Assembly: GCF_000270245.1 (NCBI RefSeq)
Contig: NC_015635.1
Coordinates: 4,774,001 to 4,838,000, forward strand
DNA: 64,000 nt
Source of the DNA: Microlunatus phosphovorus NM-1
GTDB lineage: Bacteria; Actinomycetota; Actinomycetes; Propionibacteriales; Propionibacteriaceae
Direction of reading: 5' to 3'
Below the pieces are notes generated by a model. It ran no database searches. It worked only from the letters and a program-made list of their open reading frames with translations, and was not told where the DNA came from. The stretch's first letter is position 1, and each line of letters opens with the position of its first letter. This document shows positions 1-64,000 of the stretch, in pieces. Position numbers and translations under genes: made by a program.

Positions 1-818
1 GGCATCTGAACTATGCCGCGTCGGTCTTCGACCAGATGAGCGAGCAGGCACCGGAGCAGTTGGCGGCTGTCGTCGAGACGCTCGGACTGGACGCCGGTGA
101 GCCTGCGCAGTGGCGCTCGACCGCCGATCGGCTGGTGCAGGGGTCGGCGAACGAGAACGGCGTGATCGAGCAGTTCGCCGGCTACTTCGAGCGCGACGAC
201 GTACCGGTCACGGAGTGGGACGAGAACAACATGCCCCGCTATCCCGAGGGCTATCACCACTTCAACTGCGAGACCACGCAACTGCTCAAGCAGCCCGACG
301 TGCTGCAGGCCGTGCTGATGTTCCCGGACGCCTTCAGCCCGGAGGTGAAGCGGGCGAACTTCGACTACTACGAGCCGCGGACGCTGCACAAGAGCTCGCT
401 GAGCCCGTCGGTGCACGCCACCGTCGGACTCAACGTGGGCGATCACACCCGTGCGCTGCAGTACTTCACTCGTTCTGCTCTCGTCGACCTGGCCGACAAC
501 CAGGGCAACACGCACGAGGGCATGCACATCGCCTCGGCCGCCGGCACCTGGTCGACGCTGGTGAACGGCTTCGGCGGACTGCAGGTCGAGAACGGCGAGC
601 TGGTGCTGCACCGGCCGTGGATCCCCGACGAATGGGAGGGCCTCAGCTATCGGATCAACTGGCGCGGGCTCCGGTTGCGGGTACGTGCCACGCATGCCGA
701 GGTGCGGTTGTCGGTGGACGGTCCCGCCGGTGAGGAACTCGATATCACCGTCGATGGCACTCCCCTCCGGCTCGCCACCGGGACCGAGACCGTGCTGGAG
801 CTCGACGCCGTCGAATGA
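1..818 (+). CDS. Glycoside hydrolase family 65 phosphorylase, C-terminal part (5' truncated by window edge)
   Basis: The frame is open from base 3, so the gene begins upstream; about 271 residues are visible. The segment LHKSSLSPSVHA matches the phosphate-binding region of GH65 disaccharide phosphorylases, and HEGMHIASAAGTW with the HRPWIPDEWEGLSYRINWRG stretch is the typical end of the (alpha/alpha)6 barrel followed by the C-terminal beta domain. Family members split maltose, trehalose, kojibiose or nigerose with inorganic phosphate, giving beta-glucose 1-phosphate; some are hydrolases. The catalytic acid lies upstream of the window, so the substrate cannot be judged. A beta-phosphoglucomutase partner may be upstream, out of view. 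A long hairpin follows the stop codon. Confidence 0.9.
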   Translation, partial: HLNYAASVFDQMSEQAPEQLAAVVETLGLDAGEPAQWRSTADRLVQGSANENGVIEQFAGYFERDDVPVTEWDENNMPRYPEGYHHFNCETTQLLKQPDVLQAVLMFPDAFSPEVKRANFDYYEPRTLHKSSLSPSVHATVGLNVGDHTRALQYFTRSALVDLADNQGNTHEGMHIASAAGTWSTLVNGFGGLQVENGELVLHRPWIPDEWEGLSYRINWRGLRLRVRATHAEVRLSVDGPAGEELDITVDGTPLRLATGTETVLELDAVE

Positions 819-828
819 CCTGCCGGAG

Positions 829-871
829 TTTTGTTCCGTGGTCCCCTTCTGAGGTGCACCACGGAACAAAA
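829..871 (+). terminator. 14 bp perfect inverted repeat after the GH65 gene
   Basis: TTTTGTTCCGTGGT (829-842) pairs perfectly with ACCACGGAACAAAA (858-871) around a 15-base loop, starting 11 bases after the stop codon. There is no T-run after the stem, so it could be an intrinsic terminator of the GC-rich type or a small intergenic repeat. Confidence 0.6.
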
Positions 872-1005
872 CCGGCGGATACCCAGGAGGATGGTGTTCG
901 AGGAGCCAGTCAGCGTTGCGCTGTGGACCAGCGTTCCTGCGGCATCCCGGCGGACGCACAGGAAAGCCGTTGATCGCTGACGGATGTCGATGCGACGATC
1001 CGCGA

Positions 1006-1557
1006 ATGATCGACTTCGACGGCTTTCCGCGGCTGACCACCGACCGGCTGGTCCTTCGCGAACCTGTGACAACCGACGCTGCCGACATCCTGGTGTTCCG
1101 GAGCGATCCGGTGGCACAGCGGTACAACTCCGCACCCCTCCGAGATCTGGACGAGAGCCGGGGTCTGATCGAGGAGATCCGGGACGTCTACGCAAACCGG
1201 GCCGGCGTTATCTGGGCAGTGACGCTCACTGAGACCGGTCGGGTCATCGGGATCTTCGGCTTTGACGGCTGGGACACCTACCATCGCCGCGCCCAGGTCG
1301 GCTACGACCTGAGCAGGGATCTGTGGGGTCGAGGGCTCGCGACGGAGGCCCTGGCCGCAATCCTGGCGTACGGATTCTCCGAGCTGGGCCTGCATCGCGT
1401 CGAGGCCCAGACCATTGCCGACAACGAGGAATCGGTACGTCTGCTGGGCCGGCTCGGCTTCCAGCGGGAAGGGACTCGACGCGACCATTCCTTCGAGGAG
1501 GACGGACTGTTCCACGACGGGGCCATCTACGGTCTCTTGGCACCCGAACGGCCGTGA
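1006..1557 (+). CDS. GNAT family N-acetyltransferase (RimJ/RimL-like)
   Basis: 183 residues. The N-terminus LTTDRLVLREPVTTDAADIL is the usual opening of RimJ/RimL-type acetyltransferases. The acetyl-CoA binding motif appears near residues 107-118 as RDLWGRGLATEA, followed by the ANx-like segment IADNEESVRLLGRLGF. Such enzymes move acetyl from acetyl-CoA to an amine on a protein or small molecule; the acceptor here is unknown. The ATG at 1006 was chosen because family homology starts there; an upstream in-frame GTG at 916 would add 30 arginine-rich residues without similarity. It stands alone between the GH65 hairpin and the hairpin repeat at 1586. Confidence 0.85.
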   Translation: MIDFDGFPRLTTDRLVLREPVTTDAADILVFRSDPVAQRYNSAPLRDLDESRGLIEEIRDVYANRAGVIWAVTLTETGRVIGIFGFDGWDTYHRRAQVGYDLSRDLWGRGLATEALAAILAYGFSELGLHRVEAQTIADNEESVRLLGRLGFQREGTRRDHSFEEDGLFHDGAIYGLLAPERP

Positions 1558-1585
1558 ACCGGCCGGAATCGGCTGGTCCTGACCA

Positions 1586-1642
1586 CGAGAAGGAGGTTTG
1601 GCACCTCGTCAGCGCCGAATCGGGTGCCGGATCTCCTTCTCG
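1586..1642. repeat. Intergenic hairpin repeat with CGAGAAGGAG / CTCCTTCTCG ends
   Basis: CGAGAAGGAG (1586-1595) pairs with CTCCTTCTCG (1633-1642); inside, GGCACC (1600-1605) pairs with GGTGCC (1623-1628). The same outer arms occur in the repeats at 14045, 16921 and, with one change, 47665, and as a lone right arm near 3047. This looks like one member of a dispersed non-coding repeat family. Confidence 0.6.
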
Positions 1643-1665
1643 CGGACTGGTGCAGACTCAGGCGC

Positions 1666-2307
1666 ATGGCTCTTCGCGACTACGAGCAGTGGCTGCGTCA
1701 CTACGACGATCCGGACTCGTCGCTCTCGTGGCGGCTCCGGCACGTCCAGGCGTATCTGAGAGAAGACCTGGACGGCAGAACCGGACCAGTCCGCATCGTG
1801 AGTGTCTGTGCAGGAGACGGTCGGGACATCATCGACGTCCTGGCGGCCCGCGACGACGCATCACGAGTAGAGGCTGTCTTGCTCGAGGCGCACCCTCGGA
1901 TGGCGGACCGAGCCAAGGATCGCGCCGCTGCAGCCGGCCTCACCGGTGTCCGGGTCCGCGTCTGCGACGCGGCGGACACCAGCGCCTATGTGGACGCCGT
2001 GCCGGCCGACATCCTGCTTCTTGTCGGAATCTTCGGCAACATCTCCGAAACCGACATCAGCAAGACGATTGCGACGGCCCCGCAGTTCTGCGCGCCGGGG
2101 GCGACCGTGCTCTGGTCACGGGGGCGCGACGGTAGTCGCAACGACATCAACGACCGCATTCGGGCCGAGTTCGCAGAGGTCGGATTCGGCGAACTCACGT
2201 ACGCCGAATCCGATCCGGTATCAGGCGCCGCGTTGGGGGCCGTCCGCTACGACGGGGCGCCCGTGCCTCTCGACCCTGGTCAACACCTGTTCACCTTCTG
2301 GCGATGA
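1666..2307 (+). CDS. Class I SAM-dependent methyltransferase-like protein
   Basis: 213 residues. The segment VRIVSVCAGDGRDIIDVLA (about residues 43-61) is a class I motif I for S-adenosylmethionine, EAVLLEAHPRM supplies the acidic residue after strand 2, and VCDAADTSAY and ADILLLVGIFGNIS match motifs II and III. The substrate is not identifiable; related proteins are annotated only as class I methyltransferases. The ATG at 1666 is preferred over a GTG at 1624, which lies inside the preceding hairpin repeat and adds 14 unrelated residues. The gene is followed by a strong hairpin at 2345, so it is probably a single transcription unit. Confidence 0.7.
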   Translation: MALRDYEQWLRHYDDPDSSLSWRLRHVQAYLREDLDGRTGPVRIVSVCAGDGRDIIDVLAARDDASRVEAVLLEAHPRMADRAKDRAAAAGLTGVRVRVCDAADTSAYVDAVPADILLLVGIFGNISETDISKTIATAPQFCAPGATVLWSRGRDGSRNDINDRIRAEFAEVGFGELTYAESDPVSGAALGAVRYDGAPVPLDPGQHLFTFWR

Positions 2308-2344
2308 AGCCGGCGATCTTGGCGTACGGATTCAACCCGTTTGA

Positions 2345-2396
2345 CTAGTGGCTTGTCGCTCCTATTCCTCGGGGAATCGCAGCGACAGGCCACTAG
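2345..2396. terminator. 16 bp stem hairpin between the methyltransferase and DHFR-like genes
   Basis: CTAGTGGCTTGTCGCT (2345-2360) pairs with AGCGACAGGCCACTAG (2381-2396), 15 Watson-Crick pairs and one G-T wobble. The loop carries its own ATTCC/GGAAT hairpin. It likely ends transcription of the methyltransferase. The CTAGTGGCTTG half recurs at about 55469. Confidence 0.6.
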
Positions 2397-2439
2397 CCTG
2401 TTGACCACGTGCGAATCGCCATCGGTGAGGGGTCACATC

Positions 2440-3036
2440 ATGAGCACTGTCTACTGCGACATCGCAGTCTCCGCCGACGGCTTCGCCGCGGGCCTCAACC
2501 AGCGAGAGGAGGCTCCGTTCGGCGACATCAACGAGTCCTGGCTGCATAGCTGGATGTTCGATACGTACGAGGAGAATGCCGCCGAGGTCGATGGGATCGT
2601 CGACTCGGGCGCGACCATCATGGGCCGCAACATGTTCGGCCCGGTCCGGGGCGAGTGGGACCGCGACTGGCGCGGATGGTGGGGCCCGAATCCGCCGTAC
2701 CACAACCCGGTCTTCGTGCTCACCCACTACGCGCGCGGGCCGATCGAGATGGAGGGTGGCACCACGTTCCACTTCGTCACCGACGGCATCCAGTCCGCCT
2801 TGGCACAAGCACGCGCCGCCGCCGGTGACCGGAACATCTCGATCGCAGGCGGCGCGAGAACCGTCAATCAGTACCTTGCCGCCGGGCTCCTGGACGAGTT
2901 GCGACTCCATGTCACGCCGTGCGTCATCGGCGCCGGCGAGCGGGTGTTCGACGGCGTTCCGGCCCAAACACTCGAACGTGTGTCGGTCCGAGTCGCGTCC
3001 CTGGTCACCCACATCACCTACCGACCGGTCAGGTAG
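2440..3036 (+). CDS. Dihydrofolate reductase-like (RibD C-terminal) family protein
   Basis: 198 residues. The start STVYCDIAVSADGFAAG is the first strand and loop of the DHFR/RibD_C fold; SGATIMGRNMFGPVRG is the NADPH-binding TxMGRxTF-like motif, and NISIAGGARTVNQYLAAGLLDELRLHVTP is the conserved GGA/C-terminal half. Proteins of this type (YwjB/YyaP-like) bind NADPH, but their physiological substrate is generally unknown and they are not the essential folate enzyme. ATG at 2440 has GAGGGG upstream. Starting earlier would run through the hairpin at 2345. Two broken genes follow. Confidence 0.85.
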   Translation: MSTVYCDIAVSADGFAAGLNQREEAPFGDINESWLHSWMFDTYEENAAEVDGIVDSGATIMGRNMFGPVRGEWDRDWRGWWGPNPPYHNPVFVLTHYARGPIEMEGGTTFHFVTDGIQSALAQARAAAGDRNISIAGGARTVNQYLAAGLLDELRLHVTPCVIGAGERVFDGVPAQTLERVSVRVASLVTHITYRPVR

Positions 3037-3264
3037 CGGTCCGAGTCTCCTTCTCGCGAAACCAGCGCCGACCGAGATCGACATCGACCGCAGGCGCTGC
3101 CCCAGCGGGTGCCTCCAAGTAGACCTTCTGAGTGTGCAGGGCGTGCGCGCCGGCCACCCGGTCCAGGAACAGTGACTCGTTGCAGTGGTCGATCTCGTGC
3201 TGCAACGCGCGGGCCTCGAAGGCGTCGGTCACGATGTGGCCGCCGGACATCGGATCGTCGATGC
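3029..3264 (-). pseudogene. Peptide deformylase 3' fragment
   Basis: The minus strand encodes about 73-78 residues containing ARALQHEIDHCNESLFLDRV and then GAHALHTQKVYL. HEIDH is the metal-binding HExxH motif of peptide deformylase and the rest is its usual C-terminus. The first half of the enzyme, with the GxGLAAxQ and EGCLS motifs, is absent. Upstream on the same strand the sequence turns directly into the opposite-strand LuxR remnant at 3265, so this is a truncated, probably non-functional copy. Confidence 0.75.
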
Positions 3265-3552
3265 CGCCTCATCGAACGACTGATCGACAGCTACCCGAGT
3301 CTGCCCGGACCGCGACTCACCGACTCGACGCTGGCCGACCTGACGGCGCGCGAGATTGACGTGCTTCGCCTGGTGGCGAGTGGCTATTCCAACGGCGAGA
3401 TCGCCGCGGACCTGGTCGTCTCCGAAGCCACCGTCAAGACCCGCGTCAACCGGCTGCTGCGCAAGCTCGAGCTGACCACCAGGGTGCAGCTGATCGTCGC
3501 TGCCTACGAATGCGGGCCGATCCGGCGCGGGGCGACGTCCCCTCGCGGCTAA
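3265..3552 (+). pseudogene. NarL/LuxR-type response regulator, C-terminal fragment
   Basis: About 95 codons encode RLIERLIDSYPSLPGPRL, then a LuxR helix-turn-helix: LTAREIDVLRLVASGYSNGEIA followed by VVSEATVKTRVNRLLRKLEL. This is the linker and DNA-binding domain of a NarL-family response regulator. The receiver domain is missing, because the coding sequence begins exactly where the opposite-strand deformylase fragment ends. No start codon with a ribosome-binding site is apparent, so it is treated as a remnant. Confidence 0.75.
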
Positions 3553-3604
3553 TGAGCGGCGGCCAACGGCCCCGCCTTGTGGATGATATGTACCTGTCAT
3601 CTAC

Positions 3605-3610
3605 TAGTAT
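3605..3610 (+). promoter_or_regulatory. -10 box of vapBC, leaderless arrangement
   Basis: TAGTAT ends 6 nt before the vapB ATG at 3617, which would put the transcription start on the A of the start codon. No Shine-Dalgarno sequence is present. Two ATGTAC copies (about 3587 and 3609) flank the box and may be operator half-sites for VapB. Confidence 0.5.
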
Positions 3611-3616
3611 GTACTC

Positions 3617-3844
3617 ATGGCCGTGAAGCGCACCACCATCGAACTCGATGTGACCCTCGCCGCGCAGGCTGTCGACGTGACCGGCAGCACCCTGCGCGCC
3701 ACGGTTGAGCAGGGTCTGCGGCTCCTGATCGCCCAGAGCCGCCTCGAGGAGCAGCATCGACTCGACCTCTTCAACCGACACCTCGCCGGCGCCGGCGAGA
3801 GCGTCGACCTCGAGGTCCTGCTGTCGGGCGAAGCATGGCGCTGA
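3617..3844 (+). CDS. VapB-type antitoxin
   Basis: 75 residues. The start KRTTIELDVTLAAQAVDVTG is the ribbon-helix-helix strand and helix seen in VapB antitoxins. The C-terminal half (HRLDLFNRHLAGAGESVDLEVLL) would wrap the toxin. The stop overlaps the downstream PIN toxin by 10 bases, a normal arrangement for translational coupling. It should bind its own promoter, where repeated ATGTAC sequences flank a -10 box. The start codon lies 6 nt after that -10 box, suggesting a leaderless message. Confidence 0.85.
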   Translation: MAVKRTTIELDVTLAAQAVDVTGSTLRATVEQGLRLLIAQSRLEEQHRLDLFNRHLAGAGESVDLEVLLSGEAWR

Positions 3845-4233
3845 ACCTCTGGATCATCGACAAGAGCGCCCACGTACGCCTCATCGGCGGATCGCCACTG
3901 CCAGCCGGGATCAGCCCTGCCCGGCTGGCGATCTGCGAGATGGGTCTGCTGGAGTGGCTCTATTCCGCGCGGTCCGCCCTCGACTACGACACCCAGCACA
4001 CCGAACTACGCGAGATGTTCCACATCGTCGAAGCGCCCGCCAACATCTTCGACCGCGTGCTTCAGCTACAAGCCGACCTCGCACACCATCGCAGCATGTG
4101 GCATCGGCGAGCACTCGGCGACCTCTTCATCGCCGAGACCGCCCTCGCCCACCAGGCCGGCGTTCTCCACGCTGACAGCGATTTCGAGCTGATCCAGCAA
4201 GTTCGCCCCAATCTCCTGCTCAAGAGCCTTTGA
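3835..4233 (+). CDS. VapC-type PIN-domain ribonuclease toxin
   Basis: 132 residues. WIIDKSAHVR carries the first PIN-domain acidic residue, ICEMGLLEWLYSAR the second conserved Glu, and GDLFIAETALAHQAGVLHADSDFELI the last Asp cluster. VapC toxins are Mg2+-dependent RNases that cut tRNA or rRNA when the antitoxin is degraded. ATG at 3835 lies inside the end of vapB. After its TGA the frame stays open for 45 further codons to 4371, encoding a plausible peptide, which may be a remnant of another gene or chance. Confidence 0.85.
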   Translation: MALNLWIIDKSAHVRLIGGSPLPAGISPARLAICEMGLLEWLYSARSALDYDTQHTELREMFHIVEAPANIFDRVLQLQADLAHHRSMWHRRALGDLFIAETALAHQAGVLHADSDFELIQQVRPNLLLKSL

Positions 4234-4371
4234 ACCATCAGGTGGCGCAAGTGTCCGGATTCGCTGCTTGACGTCAGCGAGCAGATCATCGGTCCCGAAG
4301 AATCACTGGCGGATGCCACCGCGAGAGTGCTCGCCGACTGCGGATGGAACGCCGAGCCCTACACCGCCTGA
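4234..4371 (+). other. Possible gene remnant in frame after vapC
   Basis: Directly after the vapC stop the same frame encodes about 45 codons ending CGWNAEPYTA before TGA at 4369. Composition resembles coding sequence (acidic, alanine-rich), but there is no start codon or recognisable family. It could be the tail of a replaced gene. The rest of the gap to 4527 shows only two GCGGG(C/T)AGCTCC direct repeats. Confidence 0.2.
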
Positions 4372-4527
4372 TCCGCATCCAGGCACCGCCTCACCCAGAC
4401 TCGGGGTGGACACCCTTTCGCTGCCAGGCACAGGTGCATCTCCTTCCTTTCGAACGCAACTAGCGGGCAGCTCCGCCTCGTACGCAGCGGGTAGCTCCTG
4501 CGAGCGCCCCGAAGCACGTCGGATGGG

Positions 4528-5487
4528 TCAGCGCGCCAGCAGGCCCAGGACGATGCCATCGAGGATGTCGCTCTCGCTGACGATCATCGGCCGACCCACG
4601 CGATTCGCCACTCGGTCGGCGATCAGCGAGCCGGCGGTGATGACGTCGGCACGACCGGCGGGCACCCCGAGATCGTGGATCTCCTCGGTCGTCAGCGTCG
4701 CGAGCCGGTTCGACAGTCCGGCGATCTCGGCCAGACTGAGGACCGAGCCGTGCACCTTGGATCGGTCGTAGCTAATCAGGCCCTGCTTCAACGCCGACAT
4801 CGTCGTCACGGTGCCGGCGACCCCGATCCAGCTGCCAATCTGGCCCAGGAGTCCGCTCGGCCACTCGAGCTGGTCCAGCAGCCCGTCCACGTACGCGGCG
4901 GCGGACTGCCGCGCTTCGGTGGTGAGCGGGCCGACCAAGCCGAACCGTTCGGTCAGCCGGACCGAGCCGATGTTCAGCGATACTGCTCGGTCGATCCGGC
5001 CCGTCCGATCCCCCAGCACGAGCTCGGTGGAGCCACCGCCGATGTCCATCACCAGGATCGGCCCATCGCTAGCAACACGCACACCGCTGAGCGCGCCGGT
5101 GAACGACAGCCGGGCCTCCTCAGTGCCGCTGATGATCTCAGGGCGGACACCCAGGCGAGCTGCCATCCCGGCATCGAAGTCCTCGACATTCCGGGCGTCC
5201 CGGGTGGCCGAGGTCGCGACCACCCTGGTCCGCTCCGGCCTCACTCCGTACGCGCGCAGTTGCTCGCCGTAACGCTCAGCCGCGGCGAAGGTCCGCGCGA
5301 GCGCATCTGGGTGCAACTCACCGGTGGCATCGACCCCTTGCCCGAGTCTGACGATCTCCAACTCGCGGACCAGGTCGATCAGGCTCCCGTCGACCCGAGC
5401 CTCGGCGATCAGCAACCGAATGGAATTGGTGCCACAGTCGATCGCGCCCACCCGTACCGGCTCAGTGGCCACCGGCGCTCCTGTCAT
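4528..5487 (-). CDS. ppx: Exopolyphosphatase / guanosine pentaphosphatase (Ppx/GppA family)
   Basis: 319 residues. VGAIDCGTNSIRLLIAEA is the phosphate-1 motif and VMDIGGGSTELVLG the phosphate-2 motif of the ASKHA fold. RVVATSATRDARN and GTEEARLSFTGA are family signatures. Short actinobacterial Ppx proteins of this length lack the HD domain of E. coli Ppx; they hydrolyse short polyphosphates, and some act on pppGpp. ATG at 5487 overlaps the stop of the upstream DUF501 gene as ATGA, so the two are translationally coupled at the end of the eno-divIC-DUF501-ppx operon. Confidence 0.92.
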   Translation of the reverse strand: MTGAPVATEPVRVGAIDCGTNSIRLLIAEARVDGSLIDLVRELEIVRLGQGVDATGELHPDALARTFAAAERYGEQLRAYGVRPERTRVVATSATRDARNVEDFDAGMAARLGVRPEIISGTEEARLSFTGALSGVRVASDGPILVMDIGGGSTELVLGDRTGRIDRAVSLNIGSVRLTERFGLVGPLTTEARQSAAAYVDGLLDQLEWPSGLLGQIGSWIGVAGTVTTMSALKQGLISYDRSKVHGSVLSLAEIAGLSNRLATLTTEEIHDLGVPAGRADVITAGSLIADRVANRVGRPMIVSESDILDGIVLGLLAR

Positions 5488-5996
5488 CCGCCGGCCCGGC
5501 AGGGGAACGGCCAGCGATCCCGGATCAGCGCCAAGGTCAGATCGCCGATGGGGTTCACCCCTGGCCCGGCAGCCAGTGCATGCCCCAGCAGCGCGTGCAG
5601 ACATTTGACCCGCGCCGGCATGCCGCCGGCCGAGACCTCGGCGATCTCGGGCACTGGCCCGACGGTATCGGCGGCGATCGCCTCTCGTGCGGTGAGATAG
5701 GCGCGATGGGCCTGCGCGTACGCCACCGCGAGCTCGGGTTCGGCCGCCAGCCGCTCGGACAGCTCGGTCATCAGCCCGGATGCCTCCAGCGTCGAACAGG
5801 CAGCCACTGCTCGCGGGCAGGTGAGATAGAAGGTGGTCGGGAACGGCGTACCGTCCGCCAGCCGCGGCAGCGTTGCGACCACACCGGGATGCCCGGCCGG
5901 ACAGCGGTATGCGACGCCGACCACGCCCCGCGGCCGCCGTTGCAGCTGCTCGGTCACCACGGCTTCGTCGGCGGTGGTCATCGGTTCGATCACCAC
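5484..5996 (-). CDS. DUF501 domain-containing protein
   Basis: 170 residues, no membrane segment. VVGVAYRCPAGHPGVVATLP followed by GTPFPTTFYLTCPRAVAACSTLE and ending ARVKCLHALLGHALAAGPGVNPIGD are the conserved blocks of DUF501, including the C-H-HALLAH-type motif suggestive of metal binding. The function is unknown, but the gene sits between divIC and ppx in most actinobacteria. A GTG at 5996 is used because it follows the divIC stop closely; an ATG five codons later is an alternative. Confidence 0.88.
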   Translation of the reverse strand: MVIEPMTTADEAVVTEQLQRRPRGVVGVAYRCPAGHPGVVATLPRLADGTPFPTTFYLTCPRAVAACSTLEASGLMTELSERLAAEPELAVAYAQAHRAYLTAREAIAADTVGPVPEIAEVSAGGMPARVKCLHALLGHALAAGPGVNPIGDLTLALIRDRWPFPCRAGG

Positions 5997-6002
5997 GCGT
6001 GC

Positions 6003-6739
6003 TCAGCGACCGCCCGTCGTGGCGTCGTTGACGTCGTCCTCGGTGATCGGTTTGACGTCGGCCGGGTCCGGCTTGGGATCGGGCGCCGGTTTGTCGGCCG
6101 CCTCGACCGACCCCCACAACCGCGTGTACCAGGACTGGGGAACCTTGTCACTGGCCGGCTTCGTGCCGGTGGTCAGCTCGGAGCCCCCGCCGAGCGGTTT
6201 CCCGTCGGCATCGACCACCGTGAAGCCGATCTCGCCGGGCATCACCCAGCCGAGCCGGGTCCGGGCCTGGAGCTCGACGAAGCCCGGGTCGTTCCACCGA
6301 TTGAGCTCGGTCTGCAGATCAGCGATCTTGGCCTGGCGGTCGGCGATCTCGGCCTTGGTGGTGGCGACCTCGTGCGATTGGGCGAAATAGACCCGCAGGC
6401 TGTTCGCATACGAGATCGTCAGCATCAAGATCACCACCGCGAGCGCGACCGCACGAGTGGTGAGACTGGAGCGACGGCGAGGCTTCTTCGCACCGGTGCG
6501 ATTCTTGGCCTGCTTGGGCGCCTTGTTGCCAGCAGCCTGGTGACCCGTCGGAGCAGCACTCTCGGCGCGCGCCGCCGAGCCGTTGGCGGCAGCGCCTACC
6601 GGGGCCGTGGCACCGCTGGTCCGAGCCTCGGCTGTCGAACCGGCGTTGGCTTTGGTGGGCCGGCCGGTGCTGCGGGCGCGCGGCCGACCGCGCCCGGGAC
6701 CGGCTCCCGGACGTGCGGTCGGCCGTGGGCCCGTCGGCA

Positions 6740-6740
<1 letters not shown>
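6003..6740 (-). CDS. Septum formation initiator family protein (DivIC/FtsB-like)
   Basis: 245 residues. A disordered, Arg/Ala/Gly-rich N-terminus of about 90 residues precedes a single membrane helix ([17 protein letters not shown]). A short coiled coil follows ([28 protein letters not shown]) and then the conserved [20 protein letters not shown] block. DivIC/FtsB proteins bridge FtsQ and FtsL and help activate septal peptidoglycan synthesis. The extended basic cytoplasmic tail is typical of actinobacteria. ATG overlaps the eno stop by one base (TGATG), so it is co-expressed with enolase. Confidence 0.9.
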
Positions 6741-8089
<1,349 letters not shown>

Positions 8090-8155
8090 CTAATGGCGCC
8101 GACCGGTCTAGCCCGCGAGGCTGGGCGGTGCCCGGGATAGTTCACTTCGGAGAGT

Positions 8156-8659
8156 TCACTCGCGCGACTTGCGACGGCTGCCCCAGGCGAAGACGGCGTT
8201 CACTCCGACGATGCCGGCCCACGCGGCGATCACGCCAAGCAGCCCCTGGTCGACACTGTTCGCGGCGATCGCGGTGATCGGCACGCCGGTGCCGAGCGAG
8301 ACGATGCCGAGGACGAACCGGTGGGTGTTCCCGCGCCGCACGTCATCGCGGTCCTCGCGGGATCGGGCGTTGACCTGGCGGAGCTCGGCAGTCCGATAGG
8401 CGACCAGCTCCTCGACGCGTTCGGCGAGCCCGGCCGCGATCGCGTCCTCGTACTCCGGGCCGAGTTCGGCCCGGGCGTCGTACGCCGCCCGCACCTGGCT
8501 GGCCGTCTCGGGATCGGGTCGCCGATACGGTGGCCGAGGGGGCTGGGGGCGCGCCAACTCGGGCCTCGGCAGGTCAGGTCGCGGCTGACCATAGCCCGGT
8601 TGCGGGGGTCTGCGCTGCTGCTGAGGCGGTGGATAGGGAGCGTAGGGCGGCTCGCTCAT
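8156..8659 (-). CDS. Proline-rich small membrane protein, function unknown
   Basis: 167 residues. The first 50 residues are rich in Pro, Gln and Arg (YPPPQQQRRPP and similar). A charged helical middle follows (TASQVRAAYDARAELGPEYEDAIAAGLAERVEELVAYRTAEL), then two C-terminal membrane helices (RFVLGIVSLGTGVPITAIAA and LLGVIAAWAGIVGVNAVFAWG). The fold is that of a small anchored protein with a cytoplasmic N-terminus. I do not recognise a named family. ATG at 8659 lies 10 bases after the mazG stop, so it probably belongs to the mazG transcript. Confidence 0.75.
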   Translation of the reverse strand: MSEPPYAPYPPPQQQRRPPQPGYGQPRPDLPRPELARPQPPRPPYRRPDPETASQVRAAYDARAELGPEYEDAIAAGLAERVEELVAYRTAELRQVNARSREDRDDVRRGNTHRFVLGIVSLGTGVPITAIAANSVDQGLLGVIAAWAGIVGVNAVFAWGSRRKSRE

Positions 8660-8669
8660 GCGGGCCAGA

Positions 8670-9362
8670 CTACGTCGGGCTGGGTGCGATCGCGTTGCTC
8701 TCGGCCGCCCTGACATCGGATTCGAGAGCGCGGACCGCATCGCGTACGGCCTGTTCGGCGTCGACACCGCTCACCTGGGCGCGGGCCACGAGCGCAACGA
8801 TCTGCTGGCCGACTGTGGTCGCGTCGACCTCAGCTGTGGGCAGGTCGAGCGGGACCCGGTGGGACCGGGCGCGACCGATGATCTTGCTGGCTCTGCTCAA
8901 CGCCGACAGTCGTTCCGGGATGCCGTCGAGTGCCGACGTACGGCCCTTCTCCTGGGCCTTGCGCCGCTCCCAGACGTCGTTCAGGTCGTGTGGGGCTTCC
9001 TCGGCAGCGAACACGTGCGGGTGCCGGGCGATCAGCTTGTCGCAGATCCCAGCGGCGACATCCTCGATGTCGAATCCGTGGCCGCCTGGGCTGTCCCCGT
9101 GCTCGCTGGCCAGCTGGGCGTGGAAGACGACCTGGAGCAACAGGTCACCCAGCTCCTCCTTGAGGTGGTGGGCCGCTGGTCCGGAACTGGCGACGGTTCC
9201 GTCCGGGAGTCCTTCGACGGCCTCGACGACCTCGCAGGTCTCTTCGACCAGATAGGGCACCAAGGACCGGTGGGTCTGCTCCCGGTCCCAGGGACACTGG
9301 GTACGCAGCGTCGCCATCACCTCGACCAGACGGTCGAACTCGGGATGGGGCTGGGGCGGCAT
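8670..9362 (-). CDS. mazG: MazG nucleoside triphosphate pyrophosphohydrolase
   Basis: 230 residues. The metal-binding signature is present: CPWDREQTHRSLVPYLVEET, EVVEAVE, then EELGDLLLQVVFHAQLA and FDIEDVAAGICDKLIARHPHVF, and KAQEKG near the end of the domain. MazG converts NTPs to NMP and pyrophosphate, removing damaged or excess nucleotides, and in mycobacteria it protects against oxidised nucleotides. It lies three bases after the SurA-like gene and downstream of mfd, the usual actinobacterial order. Confidence 0.93.
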   Translation of the reverse strand: MPPQPHPEFDRLVEVMATLRTQCPWDREQTHRSLVPYLVEETCEVVEAVEGLPDGTVASSGPAAHHLKEELGDLLLQVVFHAQLASEHGDSPGGHGFDIEDVAAGICDKLIARHPHVFAAEEAPHDLNDVWERRKAQEKGRTSALDGIPERLSALSRASKIIGRARSHRVPLDLPTAEVDATTVGQQIVALVARAQVSGVDAEQAVRDAVRALESDVRAAESNAIAPSPT

Positions 9363-9364
9363 CC

Positions 9365-9985
9365 TCAGGAGCTGGCAGCAGGCAACGACAGCGAGGAGGA
9401 CTGCCCGTCGATGATCGTCTTGGTGGCCGGGTCAAGCACCCCGTAGCGCGGATTCAGCGTCACGTCGGTCGCCTGCAGATCGCGCAGATAAGCCTCGGTG
9501 CCGACGGTCTGCGCCACGATCTGGGGAGTCGCGATGTCGTACGCCACCTGGCGCGCGACCGGGTCGGCCAGCAGCGGCTTCAGGTTGGTCTCCGCCAGCA
9601 GCGCGTCACGCTGCGCGTCGGTCACCGGGATCTCGCGCTGTGCGGCGATCTGGTTGGCGACCGCACCCTGGATCTTGACGTTGACGACCGCCTGCGGCGA
9701 GACCTCCTCCTCCGTGCCCAGCGCCGCCTGCACACTTGCCACCGCAGCATCGAGCTGCCGCTGCGTGATGCGCTCGTCGCCGACATAGGCGACCGTGCTG
9801 GGCGCGCCCTCGACGGCACAACCGGAAGCCAGCAGCACGACGATCGCGGCCAGCAGACCGGCGATCAGAGCGCGGATCGGGCGCGCCAGTCCCAACCGCG
9901 GAGCCACTGCCGTGATCGAACCCCGTGCCACGATCGAACCCCGCGTCACGATCGAACCCTGTGCCACCGTCGGCCTCCTCGTCAT
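9365..9985 (-). CDS. SurA N-terminal-like lipoprotein
   Basis: 206 residues. A membrane helix with lipobox LASGC (IRALIAGLLAAIVVLLASGC) marks lipidation. After it, STVAYVGDERITQRQLDAAVASVQAALG and the helical ARQVAYDIATPQIVAQTVG region match the SurA N-terminal chaperone domain without a parvulin domain. It probably assists folding of exported proteins. The N-terminal GSIV-R repeats come from an 18 bp x3 tandem repeat (9913-9966), so the annotated start may be upstream of the true one; a start nearer the membrane helix would be more usual. Confidence 0.78.
   Translation of the reverse strand: MTRRPTVAQGSIVTRGSIVARGSITAVAPRLGLARPIRALIAGLLAAIVVLLASGCAVEGAPSTVAYVGDERITQRQLDAAVASVQAALGTEEEVSPQAVVNVKIQGAVANQIAAQREIPVTDAQRDALLAETNLKPLLADPVARQVAYDIATPQIVAQTVGTEAYLRDLQATDVTLNPRYGVLDPATKTIIDGQSSSLSLPAASS
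9913..9966. repeat. 18 bp tandem repeat, three copies
   Basis: Three near-identical 18 bp units beginning GATCGAACCC lie at the 5' end of the SurA-like gene. Read on the minus strand they encode GS-IV-R hexapeptides. They may be coding or may sit in the leader if translation starts downstream. Confidence 0.65.
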
Positions 9986-10097
9986 CTGCCTCTGGAATCT
10001 GCGTATGGTCGCGTCCGCGATCCTACGGGACTCTCATGTGGTGGTTCGTCACCGCTACATGCTGCACGTACTCAAGGGGCGTTGAGCGTCGAGCGAA

Positions 10098-10235
10098 CGC
10101 TTTGTGGCCGGGGGCGGCAGCCGTCCAGGCAGCAGACGGATGACCCGTACGTTTGCGGCCGCCGGCGCCAGCCGTACCCAAGTCCCGCGCGGCCCGCGAT
10201 CGTTGGTGGCCCGCCGGCGCCAACCGTCCAGTCTG
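10098..10235. repeat. Three degenerate ~50 bp repeats, inverted relatives of the 48.5 kb array
   Basis: The motif TTTGTGGCCG, TTTGCGGCCG and TTGGTGGCCC recurs at 10101, 10151 and 10202, each followed by G-C-rich sequence and AGCCGT or AACCGT. This is the reverse complement of the 52 bp unit at 48489-48775. The 396 bp gap between the SurA-like gene and mfd (9986-10381) contains this array and no convincing gene. Confidence 0.55.
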
Positions 10236-10381
10236 CTGGCGCTGATTCTCGTCGTGGTCATCGCCGTCGGAGCACCGCAGATCCGGATCGACAACCTGAC
10301 TCCGTTCGCGCCGCAGGGACCATTGAACAAACCGCGGGGTTGGTGGCGTGATCGCTGGGTGACGGGCGGTGGCGACGCAGA

Positions 10382-13300
10382 TCAGCTGGCGAAGATCGCG
10401 GTGACCACGGCCGTGCACCAGTCCAGGAGCTCGCCGTCCTTCGGCGGCTCGCCGCCGATGGTCTTCGATCGAGGACGCGGCACCAGGATCAGCTTGGCGG
10501 TGTCCTTGACGACCGCCCCCGGATAGAGCCGTTTCAACCGCAGCTGCCGCGACTCCAGCAGCTCCGCCGGCGCGAACCGGATGAAGTTGCCTTGGCTGAC
10601 GATGTCGGTGAGACCCGCAGCCCGAGCCACCAGCCGGAACTTGGCGACCTGCAGCAGCGTCTCCACCACCGACGGCAACGCCCCGTAGCGATCCGCCAGC
10701 TCTTCTCGGACCGCCTCGATGTCCGCATCGGAGCGCACCTCGGCCAGCCGCTTGTACATCTCCAGTCGCAGCCGCTCCGACGGTACGTAGTCCTCGGGCA
10801 GATGGGCGGTGATCGGCAGTTCGATCCGGACCTCCGGCTCGGGCTCGGTGTCCTGGCCGCGGAACTCCGCAACGGCCTCGCCGACCAGCCGGATATAGAG
10901 GTCGAAGCCGACGTCGGCGATGTGCCCGGACTGCTCACCACCGAGCAGATTGCCGGCGCCGCGGATCTCCAGGTCCTTCATCGCCACCGCCATGCCCGCA
11001 CCCAGATCGGTGTGGGCGGCGATGGTCGCGAGCCGGTCGTGCGCGGTCTCGGTGAGCGGCTTGTCGGGGGGATAGAAGAAATATGCGTAGCCGCGCTCGC
11101 GCCCGCGACCGACCCGGCCACGGAGCTGATGCAGCTGGGACAGACCGAGCATGTCGGCGCGCTCGACGATCAAGGTGTTGGCGGTGGAGATGTCCAGCCC
11201 CGCCTCGACGATCGTGGTGCAGACCAGCACGTCGGCCCGTCGTTCCCAGAAGTCGACCATCACCTGCTCCAGCCGCTGCTCCCCCATCTGACCGTGGGCG
11301 GTCACGACCCGGGCCTCGGGCACCAGCTCGGCAATCCGCTTGGCGGTCTTCTCGATGCTCTGCACCCGGTTGTGAATGTAGAACACCTGGCCTTCGCGCA
11401 GCAGCTCGCGGCGAATGGCGGCGATCAGCTGACCCTCCTCGTACGGCCCGGCGAAGGTGAGCACCGGATGCCGCTCTTCCGGCGGGGTGGCGATGGTGCT
11501 CATCTCCCGGATGCCGGTGATTGCCATCTCCAAGGTGCGCGGGATCGGCGTCGCCGACATGGCCAGCACGTCGACGTCCATCCGCAGCTTCTTCAGCTGC
11601 TCCTTGTGCTCGACACCGAATCGCTGTTCCTCGTCGATGATCACCAGACCCAGGTCTTTGAACTGGATCTCCTTGCTGAGCAACCGATGGGTGCCGACGA
11701 CCACGTCCACCTTGCCCTCGGCCACCCCTTCCAGGGTGGCCTTGGCCTGCGCGTCGGTCTGGAACCGGCTGAGCGGCGCGACGTTGACCGGGAAGCCGGC
11801 ATAGCGGTCGGCAAACGTCGCATAGTGCTGCTGCACCAGCAGGGTGGTCGGCACCAGCACCGCCACCTGCTTGCCGTCCTGCACCGCCTTGAACGCGGCC
11901 CGGACCGCGATCTCGGTCTTGCCATAGCCGACGTCGCCGCAGATCAGCCGGTCCATCGGCACGATCTGCTCCATGTCGTGTTTGACCTCGTCGACCGCAG
12001 CCAGCTGGTCGGGGGTCTCCACGTACGAGAAGGCATCCTCCAGCTCGCGCTGCCAGGTGGTGTCCTGCGAAAAGGCGTGCCCACGGGAAGCCTGCCGGGC
12101 GGCATACAGCTTGATCAGCTCACCGGCGATCTCCCGGACCGCCTTGCGCGCCCGGCTCTTCCGCTTGGCCCAGTCGGCACCACCCATCTTGTCCAGGGTC
12201 GGGTGTTCGCCACCGACATAGCGGGTCACCTGGTCGAGGGAGTCCATCGGCACGTAGAGCCGGTCGCCGGGCTGGCCCCGTTTGGAGGGCGCGTACTCGA
12301 TCACCAGGTATTCCCGGACCGAACCGGCCACACTGCGCTGCACCATCTCGACGTAGCGACCGACGCCGTGCTGGTTGTGCACGACCGGGTCGCCGGGCTG
12401 CAGTTCCAGCGGGTCGATCTGGTTCTTGCGTCGGGCCGGCATCTTGCGGGTGGCCTTGTCAGCGGCACGTTGCCCGGACAGGTCCGCCGCGGTGAACAGT
12501 GCCAGCTTGACGCGGTCGGCGACGAAGCCGTGCTGCAGATCGGCGAGGACGATGGTGGCGATGCCGGGTTCGGGTTGGGCTGGAAGGGCGTCCAGGACGC
12601 GTACGGGATATTCGTGCTCAGTCAGCACCTCGGCCATCCGGCCGGTCATGCCCTTGCCCTCGGCGGTCAGCACCACGCGCCAGTCCTCGGCCAACCGCCG
12701 ACCGATCTCGGCGACGGCGGTCTCCACCTCGCCGCGATAGCTGTCCTGGACGTGGCCGGCGATGGTCCTCGACTCGACGCCCGCGATGGAGACCGCGGTG
12801 GAGAAGTCGATGATCTCGCCGTCCTCGGTGCGAATCGGCTGCCGTCCCGCCTCCTCGGCGCCTGGTCCGGCGTTGAACGGCGACAGGGTCCACCAGGCCA
12901 GACCGCGGTCGATCGCGGCGGCCCGGACATCGGCCAACGGCTGGTACGACGATGCACCCAGGTCGATGGGTGCCTGTCCACCGCCCGCTGCCGCGGCCCA
13001 CGATGCCTGCAAGAACTCCTCGCTGGTCTTGACGAGATCGATGGCCCGACCGCGGACCAGCTCGGGATCGCAGATCAGCACGTGCGTGTCTTCGGGCACG
13101 ACGTCGATCAGCAGCTCCATGCCGTCGACGAGCACCGGCGACAGCGCCTCCATGCCATCCACCGCATGCCCCTGGGCGATCCGGTCCAGCATGTCGATGA
13201 GCTCGGGATGTGCTTGTGACAAGGCGAAAGCGCGCCGGCGTACCTCGTCGGTGAGCAGCAGTTCACGGCAGGGCGAGGCGATGATCTCGGTCCGGGTGAG

Positions 13301-13978
13301 GTCGGAGGACCGCTGGTCGGCAACCGTGAAATAGCGGATCTCCTCGACCTCGTCACCGAAGAAGTCGACCCTGACCGGATGCTCCTCGGTCGGCGGGAAG
13401 ATGTCGACGATGCCGCCGCGGACGGCAAACTCACCGCGCCGCTCGACCATGTCCACCCGGATGTACGCGGCATCGACCAGCGACTTGGCGAGATCGTCGA
13501 GGTCGATGTCCTTGCCGACCGTGAGCCGGACCGGGGTCATATGCCCCAGGCCCTTCACCTGTGGCTGCAGCACACTGCGGACCGGGGCCACGATGATCCT
13601 CGGTGGTGGCAGTTCGTCATTGCCGACCAGGCGACGCAGCACCGCCAACCGCCGGCCGACGGTGTCGGACTGCGGGCTCAACCGCTCGTGTGGCAGCGTC
13701 TCCCAGGCCGGGTAGTAGGCGACCTCCTCCTCCCCCACCAGACTGCGGCAGGCGGCCGCCAGGTTTTCGGCCTCCCGGAACGTGGAGGTCACCAGCAGCA
13801 CCGGTCGCCCGGATCCACCGTGATCGACACCAGCCGCGAGAGCCGACGCGATCAGCGACCTCATCGCCGGCGGCGCGGTCAGATCGAGCGCAGGCAGGGT
13901 ACGCGAACGTGCGTCACCAACCGCCCCCGCCATGGTCGGATCGGTGGCGAACAGCTCGACAAGCCCCTGCAAACTCAC
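10382..13978 (-). CDS. mfd: Transcription-repair coupling factor
   Basis: About 1198 residues. The order is the UvrB-like N-terminal module (PVLLVTSTFREAENLAAACR, YYPAWETLPHERLSPQSDT), the RNA polymerase-interacting CarD-like domain (LQPGDPVVHNQHGVGRYVEM), and the RecG-like SF2 helicase: Walker A ICGDVGYGKTEIAVRAAFKA, DEEQ box VIIDEEQRFGVEHKE, motif III MSATPIPRTLEMA, and the QxxGRxGR motif LRGRVGRGRERGYAYFF. The C-terminal TRCF domain follows. Mfd removes stalled RNA polymerase and recruits UvrA. A TTG at 13987 extends the frame, but the GTG at 13978 gives the normal start SLQGLVELF. Confidence 0.97.
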   Translation of the reverse strand: MSLQGLVELFATDPTMAGAVGDARSRTLPALDLTAPPAMRSLIASALAAGVDHGGSGRPVLLVTSTFREAENLAAACRSLVGEEEVAYYPAWETLPHERLSPQSDTVGRRLAVLRRLVGNDELPPPRIIVAPVRSVLQPQVKGLGHMTPVRLTVGKDIDLDDLAKSLVDAAYIRVDMVERRGEFAVRGGIVDIFPPTEEHPVRVDFFGDEVEEIRYFTVADQRSSDLTRTEIIASPCRELLLTDEVRRRAFALSQAHPELIDMLDRIAQGHAVDGMEALSPVLVDGMELLIDVVPEDTHVLICDPELVRGRAIDLVKTSEEFLQASWAAAAGGGQAPIDLGASSYQPLADVRAAAIDRGLAWWTLSPFNAGPGAEEAGRQPIRTEDGEIIDFSTAVSIAGVESRTIAGHVQDSYRGEVETAVAEIGRRLAEDWRVVLTAEGKGMTGRMAEVLTEHEYPVRVLDALPAQPEPGIATIVLADLQHGFVADRVKLALFTAADLSGQRAADKATRKMPARRKNQIDPLELQPGDPVVHNQHGVGRYVEMVQRSVAGSVREYLVIEYAPSKRGQPGDRLYVPMDSLDQVTRYVGGEHPTLDKMGGADWAKRKSRARKAVREIAGELIKLYAARQASRGHAFSQDTTWQRELEDAFSYVETPDQLAAVDEVKHDMEQIVPMDRLICGDVGYGKTEIAVRAAFKAVQDGKQVAVLVPTTLLVQQHYATFADRYAGFPVNVAPLSRFQTDAQAKATLEGVAEGKVDVVVGTHRLLSKEIQFKDLGLVIIDEEQRFGVEHKEQLKKLRMDVDVLAMSATPIPRTLEMAITGIREMSTIATPPEERHPVLTFAGPYEEGQLIAAIRRELLREGQVFYIHNRVQSIEKTAKRIAELVPEARVVTAHGQMGEQRLEQVMVDFWERRADVLVCTTIVEAGLDISTANTLIVERADMLGLSQLHQLRGRVGRGRERGYAYFFYPPDKPLTETAHDRLATIAAHTDLGAGMAVAMKDLEIRGAGNLLGGEQSGHIADVGFDLYIRLVGEAVAEFRGQDTEPEPEVRIELPITAHLPEDYVPSERLRLEMYKRLAEVRSDADIEAVREELADRYGALPSVVETLLQVAKFRLVARAAGLTDIVSQGNFIRFAPAELLESRQLRLKRLYPGAVVKDTAKLILVPRPRSKTIGGEPPKDGELLDWCTAVVTAIFAS

Positions 13979-14044
13979 GCGGGACAACGTACTCGCGTGC
14001 GGCGACAGTCAACCTCCACGCTCAACGGCCGATGAGCCCAGGAC

Positions 14045-14131
14045 GCTCATCGAGAAGGAGCGGTTACACCTCAAACCTCGATTTCGGGATGTAAGTGCTC
14101 CTTGTCGGCGCCGTGAGCTCCTTTTCGGCGA
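14045..14131. repeat. Hairpin repeat, copy A
   Basis: Left arm TCATCGAGAAGGAGC (14047-14061) faces right arm GCTCCTTTTCGGCGA (14117-14131). An inner GGAGC..TTACA / TGTAA..GCTCC hairpin competes for the same GGAGC. The right part also contains the direct repeat GCTCCTTGTCGGCG / GCTCCTTTTCGGCG. Copy B at 16921 has the same orientation and roughly 84 percent identity by hand alignment; the two copies flank the operon 14247-16893. Confidence 0.75.
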
Positions 14132-14186
14132 CCGATTGACGTCGCCAATGACCCACCCCCTGCAAGGAACATCCGATGCTCACACT

Positions 14187-14203
14187 GTGACGTCGGAAGT
14201 CAC
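14187..14203. promoter_or_regulatory. Dyad GTGAC-N7-GTCAC upstream of the cupin operon
   Basis: A 5 bp inverted repeat with 7 bp spacing lies 44 bases before the start codon at 14247. It is a possible regulator binding site; MerR-type and other regulators use similar dyads. No regulator gene is adjacent. Confidence 0.35.
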
Positions 14204-14246
14204 GCCTCAAGAGTGAAGGACAAACCACCACCTGGAGGAGGATCCG

Positions 14247-14630
14247 ATGCCCAGTGCATCCCGCTCGACCACACCGGTCGGTATCGACCTCGACATCGTC
14301 GAGGGCCGCTATGCCGAGCTCGGCGACTACACGGTCGCGTTCGAGACGTTCAAGACTGATCTCGACGTGACCCCGTACTTCCACGGCCTACCCGGTGACG
14401 TCTGCAGCTGCAAACACCTCGGTTACGTCACCGCAGGGCAGATCACCTTCCGCTGGCCCGACCACGAGGAGACCTATGTCGAAGGCGATGCGTACGTGGC
14501 CGGCCCTGGTCACAGCCCGCTGATCGCCGCTGGCACGTCGACCGTGGAGTTCACCAGGACGGCCGACCTGCAACCGGTGATGGAGGTCATCGGCCGCAAC
14601 ATCGACGCGATGGCGGAGGCCCGGTCATGA
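14247..14630 (+). CDS. Cupin-fold protein of unknown function
   Basis: 127 residues. The pattern CSCKHLGYVTAGQITFRWPDHEETYVEGDAYVAGPGHSPLIAAGT follows the two conserved beta-motifs of small cupins, with candidate metal ligands His and Glu and a PGH turn. The central sequence DVTPYFHGLPGDVCSCKHLGYV resembles proteins annotated as cupin-domain or hypothetical in actinobacteria. The ligand is unknown. GGAGGAGG about 9 nt upstream of ATG 14247 is a very strong ribosome-binding site. Its TGA overlaps the next ATG, so it is the first gene of a three-gene operon. Confidence 0.65.
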   Translation: MPSASRSTTPVGIDLDIVEGRYAELGDYTVAFETFKTDLDVTPYFHGLPGDVCSCKHLGYVTAGQITFRWPDHEETYVEGDAYVAGPGHSPLIAAGTSTVEFTRTADLQPVMEVIGRNIDAMAEARS

Positions 14631-15055
14631 CCACCATGGAGCAGGCCGTGGTCGACGACCGGCTGCACGACGAGCTGGCCGCGACCTTCGTCCGCTGGCT
14701 CGAGACCGGCGTACGACCGGACGACATGTTCAGCGAGAACGTGTTCGCTGATCTCAGCCTGCCGCACTGGCGGGTGCAGGCATCCGGCCCGGACGCCGTG
14801 TTCCGGCTACGGGAGGACTCGCATCCATTCCCGGGCAAGGTCAGGGTCGAAGCCCTGGACCACACTTCACGCGGCTTCCTGATCCAGTTCGAGGAGCGCT
14901 GGCGGGCCGAGGGCCAGGACTGGTATTGCCGCGAGCTGATCCACGGCGTCGTCACCGACGGACGCATCGCGGAACTGGCCATCTACTGCACCGGCGACTG
15001 GGACGAGGAGGTGCAGCAACGTCACGCCAATCAGGTGCGCTTGCTCCGCGGCTGA
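14627..15055 (+). CDS. NTF2-like (SnoaL-fold) protein
   Basis: 142 residues. The layout LAATFVRWLETGVRPDDMFSENVFADLSLPHWRVQASGPDAVFRL, then ALDHTSRGFLIQFEERWRAEGQDWYCRELIHGVVTDGRIAELAIYCTGDWDEEVQQRH fits the cone-shaped NTF2/SnoaL fold used by small enzymes and ligand-binding proteins. The W-C-E-L and ELAIYCTGDWD segments line the usual pocket. The substrate is unknown. It overlaps the cupin gene by four bases (ATGA) and precedes the TPR gene by 14 bases. Confidence 0.65.
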   Translation: MTTMEQAVVDDRLHDELAATFVRWLETGVRPDDMFSENVFADLSLPHWRVQASGPDAVFRLREDSHPFPGKVRVEALDHTSRGFLIQFEERWRAEGQDWYCRELIHGVVTDGRIAELAIYCTGDWDEEVQQRHANQVRLLRG

Positions 15056-15069
15056 CATAGCCTCCAGAT

Positions 15070-16893
15070 GTGGAGCCTCCGTTCGTGGAGCCCTCGTCGG
15101 CTGCCACCGACAGCTCACCCGCGGCCTCGTTGCTGGCTCAGGCCGAGCGAGCCTGGGCCAGCGGCGACGGTGAGACCGCCATGGCCTTCTTCGAACAGGC
15201 CTGCGCCCTGGCCGAGCAGAGCAAGGATCTGCTCGGTCGGGTCACGGCCGTGCTCGGCTTGGCACGCGGCCAGCGCTACAACCTGACCCCGGGGTTGCTG
15301 CCGGTCCAGCTGCACACTCTGTACGACCTGGTCGACGATCCGAGGCTGCGGATCCGACTGGCGGCCGCCCTGACCCGCTGCTGGGCGTACGCCAACGAGC
15401 CGCGGCGTGCGCAGCCGTTCGCGGTCGAAGCCCTGCGCCTGGCCGAGCAGACCGACGACCCGGTGTTGCTGGTCGATGCCTTGGACGCCGCCTTGGTCTC
15501 CCATTGGGGTCCCGATGACCTGGCGCTGCGGCGAGACTGGGCGATCAAACTCGGCGACGCCGCCGCACATCTGGTCGACCACGATGCCCGGCTGCAGGCC
15601 GAACTCTGGACGCTCACGGTCGCCTGGGAGGTGCTTGACCTACCGCGGATGCACCGGGCGATGCGGGCACTCGACCTGCTGGCCGACGAGTCGCCGCGGG
15701 CCGAGTTCTTCGCCGCGAGCCGTCGGCTCCCGCTCGAACTGCTGCGCCAGAATCTCGACGTCGTGCCGCTGTTGATCGAGCGTGCTGCGACGGCCGTCAA
15801 ACGTGCCGTGATCCCGGACGGATCGGACATCCTGCACTCGATGCGGGGGTACGCCGCCTTCTTCGCCGGAGATCCTGCGGGCTGCGCCGCAGAGGCACCG
15901 GCGTACGAGGAACACGCCACCGCCTTCGGGGTGGCGACGGTTCGCGCCGAGGCGGCGGTGGTGTGGCTGGGCGCCGGGCGACTGGACAAGGTCGCCGAGA
16001 TGATCGGCGTGTTCACCCCGGACGTCCTGGCCGATCTGCCCCGCGACAGCGACTGGCTGCTGACGCTGCAGTGCGTGCTGGAAGGGGCTCTGGCCGTCCG
16101 CGATCTCACCGTCATCAATGGGACGCTCGCGCTGCTCGGGCCGTACTCCGGGCGATCGGTCGTGAACGCGGGCGCGGTGATGTGGCACGGCATGACCGAC
16201 GACACCTTGGCACGGGCGTACGCGCTGGTCGGCGACGCGGACGCAGCCACCCGGCACGCCCAAGCGGCGCTGGCGACATACGAGCGGATCGGCGCCACCT
16301 GGTGGCGGAATCGACTGCGCGTCCAACTGCATGATCCGAAGCGGCGACCCGCAATCGCCGACGAGATCGTGCATCTGCATCGGCAGCCGGGCGGTATGTG
16401 GCTGGTCGGCCGGGAGGAGGCGACCTTCGTACTGCCGCGGATGCGCGGCCTGACGCACCTGCATGCGCTGCTCAGCCGACCGGACACGGATCACCCCGTC
16501 GTGGCGCTGATCGGCGCGACGATCGACCAAGGCGGGCTCGAGGTGATCGACGATGAGTCCCGCCGCTACCTCACCGCTCGACTCGCCGACCTGACCGCCG
16601 AGATCGAGTTCGCCGACCGGCCGGAGTTGCGCGAGGAGCGGGACGCGATCACTTCCTACCTGGGCGCCGGATCCGGTCTCGGCGGTCGCAGCCGGACCAC
16701 TGGCTCGTCCGGTGAACGCGCCCGGGTCGCAGTGCGCAAGGCGATCGTGGCCGCGCTGGCCCGAATCGCCGAGAACGACCCATGGCTGGGTCGTCACCTG
16801 CATGATCGGGTGCGCACCGGGTTCGAGTGTCGCTATGACTCCGATCCCGATCATCCGATCCGCTGGATCCTCCGCGACCGATCATCCTCGTGA
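15070..16893 (+). CDS. TPR-repeat protein related to large LuxR/AAA regulators, lacking their ATPase and HTH
   Basis: 607 residues, all-helical. Helix pairs such as SLLAQAERAWASGDGETAMAFFEQACALAEQSKDLLGR, and later ARAYALVGDADAATRHAQAALATYERIG, are tetratricopeptide-like. The C-terminal 60 residues (ERARVAVRKAIVAALARIAE, then LGRHLHDRVRTGFECRYDSD) match a module I associate with the end of actinobacterial AAA/TPR transcriptional regulators. Neither a Walker motif nor a helix-turn-helix is present, so it may be a scaffold or a derived regulator. Start is GTG 15070. A GC-palindrome (GGCGGGCCCGCC) directly after the stop and repeat B end the unit. Confidence 0.6.
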   Translation: MEPPFVEPSSAATDSSPAASLLAQAERAWASGDGETAMAFFEQACALAEQSKDLLGRVTAVLGLARGQRYNLTPGLLPVQLHTLYDLVDDPRLRIRLAAALTRCWAYANEPRRAQPFAVEALRLAEQTDDPVLLVDALDAALVSHWGPDDLALRRDWAIKLGDAAAHLVDHDARLQAELWTLTVAWEVLDLPRMHRAMRALDLLADESPRAEFFAASRRLPLELLRQNLDVVPLLIERAATAVKRAVIPDGSDILHSMRGYAAFFAGDPAGCAAEAPAYEEHATAFGVATVRAEAAVVWLGAGRLDKVAEMIGVFTPDVLADLPRDSDWLLTLQCVLEGALAVRDLTVINGTLALLGPYSGRSVVNAGAVMWHGMTDDTLARAYALVGDADAATRHAQAALATYERIGATWWRNRLRVQLHDPKRRPAIADEIVHLHRQPGGMWLVGREEATFVLPRMRGLTHLHALLSRPDTDHPVVALIGATIDQGGLEVIDDESRRYLTARLADLTAEIEFADRPELREERDAITSYLGAGSGLGGRSRTTGSSGERARVAVRKAIVAALARIAENDPWLGRHLHDRVRTGFECRYDSDPDHPIRWILRDRSSS

Positions 16894-16920
16894 GGCGGGC
16901 CCGCCCGAGGAGCACCGAAC

Positions 16921-17008
16921 GCTCATCGAAAAGGAGCAGTTACACCTCGAAACTCACTTTCGGGATGTAAGTGCTCCCTTCTCGACGCCGGGCGCTCCTT
17001 CTCGATGA
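16921..17008. repeat. Hairpin repeat, copy B
   Basis: TCATCGAAAAGGAGC (16923-16937) faces GCTCCTTCTCGATGA (16994-17008) with one A-C mismatch, and the internal GGAGC/GCTCC plus TTACA/TGTAA hairpin is conserved with copy A. The right arm is a perfect complement of the left arm of copy A. Confidence 0.75.
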
Positions 17009-17143
17009 ACTTCATTCCGGTGTGCTCGCGGTCTGGCGGGGTCTAGCGGAGCATTTCGGGGACAAGCGCGTGGCTCATTCGTGGTCGTGCGGCGTGTCGG
17101 ACCCAGATACGCGATTGAGCCGCGGATTTGTCACGAGGAGAAC

Positions 17144-17728
17144 TCAGGAGTTGAACGCCGACTGCGTACGCTCCAAGCCCAGGGTCATCAAGGACTCCAC
17201 CGCGTCAGCGGCGCGCTCGACCTCGACACCAAGATCAGCGCGTTCAGCGGCGGTGAAGTTGGACAGCAGGAAGTCGGCGGGATCCTGCCGACCAGGAGGG
17301 CGACCGACCCCGACCCGGACCCGGAAGTAGTCGCCAGTGCCAAGCGAGCGACGGATCGATTTGAGCCCGTTGTGGCCGTTGTCGCCACCGCCGAACTTGA
17401 CTCGGATCTTGCCGGGGTCGATGTCGAGCTCATCGTGAATGGCGATCAGGTGGCTGGTGGGGACCCCAAACCAGGACTGCACCTTGGAGACCGGCCCGCC
17501 GGTCTCGTTCATATAGCTGCGCGACTTCATGATCGCGAGCTTCACCGAATCCGGCCCCAGCGGACCCAGGCGGCCTTCGGCGACCTCGGCCCGCATGCCC
17601 CGTGGTGCGCTGAACCGCGCGCCGATCCGGGCAGCCAGCGCCTCGGCGACCAGATAGCCGACGTTATGCCGGTGCCCGCGGTAGGCCGGACCCGGATTAC
17701 CGAGCCCGACCACAAGCCACGCTGACAC
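17144..17728 (-). CDS. pth: Peptidyl-tRNA hydrolase
   Basis: 194 residues. WLVVGLGNPGPAYRGHRHNVGY carries the catalytic His of the RHNVG motif and the first Asn; PRSYMNETGGPV-type sequence SRSYMNETGGPVSKV and HDELDIDPGKIRVKFGGGDNGHNGLKSI complete the active site. It releases tRNA from peptidyl-tRNA that drops off ribosomes. A GTG at 17728 gives the normal N-terminus; the longer frame would run back into rplY. It lies 7 bases after rplY, the standard rplY-pth pair. Confidence 0.96.
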   Translation of the reverse strand: MSAWLVVGLGNPGPAYRGHRHNVGYLVAEALAARIGARFSAPRGMRAEVAEGRLGPLGPDSVKLAIMKSRSYMNETGGPVSKVQSWFGVPTSHLIAIHDELDIDPGKIRVKFGGGDNGHNGLKSIRRSLGTGDYFRVRVGVGRPPGRQDPADFLLSNFTAAERADLGVEVERAADAVESLMTLGLERTQSAFNS

Positions 17729-17735
17729 CTGAGGG

Positions 17736-18338
17736 TCAGGACTCCTCGGACGCGGCGCCCTCGGCCTCGGCACCCTCGGCGGTCTCGTCCTCAGGCTCGC
17801 CGGTCGGCACGTTGGTGATGTTGACGATCAGGGTCTCGGCTTCGGCCTGGACGGTCGAACCAGCCGGCAGCTGCAGGTCGGCAGCGGTGATCTGGGTGCC
17901 GGCCTCGGCGCCCTCGACCGACACCACGATCTGCTGCGGGATATGGGTGGCTTCGGCCTCGATGGACACGGTCGGGGCGATGACGTCGACCAGGGTGCCG
18001 GCAGCGGCCTCGCCCTCGATCTCGATCTGCACCTCGACGGTGACCTTCTCGCCACGCCGGACCAGCACCAGGTCGACATGCTCGATGCTGTGCTTGATCG
18101 GATCCCGCTGCACCTGCTTCGGCAGCGCCAGCTGGGACTTGCCGTCGACGTCGATGGACAGCAGCGCGTTGGCCTGGCGCAGAGCCAGCAGGGTCTCGTG
18201 ACCCGGCAACGTGATGTGGACGGGATCGGTGCCGTGGCCGTAGAGAACGGCGGGAACCTTGTGGGCGCGGCGGATCCGGCGGGCAGCACCCTTACCGAAC
18301 TCGGTACGCAATTCGGCGGTGAGCTTGACCTCGGGCAC
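17736..18338 (-). CDS. rplY: 50S ribosomal protein L25/general stress protein Ctc
   Basis: 200 residues, the long TL5/Ctc form. The N-terminal 5S rRNA-binding domain runs KLTAELRTEFGKGAARRIRRAHKVPAVLYGHGTDPVHITLPG, followed by the beta-rich C-terminal domain and an acidic Ala/Glu tail (EDETAEGAEAEGAASEES). It binds 5S rRNA in the large subunit. GTG at 18338 has AAGGAG about 8 nt upstream. Coupled with pth. Confidence 0.95.
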   Translation of the reverse strand: MPEVKLTAELRTEFGKGAARRIRRAHKVPAVLYGHGTDPVHITLPGHETLLALRQANALLSIDVDGKSQLALPKQVQRDPIKHSIEHVDLVLVRRGEKVTVEVQIEIEGEAAAGTLVDVIAPTVSIEAEATHIPQQIVVSVEGAEAGTQITAADLQLPAGSTVQAEAETLIVNITNVPTGEPEDETAEGAEAEGAASEES

Positions 18339-18512
18339 GAACGGAACTCCTTGGACTGATGGATTCTGTAGCAAATGGCGACTGTCAGATTGGGCGCGCC
18401 TAGACCAGGAATTCGATCCACCTCGTCGATCACGGTCTGCATCGACCCTCGCCCAGGCAACCGGTCAACCTTAGCCCATCCGGCCCGGGACTGCCAGGCG
18501 GACGGACGAGCA

Positions 18513-18893
18513 CTACAGGGTGAAGGGCGGTTCCAAGTCGGGGAACATCGGGAAGTGGCGGACGTTGAGGGTCTGCAGGTCAGCACCGTGGTAGTCCGCG
18601 GTCGCGGCGATCAGATAGTCCGCAATCCCGATCCCGGAATGACCACGCGCATAGTTTCGCCTGAACTCACCGGCTCGTCGGGCGATCACTTCGGTGACCG
18701 GCTCAGCATGCAACGAGGCCAGCAGTGTCCAGACCTCGCGACGCTCACTGCTACGCATGCCGCCGATGAGTTCGGCGATCGTCACGACACTCACATGCAG
18801 CGGTGCCAAGTCACGCGCCGAACGCAACCATCGACGTGCCGCCTCGACCCCTCCCAGGTGAGCGATCAGCACATCCGTGTCGACCAGGATCAT
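18513..18893 (-). CDS. VapC-type PIN-domain ribonuclease toxin
   Basis: 126 residues. ILVDTDVLIAHLGG gives the first acidic pair, SVVTIAELIGGMR the conserved Glu, and GIGIADYLIAATADYHGADLQTLNVRHFPMF the third and fourth Asp positions with the typical T-N-x-x-HF ending of PIN toxins. Its ATG overlaps the end of the antitoxin gene by four bases. It is not closely similar by eye to the VapC at 3835, so the two modules are independent. Confidence 0.88.
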   Translation of the reverse strand: MILVDTDVLIAHLGGVEAARRWLRSARDLAPLHVSVVTIAELIGGMRSSERREVWTLLASLHAEPVTEVIARRAGEFRRNYARGHSGIGIADYLIAATADYHGADLQTLNVRHFPMFPDLEPPFTL

Positions 18894-19162
18894 GCGTCGA
18901 CCCCAGCTGAGCCAACCTGCCAGATGCGCGCGAGATGCTCCTCGCGCGCGCCTGCCTCACGATCCGGAACATCGAACTCCGCCAAGACGCCGAACGAGCA
19001 GTCGATGGCGGCCAGATCCTCCGCAAGCCTGTCGTCGTTCCCGGCAAGCGCCCGGTCCAGCAGCCGCCTGATGACCTCGGCCCGCGACACGCCTTCCCCC
19101 GCCGCCAACCGATCGAGCGCCTCGGTCTGACGGTCTTCCAGGTAGATATTGGTCCGACGCAT
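18890..19162 (-). CDS. Ribbon-helix-helix antitoxin (VapB/CopG-like)
   Basis: 90 residues. RRTNIYLEDRQTEALDRLAAGEGVSRAEVIRRLLDRAL is a complete CopG-type ribbon-helix-helix domain; the C-terminal tail ending DREAGAREEHLARIWQVG should bind the toxin. ATG at 19162 was chosen because the fold starts there and a consensus TATAAT ends 7 nt before it. Confidence 0.85.
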   Translation of the reverse strand: MRRTNIYLEDRQTEALDRLAAGEGVSRAEVIRRLLDRALAGNDDRLAEDLAAIDCSFGVLAEFDVPDREAGAREEHLARIWQVGSAGVDA

Positions 19163-19169
19163 ACACCAC

Positions 19170-19175
19170 ATTATA
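19170..19175 (-). promoter_or_regulatory. -10 box TATAAT of the second vapBC, leaderless
   Basis: On the minus strand a perfect TATAAT is followed by 7 nt and then the vapB ATG. No Shine-Dalgarno sequence fits between them, so the message is probably leaderless. Confidence 0.6.
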
Positions 19176-19249
19176 CGCCGCATTCCGACCACCATGTCGG
19201 GCGCGCGTAGCCGGACGAATGGGAGTGCGGTGCATGGATGAGGTTCATC

Positions 19250-19304
19250 CACTGGTGCGCAGGGGTTGCTTCAAGTCACTCGAAGCCACCGCAGCGCACC
19301 AGTG
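19250..19304 (-). terminator. Hairpin downstream of the response regulator
   Basis: CACTGGTGCGC (19250-19260) pairs perfectly with GCGCACCAGTG (19294-19304), and an inner GGTTGCTTC / GAAGCCACC stem has one mismatch. It follows the stop of the minus-strand regulator at 19380 and lies before the divided vapBC promoter, as expected for an operon-end terminator. Confidence 0.55.
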
Positions 19305-19379
19305 AGTGAGCACTCACTTCAGCATCGGCGAACACCCTCCGCATTGCAGGAGGCAGGGACAGAAGACTCGCCGCCGCGC

Positions 19380-20045
19380 CTATGGCTCGATCAGGCCGGC
19401 ACGGATGGCGTACCGGGTGAGTTGGGTACGGTCGCGCATCCCGAGTGTGGCGAGGATGTTCGCCCGGTGCCGCTCGACGGTCTTGACGCTGATGGTCAGG
19501 GCCGAAGCGATCTCCTTGGAGGAATAGCCTTCGGCGATCAGCTTGACGATCTCGGACTCCCGCGGGGTCAGTTGGGCCTTGGGCAGCCGCTCACCGGAGC
19601 GGAGTCGATCGAGATAGGTACGGATCAGGGTGCTGGTGACCCCGGGATAGAGGAACGGCTCATCGCGCATCGCACCGCGGCAGGCTTCGACCAGGTCCCG
19701 GTCGGCGACCGATTTCAGGACATAGCCGCCGGCCCCGACCTTCAACGATTCGAAGAAGTACTGCTCGTTGTCGTGCATGGACAAGATCAGGATCCGGATC
19801 CGGGGCCAGCGCCGGGAGATCTCCCGGGCCGCCTGCAGCCCGGTCATCCTCGGCATCGCCACATCGAGCACGGCGAGATCGACCTCGAGCTGCCGCAACA
19901 GCTCGACCGCCTCAGCACCGTCTCCGGCCTCCGCCACGACCTCGAAATCGGACTCCGCGTCCAGGATCAGCCGGACCCCGCGACGCACCAGCACATGATC
20001 GTCGGCCAGCAGCACCCGCGCCACCGCCTTCTCCGAACCCGTCAT
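19380..20045 (-). CDS. NarL/FixJ-type response regulator
   Basis: 221 residues. Receiver domain: RVLLADDHVLVRRGVRLILDAE, phospho-acceptor Asp in DLAVLDVAMPRMTG, LILSMHDNEQYFFESLKVGAGGYVLKSVAD. LuxR helix-turn-helix: LTPRESEIVKLIAEGYSSKEIASALTISVKTVERHRANI. Phosphorylated by the adjacent histidine kinase, it would regulate transcription. It overlaps the kinase gene by four bases and closes a set of kinase, transporter and CBS genes; the transporter may be sensor-linked or a target. Confidence 0.92.
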   Translation of the reverse strand: MTGSEKAVARVLLADDHVLVRRGVRLILDAESDFEVVAEAGDGAEAVELLRQLEVDLAVLDVAMPRMTGLQAAREISRRWPRIRILILSMHDNEQYFFESLKVGAGGYVLKSVADRDLVEACRGAMRDEPFLYPGVTSTLIRTYLDRLRSGERLPKAQLTPRESEIVKLIAEGYSSKEIASALTISVKTVERHRANILATLGMRDRTQLTRYAIRAGLIEP

Positions 20046-21079
20046 GACCCAGCTCTCTCGGCCACCTGCGAGGGCACCAGCAGCCGGAGCTCCGTGCCGC
20101 CACCGACCCGGGGACGGATGCTCAGCTGGCCGTCGATCATGGCCGCCCGCTCGCGCATTCCGCGGATCCCGGACGCCGGCACGATCCGGTCGGCACCGAT
20201 GCCGTCGTCAGCGACCCGGAGCGCGACTGCGCTGCCCTGCCGGGACAGCGACAGCTCGACCAGGTGCGCATGGGCATGCCGGGCCACATTGGTGAGCGCC
20301 TCCTGCGCGACCCGATAGACGACCAGCTCGACCTCGGGCGACAAGTCCGGCAGCCCGGGCGCGAACCCCTTGTGCACCTCGATCTTGCTGTACGCGTGGA
20401 ACTCGGACGTCAGCGCAGTCAGCGCACTGATCAGCCCGAGATCCTCCAGCAGCCCCGGCCGCAGTCGGCCCGCGATCCGCCGCACCTCCTCCAGGCTGGT
20501 CCGGGTGGTCTCCTGCGCCGAACGGATCTCCTCGCCGAGCTCCGGCGGCGCGGCATCAAGTGCTCGTCGGAGCCCGAGCAGCACCACCGTCAGGCTCTGC
20601 CCGACCTCGTCGTGCAACTCGGTGGCGACCCGTTGCCGCTCGGCCTCCTGAGCCTGCAGCGCCCGGCGGGTGCTGGCTGCGCGCTCGGCCTCCAGCCGGT
20701 CCAGCATCGAGTTGAAACTCGCGATCAGCTCGACCACCGGGCCGTGTCCGCGGACCCGCAGGCGTTGCCCCGGCTCCAGCAGATCGATGCTGGGCATGGT
20801 GGCACTCAGCTGATCCAGTGGCGCCAACACCGAGCGGAGCAGTGCGGCGTTGGCCACCAGGATCGCCAGCAGCCCAACCACGAGCACGACGATCTCCGAC
20901 ACCACCGCCCGGGAGGACACCGTGGCCGGCGTGACCACCAGCGCCAGCGTCCCAAGCGCGAACAGGCCTCCGTTGATCAGGCACACCCGCCAGTAGAGCG
21001 GCAACCGCGACAGCACAGCCATCGCGCCAGCGTAGAGGCCGTCGTGCTCCCGTTCGGCGGCCAGCACCAGTGCAACCAT
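20042..21079 (-). CDS. Membrane sensor histidine kinase (HAMP, HisKA_3, HATPase)
   Basis: 345 residues. Two membrane helices (VCLINGGLFALGTLALVVT and VVLVVGLLAILVANAALL) frame almost no extracellular loop. HAMP follows (SVLAPLDQLSATMPSIDLLEPGQRL), then the HisKA_3 box ERQRVATELHDEVGQSLTVVLLGL with the phospho-His, and the N box VAQEALTNVARHA with G1 VADDGIG. With such a small sensor part it may read the membrane or the neighbouring transporter. ATG 21079 lies 9 bases after the transporter stop; an internal ATG at 21022 is an alternative. Confidence 0.9.
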   Translation of the reverse strand: MVALVLAAEREHDGLYAGAMAVLSRLPLYWRVCLINGGLFALGTLALVVTPATVSSRAVVSEIVVLVVGLLAILVANAALLRSVLAPLDQLSATMPSIDLLEPGQRLRVRGHGPVVELIASFNSMLDRLEAERAASTRRALQAQEAERQRVATELHDEVGQSLTVVLLGLRRALDAAPPELGEEIRSAQETTRTSLEEVRRIAGRLRPGLLEDLGLISALTALTSEFHAYSKIEVHKGFAPGLPDLSPEVELVVYRVAQEALTNVARHAHAHLVELSLSRQGSAVALRVADDGIGADRIVPASGIRGMRERAAMIDGQLSIRPRVGGGTELRLLVPSQVAERAGS

Positions 21080-21088
21080 GACCGAGCC

Positions 21089-22375
21089 TTACGTGAAGTA
21101 GCGCAGGGCCACGTACACCCAGGCCATGAAGGTGCTGAGCAGGGTCACGACGATGCCCTTCCGGGTGAACTCCCAGAACGTGATGGCATGACCGGCGCGT
21201 CCGGCGATGCCGATGCCGACCACGTTCGCGCTGGCCGCCACCGCCGTGCCGTTGCCGCCGAAGTCGGCGCCGAGGGCGAACGCCCACCACAACGCCCCAC
21301 CGGCGGCCGGATCGGTGCCCTGGGAGACCAGATCCTCCACGATCGGGGCCATGGTGGCCGCATAGGGGATGTTGTCGAAGAACGCACCCAGAATGGCCGA
21401 GCCGAACAGCAGCGCGGTGGCGGCGGCGAAGTAGTCATGGCCGACGATGCCGACCGCCCAGTCCCCGATGGCCTTGATCACCCCGGTGTGGACCAGACCG
21501 CCGACCATCACGAACAGACCGGCGAAGAACACCAGGGTCGGCCACTCGACCTCGGGCACGATGTCGTAGATGTCGCTCCGGGTCACCAGAACCATCACCA
21601 GCGCGCCCACCAGGGCGACGATCGACGGTTCCAGGTGCAGGACCGTGTGCAGCACGAAACCGAGGATCACGAACGCCAGCACGACCAGGCACTTGACCAG
21701 CAGCTTCGGGTCGGTGATCGCCCGCTTCTCCTGCAGCGCCATCACCGCGCTGGCATACCGCGGGTTGTACTGGAAGTCCTTCCGGAACAAGAACCTGGCG
21801 AAGAGCACGAACACCACGAAGACGACCATCACGATCGGCGCCATGTGGATCAGGAAGTCGTTGAAGCTGAGCCCGGCCCGACTGGCGATGATGATGTTGG
21901 GCGGATCGCCGATCAAGGTCGAGGCACCGCCGATGTTGGAGGCGAGGATCTCGGCGATGATGTACGGCTGCGCGCGAATGTGCAGCCGGTCGCAGACCAC
22001 GATCGTGACCGGTACGACCAGCATGATGATCGTGACGTTGTCCAGGATCGGCGAGGCGATGGCCGTGATCAGCATCAGCATGACCATCAGTCGATAGGGC
22101 TTCCCCTGCGACTTCTTGGCCGCCCAGATGCCCAAGTACTCGAACAGACCGGTCTGCTTGATCACCCCGACGATGATCATCATGCCGAGCAGCAGGAAGA
22201 TGACGTTCCAGTCGATCCCCTCGTGCTCGGAGAAGAACACCTCTGAGCCGGGCACGATGCCGGTGACGACCATCAAGGCGGCCGCGATCAGCACGACCTT
22301 CACCTTGTCGACGCGCTCGGTGGCGATGAACACGAACGCGACGATGAAGATTGCCAGCGCCAGTGCGGCCTGCAT
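21089..22375 (-). CDS. ArsB/NhaD-family ion transporter
   Basis: 428 residues, about 11-12 membrane helices. The sequence DWNVIFLLLGMMIIVGVIKQTGLFEYL, the helical hairpin NIGGASTLIGDPPNIIIASRAGLSF and the second repeat GALWWAFALGADFGGNGTAVAASANVVG are characteristic of the ion transporter superfamily group with ArsB, NhaD and the P/Pink-eyed-dilution proteins. Substrate could be Na+/H+, arsenite or an organic anion; the sequence does not decide. It is followed by kinase and regulator genes and preceded by a 167 bp near-palindrome and a CBS gene. Confidence 0.85.
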   Translation of the reverse strand: MQAALALAIFIVAFVFIATERVDKVKVVLIAAALMVVTGIVPGSEVFFSEHEGIDWNVIFLLLGMMIIVGVIKQTGLFEYLGIWAAKKSQGKPYRLMVMLMLITAIASPILDNVTIIMLVVPVTIVVCDRLHIRAQPYIIAEILASNIGGASTLIGDPPNIIIASRAGLSFNDFLIHMAPIVMVVFVVFVLFARFLFRKDFQYNPRYASAVMALQEKRAITDPKLLVKCLVVLAFVILGFVLHTVLHLEPSIVALVGALVMVLVTRSDIYDIVPEVEWPTLVFFAGLFVMVGGLVHTGVIKAIGDWAVGIVGHDYFAAATALLFGSAILGAFFDNIPYAATMAPIVEDLVSQGTDPAAGGALWWAFALGADFGGNGTAVAASANVVGIGIAGRAGHAITFWEFTRKGIVVTLLSTFMAWVYVALRYFT

Positions 22376-22389
22376 CAGCGCCCCCGGCC

Positions 22390-22556
22390 TAGGAGGGTCG
22401 TGTTGAACGGCGGCCGTAGCGAGCAGGCGCCCGAGCGCGTGCCGGACAAGGCGTCGGAGGAGTCGGATAGCGGGGTTCTATCCGCGACGACGACAACGCA
22501 GTCCGGTGCGTGCTCGGGTGCCGCGCAGTAGGTCGTCGTTTGACACGACCCTCCTA
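22390..22556 (+). ncRNA. 167 bp near-perfect palindrome, candidate structured RNA or MITE
   Basis: Outer stem: 22390-22415 against 22531-22556, 26 pairs, of which the terminal 14 (TAGGAGGGTCGTGT / ACACGACCCTCCTA) are exact. Second stem: 22426-22447 against 22501-22522, 22 pairs. Apical stem: CGGATAG / CTATCCG around a CGGGGTT loop. In the two long stems every non-Watson-Crick position (about eight) is G-T on the plus strand, none a true mismatch. That bias suggests selection for pairing as a plus-strand RNA or single strand. It sits 14 bases upstream of the minus-strand transporter start. No open reading frame occupies it. Confidence 0.6.
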
Positions 22557-22637
22557 CTGGTTGCAGCTCGGATGCGAACCGGGTTGGCGCGTCAGATCTG
22601 GATTCGATCCCGAGGCCGATCCTGGGACCGCGTACGG

Positions 22638-23096
22638 TCAGCCAGTCGTGTCGGGCAGATCGAGATGGATCAGCAGCGCACTGAGCGTGATGCAGCCGGA
22701 CAGCCGGCCGTCCGGCGCTACGACGGCCACCAGTGGGCTGTGCATCCGGGCCATCACGCCGGCCACCTCGAGCAGCGTCGCGTCGGCTTGGACGGCGACC
22801 TTCTTCGAGGGCTGCGGCGGCAGACAGTCGCTGACCGTACGGTGCTCCAACTCCTGCCAGAAGAGGTCGGCATGGGCCTCGTCGATGGTCCTGGCCAGCG
22901 CAGGATCGCGCTGGTAGGTCTGCGCCACGATCATCCGCAACACCTGGCTGCCGGGCAGCACAGCTCGTGGATGGGACGCCCGATCGACCACGATCAGACC
23001 CGGCAGTTGCCGATCTGCCATGATCTTGACCGCCCTGGTGACAGGATCGTCCAGGGTGACCGTCGGAACCTCGACCGCGATGTCGCTCGCCTGCAT
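22638..23096 (-). CDS. CBS-domain pair protein
   Basis: 152 residues. Two CBS units: ASDIAVEVPTVTLDDPVTRAVKIMADRQLPGLIVVDRASHPRAVLPGSQVLRM and RTVSDCLPPQPSKKVAVQADATLLEVAGVMARMHSPLVAVVAPDGRLSGCITLSALLIHL. CBS pairs bind adenosine nucleotides and often gate transporters. Location upstream of the ArsB/NhaD-like gene on the same strand makes it a candidate regulator of that transporter, as an inference from context. The ATG at 23096 starts the first CBS strand. Confidence 0.85.
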   Translation of the reverse strand: MQASDIAVEVPTVTLDDPVTRAVKIMADRQLPGLIVVDRASHPRAVLPGSQVLRMIVAQTYQRDPALARTIDEAHADLFWQELEHRTVSDCLPPQPSKKVAVQADATLLEVAGVMARMHSPLVAVVAPDGRLSGCITLSALLIHLDLPDTTG

Positions 23097-23302
23097 GCCA
23101 CCTATCCTCCGCGCATAGGCCAACCGGTGCCCAGGATACGTTGCGCGCCGGGCCGCCGCCGCGGACGCGAGAGCTTGCCACGATAGCCACCTCCGCCTCG
23201 ACGCTCGTCACGGATTCGGCGTGCTCACCGATCCATTCAGCAGTCTCACCGCAGCGACCGGCTCGAGACCATCCGTGCTAGACCCCACTTCTGCGTCGTA
23301 CA

Positions 23303-23315
23303 GTCCCCTGGGGAC
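23303..23315. promoter_or_regulatory. Palindromic operator GTCCCC-T-GGGGAC in the padR promoter
   Basis: The 13 bp palindrome overlaps a TACAGT -10-like box (23299-23304) and lies 36 bases before the padR ATG. The same palindrome is found at the promoter of the convergent 26.7 kb operon, which points to PadR as the binding protein. Confidence 0.6.
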
Positions 23316-23351
23316 AACCTGTCCTCTGACAGTCGAGTGTCAAGGAGAGCC

Positions 23352-23996
23352 ATGCCGACCGCCAAGGCGCTGACGTCCACGTCGTACGCGATTCTCGGGC
23401 TGCTGGCCGTGAAACCGTGGACGACCTACGAACTGGCCAAGCAGGTCGACCAGACGCTGAGCCGCTTCTGGCCGCGAACCCGCAGCAAGCTGTTCGAGGA
23501 GCCGAAGAAGCTGGCTGCGGCCGGGCTGGCGGAGGCAACGGCAAGCGCCACGGGTCGGCGACGGAGCACGGTGTACTCGATCACCCCTGCGGGTCGCACG
23601 GCCCTCGCCCGCTGGCTGACGCAGGAGTCAGTCCCACCGTTGTTCGAGTCCGAGCACCTGCTGAAGGTGTTCTACGCCGAGAACGGCACCACCGAGGACG
23701 TCCGGGCCACGTTGGCGGGCCTGCGATCTTGGGTGGTCGAGCAGTCCAGGCCCAACGTCGAGGTCGGCTCCCGCTATCTCGCCGGGGTGGGCGCCCATCC
23801 GGAGCGGCTGGCCACTCTGGTGCTGACCGGCCGGTTCCTGGACGACTATCTGGAGCTGCTCGACCGCTGGGCCGCTTGGGCCGAGGAGGTCGTCGCCCAA
23901 TGGCCCGACGATCCGGCCGCGGCCCAACCAGATCTGGCGTCGTTGCAGGCCACAGTCGAGCAGGCGCGGGAGCGAGTCGAGCGAGCAGCCGGCTGA
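23352..23996 (+). CDS. PadR-family transcriptional regulator
   Basis: 214 residues. The N-terminal winged helix begins TSTSYAILGLLAVKPWTTYELAKQVDQTLSRFWPRTRSKLFEEPKKLAAAGL and includes the wing RRRSTVYSITPAGRTALARWL; a C-terminal helical dimerisation domain follows (ERLATLVLTGRFLDDYLELLDRW). PadR proteins usually repress detoxification or efflux genes and lose DNA when they bind an aromatic or hydrophobic ligand. ATG 23352 follows AAGGAG by 4-5 nt. Its likely targets are itself and the SemiSWEET / FAD oxidase / NmrA operon, which share the GTCCCC-N-GGGGAC palindrome. Confidence 0.9.
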   Translation: MPTAKALTSTSYAILGLLAVKPWTTYELAKQVDQTLSRFWPRTRSKLFEEPKKLAAAGLAEATASATGRRRSTVYSITPAGRTALARWLTQESVPPLFESEHLLKVFYAENGTTEDVRATLAGLRSWVVEQSRPNVEVGSRYLAGVGAHPERLATLVLTGRFLDDYLELLDRWAAWAEEVVAQWPDDPAAAQPDLASLQATVEQARERVERAAG

Positions 23997-24043
23997 GTCC
24001 TGGTCGGGGCCGCTGGACCCGACTCGAGCAGGGATCCGAGCGG

Positions 24044-24865
24044 TCAGGCCGACCGGCTCCCGACATCGGATCGATGCTCAGCGGGAACGACCCGGGCCAG
24101 GAAACGCACCAGACTGCCCGGCCTGCAACCCGTCAACCGCTGCACTTCGGTGGTGACCTCACGCTGGGCGCCCGCCCGCAGCTCAGTGAAGACATGGGAG
24201 ATCTGTGCGGCGGCGAAGGCCGGTAGGCCGTTGGCGATCATCGCCGGCACGGCCTGCTCCGGCGGCACATCGACGAAGGCCACCTCGCGGCCGACCACGG
24301 CCGTGAGCGCGGCGGCCACCTCGGCGAAACCGATCGCCGCCGCTCCCGTCAGTTCGTAGCAGCCCGGCGGGACCGCGTCGAGCAAGCCCGCGGTCGCGCA
24401 AGCGGCGACGTCGGCCGGGTCGATCATCGCGACCCGCGCATCGCCGGCCGGCACCGGCAGCACGCCGTGGTCGCGTACGGTGTCGAGCTGGCCCAGCAGA
24501 TTGGCCATCGAGAAGCCCGGCCGCAGGACCACGGCTGGGACGTCGAGGTCGGCGAGGTGCCGCTCGATCTGCGCGTGCCAGTCCCAGAAGGCGACTCGCG
24601 ACCCCAGCCGCGCGCCCCGCGCCGACAGCTTCACGATCCGGCCGATGCCCGCCGCAGCAGCGGCGTCGACGACTGCACACTCGTACGCCACCTGCTCTCC
24701 GACGTTGGGACAGGCCAGAAAGACGGCATCGACGCCACTCAGCTGGGGAGCGATGGGTCGAGACCGGTCGTGGACGCGGACCTGCGTCCTTCGGTCGAGG
24801 AGCTGCGGCACGAGATGCCGGCCGACGGTGCCGGTGGCAGCGGTGACGAGGACTGTGCTGTTCAT
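24044..24865 (-). CDS. NmrA-like NAD(P)-binding protein
   Basis: 273 residues. The Rossmann opening STVLVTAATGTVGRHLVPQLL (GxxGxxG) is followed by AVFLACPNVGEQVAYECAVVDAAAAAGIGRIVKLSA and the substrate region VVLRPGFSMANLL. Members act as NADP sensors or atypical short-chain reductases (quinone oxidoreductase QorB-like). It overlaps the FAD oxidase gene by four bases and is the last gene of a three-gene operon that runs tail-to-tail against padR. Confidence 0.85.
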   Translation of the reverse strand: MNSTVLVTAATGTVGRHLVPQLLDRRTQVRVHDRSRPIAPQLSGVDAVFLACPNVGEQVAYECAVVDAAAAAGIGRIVKLSARGARLGSRVAFWDWHAQIERHLADLDVPAVVLRPGFSMANLLGQLDTVRDHGVLPVPAGDARVAMIDPADVAACATAGLLDAVPPGCYELTGAAAIGFAEVAAALTAVVGREVAFVDVPPEQAVPAMIANGLPAFAAAQISHVFTELRAGAQREVTTEVQRLTGCRPGSLVRFLARVVPAEHRSDVGSRSA

Positions 24866-26334
24866 GAGTGGGGCCTTTCGGGTGGTAGTGGCCGACCGAA
24901 GCGGAACACATCGGTCGGGTCGTAGTGGCGTTTGAGGCCGCGGAGGCGCTCCCGGTCCGCGGGCCGGTAGGCGGCTCGGATGCGCGCCGGCGTGGCGGCG
25001 TCCAGGTCGAGGAAGTTGAGGTAGGTGTCGCCGGTGGCGTGACGCTCCATCCGGTCCGCGAGCGCAGTCAGATGCGAGCGGACCCTGGTCTGCTGATCGG
25101 GGTCAGCGGTGACCCCGATCGCGTTCAGGCTGAAGCGGGCTGTCGTGTGAGCCATCGGGCTCAGTGCTTCCGGCGAGCCGGACAGGGCACCGCCGAGTTG
25201 TCGTACTTCGGTCATCACCAGCGGCCAGGCCGCCTCGGCGCCGGCGAACTGGACGAGGTCGTCGATGGCCTCCGGTGTCAGGTCGGCCAGCAACTCATGA
25301 TGGCCACGAGCCGGCAGCGGGTCGACCGGATCGGCGCTCACCTCGGCCAGCCGATTCGTCGGCAGCGGTGCGAAGGTGTCGACCGTGGCCGGCCCGAGAG
25401 CGGATCGAGCCTCGTCGACGAGGCGGCGGCCCTGGGCGAGATCGCCGCAGTAGGCACCTCGCAGGGCTGCCCAGACCTGGCCGCGCAGTGGCTCCGGCAC
25501 GGCCGGGATTGGCGGGAACCTGCGTACGGTCACCGCCGCGGTGAGCGCGTCGGGGGTACGGCGGCTCCAGTCCGCGAAAAAGGTCAGCAGCTCGCCGAGC
25601 CGTCGCTGGGGATAGAAGAGATTGCCGGCATAGACCATCGGCACCGGGTGGAGCGCGAACTCGAGGTGGGCGACGACGCCGAGATTGCTCAGGCCACCGG
25701 GCACCGCCCAGAACAGATCCGGATGGCGATGTCTGGAGACCGTGCGCACCCGGCCGTCAGCGGTGACGATCTCGGCTGCCGTCACCGAGTGCGCCGCCAG
25801 CCCGAAACGGCGTCCCAACCAGCCGAAGCCTCCGCCGAGCGTGTAGCCGACGGCGCCGACCGAGATGCTGGAGCCATGGAGACCGGCGAGCCCGTACGGC
25901 GCCGCCGCCTCGACCACGCTGCGCCAGCCGACCCCCGCTCCTACGCGCACCCGGCGGCGGTCGAGGTCGAGTTGCAGTCGCGTCAGGCGCGAGGTGTTCA
26001 CCAGCATGCCGCCGTCGCAGGGCCGAGCGATGCCGTGGCCAGTCGCCTGGACACCGACTCCGACGCCGGCACCGGCCGCCCAATCGATCGCCGCGCGAAG
26101 GTCGTCGGTGTCGGACGGCAGCACGACGACCGCCGGATGGTGGATCCCGTTGAGGTTCCAGGCTCTGACCGTGGCGGTGAAGCCTTCGTCGGAGGGCAGG
26201 TAGACCTCGCCGCGGATCGCGGCGCGCAGACGCCGTAGCCCGGCGAACGGGATCGCGGGTGCCGTAGTCGCCGGCGTGGAAGGTGCCGGCGTGGAAGGTG
26301 CCGACGTGGAAGGTGCCGGTGTGGACATGGTCAT
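24862..26334 (-). CDS. FAD-linked oxidoreductase with BBE domain
   Basis: 490 residues. After a low-complexity stretch of APST repeats come the PCMH FAD-binding domain (HHPAVVVLPSDTDDLRAAIDW, VQATGHGIARPCDGGMLVNTSRL, SVGAVGYTLGGGFGWLGRRFGL, DLFWAVPGGLSNLGVVAHLEF) and the C-terminal berberine-bridge segment YLNFLD with RLRGLKRHYDPTDVFRF. The His of TGHG is the usual covalent FAD site; the paired Cys position cannot be assigned. Enzymes of this class oxidise sugars or phenolic compounds. ATG at 26334 overlaps the SemiSWEET stop as ATGA. Confidence 0.88.
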   Translation of the reverse strand: MTMSTPAPSTSAPSTPAPSTPATTAPAIPFAGLRRLRAAIRGEVYLPSDEGFTATVRAWNLNGIHHPAVVVLPSDTDDLRAAIDWAAGAGVGVGVQATGHGIARPCDGGMLVNTSRLTRLQLDLDRRRVRVGAGVGWRSVVEAAAPYGLAGLHGSSISVGAVGYTLGGGFGWLGRRFGLAAHSVTAAEIVTADGRVRTVSRHRHPDLFWAVPGGLSNLGVVAHLEFALHPVPMVYAGNLFYPQRRLGELLTFFADWSRRTPDALTAAVTVRRFPPIPAVPEPLRGQVWAALRGAYCGDLAQGRRLVDEARSALGPATVDTFAPLPTNRLAEVSADPVDPLPARGHHELLADLTPEAIDDLVQFAGAEAAWPLVMTEVRQLGGALSGSPEALSPMAHTTARFSLNAIGVTADPDQQTRVRSHLTALADRMERHATGDTYLNFLDLDAATPARIRAAYRPADRERLRGLKRHYDPTDVFRFGRPLPPERPHS

Positions 26335-26663
26335 GGGTTTGCTCCAGGTGGTTGCTGGCCTGCTGAGGGCGGTGGCGGGGCGCCGTCTGGATCCGCGCGG
26401 GCGCCGTGACGAAGGTGGAGACCGAGCATCAGTGCGCTGGCCACGAGATAGAAGCCGTGCAGGAACCACAGCGGCCCGACCGGCAGGCTGATCACGTAGC
26501 AGGCTTGGACGACATTGCCCACGTTCGCGATCACCAGGCTGGAGCGGCTGTACGACCGCAGATCCCGGGTCCGGATGGCACGGACGAGCATCGGCAGGTA
26601 GCTGACGACGAACAACGTCGTCGACGCGCTCCCCGCCAGCAAAGCCATGGCACGCAGGTCCAT
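26331..26663 (-). CDS. SemiSWEET-type small transporter
   Basis: 110 residues with three membrane helices. The first helix carries the PQ-loop-like sequence FVVSYLPMLVRAIRTRDLRSYS, the second SSLVIANVGNVVQACYVISLP, the third LWFLHGFYLVASALMLGLHLR. SemiSWEETs dimerise to move sugars; here Pro-Gln is replaced by Leu-Pro. The hydrophilic proline-rich tail is unusual. It leads the PadR-controlled operon, with the -10 box and two operator copies directly upstream. Confidence 0.7.
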   Translation of the reverse strand: MDLRAMALLAGSASTTLFVVSYLPMLVRAIRTRDLRSYSRSSLVIANVGNVVQACYVISLPVGPLWFLHGFYLVASALMLGLHLRHGARADPDGAPPPPSAGQQPPGANP

Positions 26664-26682
26664 CCGTGACTCCCGATCGCTT

Positions 26683-26726
26683 AGTCTCTTTGGGACTATA
26701 TGATCAGTGTCAGTCCCCAGGGGACT
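26683..26726. promoter_or_regulatory. Promoter with two PadR-type operators
   Basis: AGTCCCC-A-GGGGACT (26712-26726) is a perfect palindrome matching the padR site; AGTCTC-TTT-GGGACT-like sequence at 26683-26697 is a degenerate second copy, centres 29 bp apart. On the minus strand a -10 box TATAGT (26695-26700) lies between them. Binding at both would block the SemiSWEET operon. Confidence 0.6.
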
Positions 26727-26971
26727 AAAGTCAAGGGCATAATCGAGTCAGCGCTCAGAACGGATCTGGCCGACGTCGAGTCAGACTCGTGCCATGCCAT
26801 GCCATGCCAGGCCGAGGGCGTCAGGTGATCAGGGCAGGCAGCCGCTCATACTCGCGTTGGCGGGACGGGTCGAGACAACGGCCGGCGAGGAGCGGTGAGA
26901 CTCCGCACGATCTACGCCGAGTCCCCGCTGACTCGCTCGACGTCTGGCGATCTGGAGAGCAGCGAAGGACG
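26727..26971. other. Intergenic DNA between the SemiSWEET promoter and prs
   Basis: The roughly 245 bp hold a short ATGCC tandem run (about 26792-26812) and no credible gene, hairpin terminator or RNA. The downstream end of prs lies at its right edge. Confidence 0.4.
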
Positions 26972-28006
26972 CTAGCTCTGGCCGCCGAACAGACTGGTCA
27001 CCGAGCCGTCCTCGAACACCTCGTGAATGGCCCGCGCGAGCAGCGGCGCGATGGACAGCACGGTCAGCTTGTCGAAGCGTCGCTCAGGCGGGATCGGCAG
27101 CGTGTTGGTCACGATGACCTCCTCGAAGGCCGAGTTCCGCAGCCGTTCGATGGCCGGTCCGGACAGCACCGGGTGGGTCGCGGCGCCGATCACCTTGGCC
27201 GCGCCGCGCGACATCAGCGCCTCGGCGGCCTGGCAGATGGTGCCGGCGGTGTCGATCATGTCGTCGACCAGCAGACACACCTTGCCCTCGACGTCGCCGA
27301 CCACCTCGTGCACGGCCACCTTGTTGGCCACGTCCGGGTCCCGGCGCTTGTGAATGATGGCCAGCGCGCTGTGCAGCCGGTCGCTCCACATGTCGGCCAC
27401 CCGGACCCGGCCGGCATCCGGCGAGACCACCGTCATCGTCGAGGTGTCGTACTTAGCCGTGATGTAGTCAGCCAGCGTTGGCAGTGCCCACAGGTGGTCT
27501 ACGGGCCCGTTGAAGAAGCCCTGGATCTGAGCGGCGTGCAGGTCGACCGACATCAGCCGGTTGGCGCCGGCAGTCTTGAACAGGTCGGCGATCAGCCGGG
27601 CGGAGATCGGTTCGCGGCCGCGATGCTTCTTGTCCTGCCGGGCATACGGGTAGAACGGCGCGACGACGGTGATCCGCTTGGCCGAGGCCCGCTTCAAGGC
27701 GTCGACCATGATCAGCTGTTCCATCACCCACTCGTTGACCGGAGCGGCGTGGCTCTGGATCACGAAGGCGTCGGAACCGCGAACGGACTCCTCGAACCTG
27801 ACATAGGTCTCGGAGTTGGCGTAGTTCAAGGCCCGGGTCGGCACCAGGTCGACCCCCATCAAGGTGGCCACCTCGTCCGCCAACTCGGGGTAGGCCCGGC
27901 CCGAGAAGAGCATCAGGTGCTTGTCGTTGGGTTTCTTGACACCGCTCACGTGTGACTCCGCCATCGCTGCTTGCTCCGTCGCCGATCGATTCGCTGCGGT
28001 CGTCAT
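26972..28006 (-). CDS. prs: Ribose-phosphate pyrophosphokinase
   Basis: 344 residues. LMLFSGRAYPELADEVATLMG opens the fold; RFEESVRGSDAFVIQSH, APFYPYARQDKKHRGREPISARLIADL, and the PRPP loop VCLLVDDMIDTAGTICQAAE are the catalytic and regulatory blocks. It makes PRPP from ribose 5-phosphate and ATP for nucleotide, His and Trp synthesis. ATG at 28006 overlaps the glmU stop (ATGA) and starts a short N-terminal extension common in Actinobacteria. Confidence 0.97.
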   Translation of the reverse strand: MTTAANRSATEQAAMAESHVSGVKKPNDKHLMLFSGRAYPELADEVATLMGVDLVPTRALNYANSETYVRFEESVRGSDAFVIQSHAAPVNEWVMEQLIMVDALKRASAKRITVVAPFYPYARQDKKHRGREPISARLIADLFKTAGANRLMSVDLHAAQIQGFFNGPVDHLWALPTLADYITAKYDTSTMTVVSPDAGRVRVADMWSDRLHSALAIIHKRRDPDVANKVAVHEVVGDVEGKVCLLVDDMIDTAGTICQAAEALMSRGAAKVIGAATHPVLSGPAIERLRNSAFEEVIVTNTLPIPPERRFDKLTVLSIAPLLARAIHEVFEDGSVTSLFGGQS

Positions 28007-29601
28007 CGACCGTTCGATTCCTTCGCTTCCCTTGCCGCCGGAGTCTCGTCCGACGTTCCTGCTGCGCTGTCGAGCGCTTCCTGCGCCGCGGCGGCGACCT
28101 TCGTACCGGCTCGCTTGCGCAGCACCCAACCGCGGATGTTGCGCTGCCGGCCTCGTGCCACACCAAGATCACCAGAGCCGACATCGCCGGTGATGGTCGA
28201 CCCCGCGGCAACGTACGCGCCGTCGCCCACCACCACCGGAGCGGCCAGGACGGAGTTGCTGCCGACGAAACTGTAGTCACCGACGACTGTGGTCGACTTG
28301 TTCACCCCGTCATAGTTGGCGAAGATCACACCGGCGCCGATGTTCGCCCCCCGGCCGATCTCGGCATCGCCCACATATGTCTGATGGGGCACCTTCGCCG
28401 CCTCGGCGATCTGGGCGTTCTTGGTCTCCACGAAGGTGCCGATCTTGCCCTTGGCGCCGAGTCGGGTGCCCGGCCGCAGCCGCGCGTACGGACCGACGTC
28501 GGCGCCTGGTCCGATGACGCTCAGCTCGGCGTGAGCCCGGACGACGGTCGCACCCTCGCCCACCTCGACGTCCTTGAGGGTCACCTCAGGGCCGATCGTG
28601 GCGCCGGCGGCGACCGAGGTGGCGCCCTCCAGTGAGGTGCCGGGCAGCAGCGTGACATCCGGTGCCAGATCGACCGAGGAGTGCACCCAGGTGGTCGCCG
28701 GGTCGAGGATCGTGACGCCGGCGCGCATCCAGTCGAGCAGGATGCGCCGGTTCATCTCGGCGTTCATCGCCGACAGCTGGACGCGGTCGTTGATCCCCTC
28801 GGTCTGCCAGTGGTCGGCGATCCGGTGCGCCGCGACCGCTCCGCCGATCGAGCGTGCGTACGCCAGCACGTCGGTCAGATAGAGCTCGCCCTGATCGTTG
28901 TCGGTGTCGAGCTGGCCGAGACCGGCCTCCAGCGTTGCGGAGTCGAAGACGTAGATGCCGGAGTTGATCTCGGTGATGGCGCGGGTCTCGTCGTCGGCGT
29001 CGCGGTGCTCGACGATCCGGGCGACATGGCCGTCGGTGTCGCGGACGATCCGGCCGTAGCCGGTCGGGTCGGCGATGGTGGCCGTGAGCACGGTGACCGA
29101 GGCCCGTTGAGTGCGGTGCTCGAAGAGCAGATCGAGCAGGGTCTCGCTGGTCAACATCGGCACGTCGCCGTAGGTGACCACGATCTCCGGCGGCAGCTGG
29201 GCCAGGTCGGCGAGCGCCGCAAGCCCACACTCCACCGCGTGTCCGGTGCCGAGTTGCTCCTCCTGCACGGCCGTACGGACGTGTGGCGCGATCTCGGCGA
29301 GATGAGCCTGCACCTGGTCGCGCTGATGACCGACCACCACGACGACCTCTTCGGGGCCGATCTCGGTCGCCGCCGACACGGAATAGCCGAGCAGCGAATG
29401 GCCGGCGACCTCGTGCAGCAGCTTGGATCTGCTGGACTTCATCCGGGTGCCCCCGCCGGCCGCGAGCACGATGACCACCGGTGGCGTGGGACCAGACGGT
29501 GAATCGAACTGGGTGGCTGGGTCTTGGGCAGCTGGGTCGGATGCAGCTGTGGGGTCGGGTGAATCAGCAGACTCTGGCAGATCGGTGGTCAGACCAGACA
29601 A
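28003..29601 (-). CDS. glmU: Bifunctional GlcNAc-1-P uridyltransferase / GlcN-1-P acetyltransferase
   Basis: About 532 residues. N-terminal pyrophosphorylase: VIVLAAGGGTRMKSSRSKLLHEVAG, VVVGHQRDQVQAHL, GTGHAVECGLAAL, TYGDVPML. The C-terminal left-handed beta-helix holds many hexapeptides (ATIGPEVTLKDVEVGEGA, PYARLRPGTRLGAKGKIGTFVETKNAQI) and the acetyltransferase core KVPHQTYVGDAEIGRGANIGAGVIFANYDG. It makes UDP-GlcNAc for cell wall synthesis. TTG 29601 has GGAG six nt upstream; a GTG at 29643 without a ribosome-binding site is the alternative. Operon glmU-prs. Confidence 0.95.
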   Translation of the reverse strand: MSGLTTDLPESADSPDPTAASDPAAQDPATQFDSPSGPTPPVVIVLAAGGGTRMKSSRSKLLHEVAGHSLLGYSVSAATEIGPEEVVVVVGHQRDQVQAHLAEIAPHVRTAVQEEQLGTGHAVECGLAALADLAQLPPEIVVTYGDVPMLTSETLLDLLFEHRTQRASVTVLTATIADPTGYGRIVRDTDGHVARIVEHRDADDETRAITEINSGIYVFDSATLEAGLGQLDTDNDQGELYLTDVLAYARSIGGAVAAHRIADHWQTEGINDRVQLSAMNAEMNRRILLDWMRAGVTILDPATTWVHSSVDLAPDVTLLPGTSLEGATSVAAGATIGPEVTLKDVEVGEGATVVRAHAELSVIGPGADVGPYARLRPGTRLGAKGKIGTFVETKNAQIAEAAKVPHQTYVGDAEIGRGANIGAGVIFANYDGVNKSTTVVGDYSFVGSNSVLAAPVVVGDGAYVAAGSTITGDVGSGDLGVARGRQRNIRGWVLRKRAGTKVAAAAQEALDSAAGTSDETPAAREAKESNGR

Positions 29602-29703
29602 CAGCGCTCCTCGGTGCGGGTGCGAACCTCTCCGCTGGCACACGTTACCGGCTGTTCAGCTACCGGCGTGGCCGGTGCACCAATCCGCCGGCCCCTCGAT
29701 CGC

Positions 29704-29752
29704 GGTTTTGGTCCCTGGTCCCCCTGTGACGTGGACCAGAGACCAGAAATCC
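29704..29752 (-). terminator. Hairpin after the 29.8 kb response regulator
   Basis: GGTTTTGGTCCCTGGTCC (29704-29721) faces GGACCAGAGACCAGAAATCC (29733-29752) with one mismatch and small bulges. It lies between the regulator stop and the glmU start and probably separates the two transcripts. A related sequence, GACCAGAAACCAGAAATTC, lies between the regulator and kinase genes at about 30510. Confidence 0.5.
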
Positions 29753-29797
29753 GGCGCAGAAGAGCCGGACGAACCAGGGTCAGTCAGATCAGCAGGC

Positions 29798-30442
29798 TCA
29801 GCGACGCTCAAGCCAGGCGAGAACGGCGAGCACCCGACGATTGTCGCCACCGGCATCGGGCAGGTCGATCTTGGCGAAGATGTTGCCGATGTGCTTCTCC
29901 ACCGCTCCTGGGGAGACGACCAGCCGGTCCGCGATGGCGGCATTGCTGCGTCCCTCGGCCATTAGGGCCAGCACCTCACGCTCCCGCGGAGTGAGCCGGT
30001 CCAACGGATCGGCCCGACGCTGGACCAGCAGCTGAGCGACGACATCGGGATCGAGCACGGTGCCGCCGCCCCGGATCGTGGTGAGCGCATCGGTCAGCAC
30101 CTCAAGCGAGGCGACCCGGTCCTTCAGCAGGTAGCCCACTCCACCCCGGCCATCGGCGAGCAGCGCCTCGGCGTACGACTTCTCCACATACGCCGAGAGC
30201 AGCAGCACCGCCAGGTCCGGGTCGGCCCGCCGGGCCTCGATCGCAGCGCGCAGCCCGTCATCGGTCATCGTGGGCGGCATCCGGATGTCCACGACCGCCG
30301 CCTCCGGCCGATACTCGGCAGCAGCCAACACCAGCGACGGAGCATCCCCGACGGCCGCGACCACGATATGGCCGGCCTCATCCAGCAACCGCAGCAGTCC
30401 CTCTCGCAGCAACACCGAGTCGTCGGCCACCAGCACCCGCAT
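29798..30442 (-). CDS. NarL-type response regulator
   Basis: 214 residues. Receiver: RVLVADDSVLLREGLLRLLDEAGH, Asp in AAVVDIRMPPTMTDDGL, VLLLSAYVEKSYAEALLADGRGGVGYLLKDRVAS. Output: LTPREREVLALMAEGRSNAAIADRLVVSPGAVEKHIGNIFAKI. Regulators with RMPP-TDDGL and VGYLLKDRV form a common actinobacterial subfamily paired with multi-membrane-span kinases. ATG 30442 gives the standard length; a longer frame to 30499 lacks similarity. The cognate kinase lies 98 bp upstream on the same strand. Confidence 0.92.
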   Translation of the reverse strand: MRVLVADDSVLLREGLLRLLDEAGHIVVAAVGDAPSLVLAAAEYRPEAAVVDIRMPPTMTDDGLRAAIEARRADPDLAVLLLSAYVEKSYAEALLADGRGGVGYLLKDRVASLEVLTDALTTIRGGGTVLDPDVVAQLLVQRRADPLDRLTPREREVLALMAEGRSNAAIADRLVVSPGAVEKHIGNIFAKIDLPDAGGDNRRVLAVLAWLERR

Positions 30443-30540
30443 GGTGCCCGATTCAACCAGTGCCACCCCTGCCCGCCCGATTTCCGGCGTCCTGTCCACG
30501 TGTCACGGTGACCAGAAACCAGAAATTCGTGAGGCGGCGA

Positions 30541-31932
30541 TCAGCCGAGCGCGGCCGGAATGGTGGCGGTGATCTGGGTCGGCCCACCGGCCGGTGAGGT
30601 CACGGTCAAGGTGCCGTCGACCCCAGCCAGGCGATCGGCCAGACCCGCCAGCCCGTGCCCACGAGACAATGAGGCACCGCCCACGCCGTTGTCGGTGACC
30701 ACGACGACCACGACCCCGCCGAGCGGGTGGATCTCCACGCTGCATCGGGTCGCGCCGCTGTGCTTCTCCATGTTCGCCAGCGCCTCGGCGACGACGAAGT
30801 ACGCCGCGTTCTGAGCCACGTCGGACAGCCGTACGTCGCCGACATCAACACTAGTCGGCACCGTGTTGCGGGCGGCCAAGGCGGTGATCGCGGCGGCCAG
30901 TCCCTGCTCGGCCAGGATCGGCGGCGCGATGCCACGGGACAGCTGACGGATCTCGCTCAATGCCTCCTGCGTCTGCTGGTACGCCTCGTCCAGCAGTCGC
31001 CGGGCCTGCTCGGGATCGGTGCCCATCCGCCGCTGGGCACTGGAGATGTCCATCCCCAGCCGTACCAGTCGCTGCTGCGGCCCATCATGCAGATCGCGCT
31101 CCAGCCGGCGAAGGGTCTGTGTCTCCGCCTCACCTGCGGCGCTGCGGCTGGTGGTCAACTGGCTCACCCGGGCCCGCAGCGCGGAGCTCTCGTCCACCAG
31201 CAGAGCACGTGCCACGACTTCGTGCAGCCGCACCAGGCCCTGCAACACTGCCGGAGCGGACATGACCAGGATCAATCCCAGCACGGTGTTGAAGAACACA
31301 TCGGCGAAACGTCCGGGAAACCCGAGAAGATAGGGCAGGCCCTGGTTGTCGTCCGGCAGATAGCGACTCCAGAACCAGTAGGTGAGGCCGCCCAGACCAC
31401 CGAACACCCAGCTCACCGCGACCGAGAAGGTGAACGTACTCAGCACGAAGCCGACCACGGTGTAGATCAGGTCACGCCACGACTGCGGATCGCGCAGTCG
31501 ACCGAGCATCCGCCAACTCCCGCCCGCCGACGGATAGGCCGTGGCAGGCAACTCGACCCCGGCGTACGCCAGCAGGCCCTTGGTCGCTCGGGCAGTCGCG
31601 CCGGCCGCCACCAGACAGCCGACCAGGATGAACAGCCCGACGACCACGACGACCAGGCTCACGCCAAGGCTGAACAGCGTCACCCCGACGATGAAGGCCG
31701 CAAGAGAGACGAAGAAGAGACCGCAGATGACGGCGAGGTTCCGGCCTGCTTTGCGCACCATCACCGAGGTCCCGTCGTTCTGCGGCTCGGTTCCATGATC
31801 GCGGTCGGCTTCCGGCGTCGGCTCGTACAAGAAGTCCGGGGTGGCGTGCTCGCTGTAGAGAACAGGGTGCCCACTGGATGGAATCGGATAAGCACTGTAG
31901 GGATTCGGTTCGTACGACGGTGATTGGCTCAT
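30541..31932 (-). CDS. Multi-span sensor histidine kinase (HisKA_3)
   Basis: 463 residues. A 65-residue Pro/Tyr/Glu-rich N-terminus precedes a sensor region of about five membrane helices (LAVICGLFFVSLAAFIVGVTLF, VSLVVVVVGLFILVGCLVAAG, LIYTVVGFVLSTFTFSVAVSWVF and others). The kinase part has the box LRRLERDLHDGPQQRLVRLGM with the phospho-His, and VVAEALANMEKHSGA with TDNGVGGA as N and G1 boxes. Resembles DesK/LiaS-type kinases that sense membrane or envelope state. ATG 31932 is used; an in-frame start at 31965 is possible. Confidence 0.9.
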   Translation of the reverse strand: MSQSPSYEPNPYSAYPIPSSGHPVLYSEHATPDFLYEPTPEADRDHGTEPQNDGTSVMVRKAGRNLAVICGLFFVSLAAFIVGVTLFSLGVSLVVVVVGLFILVGCLVAAGATARATKGLLAYAGVELPATAYPSAGGSWRMLGRLRDPQSWRDLIYTVVGFVLSTFTFSVAVSWVFGGLGGLTYWFWSRYLPDDNQGLPYLLGFPGRFADVFFNTVLGLILVMSAPAVLQGLVRLHEVVARALLVDESSALRARVSQLTTSRSAAGEAETQTLRRLERDLHDGPQQRLVRLGMDISSAQRRMGTDPEQARRLLDEAYQQTQEALSEIRQLSRGIAPPILAEQGLAAAITALAARNTVPTSVDVGDVRLSDVAQNAAYFVVAEALANMEKHSGATRCSVEIHPLGGVVVVVVTDNGVGGASLSRGHGLAGLADRLAGVDGTLTVTSPAGGPTQITATIPAALG

Positions 31933-32012
31933 GTCTCCACGGTCCCGGAAACCGCGCCGACGCACGATCAGGCTACCTGGCGAATCGATGGTGGGGATAT
32001 CCCCACACCTTG

Positions 32013-32091
32013 CTCCCCGGGTAGGAGTCGAACCTACGTCGCTAATCCTGATTCAAAGTCAGGCGGGCCCTGCCGGCAGACCAACCGGGGA
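32013..32091 (-). tRNA. tRNA-Gln (anticodon UUG)
   Basis: On the minus strand the acceptor arm TCCCCGG / CCGGGGA is perfect, the anticodon stem CCTGA / TCAGG closes the loop CTTTGAA (anticodon TTG, 32054-32056), and the T arm is GTAGG-TTCGACT-CCTAC. Discriminator is G, as for bacterial tRNA-Gln; CCA is not encoded. The total of 79 nt is long for Gln: two bases sit between D and anticodon stems and the variable region has 9 nt. From memory, a tRNA-Gln near glmU is conserved in other actinobacteria. Confidence 0.75.
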
Positions 32092-32092
32092 T

Positions 32093-32130
32093 CGGCTGGG
32101 TAGAGCACCTGCCTTACAAGCAGGGAGCCC
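32093..32130 (+). pseudogene. tRNA-Val-like fragment (D-arm to anticodon arm)
   Basis: GGCTGGGTAGAGCACC is followed by TGCCTTACAAGCAGG, which is the D-loop and anticodon arm of a tRNA-Val (anticodon TAC). There is no acceptor or T arm; CCCC-ACGG-CGGGG follows instead. It abuts the 5' end of the opposite-strand tRNA-Gln and may be left over from recombination or integration at a tRNA gene. Confidence 0.5.
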
Positions 32131-32256
32131 CACGGCGGGGACCAGCGTACGCATCTCAGCGCCAGGCTGCATCCTCAGCCACCGATCGGCCTGCCGCCAC
32201 AAGCCTGCGGACCGCCATCGACCAGCTCGCGAAACACGATCAGCAAGACTGTGCCC

Positions 32257-32937
32257 ATGGCCACCAGCTCTCGTGACCGCGGCGTCGCCCCTGCCCAGCG
32301 GGAACCCACGCGGGCGCGCCGGCCCGGGCGGGTCCGGATGCGCGGCACCGAGCGCCGTGAGCAGCTGATCGAGATCGCTCGGCCGTTGTTCGCCGAGAAG
32401 GGATTCGAAGGCACCTCGGTGGAGGAGATCGCGGCCGCCGCGCAGGTCAGCAAACCGGTCGTGTACGAACACTTCGGCGGCAAGGAGGGCCTGTACGCGG
32501 TCGTCGTCGACCGCGAGGTCAGCTATCTGCTGACCTCGATCGAGGATGCACTGGCCACCGGCGGACGCTCCCGGGAACTCGTCGAGCAGGCCGCGCTGGC
32601 GCTGCTGGACTATGTGGAAACGCACACCGACGGATTCCGGATCCTGGTCCGCGACTCCTCGGTCGCGAGCTCCTCGGGGTCCTTCGCCAGTCTGCTGAGC
32701 GACATCGCCTCTCAGGTCGAAGGCTTGCTGGTCACGGAGTTCAAGCGACACGGGCTGGAGGCCAAGACCGCCCCGATGTATGCCCAGATGCTGGTCGGGA
32801 TGATCGCTCTGACCGGCCAGTGGTGGCTGAACGCCCGCAAGCCGAAGAAGTCCGAGGTCGCCGCCCACCTGGTCAACCTGGCCTGGAACGGCCTGGCCCA
32901 CCTCGACACCAAGCCGCGGCTGGTCACCGATCCCTGA
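32257..32937 (+). CDS. TetR-family transcriptional regulator
   Basis: 226 residues. A basic, disordered N-terminus of about 30 residues precedes the helix-turn-helix: RREQLIEIARPLFAEKGFEGTSVEEIAAAAQVSKPVVYEHFGGKEGLYAVVV. The ligand domain (RELVEQAALALLDYVETHTDGFRILVRDSS) follows. A TetR gene at this place between glmU and mfd/ispE is, from memory, conserved in actinobacteria (Rv1019-like). ATG 32257 lies six bases inside a GTG alternative. The 18 bp palindrome before the next gene is a possible target. Confidence 0.9.
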   Translation: MATSSRDRGVAPAQREPTRARRPGRVRMRGTERREQLIEIARPLFAEKGFEGTSVEEIAAAAQVSKPVVYEHFGGKEGLYAVVVDREVSYLLTSIEDALATGGRSRELVEQAALALLDYVETHTDGFRILVRDSSVASSSGSFASLLSDIASQVEGLLVTEFKRHGLEAKTAPMYAQMLVGMIALTGQWWLNARKPKKSEVAAHLVNLAWNGLAHLDTKPRLVTDP

Positions 32938-32939
32938 GC

Positions 32940-33085
32940 TGCGCCGCGCCAGGCGCCGCCGGGTCACAGACGACCCCAGGTCCGGTGGCAAATTCGTACG
33001 CCTGGCGCCACCGGGCCAAGAACGATCACCCACCACGCGCACGGGGCAGACGTCTGCCGCCACGGGGCCACAGACAACCGCGATT
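32940..33085. repeat. Three degenerate copies of the GGGCCAC-type repeat
   Basis: GGCGCCGCCGGGTCACAGACGACC, with later GGCGCCACCGGGCCAAGAACGATC-type and GCCACGGGGCCACAGACAACC-type segments, repeats at about 50-60 bp spacing. These match the core of the 52 bp units at 48489 in the same orientation. No coding potential is convincing here. Confidence 0.5.
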
Positions 33086-33116
33086 CCGGAGGGTTTGCGC
33101 GATGCCGAGGCAGTGA

Positions 33117-33166
33117 TCTAGAGTTCCCTCTAGAACGTTACAGAAACATCGAATCAGGACTACACT
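33117..33166 (+). promoter_or_regulatory. Operator and promoter of the MFS gene
   Basis: TCTAGAG-TTCC-CTCTAGA (33117-33134) is a perfect 18 bp interrupted palindrome just upstream of a promoter TTACAG (33138-33143), 17 bp, TACACT (33161-33166). The GTG start at 33171 follows closely, so the transcript has essentially no leader. The adjacent TetR or MarR protein is the likely binder. Confidence 0.55.
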
Positions 33167-33170
33167 TCCC

Positions 33171-34394
33171 GTGCCTCAGGCCCCCACCCTGCCTACTCGG
33201 CCCGTTCGCGCCGCCACCCCGCTGTCCAGCCGCACGGCCGTCAACGCCGTACTCCTCATGTTCGCCGTCAACGGCATGCTCCTGGGCGGCTACGGCGGCA
33301 GTCTCCCGTCGGTTCGGGACCGGCTGGATCTCGATGCCACTCAGATCGCGATCATGCTCTTCAGCGGCGGACTGGCCGGCATCACCACCATGCAGATCGG
33401 CGGCCGGCTGGCCGACAAGATCGGGGCACGTCGCATCGTCTTCGCCGGCCTGCCGCTGCTGATCGCCGCTGCCGTCGTGCTGGCCTTCGCGCCCACGTAC
33501 CCGATCGCGATCGTCGCCGGGCTGTTGTTCGGGCTCGGCAACGGCGCCATGGACATCGCCATGAACGCCCTGGGCGTGCAGGTCGAAGCCGCCCGCCGCC
33601 GGCCGATCATGAGCCGGTTCCACGCCTTCTTCTCGATCGGCAACTTCGTCGGTGCCGGTGTGGTGCTCGTGATGGCCAAGGCGCTGGGCATCACCGGCTC
33701 AGGCATCGTGTTGCCGGTGATGGTCACCCTCGCCGCCATCGCGGTGGCCGTGCTCGTCCTGCTGGTCCGCATCGCACCGGAGGCTGCGGTCGTCAGCCAC
33801 TCCACGGACGGCGGCGCCCGGACGAAGATCCCGGCGATGGCCTGGGTGCTCTGTCTGATGTCGATGGCGTTCGGGCTGTCGGAGGGTACGGCGGTCGACT
33901 GGTCGTCCCTGCACGTCACCGATGTCGCCCAGGTCGACCCCACGGTCGGCGCCCTCGGCCTGATCGCGGTCAGCGGCTTCATGGTGATCATCCGGCTGTT
34001 CGGCGACGGCCTGGTGGCCCGCTTCGGTCGGCGCACCGTGGTCCGGTACGGCGGCGCCTGCGCGGCCGTCGGGTATGCGATGGTCGCCCTGGTCAGTTCG
34101 CTGCCGCTGCTCGTCGTCGGTTGGGCACTGGTGGGATTCGGGGTCGGCATGATCGCCCCGCAGGTCTATGCGGTGGCCGGTCACCTGGGCGGCGGCCGAG
34201 TGCTCGCCGTGGTGGTGACCTTCGGGTACGCGACCTTCCTCGCCGGGCCCGCCATCATCGGCTTCCTGGTGAATCACGTCGGCATCCAGCACGCCATGGT
34301 GGTGCCCGCCCTGCTGTGCGTCGGCGTCGTGTTCCTGGCCAGCACGCTCCCCAAGACCGACGCGGACCTGGAGAACGCCCGCACCGCGCGCTGA
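33171..34394 (+). CDS. MFS transporter (12 membrane helices)
   Basis: 407 residues. Twelve helices; the first, NAVLLMFAVNGMLLGGYGGSLPSVRDRL, runs into the motif A region GGRLADKIGARRIVFAG after helix 2. GLLFGLGNGAMDIAMNALGVQVEAARRRPIMSRFHAFFSIG is typical of the FucP/YfcJ-like sugar-proton or drug MFS subgroup. Substrate unknown. A MarR gene follows after 42 bases and has its own -10 box, and a TetR gene precedes it. Confidence 0.88.
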   Translation: MPQAPTLPTRPVRAATPLSSRTAVNAVLLMFAVNGMLLGGYGGSLPSVRDRLDLDATQIAIMLFSGGLAGITTMQIGGRLADKIGARRIVFAGLPLLIAAAVVLAFAPTYPIAIVAGLLFGLGNGAMDIAMNALGVQVEAARRRPIMSRFHAFFSIGNFVGAGVVLVMAKALGITGSGIVLPVMVTLAAIAVAVLVLLVRIAPEAAVVSHSTDGGARTKIPAMAWVLCLMSMAFGLSEGTAVDWSSLHVTDVAQVDPTVGALGLIAVSGFMVIIRLFGDGLVARFGRRTVVRYGGACAAVGYAMVALVSSLPLLVVGWALVGFGVGMIAPQVYAVAGHLGGGRVLAVVVTFGYATFLAGPAIIGFLVNHVGIQHAMVVPALLCVGVVFLASTLPKTDADLENARTAR

Positions 34395-34400
34395 CCGTTC

Positions 34401-34429
34401 CGAACCCGCAGGTTCGAGCCTTCTACACT
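34401..34429 (+). promoter_or_regulatory. Dyad and -10 box of the MarR gene
   Basis: CGAACC-CGCA-GGTTCG (34401-34416) is a 16 bp palindrome that may be a MarR operator or the MFS terminator stem. TACACT (34424-34429) ends 7 nt before the GTG at 34437, again a leaderless layout. Confidence 0.4.
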
Positions 34430-34436
34430 GCGATGC

Positions 34437-34979
34437 GTGCCCGCTGCGCCGTCCGAGTCTCCTGAGTCATCGGGACAGCTGCGCGACGAGGTCGATCGGT
34501 TGGTCGAGGCCTGGCGGCGGGAACGCCCTGACCTCGATGTCTCCCCGATGCAGGTGCTCTCGCGGGTGACCCGGCTGGCCCGGCACCTGGACAAGGTACG
34601 CGGCACAGCCTTCGCGGCCTCGGGCCTGGAGTCCTGGGAGTTCGACGTGCTCGCCGCGCTGCGCCGAGCCGGCCCGAGCCACCACCTGTCCCCCGGTCAG
34701 CTGCTCAAGGAGACCATGGTCACCTCGGGCACCATGACCAACCGGATCGACCGGCTCAGCGCCCGTGGCCTGGTCACCCGCGACCCCCATCCCGGGGATC
34801 GGCGGGCCGTCGTGGTCGCGTTGACCGAGTCCGGTCGTGAGGCGGTCGATCAGGCCTTCGCCGATCTGATGACGGCGGAGCAGCAGATCCTGGCCGAGTT
34901 GGCTCCGCAGCACCGGCAGGCCATCACCGTCGCGCTCCGCGAGCTCTTGGCCCGGTACGGCACCGACTTCGACTCCTGA
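34437..34979 (+). CDS. MarR-family transcriptional regulator
   Basis: 180 residues. Helical N-terminus, then the winged helix: LESWEFDVLAALRRAGPSHHLSPGQLLKETMVTSGTMTNRIDRLSARGLVTRDPHPGDRRAVVVALTESGREAVD, with the DPHPGDRR wing. It probably represses the preceding MFS gene or itself; ligand unknown. A GTG start at 34437 follows TACACT by 7 nt, without a ribosome-binding site. The convergent ispE gene is separated by a strong hairpin. Confidence 0.92.
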   Translation: MPAAPSESPESSGQLRDEVDRLVEAWRRERPDLDVSPMQVLSRVTRLARHLDKVRGTAFAASGLESWEFDVLAALRRAGPSHHLSPGQLLKETMVTSGTMTNRIDRLSARGLVTRDPHPGDRRAVVVALTESGREAVDQAFADLMTAEQQILAELAPQHRQAITVALRELLARYGTDFDS

Positions 34980-34995
34980 ACCCACCATCGGCACA

Positions 34996-35043
34996 CAAGT
35001 TGCTGGCTTGTCCCCGACATCGGGGGCTGAGCCAGCAATGTGG
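34996..35043. terminator. Bidirectional terminator between marR and ispE
   Basis: TTGCTGGCT (35000-35008) pairs with AGCCAGCAA (35030-35038), extended by CACA/TGTG, and an inner CCCCGA/TCGGGG stem. It lies between converging genes and can serve both. Confidence 0.65.
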
Positions 35044-35060
35044 TTGGCGTACCGGTCAGC

Positions 35061-35993
35061 TCAGCCGAGCAGCCGTGCCCCCGGCACGGGTCCGACGACT
35101 GGCCGGGCGGTGCGCACCACACCATCGGCGGTGAGCGCCACACACAGGTCGATGGCGGCCGCCTCCGAGGCGACGAGGAAGGCGCAGGTCGGGCCGGAGC
35201 CGGAGACGATCCCACCCAACGCGCCGTAGTCCAGCCCCGTCTCCAGAGTACGGCGAAGCTGCGGCTGCAGGTGGAAGGCCGGCTCCTGCAGGTCGTTGAC
35301 CAGCGCCTTGGCCAGCCGGCCGGCATCACCGGCCCGCAAGGCGGCCATCAGCTCGGCCGGCACCTGGGGCTTGGTCGCATCGGGCCGCAGCTCGTCATAG
35401 GTGCGATAGACCGCTGGCGTCGACAATCCGGTCCAGCCGAAACCGAGCACCCAGTGATAGGACCCGCGCGCGAGTGCGGGGACCACCTGTTCGCCCCGGC
35501 CGCCACCGAGCGCCGTACCACCGAGCAATGCGAACGGCACGTCGCTGCCCAGTTCTGCGGCCAGGGCCAGCATCTGCTCCAGCGACACGTCCAGCGCCCA
35601 CAGGTCGGCGCAGGCCAACAGGGCCGCCGCACCGTTGGATGATCCGCCGGCCAGCCCACCGGCGACGGGGATCGACTTCTGGATCGACAGCGCCACTCCG
35701 AGCGGTTGGCCGTCGCCGTGCTTCGCGGCGAGCAGCCGGGCCGCCCGCAGCGCCAGGTTGCGTTCGTCGCACGGCACCTGACTGGCGCCCTCGCCGCTCA
35801 CCGAGACGGTGAATACGCCGGGCTCGTCCCAGACCGCCTGGATCTCGTCGAACAGCGACACCGCCTGATAGACGGTCGCCAGTGGATGGAAGCCGTCGGG
35901 TCGCGGCGGCCCCACGCACAACGCCAGGTTGATCTTGGCCGGCACGCGGACGCGGACGCCAGCGGGCACGGGCGTGATCGGGGCAGACATCAA
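35061..35993 (-). CDS. ispE: 4-diphosphocytidyl-2-C-methyl-D-erythritol kinase
   Basis: 310 residues, GHMP kinase. VRVPAKINLALCVGPPRPDGFHPLATVYQAV is the substrate-binding start, with Lys and Asp of PAKINL; the ATP loop is IPVAGGLAGGSSNGAAALLA; the third motif is VSGSGPTCAFLVAS. It phosphorylates CDP-methylerythritol in the MEP isoprenoid pathway. Start ATG 35993 or the next codon. It is downstream of rsmA on the same strand. Confidence 0.96.
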   Translation of the reverse strand: MMSAPITPVPAGVRVRVPAKINLALCVGPPRPDGFHPLATVYQAVSLFDEIQAVWDEPGVFTVSVSGEGASQVPCDERNLALRAARLLAAKHGDGQPLGVALSIQKSIPVAGGLAGGSSNGAAALLACADLWALDVSLEQMLALAAELGSDVPFALLGGTALGGGRGEQVVPALARGSYHWVLGFGWTGLSTPAVYRTYDELRPDATKPQVPAELMAALRAGDAGRLAKALVNDLQEPAFHLQPQLRRTLETGLDYGALGGIVSGSGPTCAFLVASEAAAIDLCVALTADGVVRTARPVVGPVPGARLLG

Positions 35994-36054
35994 CCGAAGG
36001 CTAGCCCGCGGCTCAGCCGGGCCTCACACCGCGCTGCCGGGGATGCTCCGAATC

Positions 36055-36915
36055 TCAGCCGGCAGCCACCGTGAGCTGCTCGGCGATCCGCGCGTACGCG
36101 GTCACGTCCAAGACCTCGCCGCGGGCCTGGGGATCGACGCCGGCCGCCTCGAGCGCAGCCGAGGCAGCCGCGGACGAACCAGCCAGCCCCGCCAGCGCGG
36201 AACGCAGCATCTTGCGGCGCTGCGCGAACGCCGCGTCGATCACCGCGAAGACCTGCTCCCGGGTCGCTGTCGTCTCCGGTGGGGGGCGCCGGGTGATCGA
36301 GACCAGTCCCGAGTCGACGTTGGGCACCGGCCAGAAGACACTCGGCGGCACCGTCCCGACCCGCGCCGTGGCGGCGTACCAGGCCATCTTCACCGAGGGG
36401 ATGCCGTACGTCTTCGACCCTGGCCCGGCGGCCAGCCGGTCAGCCACCTCGGCCTGCACCATCACCAGGCCGTGCTGCCAACTCTCGAAAGTGGCGAGCA
36501 AGTGCAACAGCACCGGCACCGACACGTTGTACGGCAGATTGGCCACCACCCGGGTGGGCTCGTACGGCAATTCAGCAACCCGGAGTGCATCCGCCTCGAC
36601 CACCGACAGCGCGGCCGACCGAGCCGGCAGCCGCTCGGCAACGGTGTCGGGCAGCGCGCCCGCCAACAGCGGATCGATCTCCACGGCCACCACTCGCTCG
36701 GCAGCTTCCAGCAGCCCCAGGGTCAACGAGCCCAGTCCGGGCCCGATCTCGAGCACCACGTCGTCCGGCTGCACCCCGGCCAGCGCGACGATCCGGCGTA
36801 CCGTGTTGGCGTCGGTGACGAAGTTCTGACCGCGTTGCTTGGTCGGTCGCAGGTCGAGTCGGGTTGCGAGCCGACGTACAGCGCTCGCCGAGAGCAGACC
36901 GGGGCGGGATTCCAC
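36055..36915 (-). CDS. rsmA: 16S rRNA dimethyladenosine transferase (KsgA)
   Basis: 286 residues. [52 protein letters not shown] is the SAM-binding motif I block; [13 protein letters not shown] and [17 protein letters not shown] include motif IV NLPY. It dimethylates A1518 and A1519 of 16S rRNA. Lies between rpfB and ispE, the order known from other actinobacteria (rpfB-rsmA-ispE). A 20 bp x5 repeat separates it from rpfB. Confidence 0.96.
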
Positions 36916-36934
36916 CGGACCAGTATCCGGTCCA

Positions 36935-37030
36935 GTCAGTGCAGAACCCGCCCAGTCAGTGCAGAACCCGCCCAGTCAGTGCCGAACCCGACCAGTCAGT
37001 GCAGAACCCGCCCGGTCAGTGCAGAACCGC
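36935..37030. repeat. 20 bp direct repeat, five copies, between rpfB and rsmA
   Basis: GTCAGTGCAGAACCCGCCCA recurs at exact 20 bp spacing from 36935, 36955, 36975, 36995 and 37015, with few changes (one GCAGAA is GCCGAA, the last copy is truncated). The array fills the gap upstream of rsmA. Two helical turns per unit would present every copy on one DNA face. Confidence 0.8.
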
Positions 37031-37034
37031 GAGG

Positions 37035-38129
37035 TCAGCGCAGGCCGAGCTTGGAGGTGCAGGCCGGCCACTGACCCCAGCCGGCCCGCGCCTGCAGCTT
37101 CTTGGCAACCGCGATCTGGGTCTCCCGGCTGTGCTGGTGCGGCAACCCGGTGCCGCCCATCGCCCGCCACGTGGAGGCGGTGAACTGCAGACCACCGTAG
37201 AAGCCGTTGCCGGTGTTGATCGACCAGTTGCCACCGGACTCGCACTGCGCCAGCCGATCCCAGACGGAGTTCCCGGCGACCGACGGGGCGGCCATGGAGT
37301 CTTCCTTCGTGCCGACCAGCAGCACCCGGTCGACCGCCTTCTTGGTGATCTTGGAGGACTTCTCGGTCCGCTTCACGACCTTGCCGTCGTGCCGGACCTC
37401 GGTCAGCACGACCACCCGCTCGCCCGTCTTGCCCGCGGTCTGGACCTTGGTCTTGCCCTTGGCGAGGGAATCGGTGTTCTTGTTGACGGTGCGGTACGCA
37501 ACCTTCTTGGTCTTGGTCACGGTTCTGATGTCCACCTTGACCACCGTGAGCGACATCCCGTCGGCGACCTTGGCGGCTTCCTTGGCGCTCACCTTGTCAT
37601 TGGCGTCCACCGCAATCCCGGCGTCGTTCAAGGCGTCGCCCACCGTCAGCGCGGTGGTCTTGACCTTCCGCTCCTTGCCACCGGCATCAACGGTGATCGC
37701 CTTGACGGTGTTCACGGTGAAGTCGAGCCCCTCGCGGCCGATCCCGGCGCTGCGGCTGGTGGACAGATCGGCACCGGCGGAGTCGAACTGCAGGCTCTGC
37801 AGGGCCTGGTCGACGCTGGTCGCGGTGGTCCAGAAGGTCTGTTTCGCGCCGTCCACAGTGACGGTGACCTGGCGTCCGTACTGCACGGCGATCTTGGTGC
37901 CGTCGACGACCGGAGCGTCCAGGCTCGGTGCAACGACATCGTGCTCGCCCACCGTGATGTTCTGACCGGCGAGGACATCACCGACCGTACGGCTCATGGT
38001 GGAGACCTCTTGCGCCTGACCGTCGACTGCCAGCGTGACGTCGTTGTTCAGCGCCGCATAGGCGAACGTCGTACCGGCGACGGCGAGGGCCGTCGCTCCG
38101 ACCGCGGCAACGGGGATGATCTTCCGCAC
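37035..38129 (-). CDS. rpfB: Resuscitation-promoting factor RpfB-type protein
   Basis: 364 residues. Signal/anchor helix KIIPVAAVGATALAVAGTTFAYAAL, three DUF348 (UBX-like) repeats (TLAVDGQAQEVSTMSRTVGDVLA and two more), a G5 domain (VTKTKKVAYRTVNKNTDSL..RVVVLTEVRHDG), and a C-terminal lysozyme-like Rpf domain SVWDRLAQCESGGNWSINTGNGFYGGLQFTASTWRAMGG, Glu being the catalytic residue. It cleaves peptidoglycan to help growth resume. GTG 38129 follows AGGAG by 6 nt. Confidence 0.96.
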   Translation of the reverse strand: MRKIIPVAAVGATALAVAGTTFAYAALNNDVTLAVDGQAQEVSTMSRTVGDVLAGQNITVGEHDVVAPSLDAPVVDGTKIAVQYGRQVTVTVDGAKQTFWTTATSVDQALQSLQFDSAGADLSTSRSAGIGREGLDFTVNTVKAITVDAGGKERKVKTTALTVGDALNDAGIAVDANDKVSAKEAAKVADGMSLTVVKVDIRTVTKTKKVAYRTVNKNTDSLAKGKTKVQTAGKTGERVVVLTEVRHDGKVVKRTEKSSKITKKAVDRVLLVGTKEDSMAAPSVAGNSVWDRLAQCESGGNWSINTGNGFYGGLQFTASTWRAMGGTGLPHQHSRETQIAVAKKLQARAGWGQWPACTSKLGLR

Positions 38130-38212
38130 GTGAACTCCTGGCCCGGAGTGGACAGCACCGGGCGGTTTGATGTCAGTGATGGGACGGGACCTCAAGGGCC
38201 CACGATCACGGA

Positions 38213-38241
38213 ATCATAACGGTCTGGCGACACGCGCCCAA
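38213..38241 (-). promoter_or_regulatory. rpfB promoter
   Basis: On the minus strand -35 TTGGGC (38236-38241) and -10 TATGAT (38213-38218) are separated by exactly 17 bp, giving a leader of about 75 nt before the GTG at 38129. No ydaO-type c-di-AMP riboswitch is visible in that short leader. Confidence 0.55.
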
Positions 38242-38267
38242 ATCGTCACGAAATGACCCTCGTGTTG

Positions 38268-38870
38268 TTATCCGGCGTGCCCCCACAACCCTCGGTGGAC
38301 GAGCTCTTCGGCCGACCTGCGGCCGCGTCGTGACCTGGCGGCAACCTCTGCCGGACGGCCGACACTGACCACCCCGATCAACTCGTGATGTTCCGGTACG
38401 CCGAAGGCGGCTCGGACCGGTCCGATCCGGTCCGGGGGAACACCGAAGAAGCACGCACCCAGCCCCTCGTCCACGGCGGCATAGAGCAGCGCCAGAGTGT
38501 TCATCCCCGCATCGACGTACCAATAGGGGGCAGTCCACCGCACGGGATCGCGATCGATCCAGCCCTTGTCGGGCTCGGCGTAGCGGTCCAGGTAGGCGGT
38601 GCGATCGGTCCAGACGACGATCAGCACCGGCGCGGTCTGCATTCCGGCGAGCCAACGATCCGGCGGTGCCTCCGGGTCCGTGGTGATCTCCCAGTAGCGC
38701 TGCTTGTCCGGCCCGTCGAGGACCAGCAGGCTCACTCCTTGGGTGAAGCCCGCCGACGGCACTCGCAGACCGGCGTCGAGGATCCGCTCCAGCGCATCCT
38801 CCGGCACCGGGGCTGCCGGGTCGTAGCGCCGCACCATTCGGCGCTTCCGACGTATCTCAGCCAGTTCCAT
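38268..38870 (-). CDS. Nitroreductase-family protein
   Basis: 200 residues. RRKRRMVRRYDPAAPVPEDALERILDAGLRVPSAGFTQGVSLLVLDG is the FMN-binding start; YWYVDAGMNTLALLYAAVDEGLGACFFGVPPDRIGPVRAAFGVPEHHELIGVVSVGRP completes the fold. FMN-dependent NAD(P)H reductases of this family act on nitroaromatics, quinones or flavins; some actinobacterial ones use F420 biosynthesis intermediates. The ATG at 38870 places the arginine pair RRMVRRY at the normal distance. Upstream tatD is 23 bases away. Confidence 0.88.
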   Translation of the reverse strand: MELAEIRRKRRMVRRYDPAAPVPEDALERILDAGLRVPSAGFTQGVSLLVLDGPDKQRYWEITTDPEAPPDRWLAGMQTAPVLIVVWTDRTAYLDRYAEPDKGWIDRDPVRWTAPYWYVDAGMNTLALLYAAVDEGLGACFFGVPPDRIGPVRAAFGVPEHHELIGVVSVGRPAEVAARSRRGRRSAEELVHRGLWGHAG

Positions 38871-38893
38871 CGCTGCCCGACTCCACCGCGACT

Positions 38894-39724
38894 TCAGCCC
38901 CAAGGTCCGCCGAAGGCGGCGTACGCGTTCTGCTCCAGCGCCCCGCAGACCTCGACGAGATCGCGATCCAGCACCTCGGCCATGAACCGGGCCGTGTGCG
39001 GGATCAGATAGGAGGCGTTGGCGCGACCCCGATACGGCACCGGAGTCAGGTAGGGAGCATCGGTCTCGGTGAGGATCCGATCCAGCGGGGTGATCCGCAG
39101 CGCCGCACGCAACTGCTCGTTGGGCTTGAAGGTGATCGGACCGGCATAGGACAGCCAGGCGCCACGGTCCAGGCAGGCCCGGGCGAAGTCGGCATCGCCC
39201 GAGAAGCAGTGCATCACCACCCGTTCCGGCACGCCCTCGGCATCCAGCACGTCGAGCACGTCGGCATGCGCGTCGCGGTCGTGGATGACCAGCGTCTTGC
39301 CGGTCGCCTGGGCAAGGGCGATGTGCCAGGCGAAGGCATCGCGCTGGGTCTGGTGTCCGGCCTCGTCCCTGGTCCGATAGTGGTCCAGCCCGGTTTCACC
39401 GATCGCCCGGACCCGAGGGCGACGGGCCATCTGCTCGATCTCGGCCAAGGCCAGCGGCAGTTCGTCGGGCCGCATCCGGGCTGCGTCGTTGGGGTGGATC
39501 GCGACGCCGGCGATCACGCTGTCCCACCGCTCCGCCGCCTCCACCGCGAACCGGGCGCCGGCCAGATCGCAGCCGATCTGCACAATCCGGGTCACCCCGA
39601 CCTGCGCCGCCTGCTCGATCGCCTCCGCAGGATCCAGCCCACTGACCTCGAACGCGGAGTCGAGATGACAGTGCGAGTCGATCACCGGGTGCGGGAGTGG
39701 CTCAGGCAGCGGCGGCAGGTTCAC
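38894..39724 (-). CDS. tatD: TatD-family metal-dependent hydrolase
   Basis: 276 residues. VIDSHCHLDSAFEVSGLDPAEAI carries the HxH metal site; VRAIGETGLDHYRTRDEAGHQTQRDAFAWHIALAQATGKTLVIHDRDAHADVLDVL and MHCFSGDADFA with ILTETDAPYLTPVPYRG give the remaining His, Glu and Asp ligands. Probable deoxyribonuclease involved in DNA quality control. Found upstream of rpfB in mycobacteria too. Overlaps nothing; 4 bases after rsmI's end. Confidence 0.94.
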   Translation of the reverse strand: MNLPPLPEPLPHPVIDSHCHLDSAFEVSGLDPAEAIEQAAQVGVTRIVQIGCDLAGARFAVEAAERWDSVIAGVAIHPNDAARMRPDELPLALAEIEQMARRPRVRAIGETGLDHYRTRDEAGHQTQRDAFAWHIALAQATGKTLVIHDRDAHADVLDVLDAEGVPERVVMHCFSGDADFARACLDRGAWLSYAGPITFKPNEQLRAALRITPLDRILTETDAPYLTPVPYRGRANASYLIPHTARFMAEVLDRDLVEVCGALEQNAYAAFGGPWG

Positions 39725-39728
39725 GGGT

Positions 39729-40571
39729 TCACTCTGGCAGATCTCTCGCGCTCAACGCTGCGTCGTACAACCGGTTCTTGCGCACTCCGGTGGCCGCCGC
39801 GACGTCGGCGACGGCCTGTTTGAGCCGAGCGCCGTCGGCGACCAGCGCCTGGACCTGCTGCACTGCCCTGGCCAGGTCGTCTTCGGTGGAGCCCGGCGCG
39901 CCGGCGATCACGATCGTCACCTCACCACGCACACCACCGGCGGCCCAAGCCGCAAGCTCCCCCAACCCACCACGGACGACCTCCTCATAGGTCTTGGTCA
40001 GTTCCCGACAGACCACCCCCGGCCGGTCCGCACCGAGCACCTCGGCGGCGGCACTCAACATCTCCGCCGTCCGATGCGGTGCCTCGAAGAACACCATCGT
40101 CCGCGGCTCCCGGACCAGGTCGGCCAGCCGGCGAGACCGCTCCCCCGCCTTGCGCGGCAGGAAACCCTCGAAGCAGAACCGGTCGACCGGCAGCCCGGAC
40201 ACCGCCAGTGCAGCCAGCACAGCCGAGGGCCCCGGAACCACGCTCACCCGCACTCCGGCCCCGATCGCCGCCACCGTGATCCGATAGCCGGGATCGGAGA
40301 CCGACGGCATCCCGGCATCGGTGGCGACCACCACCGTGGCGCCGTCGACCAGGGCGGCCACCAACTCGGGGGTCCGGGCCACCTCGTTGCCGTCGAAGTA
40401 GGAGACGATCCGCGCCGACGTCTCGATCCCGAGTCTGGTCAGCAGCATCCGCAGCCGACGGGTGTCCTCGGCCGCGATCACATCGGCCCCGGTCAGCGCC
40501 CGGATCAGGGCCGGGCTGGCATCAGCCGCGTCACCGATCGGCGTACCCGCCAGCAGCAGTACTCCACTCAT
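39729..40571 (-). CDS. rsmI: 16S rRNA (cytidine1402-2'-O)-methyltransferase
   Basis: 280 residues. GVLLLAGTPIGDAADASPALIRALTGADVIAAEDTRRLRMLLTRLGI is the family start; VSYFDGNEVARTPELVAALVDGATVVVATDAGMPSVSDPGYR the SAM pocket; GLPVDRFCFEGFLPRKAGERSRRLADL the substrate side. It methylates C1402 in 16S rRNA. ATG 40571 has GGGGAG just upstream, and the divergent O-mannosyltransferase starts 26 bases away, so both promoters overlap. The pair rsmI and pmt divergent is known from other actinobacteria. Confidence 0.95.
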   Translation of the reverse strand: MSGVLLLAGTPIGDAADASPALIRALTGADVIAAEDTRRLRMLLTRLGIETSARIVSYFDGNEVARTPELVAALVDGATVVVATDAGMPSVSDPGYRITVAAIGAGVRVSVVPGPSAVLAALAVSGLPVDRFCFEGFLPRKAGERSRRLADLVREPRTMVFFEAPHRTAEMLSAAAEVLGADRPGVVCRELTKTYEEVVRGGLGELAAWAAGGVRGEVTIVIAGAPGSTEDDLARAVQQVQALVADGARLKQAVADVAAATGVRKNRLYDAALSARDLPE

Positions 40572-40583
40572 AACTCCCCTACA

Positions 40584-40589
40584 TACACT
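40584..40589 (+). promoter_or_regulatory. -10 box of the O-mannosyltransferase gene
   Basis: TACACT ends 7 nt before the GTG at 40597; there is no Shine-Dalgarno sequence between, implying a leaderless transcript. The opposite strand carries TATGTA in the same bases for rsmI. Confidence 0.45.
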
Positions 40590-40596
40590 CTTCCCC

Positions 40597-42216
40597 GTGA
40601 GTGTGCTCGCCCCGCCCGAGGACGTCGCGTCCCAGGTGGGGCTGACGGCACCGCCTCCGCCGCCCGAGAAGACGACCATCGAGCGGCTTCGGGTGCCACC
40701 GATGGCCGACCGGCTGACCGGCTGGCTGGTGACGATCGCCGTCACCGCCATCGCTTTCGTGCTGCGCGCGGTCCACCTCGGCCGGCCGAACTCGCTGATC
40801 TTCGACGAGACCTACTACGCCAAGGACGCCTATTCACTGCTGCGCTTCGGCTATGAACGGTCCTGGCCCGACGATGCCAATGCCAAGATCATCGCCGGCA
40901 ACCTGGACGTGATGAAGGACTCCGCCGCGTTCATCGTCCACCCGCAGCTCGGCAAGTGGCTGATCGCGTTCGGCGAGCACTTCTTCGGCATGACCTCGGT
41001 CGGCTGGCGGATCGGCCCGCTGATCGTCGGCACCCTGCTCGTGCTGGTCCTCACCCGGCTGGTCCGGCGAGTCTCCCGCTCGACGCTGATCGGCGGCATC
41101 GCCGGGCTGCTGCTGGCCTTCGACGGCCTGGCTTTCGTGATGTCGCGAGTCGCCCTACTCGACATCTTCCTCGCGTTCTTCGCGCTGGCCGCGGTCGCCT
41201 GCCTGGCCGCCGATCGCGACTGGTTCCGCAACCGGCTCGCCGACCACCTCGAACGCAACGGCCTGTTGGACCTGGGCGGCCGGTTCGGTCCGGCGCTGAT
41301 CCTGCGACCCTGGCGGATCGCCGCCGGGCTCTGCTTCGGCCTTGCCCTGGGCAGCAAGTGGAGTGCCCTGTATGTCCTCGCCGCCTTCGCCCTGCTCAGC
41401 CTGGCCTGGGATGTCGGCGCCCGCCGCCTGGCCGGCGCCGGTGTCCGCTCGTACACGGCGATCCTCCGCGACGGCATTCCCGCGTTCGTCTCGCTGGTGC
41501 TGCTCTCCGCAGTGGTGTACCTCAGCACCTGGTTCAGCTGGCTGGCCAGCACCGGCGGCTACGACCGGGACTGGGGCAGCAAGCATCCCGACGCCTGGAC
41601 CAGCCGGTTCCTGGGCGACGGCTTGGCCTCGCTCATCCAGTACCACAAGGACATCTGGGGCTTCCACACCGGCGACTACATCAACCACGCCACCCACAGC
41701 TACGACGCCAAGCCGATCGGCTGGCTGCTGGTCGTGCGGCCTCTGTCGATGTACTACCAGGGCGACCTGCCGGCCGGCACCGACGGCTGCACGACCGGCG
41801 ACAAATGCGTCGGCGCCGTGCTCGCGATCGGTACGCCGGTGCTGTGGTGGGCAGGCGTCATTGCCCTGATCGCTGCTGTGATCCTGTGGGTCGGCGCGCG
41901 CGACTGGCGCTTCGGCATCCCCGTGGTCGGAGTGCTGAGCGTGTGGCTGCCCTGGTTCTCCTACGACAGCCGGCCGGTCTTCTACTTCTACGCGATCGCC
42001 CTGATCCCGTTCACCGTGATGGCGGTCGCGTTGTGTCTGGGGAAGGTGATCGGCGACGCCCGAGCAGGTGATCGACGACTGCTCGGCGGGGTCCTGGCCG
42101 GCGCCTTCGTCGCCCTGGTCGCCGCCAACTTCGCCTGGCTCTATCCGATCCTGTCCGGCCAACCCATCACGTACGCGCAGTGGCAAGCGCGAATGTGGTT
42201 CCGCAGCTGGATCTGA
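40597..42216 (+). CDS. Protein O-mannosyltransferase (GT39)
   Basis: 539 residues, about 11 membrane helices. LIFDETYYAKDAYSLLRFG has the catalytic Asp-Glu of GT39 in the first extracytoplasmic loop; VHPQLGKWLIAFGEHFFG, the FALAAVACLAADRDWFR loop, LGSKWSALYVLAAFALLSL and the C-terminal WLPWFSYDSRPVFYFYAIALIPF belong to the family. It moves mannose from polyprenyl phosphate to Ser or Thr of exported proteins. The GTG at 40597 is preferred; longer frames enter rsmI. The antiporter gene begins directly after the stop. Confidence 0.93.
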   Translation: MSVLAPPEDVASQVGLTAPPPPPEKTTIERLRVPPMADRLTGWLVTIAVTAIAFVLRAVHLGRPNSLIFDETYYAKDAYSLLRFGYERSWPDDANAKIIAGNLDVMKDSAAFIVHPQLGKWLIAFGEHFFGMTSVGWRIGPLIVGTLLVLVLTRLVRRVSRSTLIGGIAGLLLAFDGLAFVMSRVALLDIFLAFFALAAVACLAADRDWFRNRLADHLERNGLLDLGGRFGPALILRPWRIAAGLCFGLALGSKWSALYVLAAFALLSLAWDVGARRLAGAGVRSYTAILRDGIPAFVSLVLLSAVVYLSTWFSWLASTGGYDRDWGSKHPDAWTSRFLGDGLASLIQYHKDIWGFHTGDYINHATHSYDAKPIGWLLVVRPLSMYYQGDLPAGTDGCTTGDKCVGAVLAIGTPVLWWAGVIALIAAVILWVGARDWRFGIPVVGVLSVWLPWFSYDSRPVFYFYAIALIPFTVMAVALCLGKVIGDARAGDRRLLGGVLAGAFVALVAANFAWLYPILSGQPITYAQWQARMWFRSWI

Positions 42217-43965
42217 GTGACCATGGATCTGCTCGAGGTCGCGCTGATCGGAATCGTGGCGATCGTCGCGGTCAATGTGATCGCACCCAAGATCAGGATC
42301 GCCGCTCCCTTGCTGCTGGTGCTGCTCGGCATCGGGATCAGCTTCCTGCCCATGGTCGCCCCGGTGGAGATCGAGCCGGAGTGGATCCTCGGCGGCGTGC
42401 TGCCGCCGCTGCTCTATTCGGCCGCGGTCAACATGCCGACGATGGACTTCCGGCGCGACCTGCGCACCATCTCGGCGTACTCGGTGTTGCTGGTGATCGC
42501 CTCGGCGGTGGTGATCGGGTACGTGATGAGCCGACTCGTTCCCGGGATCGACCTCGCCACCGGGATCGCCCTCGGCGCGATCCTCAGCCCCACCGACGCG
42601 GTCGCCACCAGCATCGTCAAACGCGCCGGCGTCTCGTCCCGCCTGACCACCGTGCTCGAGGGCGAGAGCCTGCTGAACGACGCCTCGGCCCTGGTATTGC
42701 TACGCTCGGCGACCGCCGCCACTGCGCTGCTGTCGGCCCGCGAGATCGCCGGTGACTTCCTCTGGGCGGTCGTCGTCGCGGTGGGCATCGGACTGGTGAT
42801 CGGCAAGCTCAACCTGGCTGTCCGTGCGCGTATCCCGCACACCACCAGCAGTGTCGCCATCTCCTTGGTGGTGCCGTTCGTCGCCTACATTCCCGCCGAG
42901 CACCTCAACGCCTCCGGTCTGGTCGCCGCCGTCGTGGCCGGTCTGGTGACCGGGCACGGCTCGCCGAGCCGGCTGCGGCCCCAGGACCGGCTCACCACCG
43001 AGGCGGTCTGGCAGACCCTGGAGATGCTGCTGGAGAGCGCCATCTTCTTGTTGATGGGCCTGGAGCTGTACGGGCTGGTGCTCGAGGTCCACGAGGAACA
43101 CGGCAGCATCCAGACCGCGCTCTGGCTGGCCGCCCTTGGGACGGTCATGGTGATCGTGCTGCGTGCCGCCTTCGTCGCACCATCGCTGTGGCTGCTGGCC
43201 CGCCGCGGGCGTCGCAACCCGAAAACCCGGGCACGCATCGCCGCGATCAAAGATCGGTTGGATGCCGGCGATCTATCACCACCAACCCGTCGCCCCGGCA
43301 CCGACAAGGCCGAACACGAGGCCAGGGTGAGTGCGCGATCGGCACAGCTGTCGACGTATCTGACCCGCCAGATCGCCGACCTGGACTACCTGTCCGCACA
43401 GGCGTTCGGCTGGCGGGAAGGCATCGTGCTGGTCTGGGCGGGGATGCGGGGTGCGGTCACGCTGGCCGCCGCCCAGTCGCTGCCCGCCGACACCCCGCAA
43501 CGGGCCTCGCTGATCCTGATCGCCTTCTTCGTCGCCGCCGGCACGCTGCTGGTCCAGGGCGGCACGCTGGGGTGGCTGGTCCGACTCCTCGGGCTGGCCC
43601 GGACCGAGCCCGACGAGCATCAGGAAAAGCTGCACGAGTTGCGGCGTGAGCTGAGCGACGTGGCCGCCGAACGGCTCTCCGACAACTCGCTCACCAAACC
43701 GGACGGCACGGCCTTCTCGCCGCTGGCGGTGGACTGGGCCCTCAAGATCATCAGTTCGCTGGCCGCTGCCGACGATCAGCACACCGCCGAAGGCACGAAT
43801 CTGCACAGCGAGCGCGGCCAACTACGGCTGGCCCTGATCGAACTGCAGCGCGAGGAACTGCTGCGGATCCGCGATCTGGGCACCTATCCGTCGTCGGTGC
43901 TGGAGGACACTCTCACCCAGTTGGACGCCGACCAGCTCAGCTTGGAACTGCGCACCAATCCCTGA
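42217..43965 (+). CDS. Na+/H+ antiporter (CPA1/NhaP family)
   Basis: 582 residues. About 12 membrane helices; ALGAILSPTDAVATSIVKRAGVSSRLTTVLEGESLLNDASALVL contains the ion-binding Asp pair and GESLLND motif. VLVWAGMRGAVTLAAA is the second conserved patch. A 120-residue cytoplasmic helical tail (ELRRELSDVAAERLSDNSL and onward) may be regulatory. Exchanges Na+ or other cations for protons. GTG 42217 immediately follows the pmt stop; ATG 42223 is an alternative. Convergent with the oxidoreductase at 43983. Confidence 0.92.
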   Translation: MTMDLLEVALIGIVAIVAVNVIAPKIRIAAPLLLVLLGIGISFLPMVAPVEIEPEWILGGVLPPLLYSAAVNMPTMDFRRDLRTISAYSVLLVIASAVVIGYVMSRLVPGIDLATGIALGAILSPTDAVATSIVKRAGVSSRLTTVLEGESLLNDASALVLLRSATAATALLSAREIAGDFLWAVVVAVGIGLVIGKLNLAVRARIPHTTSSVAISLVVPFVAYIPAEHLNASGLVAAVVAGLVTGHGSPSRLRPQDRLTTEAVWQTLEMLLESAIFLLMGLELYGLVLEVHEEHGSIQTALWLAALGTVMVIVLRAAFVAPSLWLLARRGRRNPKTRARIAAIKDRLDAGDLSPPTRRPGTDKAEHEARVSARSAQLSTYLTRQIADLDYLSAQAFGWREGIVLVWAGMRGAVTLAAAQSLPADTPQRASLILIAFFVAAGTLLVQGGTLGWLVRLLGLARTEPDEHQEKLHELRRELSDVAAERLSDNSLTKPDGTAFSPLAVDWALKIISSLAAADDQHTAEGTNLHSERGQLRLALIELQREELLRIRDLGTYPSSVLEDTLTQLDADQLSLELRTNP

Positions 43966-43982
43966 GCCCGACCTTTGCACCG

Positions 43983-45110
43983 CTATCCGCGCTGGACGTG
44001 GCCTCTTGCAGACGACGCAGCGCTCCTGAAGTCGGCAGAGCGCGCCGCGTCGACGACCTCGGCGACGTCGACCCAACCGCCCCGCTCAGCGCTGGCGATC
44101 GCGGCTGCCTGCATGCTCAAGGTGCCGAGATTGTCGGCGATGGAGGTCTCGGCCGGTCGGCCCTGCCGCCAGGCATCGAGCATCGCGGCCAGCCCAGCGG
44201 TGTGGCCGCGCAGTTGACCCGGCTCGGACTCGACCGACCAGTCGGTCGCATCTTGATCGTGGTCGTCGCCATGGCCGATCTGGTACAAGGTCTGGGTCCG
44301 GACGTGCTCGCTCCAGCTGTCCCAGATCGCCGTACCCTGCTCTCCGCTCAGCCGCCAGGCGGCGTCGTAGCTGGTCGCGAAGCCCGGGGTCGCCCAGTTG
44401 CCCCGATAGCTGAACAGTGAGCCGTCGGACATCTCGAACAGCGCGGTCGCTGCGCCGCCGGCGTGATACCAGGAGCCGTACGGGTTGTACTCGTGGGTGA
44501 GCACCCGGACCGCCTCTGCTCCGGTCAGGAACCGGGCCTGGTCGAAGGTGTGCAGGCTCATGTCCTCCAGGAGCGGATGCGGCAGCAGATTGAGGTACGG
44601 CGCGTCGTGGTGCGGCGACATCCAGTGGTCGGCGCTCAACGCCGAGAGCCGGCCCAACTGGCCGGCGGCGACCCGGGCCCGCAGCGCGCGGATCGCCAGC
44701 GCGTACCGGCGGTTCTGCATCACCGAGATCGCACGGCCGGTCTCGGCGGCCAAGTCGGCGAGCGCGTACGCCTCCGTCAGTGAGGTGGAGAGCGGCTTCT
44801 CCGAGAAGACATCGCAGCCGGTCAGGAGGGCCTCCGTGATCACCGCCCCGTGTACCGCCGGTGGGGTCAGATTGGCGACCACGTCGATATCGTGTCGGCC
44901 GATGGCGGTGGTCAGGTCGGGCTCGATCGGTGCGGTCAGGCCGAACTCGGCCAGCTTGGCTGTCGCGACCTCCGTACGCGGCTCGGCGACCGCGGCCAGC
45001 TGGACCCCGGGAAGTGTCTTGATCGCTCGCAGCCAGGCACCGGCGATGTTGCCCATGCCCACCAGCAGCAGCCGGACGGGAGCGGTGGAATCCGATCGAG
45101 CAGAAGTCAC
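43983..45110 (-). CDS. Gfo/Idh/MocA-family oxidoreductase
   Basis: 375 residues. VRLLLVGMGNIAGAWLRAIKTLPGVQLAAVAEP is the NAD(P) Rossmann motif; CDVFSEKPLSTSLTEAYALADLA contains the EKP signature, and SADHWMSPHHDAPYLNLLPHPLLEDMSLHTFDQARFLTG the substrate-binding His region. Probably oxidises a sugar or inositol-type alcohol. Divergent from the AlkD-like and GH36-like genes, which share carbohydrate context. A GTG at 45110 lies 6 nt after a TATCCT box, a leaderless pattern. Confidence 0.9.
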   Translation of the reverse strand: MTSARSDSTAPVRLLLVGMGNIAGAWLRAIKTLPGVQLAAVAEPRTEVATAKLAEFGLTAPIEPDLTTAIGRHDIDVVANLTPPAVHGAVITEALLTGCDVFSEKPLSTSLTEAYALADLAAETGRAISVMQNRRYALAIRALRARVAAGQLGRLSALSADHWMSPHHDAPYLNLLPHPLLEDMSLHTFDQARFLTGAEAVRVLTHEYNPYGSWYHAGGAATALFEMSDGSLFSYRGNWATPGFATSYDAAWRLSGEQGTAIWDSWSEHVRTQTLYQIGHGDDHDQDATDWSVESEPGQLRGHTAGLAAMLDAWRQGRPAETSIADNLGTLSMQAAAIASAERGGWVDVAEVVDAARSADFRSAASSARGHVQRG

Positions 45111-45116
45111 CCGGGC

Positions 45117-45122
45117 AGGATA
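45117..45122 (-). promoter_or_regulatory. -10 box of the Gfo/Idh/MocA gene
   Basis: On the minus strand TATCCT is followed by 6 nt and the GTG start codon; no ribosome-binding site fits. The promoter shares a 48 bp divergent region with the gene at 45159. Confidence 0.4.
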
Positions 45123-45158
45123 GTGATCTTGGTCGGGGTCCCGTGCCAGGATCGTGCG

Positions 45159-45845
45159 GTGGACGTCGAGGGTGAGATCCGTCGCGAGCTTCGAGCGGCC
45201 GCCGATCCCGCTCGCGCACCCGGCCAGCAGGCCTATATGAAGTCGGCCATGCCCTTTCTCGGGGTTCGCGTACCGGAGGTCAGGCGCATAGCCCGAGCCG
45301 CCGGAAGACCGCTGAAGAACCCGGCGTCCATCAGGGACGCGGCACAGCGACTGTGGGAGACCGCGGAGTTCCGCGAGGAGTGGTACGCAGCCATGGCCCT
45401 GCTGGGTCTGCCGCCGGTCCGGGGCGATCTGGCGAATCTGGGGCTGATCGAGCACATGGTGCGGACCGGCCAATGGTGGGACATCACCGACGAGCTGGCG
45501 CATCGACTGGCGGAGCTGCACGACCGGCATCCCGAGCTGACCGCAGCGCTGGTGCTCAGCTGGTGCCGGGACGACGATCTGTGGATCCGCCGGATCGCGA
45601 TCTTGTCCCAGCTCGGCCGACGCGACCGGCTGGACCGCGACCTGCTCGCGAGCGTGATCGAGCCGAACCTTGCGGACCCGGACTTCTTCATCCGCAAGGC
45701 GATCGGCTGGGCGTTGCGCGAATATGCCCGGATCGACTCGGATTGGGTCCTGGTCTATGCCGACGAGCATTCACTCAGCCCGCTGAGCCGCCGCGAAGCC
45801 CTCAAACACCTGATCGCTCTTACCGCACCGGAAGGTCCGCGATGA
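45159..45845 (+). CDS. DNA alkylation repair protein (AlkC/AlkD-like HEAT repeats)
   Basis: 228 residues, all helical. EIRRELRAAADPARAPGQQAYMKSAMPFLGVRVPEVRRIAR, EFREEWYAAMALLG, GQWWDITDELAHRLAELHDRHPELTAALVLSWCRDDDLWIRRIAILSQ and DPDFFIRKAIGWALREYARID are the HEAT-like repeats of AlkD; the conserved Asp-Trp-Arg set (W-DITDELA, DDLWIRR, KAIGWALRE) is present. AlkD-type glycosylases remove bulky alkylated bases. GTG 45159 starts it; the ATGA overlap couples it to the GH36-like gene, an odd pairing. Confidence 0.88.
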   Translation: MDVEGEIRRELRAAADPARAPGQQAYMKSAMPFLGVRVPEVRRIARAAGRPLKNPASIRDAAQRLWETAEFREEWYAAMALLGLPPVRGDLANLGLIEHMVRTGQWWDITDELAHRLAELHDRHPELTAALVLSWCRDDDLWIRRIAILSQLGRRDRLDRDLLASVIEPNLADPDFFIRKAIGWALREYARIDSDWVLVYADEHSLSPLSRREALKHLIALTAPEGPR

Positions 45846-47584
45846 CAACAACACCTGCCCACTCCGCGTCATCGGGAGGTTTCCGACTCGTCCGGGTCGG
45901 CGCCGGAACCACACTCCGACCAGGCACGGAGGCCGCCGCCAACGAACTGTGGCCGTTCGAGCTCCTCGTCGAGGCCGGTGCCGCGCTGGAGCTGCGGGTC
46001 GAGGTGGAGCTGGGTGCCGCTATCGGCTATTGGCATCCCGAGGCCGGTGAGTATCGGACCCTGCCGCCGGACTGGGCGGCCAGGACCTCCACCAGCCTGG
46101 TTTGCGGAGCGCCGGTCGGCTGCCTGTACGACGCGGCCGGTGAGAGTCTGTTCAGCTGGGCGCTCGACGAACTGGTCGACGAGTTGGAGATCAGGTACGG
46201 CGTCTCCGAGGAGCACAAGACTTTCGCGTTGGAACTGCGGGCGCGCGCCCTGCCGGCCGAACGCCGGCTACGGCTGATGACCAGCACAAGCCGAGCCCCG
46301 GTGGCCGAGGCGATCGGCACCCTCGCGGCGTGGCTGACCGAAGGGCTCGAGACACCCGCGCTACCGGTGCCCGCCGTGGCACGCCGACCGGTCTACTCCA
46401 CCTGGTACACCTTCACCCAGGACCTCGACCAGGCCGGCGTCGAAGCCGAGATCGCACTCGGCACGCGGCTGGGTCTTGGCTCGGTGTTCGTCGACGACGG
46501 TTGGCAGCGGCTCGCCTTCGGTCGCGGCTACAGCGGCTGCGGCGACTGGGTGCCGGACACCGACAAGTTCCCTGACCTGGCAGGCTTCTCGGCCACCGTC
46601 CAGGAGCACGGCGCCGGTGTCGTGCTGTGGATCGCGCCGCTTCTGCTCGGGCCGGACTCGGCGGTGTTCAGCTCGCTGCAGGAGTGCGCGCCGCAGTGGG
46701 TCGACCACCTACGCTGCTACGTGCTCGACCCGCGCCATCGGCAGGTCCGCGAACATCTGGCTGCGACCTGCGTACGGCTGGTCGTCGACTACGACCTGGC
46801 CGGTCTCAAGATCGATTTCCTGGACGATGCGATGGTTTATCGGGGCACGCCATCGACCGGCGATCTGGACGATGTCGGTCAGGCGATGCAGGCCTTGCTG
46901 GCGCTGATCCGGGCCGAACTGGCCGCCGTCGGCCGCAGCGACCTGGCCGTCGAGTTCCGGCAGCCGTATGTCAGTCCGGCCATCGCCGCGTACGGGCAGA
47001 TCCTGCGGGCGGCCGACTGTCCCGGCGACGCCGTGGTCAATCGCCGCCGAACCGTGGATTCCCGATTGCTCGCCGTGGGCCAGGTGGTGCATGGCGACAT
47101 GCTCATGTGGGGTCCGACAGGCGGGGCGGAGGCGGTGGCGCAGCAGCTGTACGGCTGCTGGTTCTCGGTGCCGCAGATCTCGATGAAGCTGGCCGAGCTG
47201 TCGACCGAACAGACCGAGGCGTTGGCCGGGCTGCTGGACTTGTGGCAGCAGTTGGCCCCGGTGACCTTGGACGGATCCTTGTCTGTGCAGGGAACCGAGC
47301 GTTGCTATGACCTCGTCGAGGCATCCCGACCCGATCTCGGTCGCCGGGTGGTCGGCCGGTACGTGCCTGCCGTGGTCGGGCTCGATGACGCGGGCGAGGT
47401 GACCGTTCTGAACGCGACCTCGGCCGATTCCGTCGTGGTACGCGTGGCTGACGGCCTCCAGGTCAGCAGCATCGTCATCCGAGCCGCGTCGGCCGCGGTC
47501 GTCACGGAGATCGGACTCCTGGGCAGCGGTCTGCACGAGATCCCCATTCCCCCGTTCGGCAGTCTCACCCTCGTCGTCGACTGA
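45842..47584 (+). CDS. GH36-like alpha-galactosidase family protein
   Basis: 580 residues. A beta-sandwich N-terminal domain of about 170 residues precedes the barrel: PVYSTWYTFTQDLDQAG, SVFVDDGWQRLAFGRGYSGCGDWVPDTDKFPDLAGFSATV, and LAGLKIDFLDDAMVY, where D325 is the expected nucleophile (KxD motif of GH36). RAADCPGD (around D392-D396) is a candidate region for the acid/base. Substrate probably an alpha-galactoside, but specificity cannot be read. No signal peptide, so cytoplasmic. No sugar transporter lies beside it. Confidence 0.82.
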   Translation: MTTTPAHSASSGGFRLVRVGAGTTLRPGTEAAANELWPFELLVEAGAALELRVEVELGAAIGYWHPEAGEYRTLPPDWAARTSTSLVCGAPVGCLYDAAGESLFSWALDELVDELEIRYGVSEEHKTFALELRARALPAERRLRLMTSTSRAPVAEAIGTLAAWLTEGLETPALPVPAVARRPVYSTWYTFTQDLDQAGVEAEIALGTRLGLGSVFVDDGWQRLAFGRGYSGCGDWVPDTDKFPDLAGFSATVQEHGAGVVLWIAPLLLGPDSAVFSSLQECAPQWVDHLRCYVLDPRHRQVREHLAATCVRLVVDYDLAGLKIDFLDDAMVYRGTPSTGDLDDVGQAMQALLALIRAELAAVGRSDLAVEFRQPYVSPAIAAYGQILRAADCPGDAVVNRRRTVDSRLLAVGQVVHGDMLMWGPTGGAEAVAQQLYGCWFSVPQISMKLAELSTEQTEALAGLLDLWQQLAPVTLDGSLSVQGTERCYDLVEASRPDLGRRVVGRYVPAVVGLDDAGEVTVLNATSADSVVVRVADGLQVSSIVIRAASAAVVTEIGLLGSGLHEIPIPPFGSLTLVVD

Positions 47585-47664
47585 CCTCGTCGGCTGGTTC
47601 CGCCGGCGCCGTCCCCGGCGAACCTTTGGTCCGTTGTCCACACCTGACGTGGAGCCAAGCCAAC

Positions 47665-47726
47665 TCATCGAGAAGTACCTTGCGGTTCCGAAATCGGCCG
47701 CTTTCCGAACCAGAAGCTACTTCTCG
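47665..47726. repeat. Hairpin repeat with TCATCGAGAAG / CTTCTCG ends
   Basis: CGAGAAGTA (47669-47677) pairs with TACTTCTCG (47718-47726); an inner GGTTCCGAAA / TTTCCGAACC stem has one mismatch. It lies between converging genes and may act as a bidirectional terminator; its ends resemble the copies at 1586, 14045 and 16921. Confidence 0.6.
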
Positions 47727-47748
47727 CGACAGGGCATGGCGCGAAACG

Positions 47749-48240
47749 TCAAACGGTCATTGACAGGAGCCGCATCGTTCGTGAACGAGTGTCGTCCGTT
47801 CTCGTTCGGCTGGTCTCTTTGAAGCCTGCCCGACGATAGAACGCCGCTGCGCGAGGAGTGTCGTCGAAGACCCAGAGCACCACCCGAGGGTGCCCCGTCT
47901 CACGGGCCCAGCCAACGACGGCGGTGACCAGCAGATCGGCGGCCCTTGACCCTCGAGACGCGGGAGCGACCCACATGGAGCCGAGGTGGGCGGCTTCGGG
48001 ATCAACGTCGTCCGGGCGGGCCGCGATCCCTACCGCAAGGCCGACCGAGTCACCTTCGATCTGTGCCTGGAACAGGGCAGTTGACGGCGAGAACAGCCCT
48101 CTCCAGTACGACTCATCCTGGCTGACTTCCTCGGCGTGGCTTCCGCCGAAGGACTTGGGCGATTCCCTCAGCGCTTCCAGCCGGACGGACCGCAGCATTC
48201 GCCAGTCATCTGGATCGAGCCGGCGTACTGTCGCTGCCAT
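47749..48240 (-). CDS. GNAT family N-acetyltransferase
   Basis: 163 residues. VRRLDPDDWRMLRSVRLEALRESPKSFGGSHAEE is a common start for small-molecule or protein Nt-acetyltransferases. HLGSMWVAPASRGSRAADLLVTAVVGWARETG is the acetyl-CoA site (R-x-S-R-A/G), and WVFDDTPRAAAFYRRAGFKETS the C-terminal motif. Acceptor unknown. It ends 23 bases from the hairpin shared with the GH36-like gene, and starts next to the 52 bp repeat region. Confidence 0.88.
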   Translation of the reverse strand: MAATVRRLDPDDWRMLRSVRLEALRESPKSFGGSHAEEVSQDESYWRGLFSPSTALFQAQIEGDSVGLAVGIAARPDDVDPEAAHLGSMWVAPASRGSRAADLLVTAVVGWARETGHPRVVLWVFDDTPRAAAFYRRAGFKETSRTRTDDTRSRTMRLLSMTV

Positions 48241-48488
48241 TGGGCCACTATGTCAATCAGGTCCGCTCCGACAACCGCTGACCCGAGACCCGTCACGGTG
48301 CCCGGCAAAGGAACGTCCGCGATGCGCACGAGGCCGGGCGCGCGATGTGGACCTCGGCCGCACGCGGGCGACATGCGCGCCGAGGCTGGGCGCACTCCGG
48401 ATACGTTCGCCCGCCCAAGATGACCTCAGGTCGAGCGTGGAACACGCACGTCCTTGGCCCGGGGGCCACACAGACGCACCGGTCACGC

Positions 48489-48775
48489 AGGAATCACGCA
48501 CGCTTCGCGCCCGCGGGCCACAAACGACCGCAGGCCAGGCGGAACCTCCGTACGGCTCGCGCCCGCGGGCCACAAACGACCGCAGGCCAGACGGAACCTC
48601 CGAACGGCTCGCGCCCGCGGGCCACAAACGACCGCAGGCCAGACGGAACCTCCGAACGGCTCGCGCCCCCGGGCCACAAACGACCGCAGGCCAGACGGAA
48701 CTTCCGAACGGCTCGCGCCCCCGGGCCACGAACGTACGAGATCCAGCACGCCTGGCGCCAACGGGCCAATGATGA
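48489..48775. repeat. Array of 52 bp tandem repeats
   Basis: The unit CGGAACCTCCGAACGGCTCG, CGCCCGCGGGCCACAAACGA, CCGCAGGCCAGA repeats with an exact 52 bp period at 48541, 48593, 48645 and 48697, with degenerate copies at both ends. All six frames stay open, because the period is not a multiple of 3 and the unit lacks stops. Long frames crossing it are therefore not evidence of a gene. Relatives occur at 10098 and 32940. The 625 bp gap 48241-48865 contains nothing else recognisable. Confidence 0.85.
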
Positions 48776-48865
48776 CCGTGTCCGGGTCGGGGAGGGGCGA
48801 AGGTCCCGGCGGATTCATCGATTCGGCCCTGCCGAGGTCAGCGGCCCACAAGGCAGCATGACGAG

Positions 48866-49525
48866 ATGCCGAGGCGACGGACAGACTTCCGCGGATTGGC
48901 GGACCCGAGTCGGATCCGCCTGCTGCGTCGGATCCAGGCCGCACCCGGCTGCACGGTCAAGGTGCTCGCGGAGCACACCGGGCTGCACGTCAACACCGTA
49001 CGCGAGCACCTCCAAGCGCTCGCCGACGAAGGACTCGTCACAGCCGAAGCGACCCACACTGGCGGGCGGGGCCGGCCACCGACCACGTACCGGCCGGTCG
49101 TCGATCCCGCCACCAGCAGCGCGGCCCAGGAACGGGTCGAACGAGCCCGGGAGCGGGGCGACACGCTGCGCCGGATTCTGCCGCCCGACACCACCAGCGC
49201 CGAGCTCGGCGAGGCCGCCTTGCATCAGCTCGACACGCTCTATCTGCACCTGGACGACTCCGGACTGGAGCCGGTCGTGGACCAGGAGCGCCTCGAGGTC
49301 GACCTCGTGCCTTGCCCCTTCTATCGCATCCTCGAGGAGGATCCCCAGCTCGCCTGCGCCGTCCACGCCCAGCTACTGCGCGACACCTTGGCGCAGGCAC
49401 CCGGGCCGCTACGGCTGCGCGAGCTCCGGCCCTTCGTCGGGCCTGCCACCTGCATCGCCCACCTCTACCGGGAGGACACGACCGACCGGCCGGACAGGGC
49501 CAAGGACACCCCCGCCACCGAGTGA
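48866..49525 (+). CDS. Winged-helix regulator with C-terminal Cys cluster, next to norB
   Basis: 219 residues. FRGLADPSRIRLLRRIQAAPGCTVKVLAEHTGLHVNTVREHLQALADEGLV is an ArsR/DeoR-type winged helix; the wing follows with GGRGRPPTTYRPV. The C-terminal part carries C150-P-F..., C164-x2-H167 and C196 (VPCPFYRILEED, LACAVHAQLL, PATCIAHL), a pattern like the Fe-S region of SufR-type repressors. Position next to a nitric oxide reductase suggests a NO- or redox-sensing regulator; this is inference. It is followed by 82 bp and norB on the same strand. Confidence 0.75.
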   Translation: MPRRRTDFRGLADPSRIRLLRRIQAAPGCTVKVLAEHTGLHVNTVREHLQALADEGLVTAEATHTGGRGRPPTTYRPVVDPATSSAAQERVERARERGDTLRRILPPDTTSAELGEAALHQLDTLYLHLDDSGLEPVVDQERLEVDLVPCPFYRILEEDPQLACAVHAQLLRDTLAQAPGPLRLRELRPFVGPATCIAHLYREDTTDRPDRAKDTPATE

Positions 49526-49607
49526 ACACCGAATAAACACGGTCGATAGCCCGGCACGCGTCGTCGTGATGTGCCCAACTGGACTCTCCGCGACTGGAAG
49601 GGGCGAC

Positions 49608-51932
49608 ATGGCAGAGCGCGCCAGCATCGTGATCTCCAAGGCCTGGGTGCAAGGTGTCGCCCTGGTCCTGGTGTTCGGCTTCCTGGTGATGGGCATCCTC
49701 GCCTACCGGACCTACACCGACGGGATGCCGCTCCCGGCGAAGGTGGTCACCGAGGACGGCACCACCGTCTTCACCGGCGAGGAGGTCACCAACGGGCAGG
49801 CGATCTTCCTGCGCCGTGGCCTGCAGGAGTACGGGTCGGTGTTGGGCCATGGTGGCTACCTCGGGCCCGACTACACGGCGGAGTATCTGCGACTGTCCAG
49901 CGAGGACATCACCGAGCAGCTCCGCAACCAAGGCGCAAACGATGCCGCGGCCGAGGTCAGGACCATGCTGCGGACCAACCGCTTCGACGAGCCGAGCGGC
50001 GTCCTGGTCTTCACCCCGGAGCAGGCCGCGGCCTTCGACAAGCTGACCAGGCACTACGCCACGGTGTTCGGCGAGGACTCCACCAAATACGGCTTGATCC
50101 CGCAGATGATGACGGACCCGGCCGAGATCCATGACATCACGGCGTTCTTCGCCTGGACCGCCTGGGCAGCGGCGGCCGAACGCCCTGGTCACAGCTACTC
50201 CTACACCAACAACTGGCCCTCGGAGAGCCGAGTCGGCAACACGCCGAGCGCCGACATCCTGGTCTGGTCGGCGATGTCGCTGGTGGCACTGCTCGCCGGG
50301 CTGGGTGCGCTGTTCGCCCTCTATGGACGGTGGAGCCGCAAGATCGGCTGGCACGGCAACGAGGCACCGACACTGTCCTTCCTGCAGCCGGGCGAGGTGG
50401 CGATCACCCCGTCCCAGCGGGTCACCGGCTGGTTCTTCCTGGTGGTCTCGGTGCTCTTCTTGATCCAGGCCACCCTCGGTGCCGCCATCGAGCACTATCG
50501 GGCGGACCTGGGCAGCTTCTTCGGCTTCGACCTGGCGCGGGTGCTGCCGTTCAACCTGGCCCGCACCTGGCACGTCCAGCTCTCGCTCTTCTGGACCGCG
50601 GCCTCCTTCCTGGCCGCCGGCATCTTCCTGGCGCCGATCATCTCCGGCCGCGAGCCCAAGAAGCAGTCCTGGCTGGCCACAGGCCTGCTGGGGGCGCTGG
50701 CGATCGTGGTCGCCGGCACCTTGACCGGGACGGCGCTGAGCACCTTCGGCGTCCCGTGGGCGAAGGGCTCGATCCTGGCCGACCAGCAGTGGGAGTACCT
50801 CGACCTGCCGAAGTTCTGGCAGTTCCTGCTGGTGGTCGGGCTGTTCTTGTGGATCATCATCATCTTCCGCGCCATCCGGTCCCGGCTGCGGACCGAGAGC
50901 AAATTCAACATGCCGTGGCTGTTCTTCTACTCCGGTCTGGCGATCCCGGCGTTCTATGCCGTCGGTCTGCTCGCCGGCACCGAGACCCACATCACCGTCG
51001 CCGAGTTCTGGCGCTTCTGGGTGGTGCACCTGTGGGTGGAGGACTTCCTGGAGCTGTTCACCACGGTGATGGTCGCCTACATCTTCGTGATGCTCGGCGT
51101 GGTGCGCCGCCAGATCGCGATCCAGATCATCTTCCTGGACGTCATCCTGTATTCCGCCGGCGGCGTGCTGGGCACCATGCACCACCTCTACTTCTCCGGC
51201 ACCCCGGTCGAGCACATGGCGCTGGGCGCGTTCTTCTCCGCGCTGGAGGTGATCCCGCTGACCTTCCTGACGGTCGAGGCGTGGACGTTCCTGCAGCTCG
51301 GCTCGCGCCAGGACTCCCGCAGCAGCGCCCCGTTCCCACACCGATGGGCGGTGATGTTCCTGGTCGCCGTGGGCTTCTGGAACTTCGTCGGGGCCGGCAT
51401 CTTCGGCTTCTTGATCAACCTGCCGATCGTGTCGTACTACCAGATCGGCACCGCGCTGACCGCCAACCATGCGCACGGCGCGATGATGGGCGTGTACGGG
51501 ATGCTCGCGGTCGGCCTGGCGCTGTTCGCGCTGCGCTATCTCATCCCGCCGGAGCGCTGGCCGGACCGGCTGGCCAAGCTGTCGTTCTGGTCGCTCAACA
51601 TCGGTCTGGCCTGGATGGTGTTCGCCACCTTGCTGCCACTCGGCGTGCTGCAGCTGTGGCACTCGGTCAACGAGGGCTACTACGAGGCTCGGACCCTGGG
51701 CTACATCTCGCAACCCGGCAACGCCGTACTCGAATGGCTGCGACTGCCCGGCGACGTGCTGTTCCTGGTCGGCGGCATCCTGCCGTTCATCTGGATCTGC
51801 TGGCTCGGTGTTCGGTACGCGATCCCGGCCACCACCCACACGTTGGAGCCGGAGACCCTGTTCGTGGAGGAGCACGAGCAGGCGCGTGCGGATCGGACCG
51901 GGCTGGCTCGGGCCGGCGACGTGGATGGCTGA
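49608..51932 (+). CDS. norB: Quinol-dependent nitric oxide reductase (qNor/NorZ)
   Basis: 774 residues, the length of one-subunit qNor. An N-terminal helix and extracytoplasmic domain (EVTNGQAIFLRRGLQEYGSVLGHGGYLGPDYTAEYL) fuse to the heme-copper oxidase-type barrel. Likely heme and FeB ligands: H322 (TWHVQ), H474 with E478 (VVHLWVED), H525-H526 (GTMHHLYF), H621/H623 (NHAHG). It reduces 2 NO to N2O, usually for NO detoxification or denitrification. ATG 49608 has GGAAGGGG upstream. A longer frame extends through the repeat array and is not real. Confidence 0.95.
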   Translation: MAERASIVISKAWVQGVALVLVFGFLVMGILAYRTYTDGMPLPAKVVTEDGTTVFTGEEVTNGQAIFLRRGLQEYGSVLGHGGYLGPDYTAEYLRLSSEDITEQLRNQGANDAAAEVRTMLRTNRFDEPSGVLVFTPEQAAAFDKLTRHYATVFGEDSTKYGLIPQMMTDPAEIHDITAFFAWTAWAAAAERPGHSYSYTNNWPSESRVGNTPSADILVWSAMSLVALLAGLGALFALYGRWSRKIGWHGNEAPTLSFLQPGEVAITPSQRVTGWFFLVVSVLFLIQATLGAAIEHYRADLGSFFGFDLARVLPFNLARTWHVQLSLFWTAASFLAAGIFLAPIISGREPKKQSWLATGLLGALAIVVAGTLTGTALSTFGVPWAKGSILADQQWEYLDLPKFWQFLLVVGLFLWIIIIFRAIRSRLRTESKFNMPWLFFYSGLAIPAFYAVGLLAGTETHITVAEFWRFWVVHLWVEDFLELFTTVMVAYIFVMLGVVRRQIAIQIIFLDVILYSAGGVLGTMHHLYFSGTPVEHMALGAFFSALEVIPLTFLTVEAWTFLQLGSRQDSRSSAPFPHRWAVMFLVAVGFWNFVGAGIFGFLINLPIVSYYQIGTALTANHAHGAMMGVYGMLAVGLALFALRYLIPPERWPDRLAKLSFWSLNIGLAWMVFATLLPLGVLQLWHSVNEGYYEARTLGYISQPGNAVLEWLRLPGDVLFLVGGILPFIWICWLGVRYAIPATTHTLEPETLFVEEHEQARADRTGLARAGDVDG

Positions 51933-51935
51933 GCG

Positions 51936-52682
51936 ATGCCTGATCTGGCGGCCGTCGCGCCGAGCACCTGGTTTGCGCTGGGCTACGCGGCTGTGCTGCT
52001 CGCGGTCGCGTACGGGATCGACCGGCTGGCCCGGCGGGCGGCGACGAACATCGAGCAGCAGCGCAGTGGCGGCTTTCGCTATCACGCCGATCACGACGCC
52101 TGGGTGTGTCCTGAGGACCAGTGGCTCTGGCCCCACTCCTTCGATCCGGAGAACCGGGTGATGCGCTATCGGGGCAGCCCTACGGTCTGCAACTCCTGCC
52201 CGGTACGCGAGAGCTGCACCACGTCAGCGAGCGGCCGGGAGGTCCAACGACAGGTGGACCCGTGGCCCGCCTCGGAGTCGGCCAGGTTCCATCGGGGGAT
52301 CGCCTGCGCCGTCACCGTGATGGCTGCTGCCTGGCCGCTCGCTGCCGTCTTCGCTGCGCCCGGTTTGATCGACGGGGTGCTGCTGGCGATCGCCGTCGTC
52401 CTGCTGGTCCTCGGTTCGCTCCCCTTGTGGGCGCATCTGCGCCGGACGCCGGCCGACCCGACCGGAGTATTGACCCGCAGCACGGACGACAACGTCGCCG
52501 ACCGGCAGGAGATCGCACGCCGCTATCACGCCCGGCGGACCAGCTATCGCTCGGATCGGCTGCCGATCGTGTCTGTCACCCATGGCCCTACGGATGGAGG
52601 CACTACGAATGGAGGGCCCATGACTGGTGGCCCGGTGACTGGTAGCTCCGTGAACGACGAGTCCCAAAGGAGGAACCGATGA
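51936..52682 (+). CDS. Membrane protein with a four-cysteine ribbon, partner of norB, function unknown
   Basis: 248 residues. One membrane helix at the N-terminus (WFALGYAAVLLAVAYGIDRLA), then a cysteine block YHADHDAWVCPEDQWLW with C58, and VCNSCPVRESC with C85, C88, C94, then two more helices (CAVTVMAAAWPLAAVFAAPG, IDGVLLAIAVVLLVLGSLPLW) and a Gly/Thr-rich tail. The cysteines fit a zinc ribbon or a small Fe-S site. It starts 3 bases after norB and overlaps the slipin gene. I do not recognise a characterised family; DUF-like proteins adjoin nor genes in some actinobacteria, from memory. Confidence 0.7.
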   Translation: MPDLAAVAPSTWFALGYAAVLLAVAYGIDRLARRAATNIEQQRSGGFRYHADHDAWVCPEDQWLWPHSFDPENRVMRYRGSPTVCNSCPVRESCTTSASGREVQRQVDPWPASESARFHRGIACAVTVMAAAWPLAAVFAAPGLIDGVLLAIAVVLLVLGSLPLWAHLRRTPADPTGVLTRSTDDNVADRQEIARRYHARRTSYRSDRLPIVSVTHGPTDGGTTNGGPMTGGPVTGSSVNDESQRRNR

Positions 52683-53512
52683 GTCCGACCGTGGTGCTCA
52701 TCCCGCTCGCGATCCTGGCGCTGATCGGACTGCTGATCGCCAGCGTACGGATCGTCCGGGAGTATGAGCGGGCTGTGGTCTTCCGGCTCGGCCGGCTGCG
52801 CGGACCGCTCGGACCGGGGATCCTGTTCTTGCTGCCGGGCCTGGACAAGCTGGTCCGGGTCGATCTGCGGGTCGTCACCTTGACCATTCCGCCGCAGGAG
52901 GTGATCACCCGGGACAACGTCACCGCTCGGGTCAATGCGGTGGTGATGTTCCGGGTCACCGACGCGGTGCTGTCGGTGATGGCGGTGGAGAACCATGCCG
53001 TGGCCACCTCCCAGATCGCCCAGACGACCTTGCGGTCGGTGGTCGGCCGGGCCGAGCTGGACACGCTGCTCGCCCATCGCTCGGATCTGAACGAGGACCT
53101 GACCACCTCGATCGCGCAGCAGACCAAGCCCTGGGGTGTCGAGGTCCAGGTGGTCGAGATCAAGGACGTCGAGATCCCCGAGATCATGCAGCGGGCGATG
53201 GCCCGGGAGGCCGAGGCCGAACGGGAGCGGCGCGCCAAGGTGATCAGCGCCCATGGTGAGCTGCAGGCGTCCGAGGAGCTCCGCGATGCCGCGCTCACCT
53301 TGAGCGAGTGCCCGGCGTCGCTGCAGCTGCGCTATCTGCAGACCCTGCTCGAGCTCGGCGCCGACCAGAACTCCACGATCGTCTTCCCCCTGCCGATGGA
53401 CATCGTCGGCCCCTTCCTCGCCGCGTACAGCGATCAGCAGAGCACCGCTCAGAGAGGTCTCATCCATGACATCACCAACCACGCCACAGCCGGGACGTCC
53501 GGTCGTCCTTGA
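52679..53512 (+). CDS. SPFH/Band 7 (slipin-like) membrane protein
   Basis: 277 residues. One N-terminal membrane helix (VVLIPLAILALIGLLIASVRIV) followed by the slipin signature EYERAVVFRLGRLRGPLGPGILFLLPGLDKLVRVDLRVVTLTIPPQEVITRDNVTARVNAVVMFRVTDAVLSVMAV, then the coiled region MQRAMAREAEAERERRAKVISAHGELQAS. Slipins form membrane rings and usually pair with an NfeD protease; none lies here. Overlaps both neighbours, so it belongs to the nor operon. Confidence 0.9.
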   Translation: MSPTVVLIPLAILALIGLLIASVRIVREYERAVVFRLGRLRGPLGPGILFLLPGLDKLVRVDLRVVTLTIPPQEVITRDNVTARVNAVVMFRVTDAVLSVMAVENHAVATSQIAQTTLRSVVGRAELDTLLAHRSDLNEDLTTSIAQQTKPWGVEVQVVEIKDVEIPEIMQRAMAREAEAERERRAKVISAHGELQASEELRDAALTLSECPASLQLRYLQTLLELGADQNSTIVFPLPMDIVGPFLAAYSDQQSTAQRGLIHDITNHATAGTSGRP

Positions 53513-53762
53513 AGCTGCGCCGCGCGGCCTGTGGCCGACGTTGATCGGTGCCGTGATGGCGCTGCTGGCGCCGATGTTCGGGTTCCTGGTCGGCACCTCC
53601 TTGGGGCCGGGCAGCGGCGGCACCGCCATCAGCCCGATCCACCTGGGTCTGTTCCTCGGCGTCGTCCTCGGCGGCTGCGGCGTACTCCTCGCTGCCGTCG
53701 GCGGTCGCCGCCTCTATCGCACCCACCGCGAGCAGCAGGGCGCGCGGGAGGATCAGGAGTGA
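53466..53762 (+). CDS. Small two-helix membrane protein
   Basis: 98 residues. Hydrophobic helices LWPTLIGAVMALLAPMFGFLVGTSLG and LGLFLGVVLGGCGVLLAAVGG with a basic C-terminus (RRLYRTHREQQG). Starts 47 bases inside the slipin gene in another frame, ATG at 53466. Not recognised; likely co-translated with the slipin. It overlaps by 10 bases tail-to-tail with the TfoX-like gene on the other strand. Confidence 0.6.
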   Translation: MTSPTTPQPGRPVVLEAAPRGLWPTLIGAVMALLAPMFGFLVGTSLGPGSGGTAISPIHLGLFLGVVLGGCGVLLAAVGGRRLYRTHREQQGAREDQE

Positions 53763-54106
53763 GCGCCGGTGATCCGTCGGTTGTGGTCCAGGGCAATCTC
53801 CACCCAGTACGCCAGCGCTTCGTCAGTGTCGAGCGCTTGTGCCGCGACCGAGATCCAGCCCGGCCCCATCGACCGCCCAGCTCCCATCTCTGACTGGGAT
53901 GCGCCGGGCTGGTCGAGCAGCTCGTCATGGCGCTCGGCCGGCACCCGGACCAGCAGATCACCGTTCTTGCGTGCCCCGACGACGAGTTTGTCGTTGACCA
54001 TGAAACAGCGCACGCCGAACATGGCCTTCTCCATGGTCGACGGCTCAGCTGCGAGCTCGGCGCGGATCCGCTCGAGCAGATCCGGGTGGGGCAGTGGTGT
54101 CCTCAT
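53753..54106 (-). CDS. TfoX N-terminal domain protein
   Basis: 117 residues. LLERIRAELAAEPSTMEKAMFGVRCFMVNDKLVVGARKNGDLLVRVPAERHDELLDQPG is the conserved TfoX_N fold (E-K-x-M-F-G). Proteins with this single domain in actinobacteria have no known role in competence. ATG at 54106 overlaps the stop of the SnoaL-like gene. Its tail overlaps the end of the nor operon. Confidence 0.85.
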   Translation of the reverse strand: MRTPLPHPDLLERIRAELAAEPSTMEKAMFGVRCFMVNDKLVVGARKNGDLLVRVPAERHDELLDQPGASQSEMGAGRSMGPGWISVAAQALDTDEALAYWVEIALDHNRRITGAHS

Positions 54107-54471
54107 TCCTGCTCCCCCGCAGCCGGGGGCGCGTACGAGAGCCGGTCGAAGATGAGCACGTTCTCGACGATCTGGCCGTCCCGGACGGTGAAGCACTCCG
54201 CGGCCGGAGCCGTCGAGGTCACCGCAGTTCGCGGATAGTAGAACAACGCGACCCGCTCCCCCTCCGCAAAGGCGGCGATGTCGCCGATCCCGGTGAGCAT
54301 CGGTGCGAACCCGGCGAGAAAGGCGCGATAGGCCTCGATTCCGGACAGATCTTGGCCCGGAGCGCGACACACGACATCGGCCGCGACGTACGCCATGGCG
54401 CGGTCGACGTCACCGCCGGTCCAGGCCTGGTGATATTCCTGCACGATTGCTGCTGCAGAACTCTTTGACAT
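54103..54471 (-). CDS. SnoaL-like (NTF2-fold) protein
   Basis: 122 residues. AAIVQEYHQAWTGGDVDRAMAYVAADVVCRAPGQDLSGIEAYRAFLAGFAPMLTG begins a typical SnoaL-like small protein; it ends CFTVRDGQIVENVLIFDRLSYAP. Ligand or reaction unknown. Starts ATG 54471 and is coupled to the TfoX-like gene by ATGA overlap. Confidence 0.82.
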   Translation of the reverse strand: MSKSSAAAIVQEYHQAWTGGDVDRAMAYVAADVVCRAPGQDLSGIEAYRAFLAGFAPMLTGIGDIAAFAEGERVALFYYPRTAVTSTAPAAECFTVRDGQIVENVLIFDRLSYAPPAAGEQE

Positions 54472-54532
54472 CGGGTGGCTCCTCGGCTCTGGTTGTCTCG
54501 CTCCTGGTTGGACGTGCTTCTTCGGTTCGAAC

Positions 54533-54967
54533 TCACTCGGTCATCGGACGCCAGGGATCGGGGCCGAAGGGTGTCCCCGCGGCAGCAGCGGCCAATCTGG
54601 GTACGAAGTGCTCCCAGCCGTACCGATGACCGGCAACGGCGGTGTCAGGCAGCTGCGAGTGGATGAGCTCGAGCCGCGTACCCCGCGCGATCGCGGCCAA
54701 CCGGAACTCGACCGTCGACGCGCCGACCGGAAGATCCGAGGTGCCGACGATGCCCCAGGAGACGACCACTCGCGTGGGCGGCTCGACCGACAGATACTCA
54801 CCGCGGACCGCATACCCGGCGATGTCGACCGCGAACTCGCCACCCGGATGCGGGTCGAGACGGGCGTGCTGGCCCATCCATGCCGTCATGCCGGCTTCGG
54901 TGGTCAGATAGTCGAAGACGACCTCAGGTGCTGCGTCGATCTCGATCGAGGTGGCGTACTCAGCCAT
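54533..54967 (-). CDS. SRPBCC/AHSA1-family protein
   Basis: 144 residues. MAEYATSIEIDAAPEVVFDYLTTEAGMTAWMGQHARLDPHPGGEFAVDIAGYAVRGEYLSVEP and the C-terminal HRYGWEHFVPRLAAAAAG are typical of Aha1/SRPBCC proteins fused in operons with ArsR repressors. Such proteins bind hydrophobic ligands or chaperones; function here unknown. Start ATG 54967 overlaps the ArsR gene by 8 bases. Confidence 0.88.
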   Translation of the reverse strand: MAEYATSIEIDAAPEVVFDYLTTEAGMTAWMGQHARLDPHPGGEFAVDIAGYAVRGEYLSVEPPTRVVVSWGIVGTSDLPVGASTVEFRLAAIARGTRLELIHSQLPDTAVAGHRYGWEHFVPRLAAAAAGTPFGPDPWRPMTE

Positions 54968-55295
54968 CGGCATTCGGCTTCCGGTTCTCGATGGCAGCCT
55001 TGAGAGCCGCCAACTTCGTCGGCCAGAAGTCATCCAGATAGGACCGCACCGCCGCGAGACCGTCGGTGTTCACCACGAACAGGTGTCGCGTGCCGTCCTT
55101 GGTCTGTGTGGCCAGGCCAGCCGAGCGCAGCACGCCAAGGTGATGCGAGGTCGTCTGCTGCGACAGCCCGACCTCCTCGGCGATCTGACCGACAGCTCGC
55201 GGCCCGGTCCTCACCACAGCCAAGATCGCACGTCGGTTCGGATCGGCCAGCGCGCGCAACGCCCGATCGAGATCTCGACCTGGTTGTGCGCTCAC
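54960..55295 (-). CDS. ArsR-family transcriptional repressor
   Basis: 111 residues. RALRALADPNRRAILAVVRTGPRAVGQIAEEVGLSQQTTSHHLGVLRSAGLATQTKDGTRHLFVVNTDGLAAVRSYLDDFW is a full winged helix of the SdpR/ArsR type that accompanies AHSA1 genes. No metal-binding Cys is present, so it does not sense arsenite in the standard way. GTG 55295 has GGGGAG about 6 nt upstream. Confidence 0.9.
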   Translation of the reverse strand: MSAQPGRDLDRALRALADPNRRAILAVVRTGPRAVGQIAEEVGLSQQTTSHHLGVLRSAGLATQTKDGTRHLFVVNTDGLAAVRSYLDDFWPTKLAALKAAIENRKPNADG

Positions 55296-55555
55296 GACTC
55301 CCCTTCGTTCGACCTGCCGACTCTGGGCACGATAGCACAAGTGTCTACTTGTACTTATGGTCATGAGTGGAGTTCGGACGCACCGGAATCGCCAGCCCTC
55401 TCGGGTGCCCTAGCCTGACCTGATGAAGGGGAGGAGCTCGAGACCGAGCTCGCTGGTACGCGCTGCGAAGCTAGTGGCTTGCCACTCAGGAGGAGCCACC
55501 ACCGCATCGCAGAGCGAACGCCATTTCCACCCACGAGAACCGAGATCACCTAGTA

Positions 55556-55569
55556 CGATACATGTATCG
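55556..55569. promoter_or_regulatory. 14 bp perfect palindrome in the RelBE-like promoter
   Basis: CGATACATGTATCG lies 21 bases upstream of the antitoxin ATG at 55591 and overlaps TAGTACGAT-type -10 sequence. It is the probable antitoxin operator. Confidence 0.6.
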
Positions 55570-55590
55570 CAGACCGCAGGAGGTGGCCCA

Positions 55591-55812
55591 ATGCCGTTGT
55601 CCATTCGGCTGACCGAAGACGAAGAAGCACGTCTGACCGCGCTCGCGGAGCGGACTGGTCGCTCAAAGACCTTCTATGTGCGCCAAGCCATCGAGGCCTA
55701 TCTGGAGGACCTCGAAGAGCAGTACTGGGCTGATGAGGCCGTGCGCGAGTGGGAGGCCTCGGGCAAGAGATCCCGTCCAGCTCAGCAGTTGTGGGATGAG
55801 CTGGGCGTGTGA
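55591..55812 (+). CDS. Ribbon-helix-helix antitoxin
   Basis: 73 residues. PLSIRLTEDEEARLTALAERTGRSKTFYVRQAIEAYLEDLEEQYWADEAVREWEAS is a RelB/DUF6290-like ribbon-helix-helix antitoxin. GCAGGAGG 8 nt upstream of ATG 55591. Its end overlaps the RelE-type toxin by four bases. Confidence 0.88.
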   Translation: MPLSIRLTEDEEARLTALAERTGRSKTFYVRQAIEAYLEDLEEQYWADEAVREWEASGKRSRPAQQLWDELGV

Positions 55813-56072
55813 CGCACTGGCATTTGGAGACCTCACCCCAGTTCGACAAAACGGCACGCAAGCTCGACCAACAGACACTGCATCGCGTCCGGGCCCACCT
55901 TGACCAGGTCTGCGAACTCGAAGACCCACGCACTCGCGGCAAAGGACTGACGGGCAAGCTCGCCGGGTACTGGCGGTACCGGATCGGTGACTACCGCGTG
56001 ATCGTGGAGATTCGCGACCACGCCTTGGTCATCATCGCGATCACGATCGGGCACCGATCCGGTGTCTACTGA
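55809..56072 (+). CDS. RelE/ParE-type toxin
   Basis: 87 residues. HWHLETSPQFDKTARKLDQQTLHRVRAHLDQVCELEDPRTRGKGLTGKLAGYWRYRIGDYRVIVEIRDHALVIIAITIGHRSGVY has the RelE fold: basic surface K-L-x-x-Y-W-R-Y-R and the final IGHR-x-x-VY. RelE-type toxins cut mRNA at the ribosome. Overlaps the antitoxin stop. Part of the same transcription unit as the phosphotransferase homologue, whose start is 34 bases later. Confidence 0.92.
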   Translation: MTHWHLETSPQFDKTARKLDQQTLHRVRAHLDQVCELEDPRTRGKGLTGKLAGYWRYRIGDYRVIVEIRDHALVIIAITIGHRSGVY

Positions 56073-56106
56073 CCGGTTCCGCCTCACCCCGGTGACCAGG
56101 AGGGCC

Positions 56107-56913
56107 ATGGACAAGAGGAGCAGAGACGAACCGGCACGCACCAGGTCAGCTGATGAGGAGCCTGAGATCACCCTGACCGGCGGCAACATGAACGCCGTCG
56201 TCCGCCGCGGCGACACCGTGCACCGGACCGCGGGACCATGGACGCCGACGATCCACCGGCTCCTCGAACACCTCGCAAGCGCCGGGATCGACTGCCTCCC
56301 CCGTCCGCTCGGGTTCGACGAGCGGGGACGCGAGGTGCTGCCGTACCTGCCTGGCACAGTGCCCGCCTATCCCCTGCCGCGCTGGGTCTGGACCGATCGT
56401 CTGCTGGCAGAGACTGGAGCGCTGCTCGCCAGGATCCACCGGGCCAGCACGACGTTCGATCGCTCGGATGCGGTCTGGCAGCTCCGGCCGCACGAGCCCG
56501 ACGAGGTCATCTGCCTCAACGACATGGCGCCGTACAACATGGTCTTCGACGACGATCACCAGCTCAGCGGCCTGATCGATCTCGACACCGCCTCCCCCGG
56601 CCCTCGAGTCTGGGATCTGGCCTACCTCGCCTATCGAATCGTGCCGCTCAGCGCGGCCGAAGACACCGGCATCGGGCCCATCACAGCCGAGGAACGGCAG
56701 CGACGACTCCAGTTGCTCGCCGGCGCGTACGCCGCAGCTGGGGACCAGATCGTGATCGAGACGACCGACATCCTCCGCGCCACTGTCGCCCGTCTCGACG
56801 AACTGGCCGACTTCACCGCCGACCGGGCCGCCGCCGGAGCGGGCCACGTGGCACCCCACGTGGGGATCTACCGCCGCGACGCCCAGTGGATCACGCAGGA
56901 CCTCCTGCCATAA
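56107..56913 (+). CDS. Aminoglycoside phosphotransferase-family protein with altered catalytic motif
   Basis: 268 residues. The kinase-like fold: GNMNAVVRRGDTVHRTAGPWTPTIHRLLEHLASAGIDCLPRPLGFDERGREVLPYLPG, ETGALLARIHRAS, then VICLNDMAPYNMVFDDDHQLSGLIDLDTASPGPRVWDLAYLAYR. The usual His of the Brenner motif HxDxxxxN is Leu137 (L-N-D-M-A-P-Y-N), while Asp139, Asn144 and the metal Asp of LIDLD remain. It may phosphorylate a small molecule; drug resistance is not shown. AGGAGG precedes ATG 56107. Confidence 0.82.
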   Translation: MDKRSRDEPARTRSADEEPEITLTGGNMNAVVRRGDTVHRTAGPWTPTIHRLLEHLASAGIDCLPRPLGFDERGREVLPYLPGTVPAYPLPRWVWTDRLLAETGALLARIHRASTTFDRSDAVWQLRPHEPDEVICLNDMAPYNMVFDDDHQLSGLIDLDTASPGPRVWDLAYLAYRIVPLSAAEDTGIGPITAEERQRRLQLLAGAYAAAGDQIVIETTDILRATVARLDELADFTADRAAAGAGHVAPHVGIYRRDAQWITQDLLP

Positions 56914-57225
56914 CCCCGCGATCTGCCTATTCGCCACGCCCATCGCGATCAGGTTCGCGATCTCGAGCTCGCGGGTGGTGAACGGCGCCGCCCCCTCTCG
57001 CCGACCAGCCGACAGCCGCGGTCCGAGCGCGAAGGCGATCGCCGCGCGAGCAGTGAAGGAACCGCCTGCCGCGCGAGCCGCGGCGGCATCGGGCAGAGTG
57101 GACAACCGCCGTACGGCGTCGATGACGTCGGCCGACTCGAGGGTCGCCGGGCGCAGACCGATGCGGTCGGCGGCCTCCGCCGCGAGGCGGCGCAGCTCGA
57201 TCAGATATCCCTCGGCCTCGTCGAG
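56914..57225 (-). pseudogene. LuxR-type regulator remnant, broken at both ends
   Basis: The minus strand reads DEAEGYLIELRRLAAEAADRIG, then ARAAIAFALGPRLSAGRREGAAPFTTRELEIANLIAMGVANRQIAG, the linker and first half of a LuxR helix-turn-helix. It stops in mid-domain at the end of the opposite-strand phosphotransferase gene, and an in-frame TGA precedes it near 57230. Both ends missing, so a relic of a large regulator. Confidence 0.7.
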
Positions 57226-58077
57226 TCACAGTGTGTCGAGGTACCTCCTCAAGTCGCTCGCGAAGGCGACATTCTGCTTGGACGTGTGCCGGAACGACAG
57301 CCAGGTCTTGGCGGCCGCAACGAACTCGGTCTGCGGGTCGGCCGGCGCCGGCGGCGGCGGAGGCGACTGGAGAGGAGCGAAGATCGTGCAGTCACCTGAT
57401 GCCTCGAGCAGCTTGCGCATGTCGTCCCAGGTGAAGTACGCCCTGCCTTGCACCCCCCAGGAATCACCCCACGAGTTCTGCATCCAGACGCGCTCATTCT
57501 CGACATCGAGCTGGTCGAGGCAGTATTCATGGCCGCCTGCGACCTTGCCCGTGATCCTCTGCCGGCCGTCGGGCGCAGGCTGGAACATGTTCTGGCGCCA
57601 CTCCGTGCCGACGATGACCGGCTGCTCCGCCAATGCGGTCAGCAGTGCCTCCAGCGAGAACGCGTGCTGATAGCCGCTGATCAGTCCGCGGGACTTGAGC
57701 ACGGTCGCCACGGACAGCCCGTCGGATCCGGTGTCGTTGGGCGGGTAGGTGCCCGGATAGCTGTCGATCTTCGTGGCATCTGAGTAGACACCCACGGCGT
57801 ACGCCTCGTTGGCCGCCGGGTCGCTCCCGATGACCGCTTGGACCACCGGCTGGCTCCAGAAGGGCTGGTACGACAGGCACTTGGTGGCAGCGTTGCCGGT
57901 GCACGACCCGATATTGCCCTGGTCGAGCGTCGGGATGTTTGACTGATGCCTGGCTGACGAGAGCTTGCTGACATCAGCGGCCGCGTACGCGTAGTTCCAC
58001 GAACGCGGGTCGTGGCCCACATTTCGACCCAGCCGAGGATCGGTGGGGTTGGAGAAGACCTTCACATAAGTTGCCAT
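57226..58077 (-). CDS. Papain-like C1 family cysteine protease homologue
   Basis: 283 residues. LDQGNIGSCTGNAATKCLSY gives the oxyanion Gln53 and Cys59; GGHEYCLDQLDVENERVWMQNSWGDSWG gives His183 and Asn201 of the catalytic triad. A C-terminal proline stretch (QSPPPPPAPADP) leads to a short helical tail. No signal peptide or propeptide is visible, so cytoplasmic or exported by another route. Proteins of this kind are scattered in bacteria and phages. A 12 bp direct repeat GTGATACGTAGC lies upstream. Confidence 0.85.
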   Translation of the reverse strand: MATYVKVFSNPTDPRLGRNVGHDPRSWNYAYAAADVSKLSSARHQSNIPTLDQGNIGSCTGNAATKCLSYQPFWSQPVVQAVIGSDPAANEAYAVGVYSDATKIDSYPGTYPPNDTGSDGLSVATVLKSRGLISGYQHAFSLEALLTALAEQPVIVGTEWRQNMFQPAPDGRQRITGKVAGGHEYCLDQLDVENERVWMQNSWGDSWGVQGRAYFTWDDMRKLLEASGDCTIFAPLQSPPPPPAPADPQTEFVAAAKTWLSFRHTSKQNVAFASDLRRYLDTL

Positions 58078-58138
58078 CGTTCGCTCCTATCAGGCTATGA
58101 AGAGCCGTTCGTGAGCGAAGAGAGCATTGCCACGCTAT

Positions 58139-58168
58139 GTGATACGTAGCGACGGTGATACGTAGCCA
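58139..58168. promoter_or_regulatory. Direct repeat GTGATACGTAGC x2
   Basis: The 12 bp motif is repeated at 18 bp spacing upstream of the protease gene. It could be a regulator binding site; nothing else is evident in this 124 bp gap. Confidence 0.35.
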
Positions 58169-58201
58169 GGGATCTCAACTGGGCAAACCCTTCGGCTGCG
58201 A

Positions 58202-58630
58202 TCAGTCCTCGATCTGTGCCGAACCCTGCTGCATGAGCCCCTTGATTCCGTCCAGCATGGCCTGGAGCTTCTCGGGCGAGTGGCCGACCCAGTCGGTGAG
58301 TTCGCCGACGATCCGCAAGGGCTCACGGCTGCGGAAGGACTGCGTCGGGTTTCCGGGAAACCTCTTGTCGGTCACGTTCGGATCGTCTTCGAAGGCGCCC
58401 GTCGGCTCGACGAGATAGATGCGCCCACGGCCATGGCCGACGGCGAGTTCGGCACCCCAGGTCGCTGCATCGAGGGTCGCGGTGAAGTAGACGTAGTTCA
58501 TCAGCCGGCCCTGCTCGAAGTTCGACTCGCGGCCGGGGACCAGCAGGTCGCCGATCGTCAGGTCAGCCTTCGTGCCGTGCAGATAGACACCGGGCTGATA
58601 GACCTCGAAGGGCACAGGTTCGCTCATCAA
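58202..58630 (-). CDS. arr: Rifampin ADP-ribosyltransferase (Arr)
   Basis: 142 residues, full length. VYLHGTKADLTIGDLLVPGRESNF, then NYVYFTATLDAATWGAELAVGHGRGRIYLVEPTGAFEDDPNVTDKRFPGNPTQSFRSREPLRIVGELTDWVGHS matches Arr proteins along the whole sequence, including the HGT...D-motif. Arr transfers ADP-ribose from NAD+ to the C23 hydroxyl of rifampicin and inactivates it. It is intrinsic in many actinobacteria. Start ATG 58630 or 58627. No antibiotic gene cluster is adjacent. Confidence 0.95.
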   Translation of the reverse strand: MMSEPVPFEVYQPGVYLHGTKADLTIGDLLVPGRESNFEQGRLMNYVYFTATLDAATWGAELAVGHGRGRIYLVEPTGAFEDDPNVTDKRFPGNPTQSFRSREPLRIVGELTDWVGHSPEKLQAMLDGIKGLMQQGSAQIED

Positions 58631-58671
58631 GAACCACCTTAGCCTCGGAGCCGTCAGGCAGACTGTCGACC

Positions 58672-59001
58672 ATGTGCACCAGACCGGAAGGACGGCCGTG
58701 GCCGGACACGGCCGAGGCTCTCATGCGGTCGCGCTTCGAAGCGTTCCGTGATGGTGACGCCCTCTGGCTGCTGGCCTCCTGGCACCCGTCGACCCGACCC
58801 TCCTCGCTGGACCTCAGCGACAATCCGACCTGGCGAGGGCTCCAGATCGTCGAGACGGTCGCGGGCGGCCTTGGTGACAAGACTGGCATCGTCGAGTTCA
58901 GAGCGACCTACCTCCTCCCGGGCGGTGGGGTCGGGATCCAGCACGAGCGTTCGCGGTTCACCCGTGTGGACGGGCGCTGGCACTACGTCGACGCGATGTG
59001 A
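58672..59001 (+). CDS. YchJ-family (UPF0225) domain protein lacking SEC-C
   Basis: 109 residues. TAEALMRSRFEAFRDGDALWLLASWHPSTRPSSLDLSDNPTWRGLQIVETVAGG and VEFRATYLLPGGGVGIQHERSRFTRVDGRWHYVDA are the NTF2-like domain of YchJ. The usual N-terminal zinc SEC-C motif (CPCG...CC) is missing; only one cysteine remains (MCTRP). ATG 58672 starts with a -10-like CAGACT 7 nt upstream. Convergent with the flavin reductase gene. Confidence 0.85.
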   Translation: MCTRPEGRPWPDTAEALMRSRFEAFRDGDALWLLASWHPSTRPSSLDLSDNPTWRGLQIVETVAGGLGDKTGIVEFRATYLLPGGGVGIQHERSRFTRVDGRWHYVDAM

Positions 59002-59016
59002 GACCCGCCAATTGGC

Positions 59017-59034
59017 GTCCCTCAGGTAAGGGAC
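59017..59034. terminator. Short hairpin between converging genes
   Basis: GTCCCT (59017-59022) and AGGGAC (59029-59034) form a 6 bp stem with a six-base loop between the YchJ-like and flavin reductase stops. A weak terminator candidate. Confidence 0.35.
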
Positions 59035-59067
59035 TGGTGCGTCGATGCGGCTGCGAGCGGGCATTCC

Positions 59068-59595
59068 CTACAAGGCGGAGGAGCCGTCGACCTGGTGGTA
59101 GGCGCGGTCGTAGTAGATCAACGGGGCGGCATCGGGACCGTGATGCGACTCGACGACTCGGACGATCACGAGATGGCTGGCACCCACGCTGGTGCGATTC
59201 ACGACCTCCCCACGGACCCACGACAGGGTGCCCTCCAGCACCGGCTCACCGGTCTGCAGCCGACGCCAGTCGACCCCGGCGAAGCGGTCGATCCCACTGG
59301 TCGCGAATCGCGCCGAGATGTCCACCTGCCCGGCGGCCAAGAAGTTGACCACAACACTCGGTACGACGGCGAGGGTTCGCCACGACGATGATGTGCCGGC
59401 AACCGAGAAGGCCAGCAACGGCGGCTCGGCAGACACCGAGATCACCGAGGTAGCCGTGAAACCGATCGGTCGCTCTCCGTCCGCGAAGGTCACGACGGCC
59501 ACACCGGCCGGATGCCGCCGGAAGATGGCACGGAACCGATCGGACGCCAGATCCTCGGGCCGCTGCCCGGTCTCGATGCAGTTGTGGGCCGTCAT
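59068..59595 (-). CDS. Flavin reductase-like domain protein
   Basis: 175 residues. FRAIFRRHPAGVAVVTFADGERPIGFTATSVISVSAEPPLLAFSV is the flavin-binding domain; ASHLVIVRVVESHHGPDAAPLIYYDRAYHQV completes the fold. Such proteins use NAD(P)H to reduce FMN for two-component monooxygenases. ATG 59595 overlaps the neighbouring FMN reductase stop. Together with the divergent transport operon it suggests a desulfonation system, though the monooxygenase is not in the window. Confidence 0.9.
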   Translation of the reverse strand: MTAHNCIETGQRPEDLASDRFRAIFRRHPAGVAVVTFADGERPIGFTATSVISVSAEPPLLAFSVAGTSSSWRTLAVVPSVVVNFLAAGQVDISARFATSGIDRFAGVDWRRLQTGEPVLEGTLSWVRGEVVNRTSVGASHLVIVRVVESHHGPDAAPLIYYDRAYHQVDGSSAL

Positions 59596-60152
59596 CGCAC
59601 ACCAACCGCGTCGGCCCGAAGTGCCAACCTGCTCAACACCTCGCCGTTCTGCTCGAGCCAACCGTCGACTCTGTTCTGGAGGTCATCGAGCTGACCCTCG
59701 ACGACGGCGAACGACGGGACCGGCACGGTCGCGCCGAGCTCGACCAGCAGCGGACGCAGCAGGTGTTCACCGACGAAACTGTGCGCCGGACTGGCCGAGA
59801 CGACGACCGGCACCGCGAGGACGCCGCGGAGCGCGCCCGCCGGATAGCGATCGACGAACGCCTTGAGCAGACCGGTGTAGCTCGCCTTGTACACGGGGGT
59901 GGCGATCACCGCTACCGCAGCGGACGCAACCACCGCGCGATAGCGATCAGCGTCGGGCCCCTCCTGGACCAGCAGCTGCCCGGCGATCTCCGCCAGATCC
60001 AGCGTCGTCACCGGATCAGCCGCTCCGTTCAGGAGGCCCGCAACACCGGCAGCCAGTCGCTGCGCCACGACGAGGGTGCGGGATCCTGGTCGGGGGTTGC
60101 CGACGAGCGCAACGACGCCGCCGCGTGAGGTGTCGTCAGACACGATGCCCAT
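59592..60152 (-). CDS. NADPH-dependent FMN reductase (SsuE/MsuE-like)
   Basis: 186 residues. VVALVGNPRPGSRTLVVAQRLAAGVAG is the flavodoxin-like phosphate-binding loop, and ATPVYKASYTGLLKAFVDRYPAGALRGVLAVPVVVSASPAHSFVGEHLLRPLLVELGA matches SsuE/MsuE proteins, which supply FMNH2 to alkanesulfonate monooxygenases. Starts ATG 60152, head of a two-gene operon divergent from the transport genes. Confidence 0.92.
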   Translation of the reverse strand: MGIVSDDTSRGGVVALVGNPRPGSRTLVVAQRLAAGVAGLLNGAADPVTTLDLAEIAGQLLVQEGPDADRYRAVVASAAVAVIATPVYKASYTGLLKAFVDRYPAGALRGVLAVPVVVSASPAHSFVGEHLLRPLLVELGATVPVPSFAVVEGQLDDLQNRVDGWLEQNGEVLSRLALRADAVGVR

Positions 60153-60228
60153 GAGTCATGACCTTAGGTGTGGTGGGTTGCCGGTCAGCGGGCCGAATCT
60201 CGATGCCGACCCGCGTCGCAGGCGAGAC

Positions 60229-60314
60229 ATTACCCCACTCATCTACTAGGGATGCTCAGCATCCGGCGAATGGACGCACTTGGCGCCATCAGTATTACCC
60301 ATTAACCTACTAGG
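60229..60314. promoter_or_regulatory. Repeated ATTACCC...CTACTAGG sites and palindrome in the divergent sulfonate-type promoter
   Basis: ATTACCC plus 8 bp plus CTACTAGG-type sequence occurs at 60229-60250 and, with 7 bp spacing, at 60294-60314; CCTA-C-TAGG is itself palindromic. Between them GGATGCT-C-AGCATCC (60250-60264) is a perfect 15 bp palindrome. These lie between genes for FMN reduction and transport, and probably bind one regulator. The rest of the gap 60153-60346 shows nothing else. Confidence 0.55.
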
Positions 60315-60346
60315 AAATATGCACTATGCGACAGGAGGTGCCCGTC

Positions 60347-60457
60347 ATGGGCACATCGATCCGGGTGGGGCAGCTCTCGGCCCCACCCCGGCAGACCGCC
60401 GGCGATGCTCTCGGCGTCGTCTCCACGTCACCGTCCGGAGAGGGCGGCACCCGATGA
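60347..60457 (+). CDS. Putative 36-residue leader peptide before the MFS gene
   Basis: ATG 60347 has AGGAGG eight nt upstream, and its TGA (60455-60457) overlaps the MFS start ATG (60454) as ATGA. The peptide starts MGTSIRVGQL and ends GEGGTR. An in-frame ATG at 60326 would add seven residues. No family is recognised. Perfect translational coupling and a strong ribosome-binding site make real translation likely; a role in regulation is a guess. Confidence 0.5.
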   Translation: MGTSIRVGQLSAPPRQTAGDALGVVSTSPSGEGGTR

Positions 60458-61776
60458 GCGCCACCGTCCAGGTCGACGTTCCAGCATCCAGCGGACGCCG
60501 CGATCTTCGTACCGTCCTGGTCTCGTGCGTGATGGGGACGACCGTCGAGTGGTACGACTTCTTTCTCTACGGCACAGCAGCCGGCATCGTCTTCAACAAG
60601 CAGTTCTTCCCGAGCCACGACCCCACCGTTGGCACGCTCCTGGCATTCACCACCTTCGCGATCGGCTTCATCGCGCGCCCGATCGGGGGACTCTTCTTCG
60701 GCCATCTGGGCGACCGGCTGGGCCGGAAACAGGCACTGGTGATCACCATGCTGATCATGGGTGTCGCAACCTTCCTGATCGGCTGCCTCCCCACCTATGG
60801 CCAGGTGGGCCTGCTGGCGCCCGCCCTCCTGGTCTTGTTGCGACTGTGCCAGGGAGTGGCGATCGGCGGCGAGTGGGGCGGCGCGGTCTTGATGTCGGTC
60901 GAGTACGCGCCGCCGGGTCGCCGCGCCCTCTTCGGCTCGGTCCCGCAGATGGGCCTGGCGCTCGGGCTCCTGCTGGGCACAGGTGTCTTCGCGCTCGGCC
61001 AAGCGGTGCTGAGCGAGGCTGCGTTCTTCAGCTGGGGCTGGCGCGTCGGCTTCTGGCTCAGCCTGCTGCTGGTCGTGATCGGCCTGGTGGTTCGCCTGCG
61101 GGTGATGGAGACGCCGGCGTTTCGCCGGCTTCAAGAGACCGAGTCGAAGGCGACCGTCCCTGCTCTCGAGCTGGTCCGCGATCCGGTCAACCGTCGTAAT
61201 CTGCTGCTCGGCATGGGAGCCCGCTGGGTCGAGGGCGTGGCCTTCAACGCGTGGGCGGTGTTCTCGATCTCCTATGTGGCCAACACACTGGGTCTGTCCC
61301 GCGGTCCGGTTCTGATCGCGGTGATGGCGGCCGCCGGCGTGCTGCTGGTGTTCATCCCGGTGTGGGGTCTGATCGCGGATCGCTGGACGCCCCGACGAAC
61401 CTATGCTCTCGGCGTCCTGCTCTCGGCAATCGTGCCGTTGGTCGGCTTCCCGCTGCTGGCCAGCGGCAATGAGCTGCTGCTCGGACTGGCGATCCTGGTC
61501 GCACTGGGTGTGATCTATCCGATCATGTATGCGCCGGAGGCCGCCTTCTTCGCCGGCCTGTTCCCAGCGCGAGTGCGCTACACGGGGATCTCGGCCGTCT
61601 ACCAGATCTCGGGAATCGTGGCCTCCGGGCTCACGCCCCTGATCCTTACCTGGCTGCTGGCCGTGCGCGGTGGCAGCAGCAGTCTGATCATCGCCTACTT
61701 CCTGTTCACTGGCCTGATCAGCCTGGTGTCGACGTTGGCGATTCGATCTCCGGTGCACGAGGAGGTCCAGAGATGA
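60454..61776 (+). CDS. MFS transporter, metabolite:H+ symporter type
   Basis: 440 residues, 12 helices. RTVLVSCVMGTTVEWYDFFLYGTAAGIVFNKQFFPSHDP is the MHS family signature (EWYDFF), with motif A HLGDRLGRKQALVITMLIMG, and the cycle LCQGVAIGGEWGGAVLMSVEYAPPGRRALFGSVPQMG. Members carry organic acids such as shikimate, alpha-ketoglutarate or proline. ATG 60454 overlaps the leader peptide stop. The operon context with ABC genes suggests it imports a related substrate. Confidence 0.92.
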   Translation: MSATVQVDVPASSGRRDLRTVLVSCVMGTTVEWYDFFLYGTAAGIVFNKQFFPSHDPTVGTLLAFTTFAIGFIARPIGGLFFGHLGDRLGRKQALVITMLIMGVATFLIGCLPTYGQVGLLAPALLVLLRLCQGVAIGGEWGGAVLMSVEYAPPGRRALFGSVPQMGLALGLLLGTGVFALGQAVLSEAAFFSWGWRVGFWLSLLLVVIGLVVRLRVMETPAFRRLQETESKATVPALELVRDPVNRRNLLLGMGARWVEGVAFNAWAVFSISYVANTLGLSRGPVLIAVMAAAGVLLVFIPVWGLIADRWTPRRTYALGVLLSAIVPLVGFPLLASGNELLLGLAILVALGVIYPIMYAPEAAFFAGLFPARVRYTGISAVYQISGIVASGLTPLILTWLLAVRGGSSSLIIAYFLFTGLISLVSTLAIRSPVHEEVQR

Positions 61777-62660
61777 CCACCGAGACCGCGGTCGCCGCTA
61801 CCGACTCAGAGCTCTCCCCCGAGATTCAGCCAACCCCACCCACCAACCGCCTGTCCGAGCGTTGGCGAGACTGGGCCACCAATGTCGCCGTCTTCCTCGG
61901 GGTGCTCGCGCTGTGGTGGGCGGTCACCGCTTCCGGCCTGGTCCCACCGTTGTTTCTGCCCAGCCCGCAGGCTGTGGTGGGTGCCTTCATCGAAGCCAAC
62001 GGCTGCCATCCGATCCAGGAGGGGAGCACCCGCATCGTGTGCGGCGCCCAGGGCTACTTCCTGTGGGAACACCTGCTGGCCAGCCTGCAGCGCATCGGTC
62101 TTGGTGTGCTGGGTGGCATCGCCGTAGGCGTGGTCATCGGCTTCGCGATGGCTCTGGTCCCACTGCTGGGTCGCTTGTTCGAGCCGTACCTGAACTTCCT
62201 GCGCTCGCTGCCACCGCTGGGCTATATCGGCCTGCTGATCGTCTGGTTCGGGATCGGCGACACCTCGAAGATCTGGCTGCTCTTCCTGGCCGCTTTCCCG
62301 CCCATCGCAATGGCGACCATCGACGGCGTCCGAGGCATTCGCACCGACCGCATCCTGGCCGCGCAGGCCCTGGGCGCGAACTCCGTGGGCGTGCTGCGCC
62401 ACGTCGTCCTGCCGGCCAGCCTGCCGAGCATCCTGTCCGGCATCCGAATCGCGACCGGGTTCGCCTGGACGACCGTGGTCGCCGCCGAGCTCAACAACGG
62501 CATCCCCGGCATCGGCGGTCTGGCGTACCTGTCGGGCACACAGCTGCAGACGCCGCTCACCATCGCCTGCATCATCATCATCGGTCTGGCGGCCATCGCC
62601 CTCGACGCGGCGATCAAGCGCCTGGGCGGCCTCCTCGTTCCCTGGCAGGGCAAGGCATGA
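61773..62660 (+). CDS. ABC transporter permease (SsuC/TauC-type)
   Basis: 295 residues. About six membrane helices; KIWLLFLAAFPPIAMATIDGVRGIRTDRILAAQALGANSVGVLRHVVLPASLPSILSGIRIATGFAWTTVVAAEL contains the EAA-like loop (AAQALGANSVGVLRHVVLP). LFEPYLNFLRSLPPLGYIGLLIVWFGIGDTSKI is typical of nitrate/sulfonate/taurine permeases. ATG overlaps the MFS stop; followed without gap by the binding protein. Confidence 0.94.
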   Translation: MTTETAVAATDSELSPEIQPTPPTNRLSERWRDWATNVAVFLGVLALWWAVTASGLVPPLFLPSPQAVVGAFIEANGCHPIQEGSTRIVCGAQGYFLWEHLLASLQRIGLGVLGGIAVGVVIGFAMALVPLLGRLFEPYLNFLRSLPPLGYIGLLIVWFGIGDTSKIWLLFLAAFPPIAMATIDGVRGIRTDRILAAQALGANSVGVLRHVVLPASLPSILSGIRIATGFAWTTVVAAELNNGIPGIGGLAYLSGTQLQTPLTIACIIIIGLAAIALDAAIKRLGGLLVPWQGKA

Positions 62661-63775
62661 CACGTTCGACGACACCCAAGGGACGCACCAGCACCATGAG
62701 AATGTCAGCCACCGCCCTGATCCGACTGGTGGCCGCCGCCTCGGTCATCGCGATGGGCCTGGCCACCAGCGGCTGCACCACCGCTCGCGAGGCGGAAGCC
62801 CGGGCCAACGCCGCGAACAACAGCGCGGTCACGTGCCCGGTCGAGGTCAACAGCACAGCCACCGGCGCCGTACGCATCGGCTGGCAGGCCATCCCGAGCG
62901 CCAACCTGCTGGTCAAGGACAAAGGCTGGATCGAGGCCTGCCTGCCGAACGTGACCGTGACCTGGATCAAGTTCGACTCCGGCGCGGACGTCGTGCAAGG
63001 TTTCGGGTCCGGATCGGTCGACCTGTCGACCCTGGGCTCCAGCCCGGCGACCAAGGCACTCTCGGCCCCGCTGAACGTGGACATGCAGATCGTCTGGATC
63101 GACGACGTGATCGGCACCGCCGAGTCTCTCGTTGCCAAGGATCCCGGCATCAAGACGCTCACCGACCTGCGCGGACACACGATTGCGGTGCCGTTCGGCT
63201 CGACCTCGCACTTCAGTCTGCTGATGGCGCTGAAGGAGGCCGGCCTGACCCCGGGCACGGACGTGAAGCTGATCAATCTCAGTCCTGACAAGATGCTGGC
63301 CGCCTGGAACGGCTCCCAGGTGGACGCGGCCTGGGTCTGGGACCCAGTGCTCAGCGAGCTCGTCGCTCACGGCCACATCATCACCAGCAGCCAGGTCACC
63401 GCGAAGCAGGGCAACCCCACCTTCGACCTGCAAGGGGCGACTCGGACGTTCGTGCAGGCCAACCAGGGCTTCCTCGACACCTGGACGGCGATCCAGGACC
63501 ACGCGGTCGGCGAGCTGACCGGCGGCGACGCCAAGGCCGCCGCGCAATCGGTCTCGGTGCAGCTGGGCAGCACTCCCGAGGCCGTGCTCGCCCAGTTCCC
63601 GGGCTACACCTATCCCCGGGCCAAGCGACAGGCCGAACTCCTGGCCGACTTGCCCGAACAGCTGCTGGCCACCGGCAAGTTCCTGGCCACACAGGGCGAG
63701 GTGGACTCCGTGAGCGAGCTGTCGAAATACCAGGCAGGGATCTACTCGGCCTCCATCGAGAAAGCGGCGAAGTGA
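62657..63775 (+). CDS. Sulfonate/taurine-type ABC substrate-binding lipoprotein
   Basis: 372 residues. Lipobox LATSGC follows the helix [78 protein letters not shown] then [48 protein letters not shown] is the TauA/SsuA fold (NMT1-like). Ligand probably a sulfonate or taurine-like amino-sulfonate, not proven. An internal ATG at 62696 could be the alternative start. Confidence 0.92.
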
Positions 63776-63776
63776 G

Positions 63777-64000
63777 ATGACCAACACCTTGATCGACGAC
63801 GCGGGTCTCACCTCGGCCGGTGTGCCGAAGATTCGCTTCGACCGAGTCTCCAAGGTCTATGACACCGACAGCGGTCAACCCGTCATCGCGCTGTCGGAGA
63901 CCTCGATCGACATCGCGGAGGGCGAGTTCCTCTGCGTGGTCGGCCCTTCTGGCTGCGGCAAGTCGACCCTGATGCAGATGCTGGCGGGCTTCCATCACCC
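63777..64000 (+). CDS. ABC transporter ATP-binding protein (3' truncated by window edge)
   Basis: The first 74 codons are visible: [54 protein letters not shown], with Walker [10 protein letters not shown]. It is the SsuB/TauB-type subunit, starting ATG 63777 one base after the binding-protein stop. Walker B and the signature motif lie beyond the window. Confidence 0.95.

What the first reader, a model, noticed from the sequence alone, without database searches (positions are those of the whole stretch)
22390..22556. 167 bp near-palindrome whose stem mismatches are all G-T on one strand
Two stems of 26 and 22 pairs (22390-22415 with 22531-22556; 22426-22447 with 22501-22522) plus a 7 bp apical stem. 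The outermost 14 pairs are exact. Of the 48 pairs in the long stems, 8 are non-Watson-Crick, and all 8 are G-T in plus-strand sequence. Random drift after a perfect inverted duplication would also give A-C, A-A and similar mismatches; on the minus strand these same positions are A-C mismatches. This asymmetry is the mark of a structure kept as plus-strand RNA (or as folded single-stranded DNA), antisense to the 5' leader of the ArsB/NhaD-like transporter gene. The element could also be a MITE with 14 bp terminal repeats, but then wobble-only divergence needs another explanation. It has no obvious relation to the coding genes beside it.
Basis: seen in the sequence. Interest (0 to 1): 0.75.

Follow-up and report, generated by a model that had tools for sequence, protein, structure and literature searches.

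The report
Mobile element with conserved hairpin RNA
The palindrome is one copy of a small jumping DNA element with relatives across Actinomycetota, whose two halves keep changing together so that one strand still folds into the same long hairpin, which points to a structured RNA of unknown job carried by a transposon passenger.

Summary
The element (22389-22557) is a MITE: multicopy in its genome, CTAG at its end, and a relative shows empty and occupied sites with CTAG duplicated. One relative type shares terminal repeats with an IS4/5-type DDE element.
It is not a plain MITE. Its inner ~120 bases belong to a family matched in 102 of 394 genomes of the class and 41 of 396 of the phylum. In 107 of 107 copies counted G-T exceeds A-C on the same strand (735 v 81); in 36 further copies picked by terminal repeats alone, 35 do. 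In 37 non-redundant cores 31 of 33 pairs show double changes and 93.0% of cells pair, against 69.2% in shuffles. An apical module with tandem G-A mismatches is conserved. Rfam has no match in 23 loci.
Terminal repeats differ while the core persists, and orientation to genes shows no preference. I infer a strand-specific structure, most likely RNA, serving the element's own spread. Transcription, partner and mechanism are untested; folded single-stranded DNA is the main rival.

The parts
22389..22557 (+). whole mobile element with its target duplication; hairpin-forming strand is +
   Evidence: 17 and 16 match rows in own genome, partial copies and the self-inverted match included; fold; covariance models R1, R2
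22389..22392 (.). CTAG, left copy of the inferred 4-bp target duplication
   Evidence: read from sequence; duplication of CTAG shown at an empty/occupied site of a relative
22554..22557 (.). CTAC, right copy of the target duplication with one change (inferred)
   Evidence: another own-genome copy, L006, has CTAG at both ends
22393..22410 (.). left terminal inverted repeat (GAGGGTCGTGTTGAACGG), approximate inner limit
   Evidence: type differs between lineages
22536..22553 (.). right terminal inverted repeat, complementary to the left one with G-T pairs
22411..22535 (+). structured core (model R2)
   Evidence: own-genome R2 match G000:C1:4796411-4796535 = window 22411-22535, E 7.3e-18
22447..22463 (+). 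5' strand of the conserved apical module (CAAGGCG...GGAGGAG), tandem G-A mismatches
   Evidence: columns 41-53 of alignment A2
22464..22484 (+). apical stem-loop (variable, covarying stem)
22485..22500 (+). 3' strand of the apical module (CGACGACGACAACGCA)
   Evidence: columns 88-101 of A2
21089..22375 (-). neighbouring gene, CitMHS/ArsB-like transporter (context, not part of the element)
   Evidence: Pfam PF03600 314.5 bits, PF02040 60.3 bits
22638..23123 (-). neighbouring gene, CBS-domain protein (context, not part of the element)
   Evidence: Pfam PF00571 39.8 bits

Best explanation
The palindrome is a non-autonomous transposable element (MITE) moved in trans by IS4/5-type DDE transposases that recognise its terminal repeats and insert it at CTAG- or TNA-like targets. 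Shown: mobility signature, multicopy state, one matching IS (for one relative type), strand-specific conserved structure with compensatory change. Inferred: the structure is read as RNA. A transcript of the + strand, made when a copy is transcribed from outside, folds into an irregular hairpin of about 70 pairs topped by a tandem G-A module that a protein binds, and this helps the element lineage to persist or be mobilised. G-U pairs keep the RNA stable while weakening the DNA palindrome, which would limit loss of the insert at replication. Selection acts mainly on spreading lineages, not on each resident copy.
For: Own genome: 15 core matches at E<=0.01, 12 of them below 1e-9. Empty v occupied site in Streptomyces plasmids with CTAG duplicated; 3-bp flanks identical in 25 of 42 copies of one genome, 24 of them TNA. 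IS with the same 17-base ends and a DDE_Tnp_1 protein. G-T 735 v A-C 81, 107 of 107 copies in the same direction; non-redundant 286 v 38, 43 of 43. These were found by BLAST (23 copies) or by a covariance model that may favour paired copies (84); in 36 copies chosen by terminal-repeat pattern alone it is 158 v 29, 35 of 36. In the middle stem, A-G plus G-G mismatches 307 v C-T plus C-C 17, which C-to-T mutation alone does not explain. Covariation 0.658 v 0.229 in shuffles, at most 0.179 when slid; two pairs inside the G-A module flip G-C to C-G in 9 and 10 of 37 sequences. The same strand is the more stable in 23 of 23 long copies and in 28 of 28 sequences (four of them re-fetched from the former set). 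Core kept while terminal repeats differ.
Against: No transcript was seen; no promoter motif was seen by eye in the variable 5' arm (no promoter scan was run). Orientation to genes shows no preference (24/23/21/21 in four classes, 17 without a predicted gene on one or both sides, 1 inside), so host transcription would read the right strand in only about half the copies. Within families, pair-keeping single changes exceed pair-breaking ones only mildly: transition events private 60:45, p 0.17; shared 47:28, p 0.037; difference not significant, Fisher p 0.54. By cells: private 44 kept, 24 broken, plus 52 transversions that break; shared 155, 66 and 89. So 'selection on spreading lineages only' is not established. 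The IS link was shown for one terminal-repeat type; no partner IS was found for the window's own type. The covariation controls ignore the tree, and the structure was derived from the same alignment.
Confidence: 0.55

Rival explanations
1. The structure is used as folded single-stranded DNA of one strand, for example at the replication fork or during transposition, and not as RNA.
For: Covariation and G-T over A-C would also fit single-stranded DNA; the + strand is the better DNA hairpin (-60.8 v -49.1). In the own genome 14 of 15 copies, and in G325 12 of 14 listed, have the hairpin strand in one orientation to replication.
Against: In those two genomes the hairpin strand is the leading-strand template (taking the leading strand as G-rich, recalled), not the exposed lagging template, the reverse of what hairpin use on the lagging template would need. 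G011 shows no significant bias (38 of 66 listed, p 0.27) and pooled flanks only a weak one (n 142, p 0.04; without own genome n 130, p 0.11). 17% G-T in the middle stem (599 of 3558 pairs) would cost a DNA hairpin much and an RNA hairpin little (established knowledge).
Confidence: 0.2
2. A plain MITE: both ends must match because one transposase binds both, arms change together for that reason or by arm-to-arm conversion, and the G-T excess is a mutational strand bias.
For: Terminal repeats of IS-type ends do covary by need of symmetry; resident copies carry many breaking changes; 2 of 55 copies added have more A-C than G-T.
Against: Covariation is strong in the core, where model R2 leaves out the outer 22 bases on each side. 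Conversion would remove G-T and G-A mismatches, yet they are kept. G-T to A-C is 599:49 in the middle stem and 136:32 in the terminal zone. Private transition events in pairs do not show a strong strand bias (60:45).
Confidence: 0.1
3. A cis-acting mRNA hairpin that tunes neighbouring genes (RNase III site, terminator, stability element), as proposed for NEMIS and other MITEs.
For: 106 of 107 copies are not inside a predicted gene, and 26 have a predicted gene's 3' end overlapping the edge by 3 bases, as a stop codon in CTAG would give; MITE transcripts with long stems affecting neighbours are described (passages of PMC2229807).
Against: No orientation preference towards neighbouring genes, although the favoured structure exists on one strand only; the three annotated neighbourhoods read differ from each other.
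Confidence: 0.1

Closest known systems
ERIC/IRU, NEMIS/Correia and other palindromic bacterial MITEs
   Same: about 100-200 bp, non-autonomous, many intergenic, transcripts predicted to fold into long stems, 5'-TA-3' at the termini in several (passages of PMC2229807; start of the abstract of PMC2649163 in listings)
   Different: those passages name single genera or groups of genera; here one core is kept across a phylum with different terminal repeats, with measured covariation and a strand bias. Their sequences were not compared here
QMITE1/QMITE2 of Coxiella burnetii
   Same: MITEs present about 50 times per strain, some of which give rise to small RNAs (abstract and passages of PMC5896051)
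   Different: 'covari' does not occur in that text; QMITE2 has 7-9 bp direct repeats (figure legend in PMC10969869); no sequence comparison was made here
IS4/5-family (IS5-like) insertion sequences
   Same: terminal repeats shared with a DDE element in genome G142; CTAG and TNA targets fit IS5 subgroups as I recall them
   Different: no transposase gene in the element
Transposon-borne guide RNAs (bridge/seekRNA of IS110/IS1111; TnpB/IscB omega RNAs, the latter recalled)
   Same: conserved structured RNA travelling with a mobile element
   Different: here the mover is a DDE transposase and the RNA has no known guide role (only starts of abstracts of PMC11187229 and PMC11208160 seen in a listing)

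Membership tests
MITE | short, non-coding, terminal inverted repeats, many copies | tested here: met
   102 of 107 copies are 159-171 bp; 15 core matches in own genome; 82 forward and 92 reverse terminal repeats in G142. Coding potential was not tested beyond listing ORFs
MITE | target-site duplication / empty site | tested here: met
   CTAG at the empty site, CTAG and CTGG around the insert at the LysR site (L361 v L394/L395); 25 of 42 identical 3-bp flanks in G142. The fabG site is less clean because the left spacer also differs. No empty site was sought for the window's own copy
MITE | shared terminal repeats with an autonomous element | tested here: met
   G142:C137:603-1563, same 17-base ends, DDE transposase. 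One type only; for the window's own type not found
IS5-family partner | DDE transposase of IS4/5 type | tested here: met
   PF01609 56.5 bits (cut-off 23), PF13586 29.5 (29.2), PF13340 33.8 (34.3, just below)
Known Rfam RNA family | match to a covariance model | tested here: not met
   no match to any of 4227 families at E<=1 overlapping the element in 23 loci; the one hit listed was a cobalamin riboswitch in the flank of L341
Structured RNA | compensatory base changes beyond control | tested here: met
   0 of 500 shuffles reach any of five measures; controls do not model the tree
Structured RNA | transcribed | not testable with these tools
   no RNA data available
ERIC/NEMIS | sequence relation to those families | not tested
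   neither family's sequence was compared
REP/REPIN with RAYT | 20-40 bp palindromes, REP-associated tyrosine transposase | tested here: inconclusive
   size and target duplication do not fit; the definition is from abstracts and titles in listings; RAYT genes were not searched

The most novel reading that the evidence does not exclude
A phylum-wide class of transposon-borne structured RNA that DDE (IS5-type) elements depend on or are exploited through: a mobile RNA module that swaps terminal repeats to ride different insertion sequences while its own fold, including the tandem G-A module, is kept because it binds a conserved protein needed for mobilisation.
Probability: 0.2. Interest if true: 0.9.

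Novelty: new variant of a known kind. Interest (0 to 1): 0.7.

Why it matters
Bacterial MITEs are usually treated as decayed transposon ends. Here one strand's fold has been kept in relatives across Actinomycetota while the sequence and the terminal repeats turned over. If it is RNA, it is a widespread structured RNA without an Rfam match in the loci scanned and with no known function, present in Streptomyces and therefore easy to test. It also makes a general question testable: whether non-autonomous elements carry selected RNA functions of their own.

Tried and rejected
Resident IS as partner of the window's terminal repeat: 23 PF01609 places and 1 PF13340 place in the own genome; nine representative loci were scanned for the end motif at up to 4 mismatches (only 4-mismatch matches, none taken as an end), and inverted repeats were sought around the gene in six; no partner found.

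Loci L258, L261, L255, L256 and L264 with one terminal repeat were read for a second IS; I recognised no transposase by eye, and no family search was run on those frames.

Plasmids, phages, viruses: the window element has no match among plasmids at E<=0.001; the Streptomyces relative has 40 plasmid records, 15 covering at least 80%, and none among phages; one viral contig has an exact apical pattern (not followed).

Selection on resident copies v spreading lineages: one family alone (G142) looked as if private changes were neutral and shared ones pair-keeping; over nine families the contrast is not significant, so I dropped it as a proof.

Replication-strand orientation: striking in the own genome, also in G325, not in G011; noticed before it was tested, so the p-values are optimistic. 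G009, G330, G370 and G578 have matches but no skew samples and were not tested.

Rows left out before counts: from the 107, the contig-edge fragment L159 and the partial or short copies L009, L010, L012, L013, L015, L017, L037, L038, L041, L044, L045, L048, L051; from the 43 non-redundant, six were dropped before alignment A2 (L308 truncated; L008, L034, L313 with inserts; L035 and L160 with a deviant apex). G142: 51 loci read, 42 full copies used.

Literature: searches (capped listings) and a search for two core motifs as text (15 papers, the 10 listed on unrelated subjects) showed no description of this family. Passages only were seen of PMC2267715, PMC2770080 and PMC4681348 (it mentions short abundant transcripts at palindromes, not listed there); of PMC5678879 the abstract and outline. 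Most subscription papers are not held.

Full report
OBSERVATION. The + strand folds far better than the - strand as RNA and somewhat better as DNA.

IT IS REPEATED. A search of the own genome with 187 bases gave 17 match rows, among them the element itself, its own inverted match and partial copies; eight copies are near full length at 79-100% identity. By size (5,683,123 bases) I recall the genome as Microlunatus phosphovorus NM-1; no call names it. In the genus, BLAST found matches in 8 of 20 genomes, and the first covariance model R1 (20 copies) in 10 of the same 20 and in 51 of 197 genomes of the family (14 candidates per genome were scored, so copy numbers saturate). With the core model R2 (37 non-redundant sequences, outer 22 bases of each side left out) the own genome has 15 matches at E<=0.01, the class 102 of 394 genomes, the phylum sample 41 of 396 (this sample shares genomes with the class sample; 9 candidates per genome scored in both). 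Matches outside the class are weaker (most listed ones between 1e-12 and 1e-4). Of 26 loci L367-L392 of the phylum search, 20 were long enough to print; all 20 show, by eye, the apical AAGGCG motif or a near variant, two of them (L377, L381) printed on the other strand because the orientation score was tied; on the strand printed, 18 of 20 have the more stable fold, L377 and L381 not. Streptomyces is confirmed by name through 40 plasmid records; other genera were not named by the tools.

IT IS MOBILE. A Streptomyces anthocyanicus plasmid carries a relative between an amino acid racemase and a LysR gene; two S. coelicoflavus plasmids lack it, and the alignment shows CTAG at the empty site and CTAG...CTGG around the insert. 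A second pair at a fabG site agrees on the right side but its left spacer differs as well. In genome G142, 42 full copies were aligned; 25 have identical 3-bp flanks, 24 of the form TNA. Pattern search in G142 found 82 forward and 92 reverse terminal repeats against 0 and 1 for the reversed pattern. One pair encloses a 961-bp element with a 294-aa open frame matching DDE_Tnp_1. So the relatives in G142 are MITEs of an IS4/5-type transposase, and I take the window's element for one of the same kind. For the window's own terminal repeat no such partner was found.

IT IS STRUCTURED ON ONE STRAND. I oriented 107 copies by the apical motif and counted pairs outside the apex with a scoring that treats G-T and A-C alike: G-T 735, A-C 81, other 431 of 5877; every copy has more G-T than A-C. 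In 43 sequences kept by greedy clustering at a score ratio of 0.80: 286, 38, 166 of 2340; 43 of 43. The bias is 599:49 in the middle stem and 136:32 in the terminal zone. Purine-purine mismatches also sit on this strand (A-G and G-G 307 against C-T and C-C 17 in the middle stem). Because 84 of the 107 came through a covariance model, I checked copies found otherwise: 23 found by BLAST, 180 v 31, 23 of 23; 36 G142 copies chosen by terminal repeats alone, 158 v 29, 35 of 36; 19 more from G192 (pattern or R1 list), 117 v 14, 18 of 19. So exceptions exist: 2 of these 55 added copies go the other way. In alignment A2, 31 of 33 pairs show double changes, 93.0% of cells pair (shuffles 69.2%), covariation 0.658 (shuffles 0.229; slid versions 0.080 to 0.179); no shuffle of 500 reaches any measure. 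These controls ignore the tree, and the structure comes from the same alignment. Inside the apical module, G-C pairs at columns 47-95 and 50-92 flip to C-G in 9 and 10 of 37 sequences, between G-A dinucleotides that are present on both sides in 26 and 29 of 37. GGC (columns 44-46) and AACG (96-99) are nearly invariant. Rfam has no match on the element in 23 loci.

TERMINAL REPEATS CHANGE, CORE STAYS. Ends such as GAGGGTGGTGTC, TGGTCTGTCGC, GAGGGTGCGCGGATAG, GGGTGTGTCTCCC and GGTCTTTCGTTTGGATC flank the same kind of core. Total length hardly changes (102 of 107 copies 159-171).

NOT TIED TO NEIGHBOURS. Using a simple codon-composition gene finder of my own on 107 copies: upstream/downstream gene orientation +- 24, -+ 23, -- 21, ++ 21, 17 without a predicted gene on one or both sides, 1 inside a predicted gene. 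In 26 copies a predicted gene ends 3 bases into the element, as a stop codon in CTAG would give.

SELECTION WITHIN FAMILIES is weak: nine families (42, 23, 26, 7, 6, 9, 8, 4 and 5 copies), transition events in Watson-Crick pairs kept:broken 60:45 when private and 47:28 when shared, no significant difference. Counted by cells, private single changes are 44 kept, 24 broken and 52 transversions that break. Resident copies therefore decay, and structure is seen mainly over long times. I read this as selection on lineages that go on moving; it is inference.

REPLICATION. GC skew from 20 stretches is positive to about 2.6 Mb and negative from 2.84 Mb. 14 of 15 own copies have the hairpin strand as leading-strand template (G-rich leading strand recalled), so the weaker folding strand is the lagging template. 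G325: 12 of 14 listed (17 found). G011: 38 of 66 listed (76 found), not significant. Boundaries were set by me between skew samples. This could be survival of the orientation in which the DNA palindrome is least harmful; it is a lead.

MECHANISM. I favour RNA over single-stranded DNA because 17% G-T in the middle stem is cheap in RNA and costly in DNA, and because the orientation to replication, where seen, is opposite to what use on the lagging template would require. How the RNA helps the element is open; binding of a protein to the G-A module is my guess.

NOVELTY. Palindromic MITEs with folding transcripts are known (passages of PMC2229807 and PMC10969869; abstract and passages of PMC5896051). 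The prokaryotic MITE review PMC10969869 has no occurrence of 'actino' or 'streptomyces' in its main text. What I did not find in print is a phylum-wide conserved core with covariation and exchangeable ends.

Noticed in passing
own genome, 15 places; G325 and G011: Hairpin strand oriented with the replichore: 14 of 15 in the own genome, 12 of 14 listed in G325, 38 of 66 listed (not significant) in G011.
   Followed up: partly
L013, L044, L015: Short forms of about 49-87 bases that keep terminal repeats and, in L013 and L044, part of the middle stem, but lack the apical module.
   Followed up: no
L008, L034, L313: Copies of 195, 189 and 233 bases with extra bases near the apex; in L008 and L034 the rest of the stem still folds.
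   Followed up: no
G019 loci L043 and L056: Within one genome, copies with similar cores carry three different terminal-repeat types, each self-complementary.
   Followed up: partly
L007, left of the element: A second, back-to-back half terminal repeat (GCCACCCTCC before AGGAGGGTGG) next to the element.
   Followed up: no
L362 (Streptomyces angustmyceticus plasmid) and window 22638-23123: A CBS-domain protein gene lies next to the element in both, perhaps by chance.
   Followed up: no
L341:338-407: Cobalamin riboswitch in the flank of one relative.
   Followed up: no
L360 (viral contig IMGVR_UViG_3300010280_000050): Only viral contig with the exact apical pattern.
   Followed up: no
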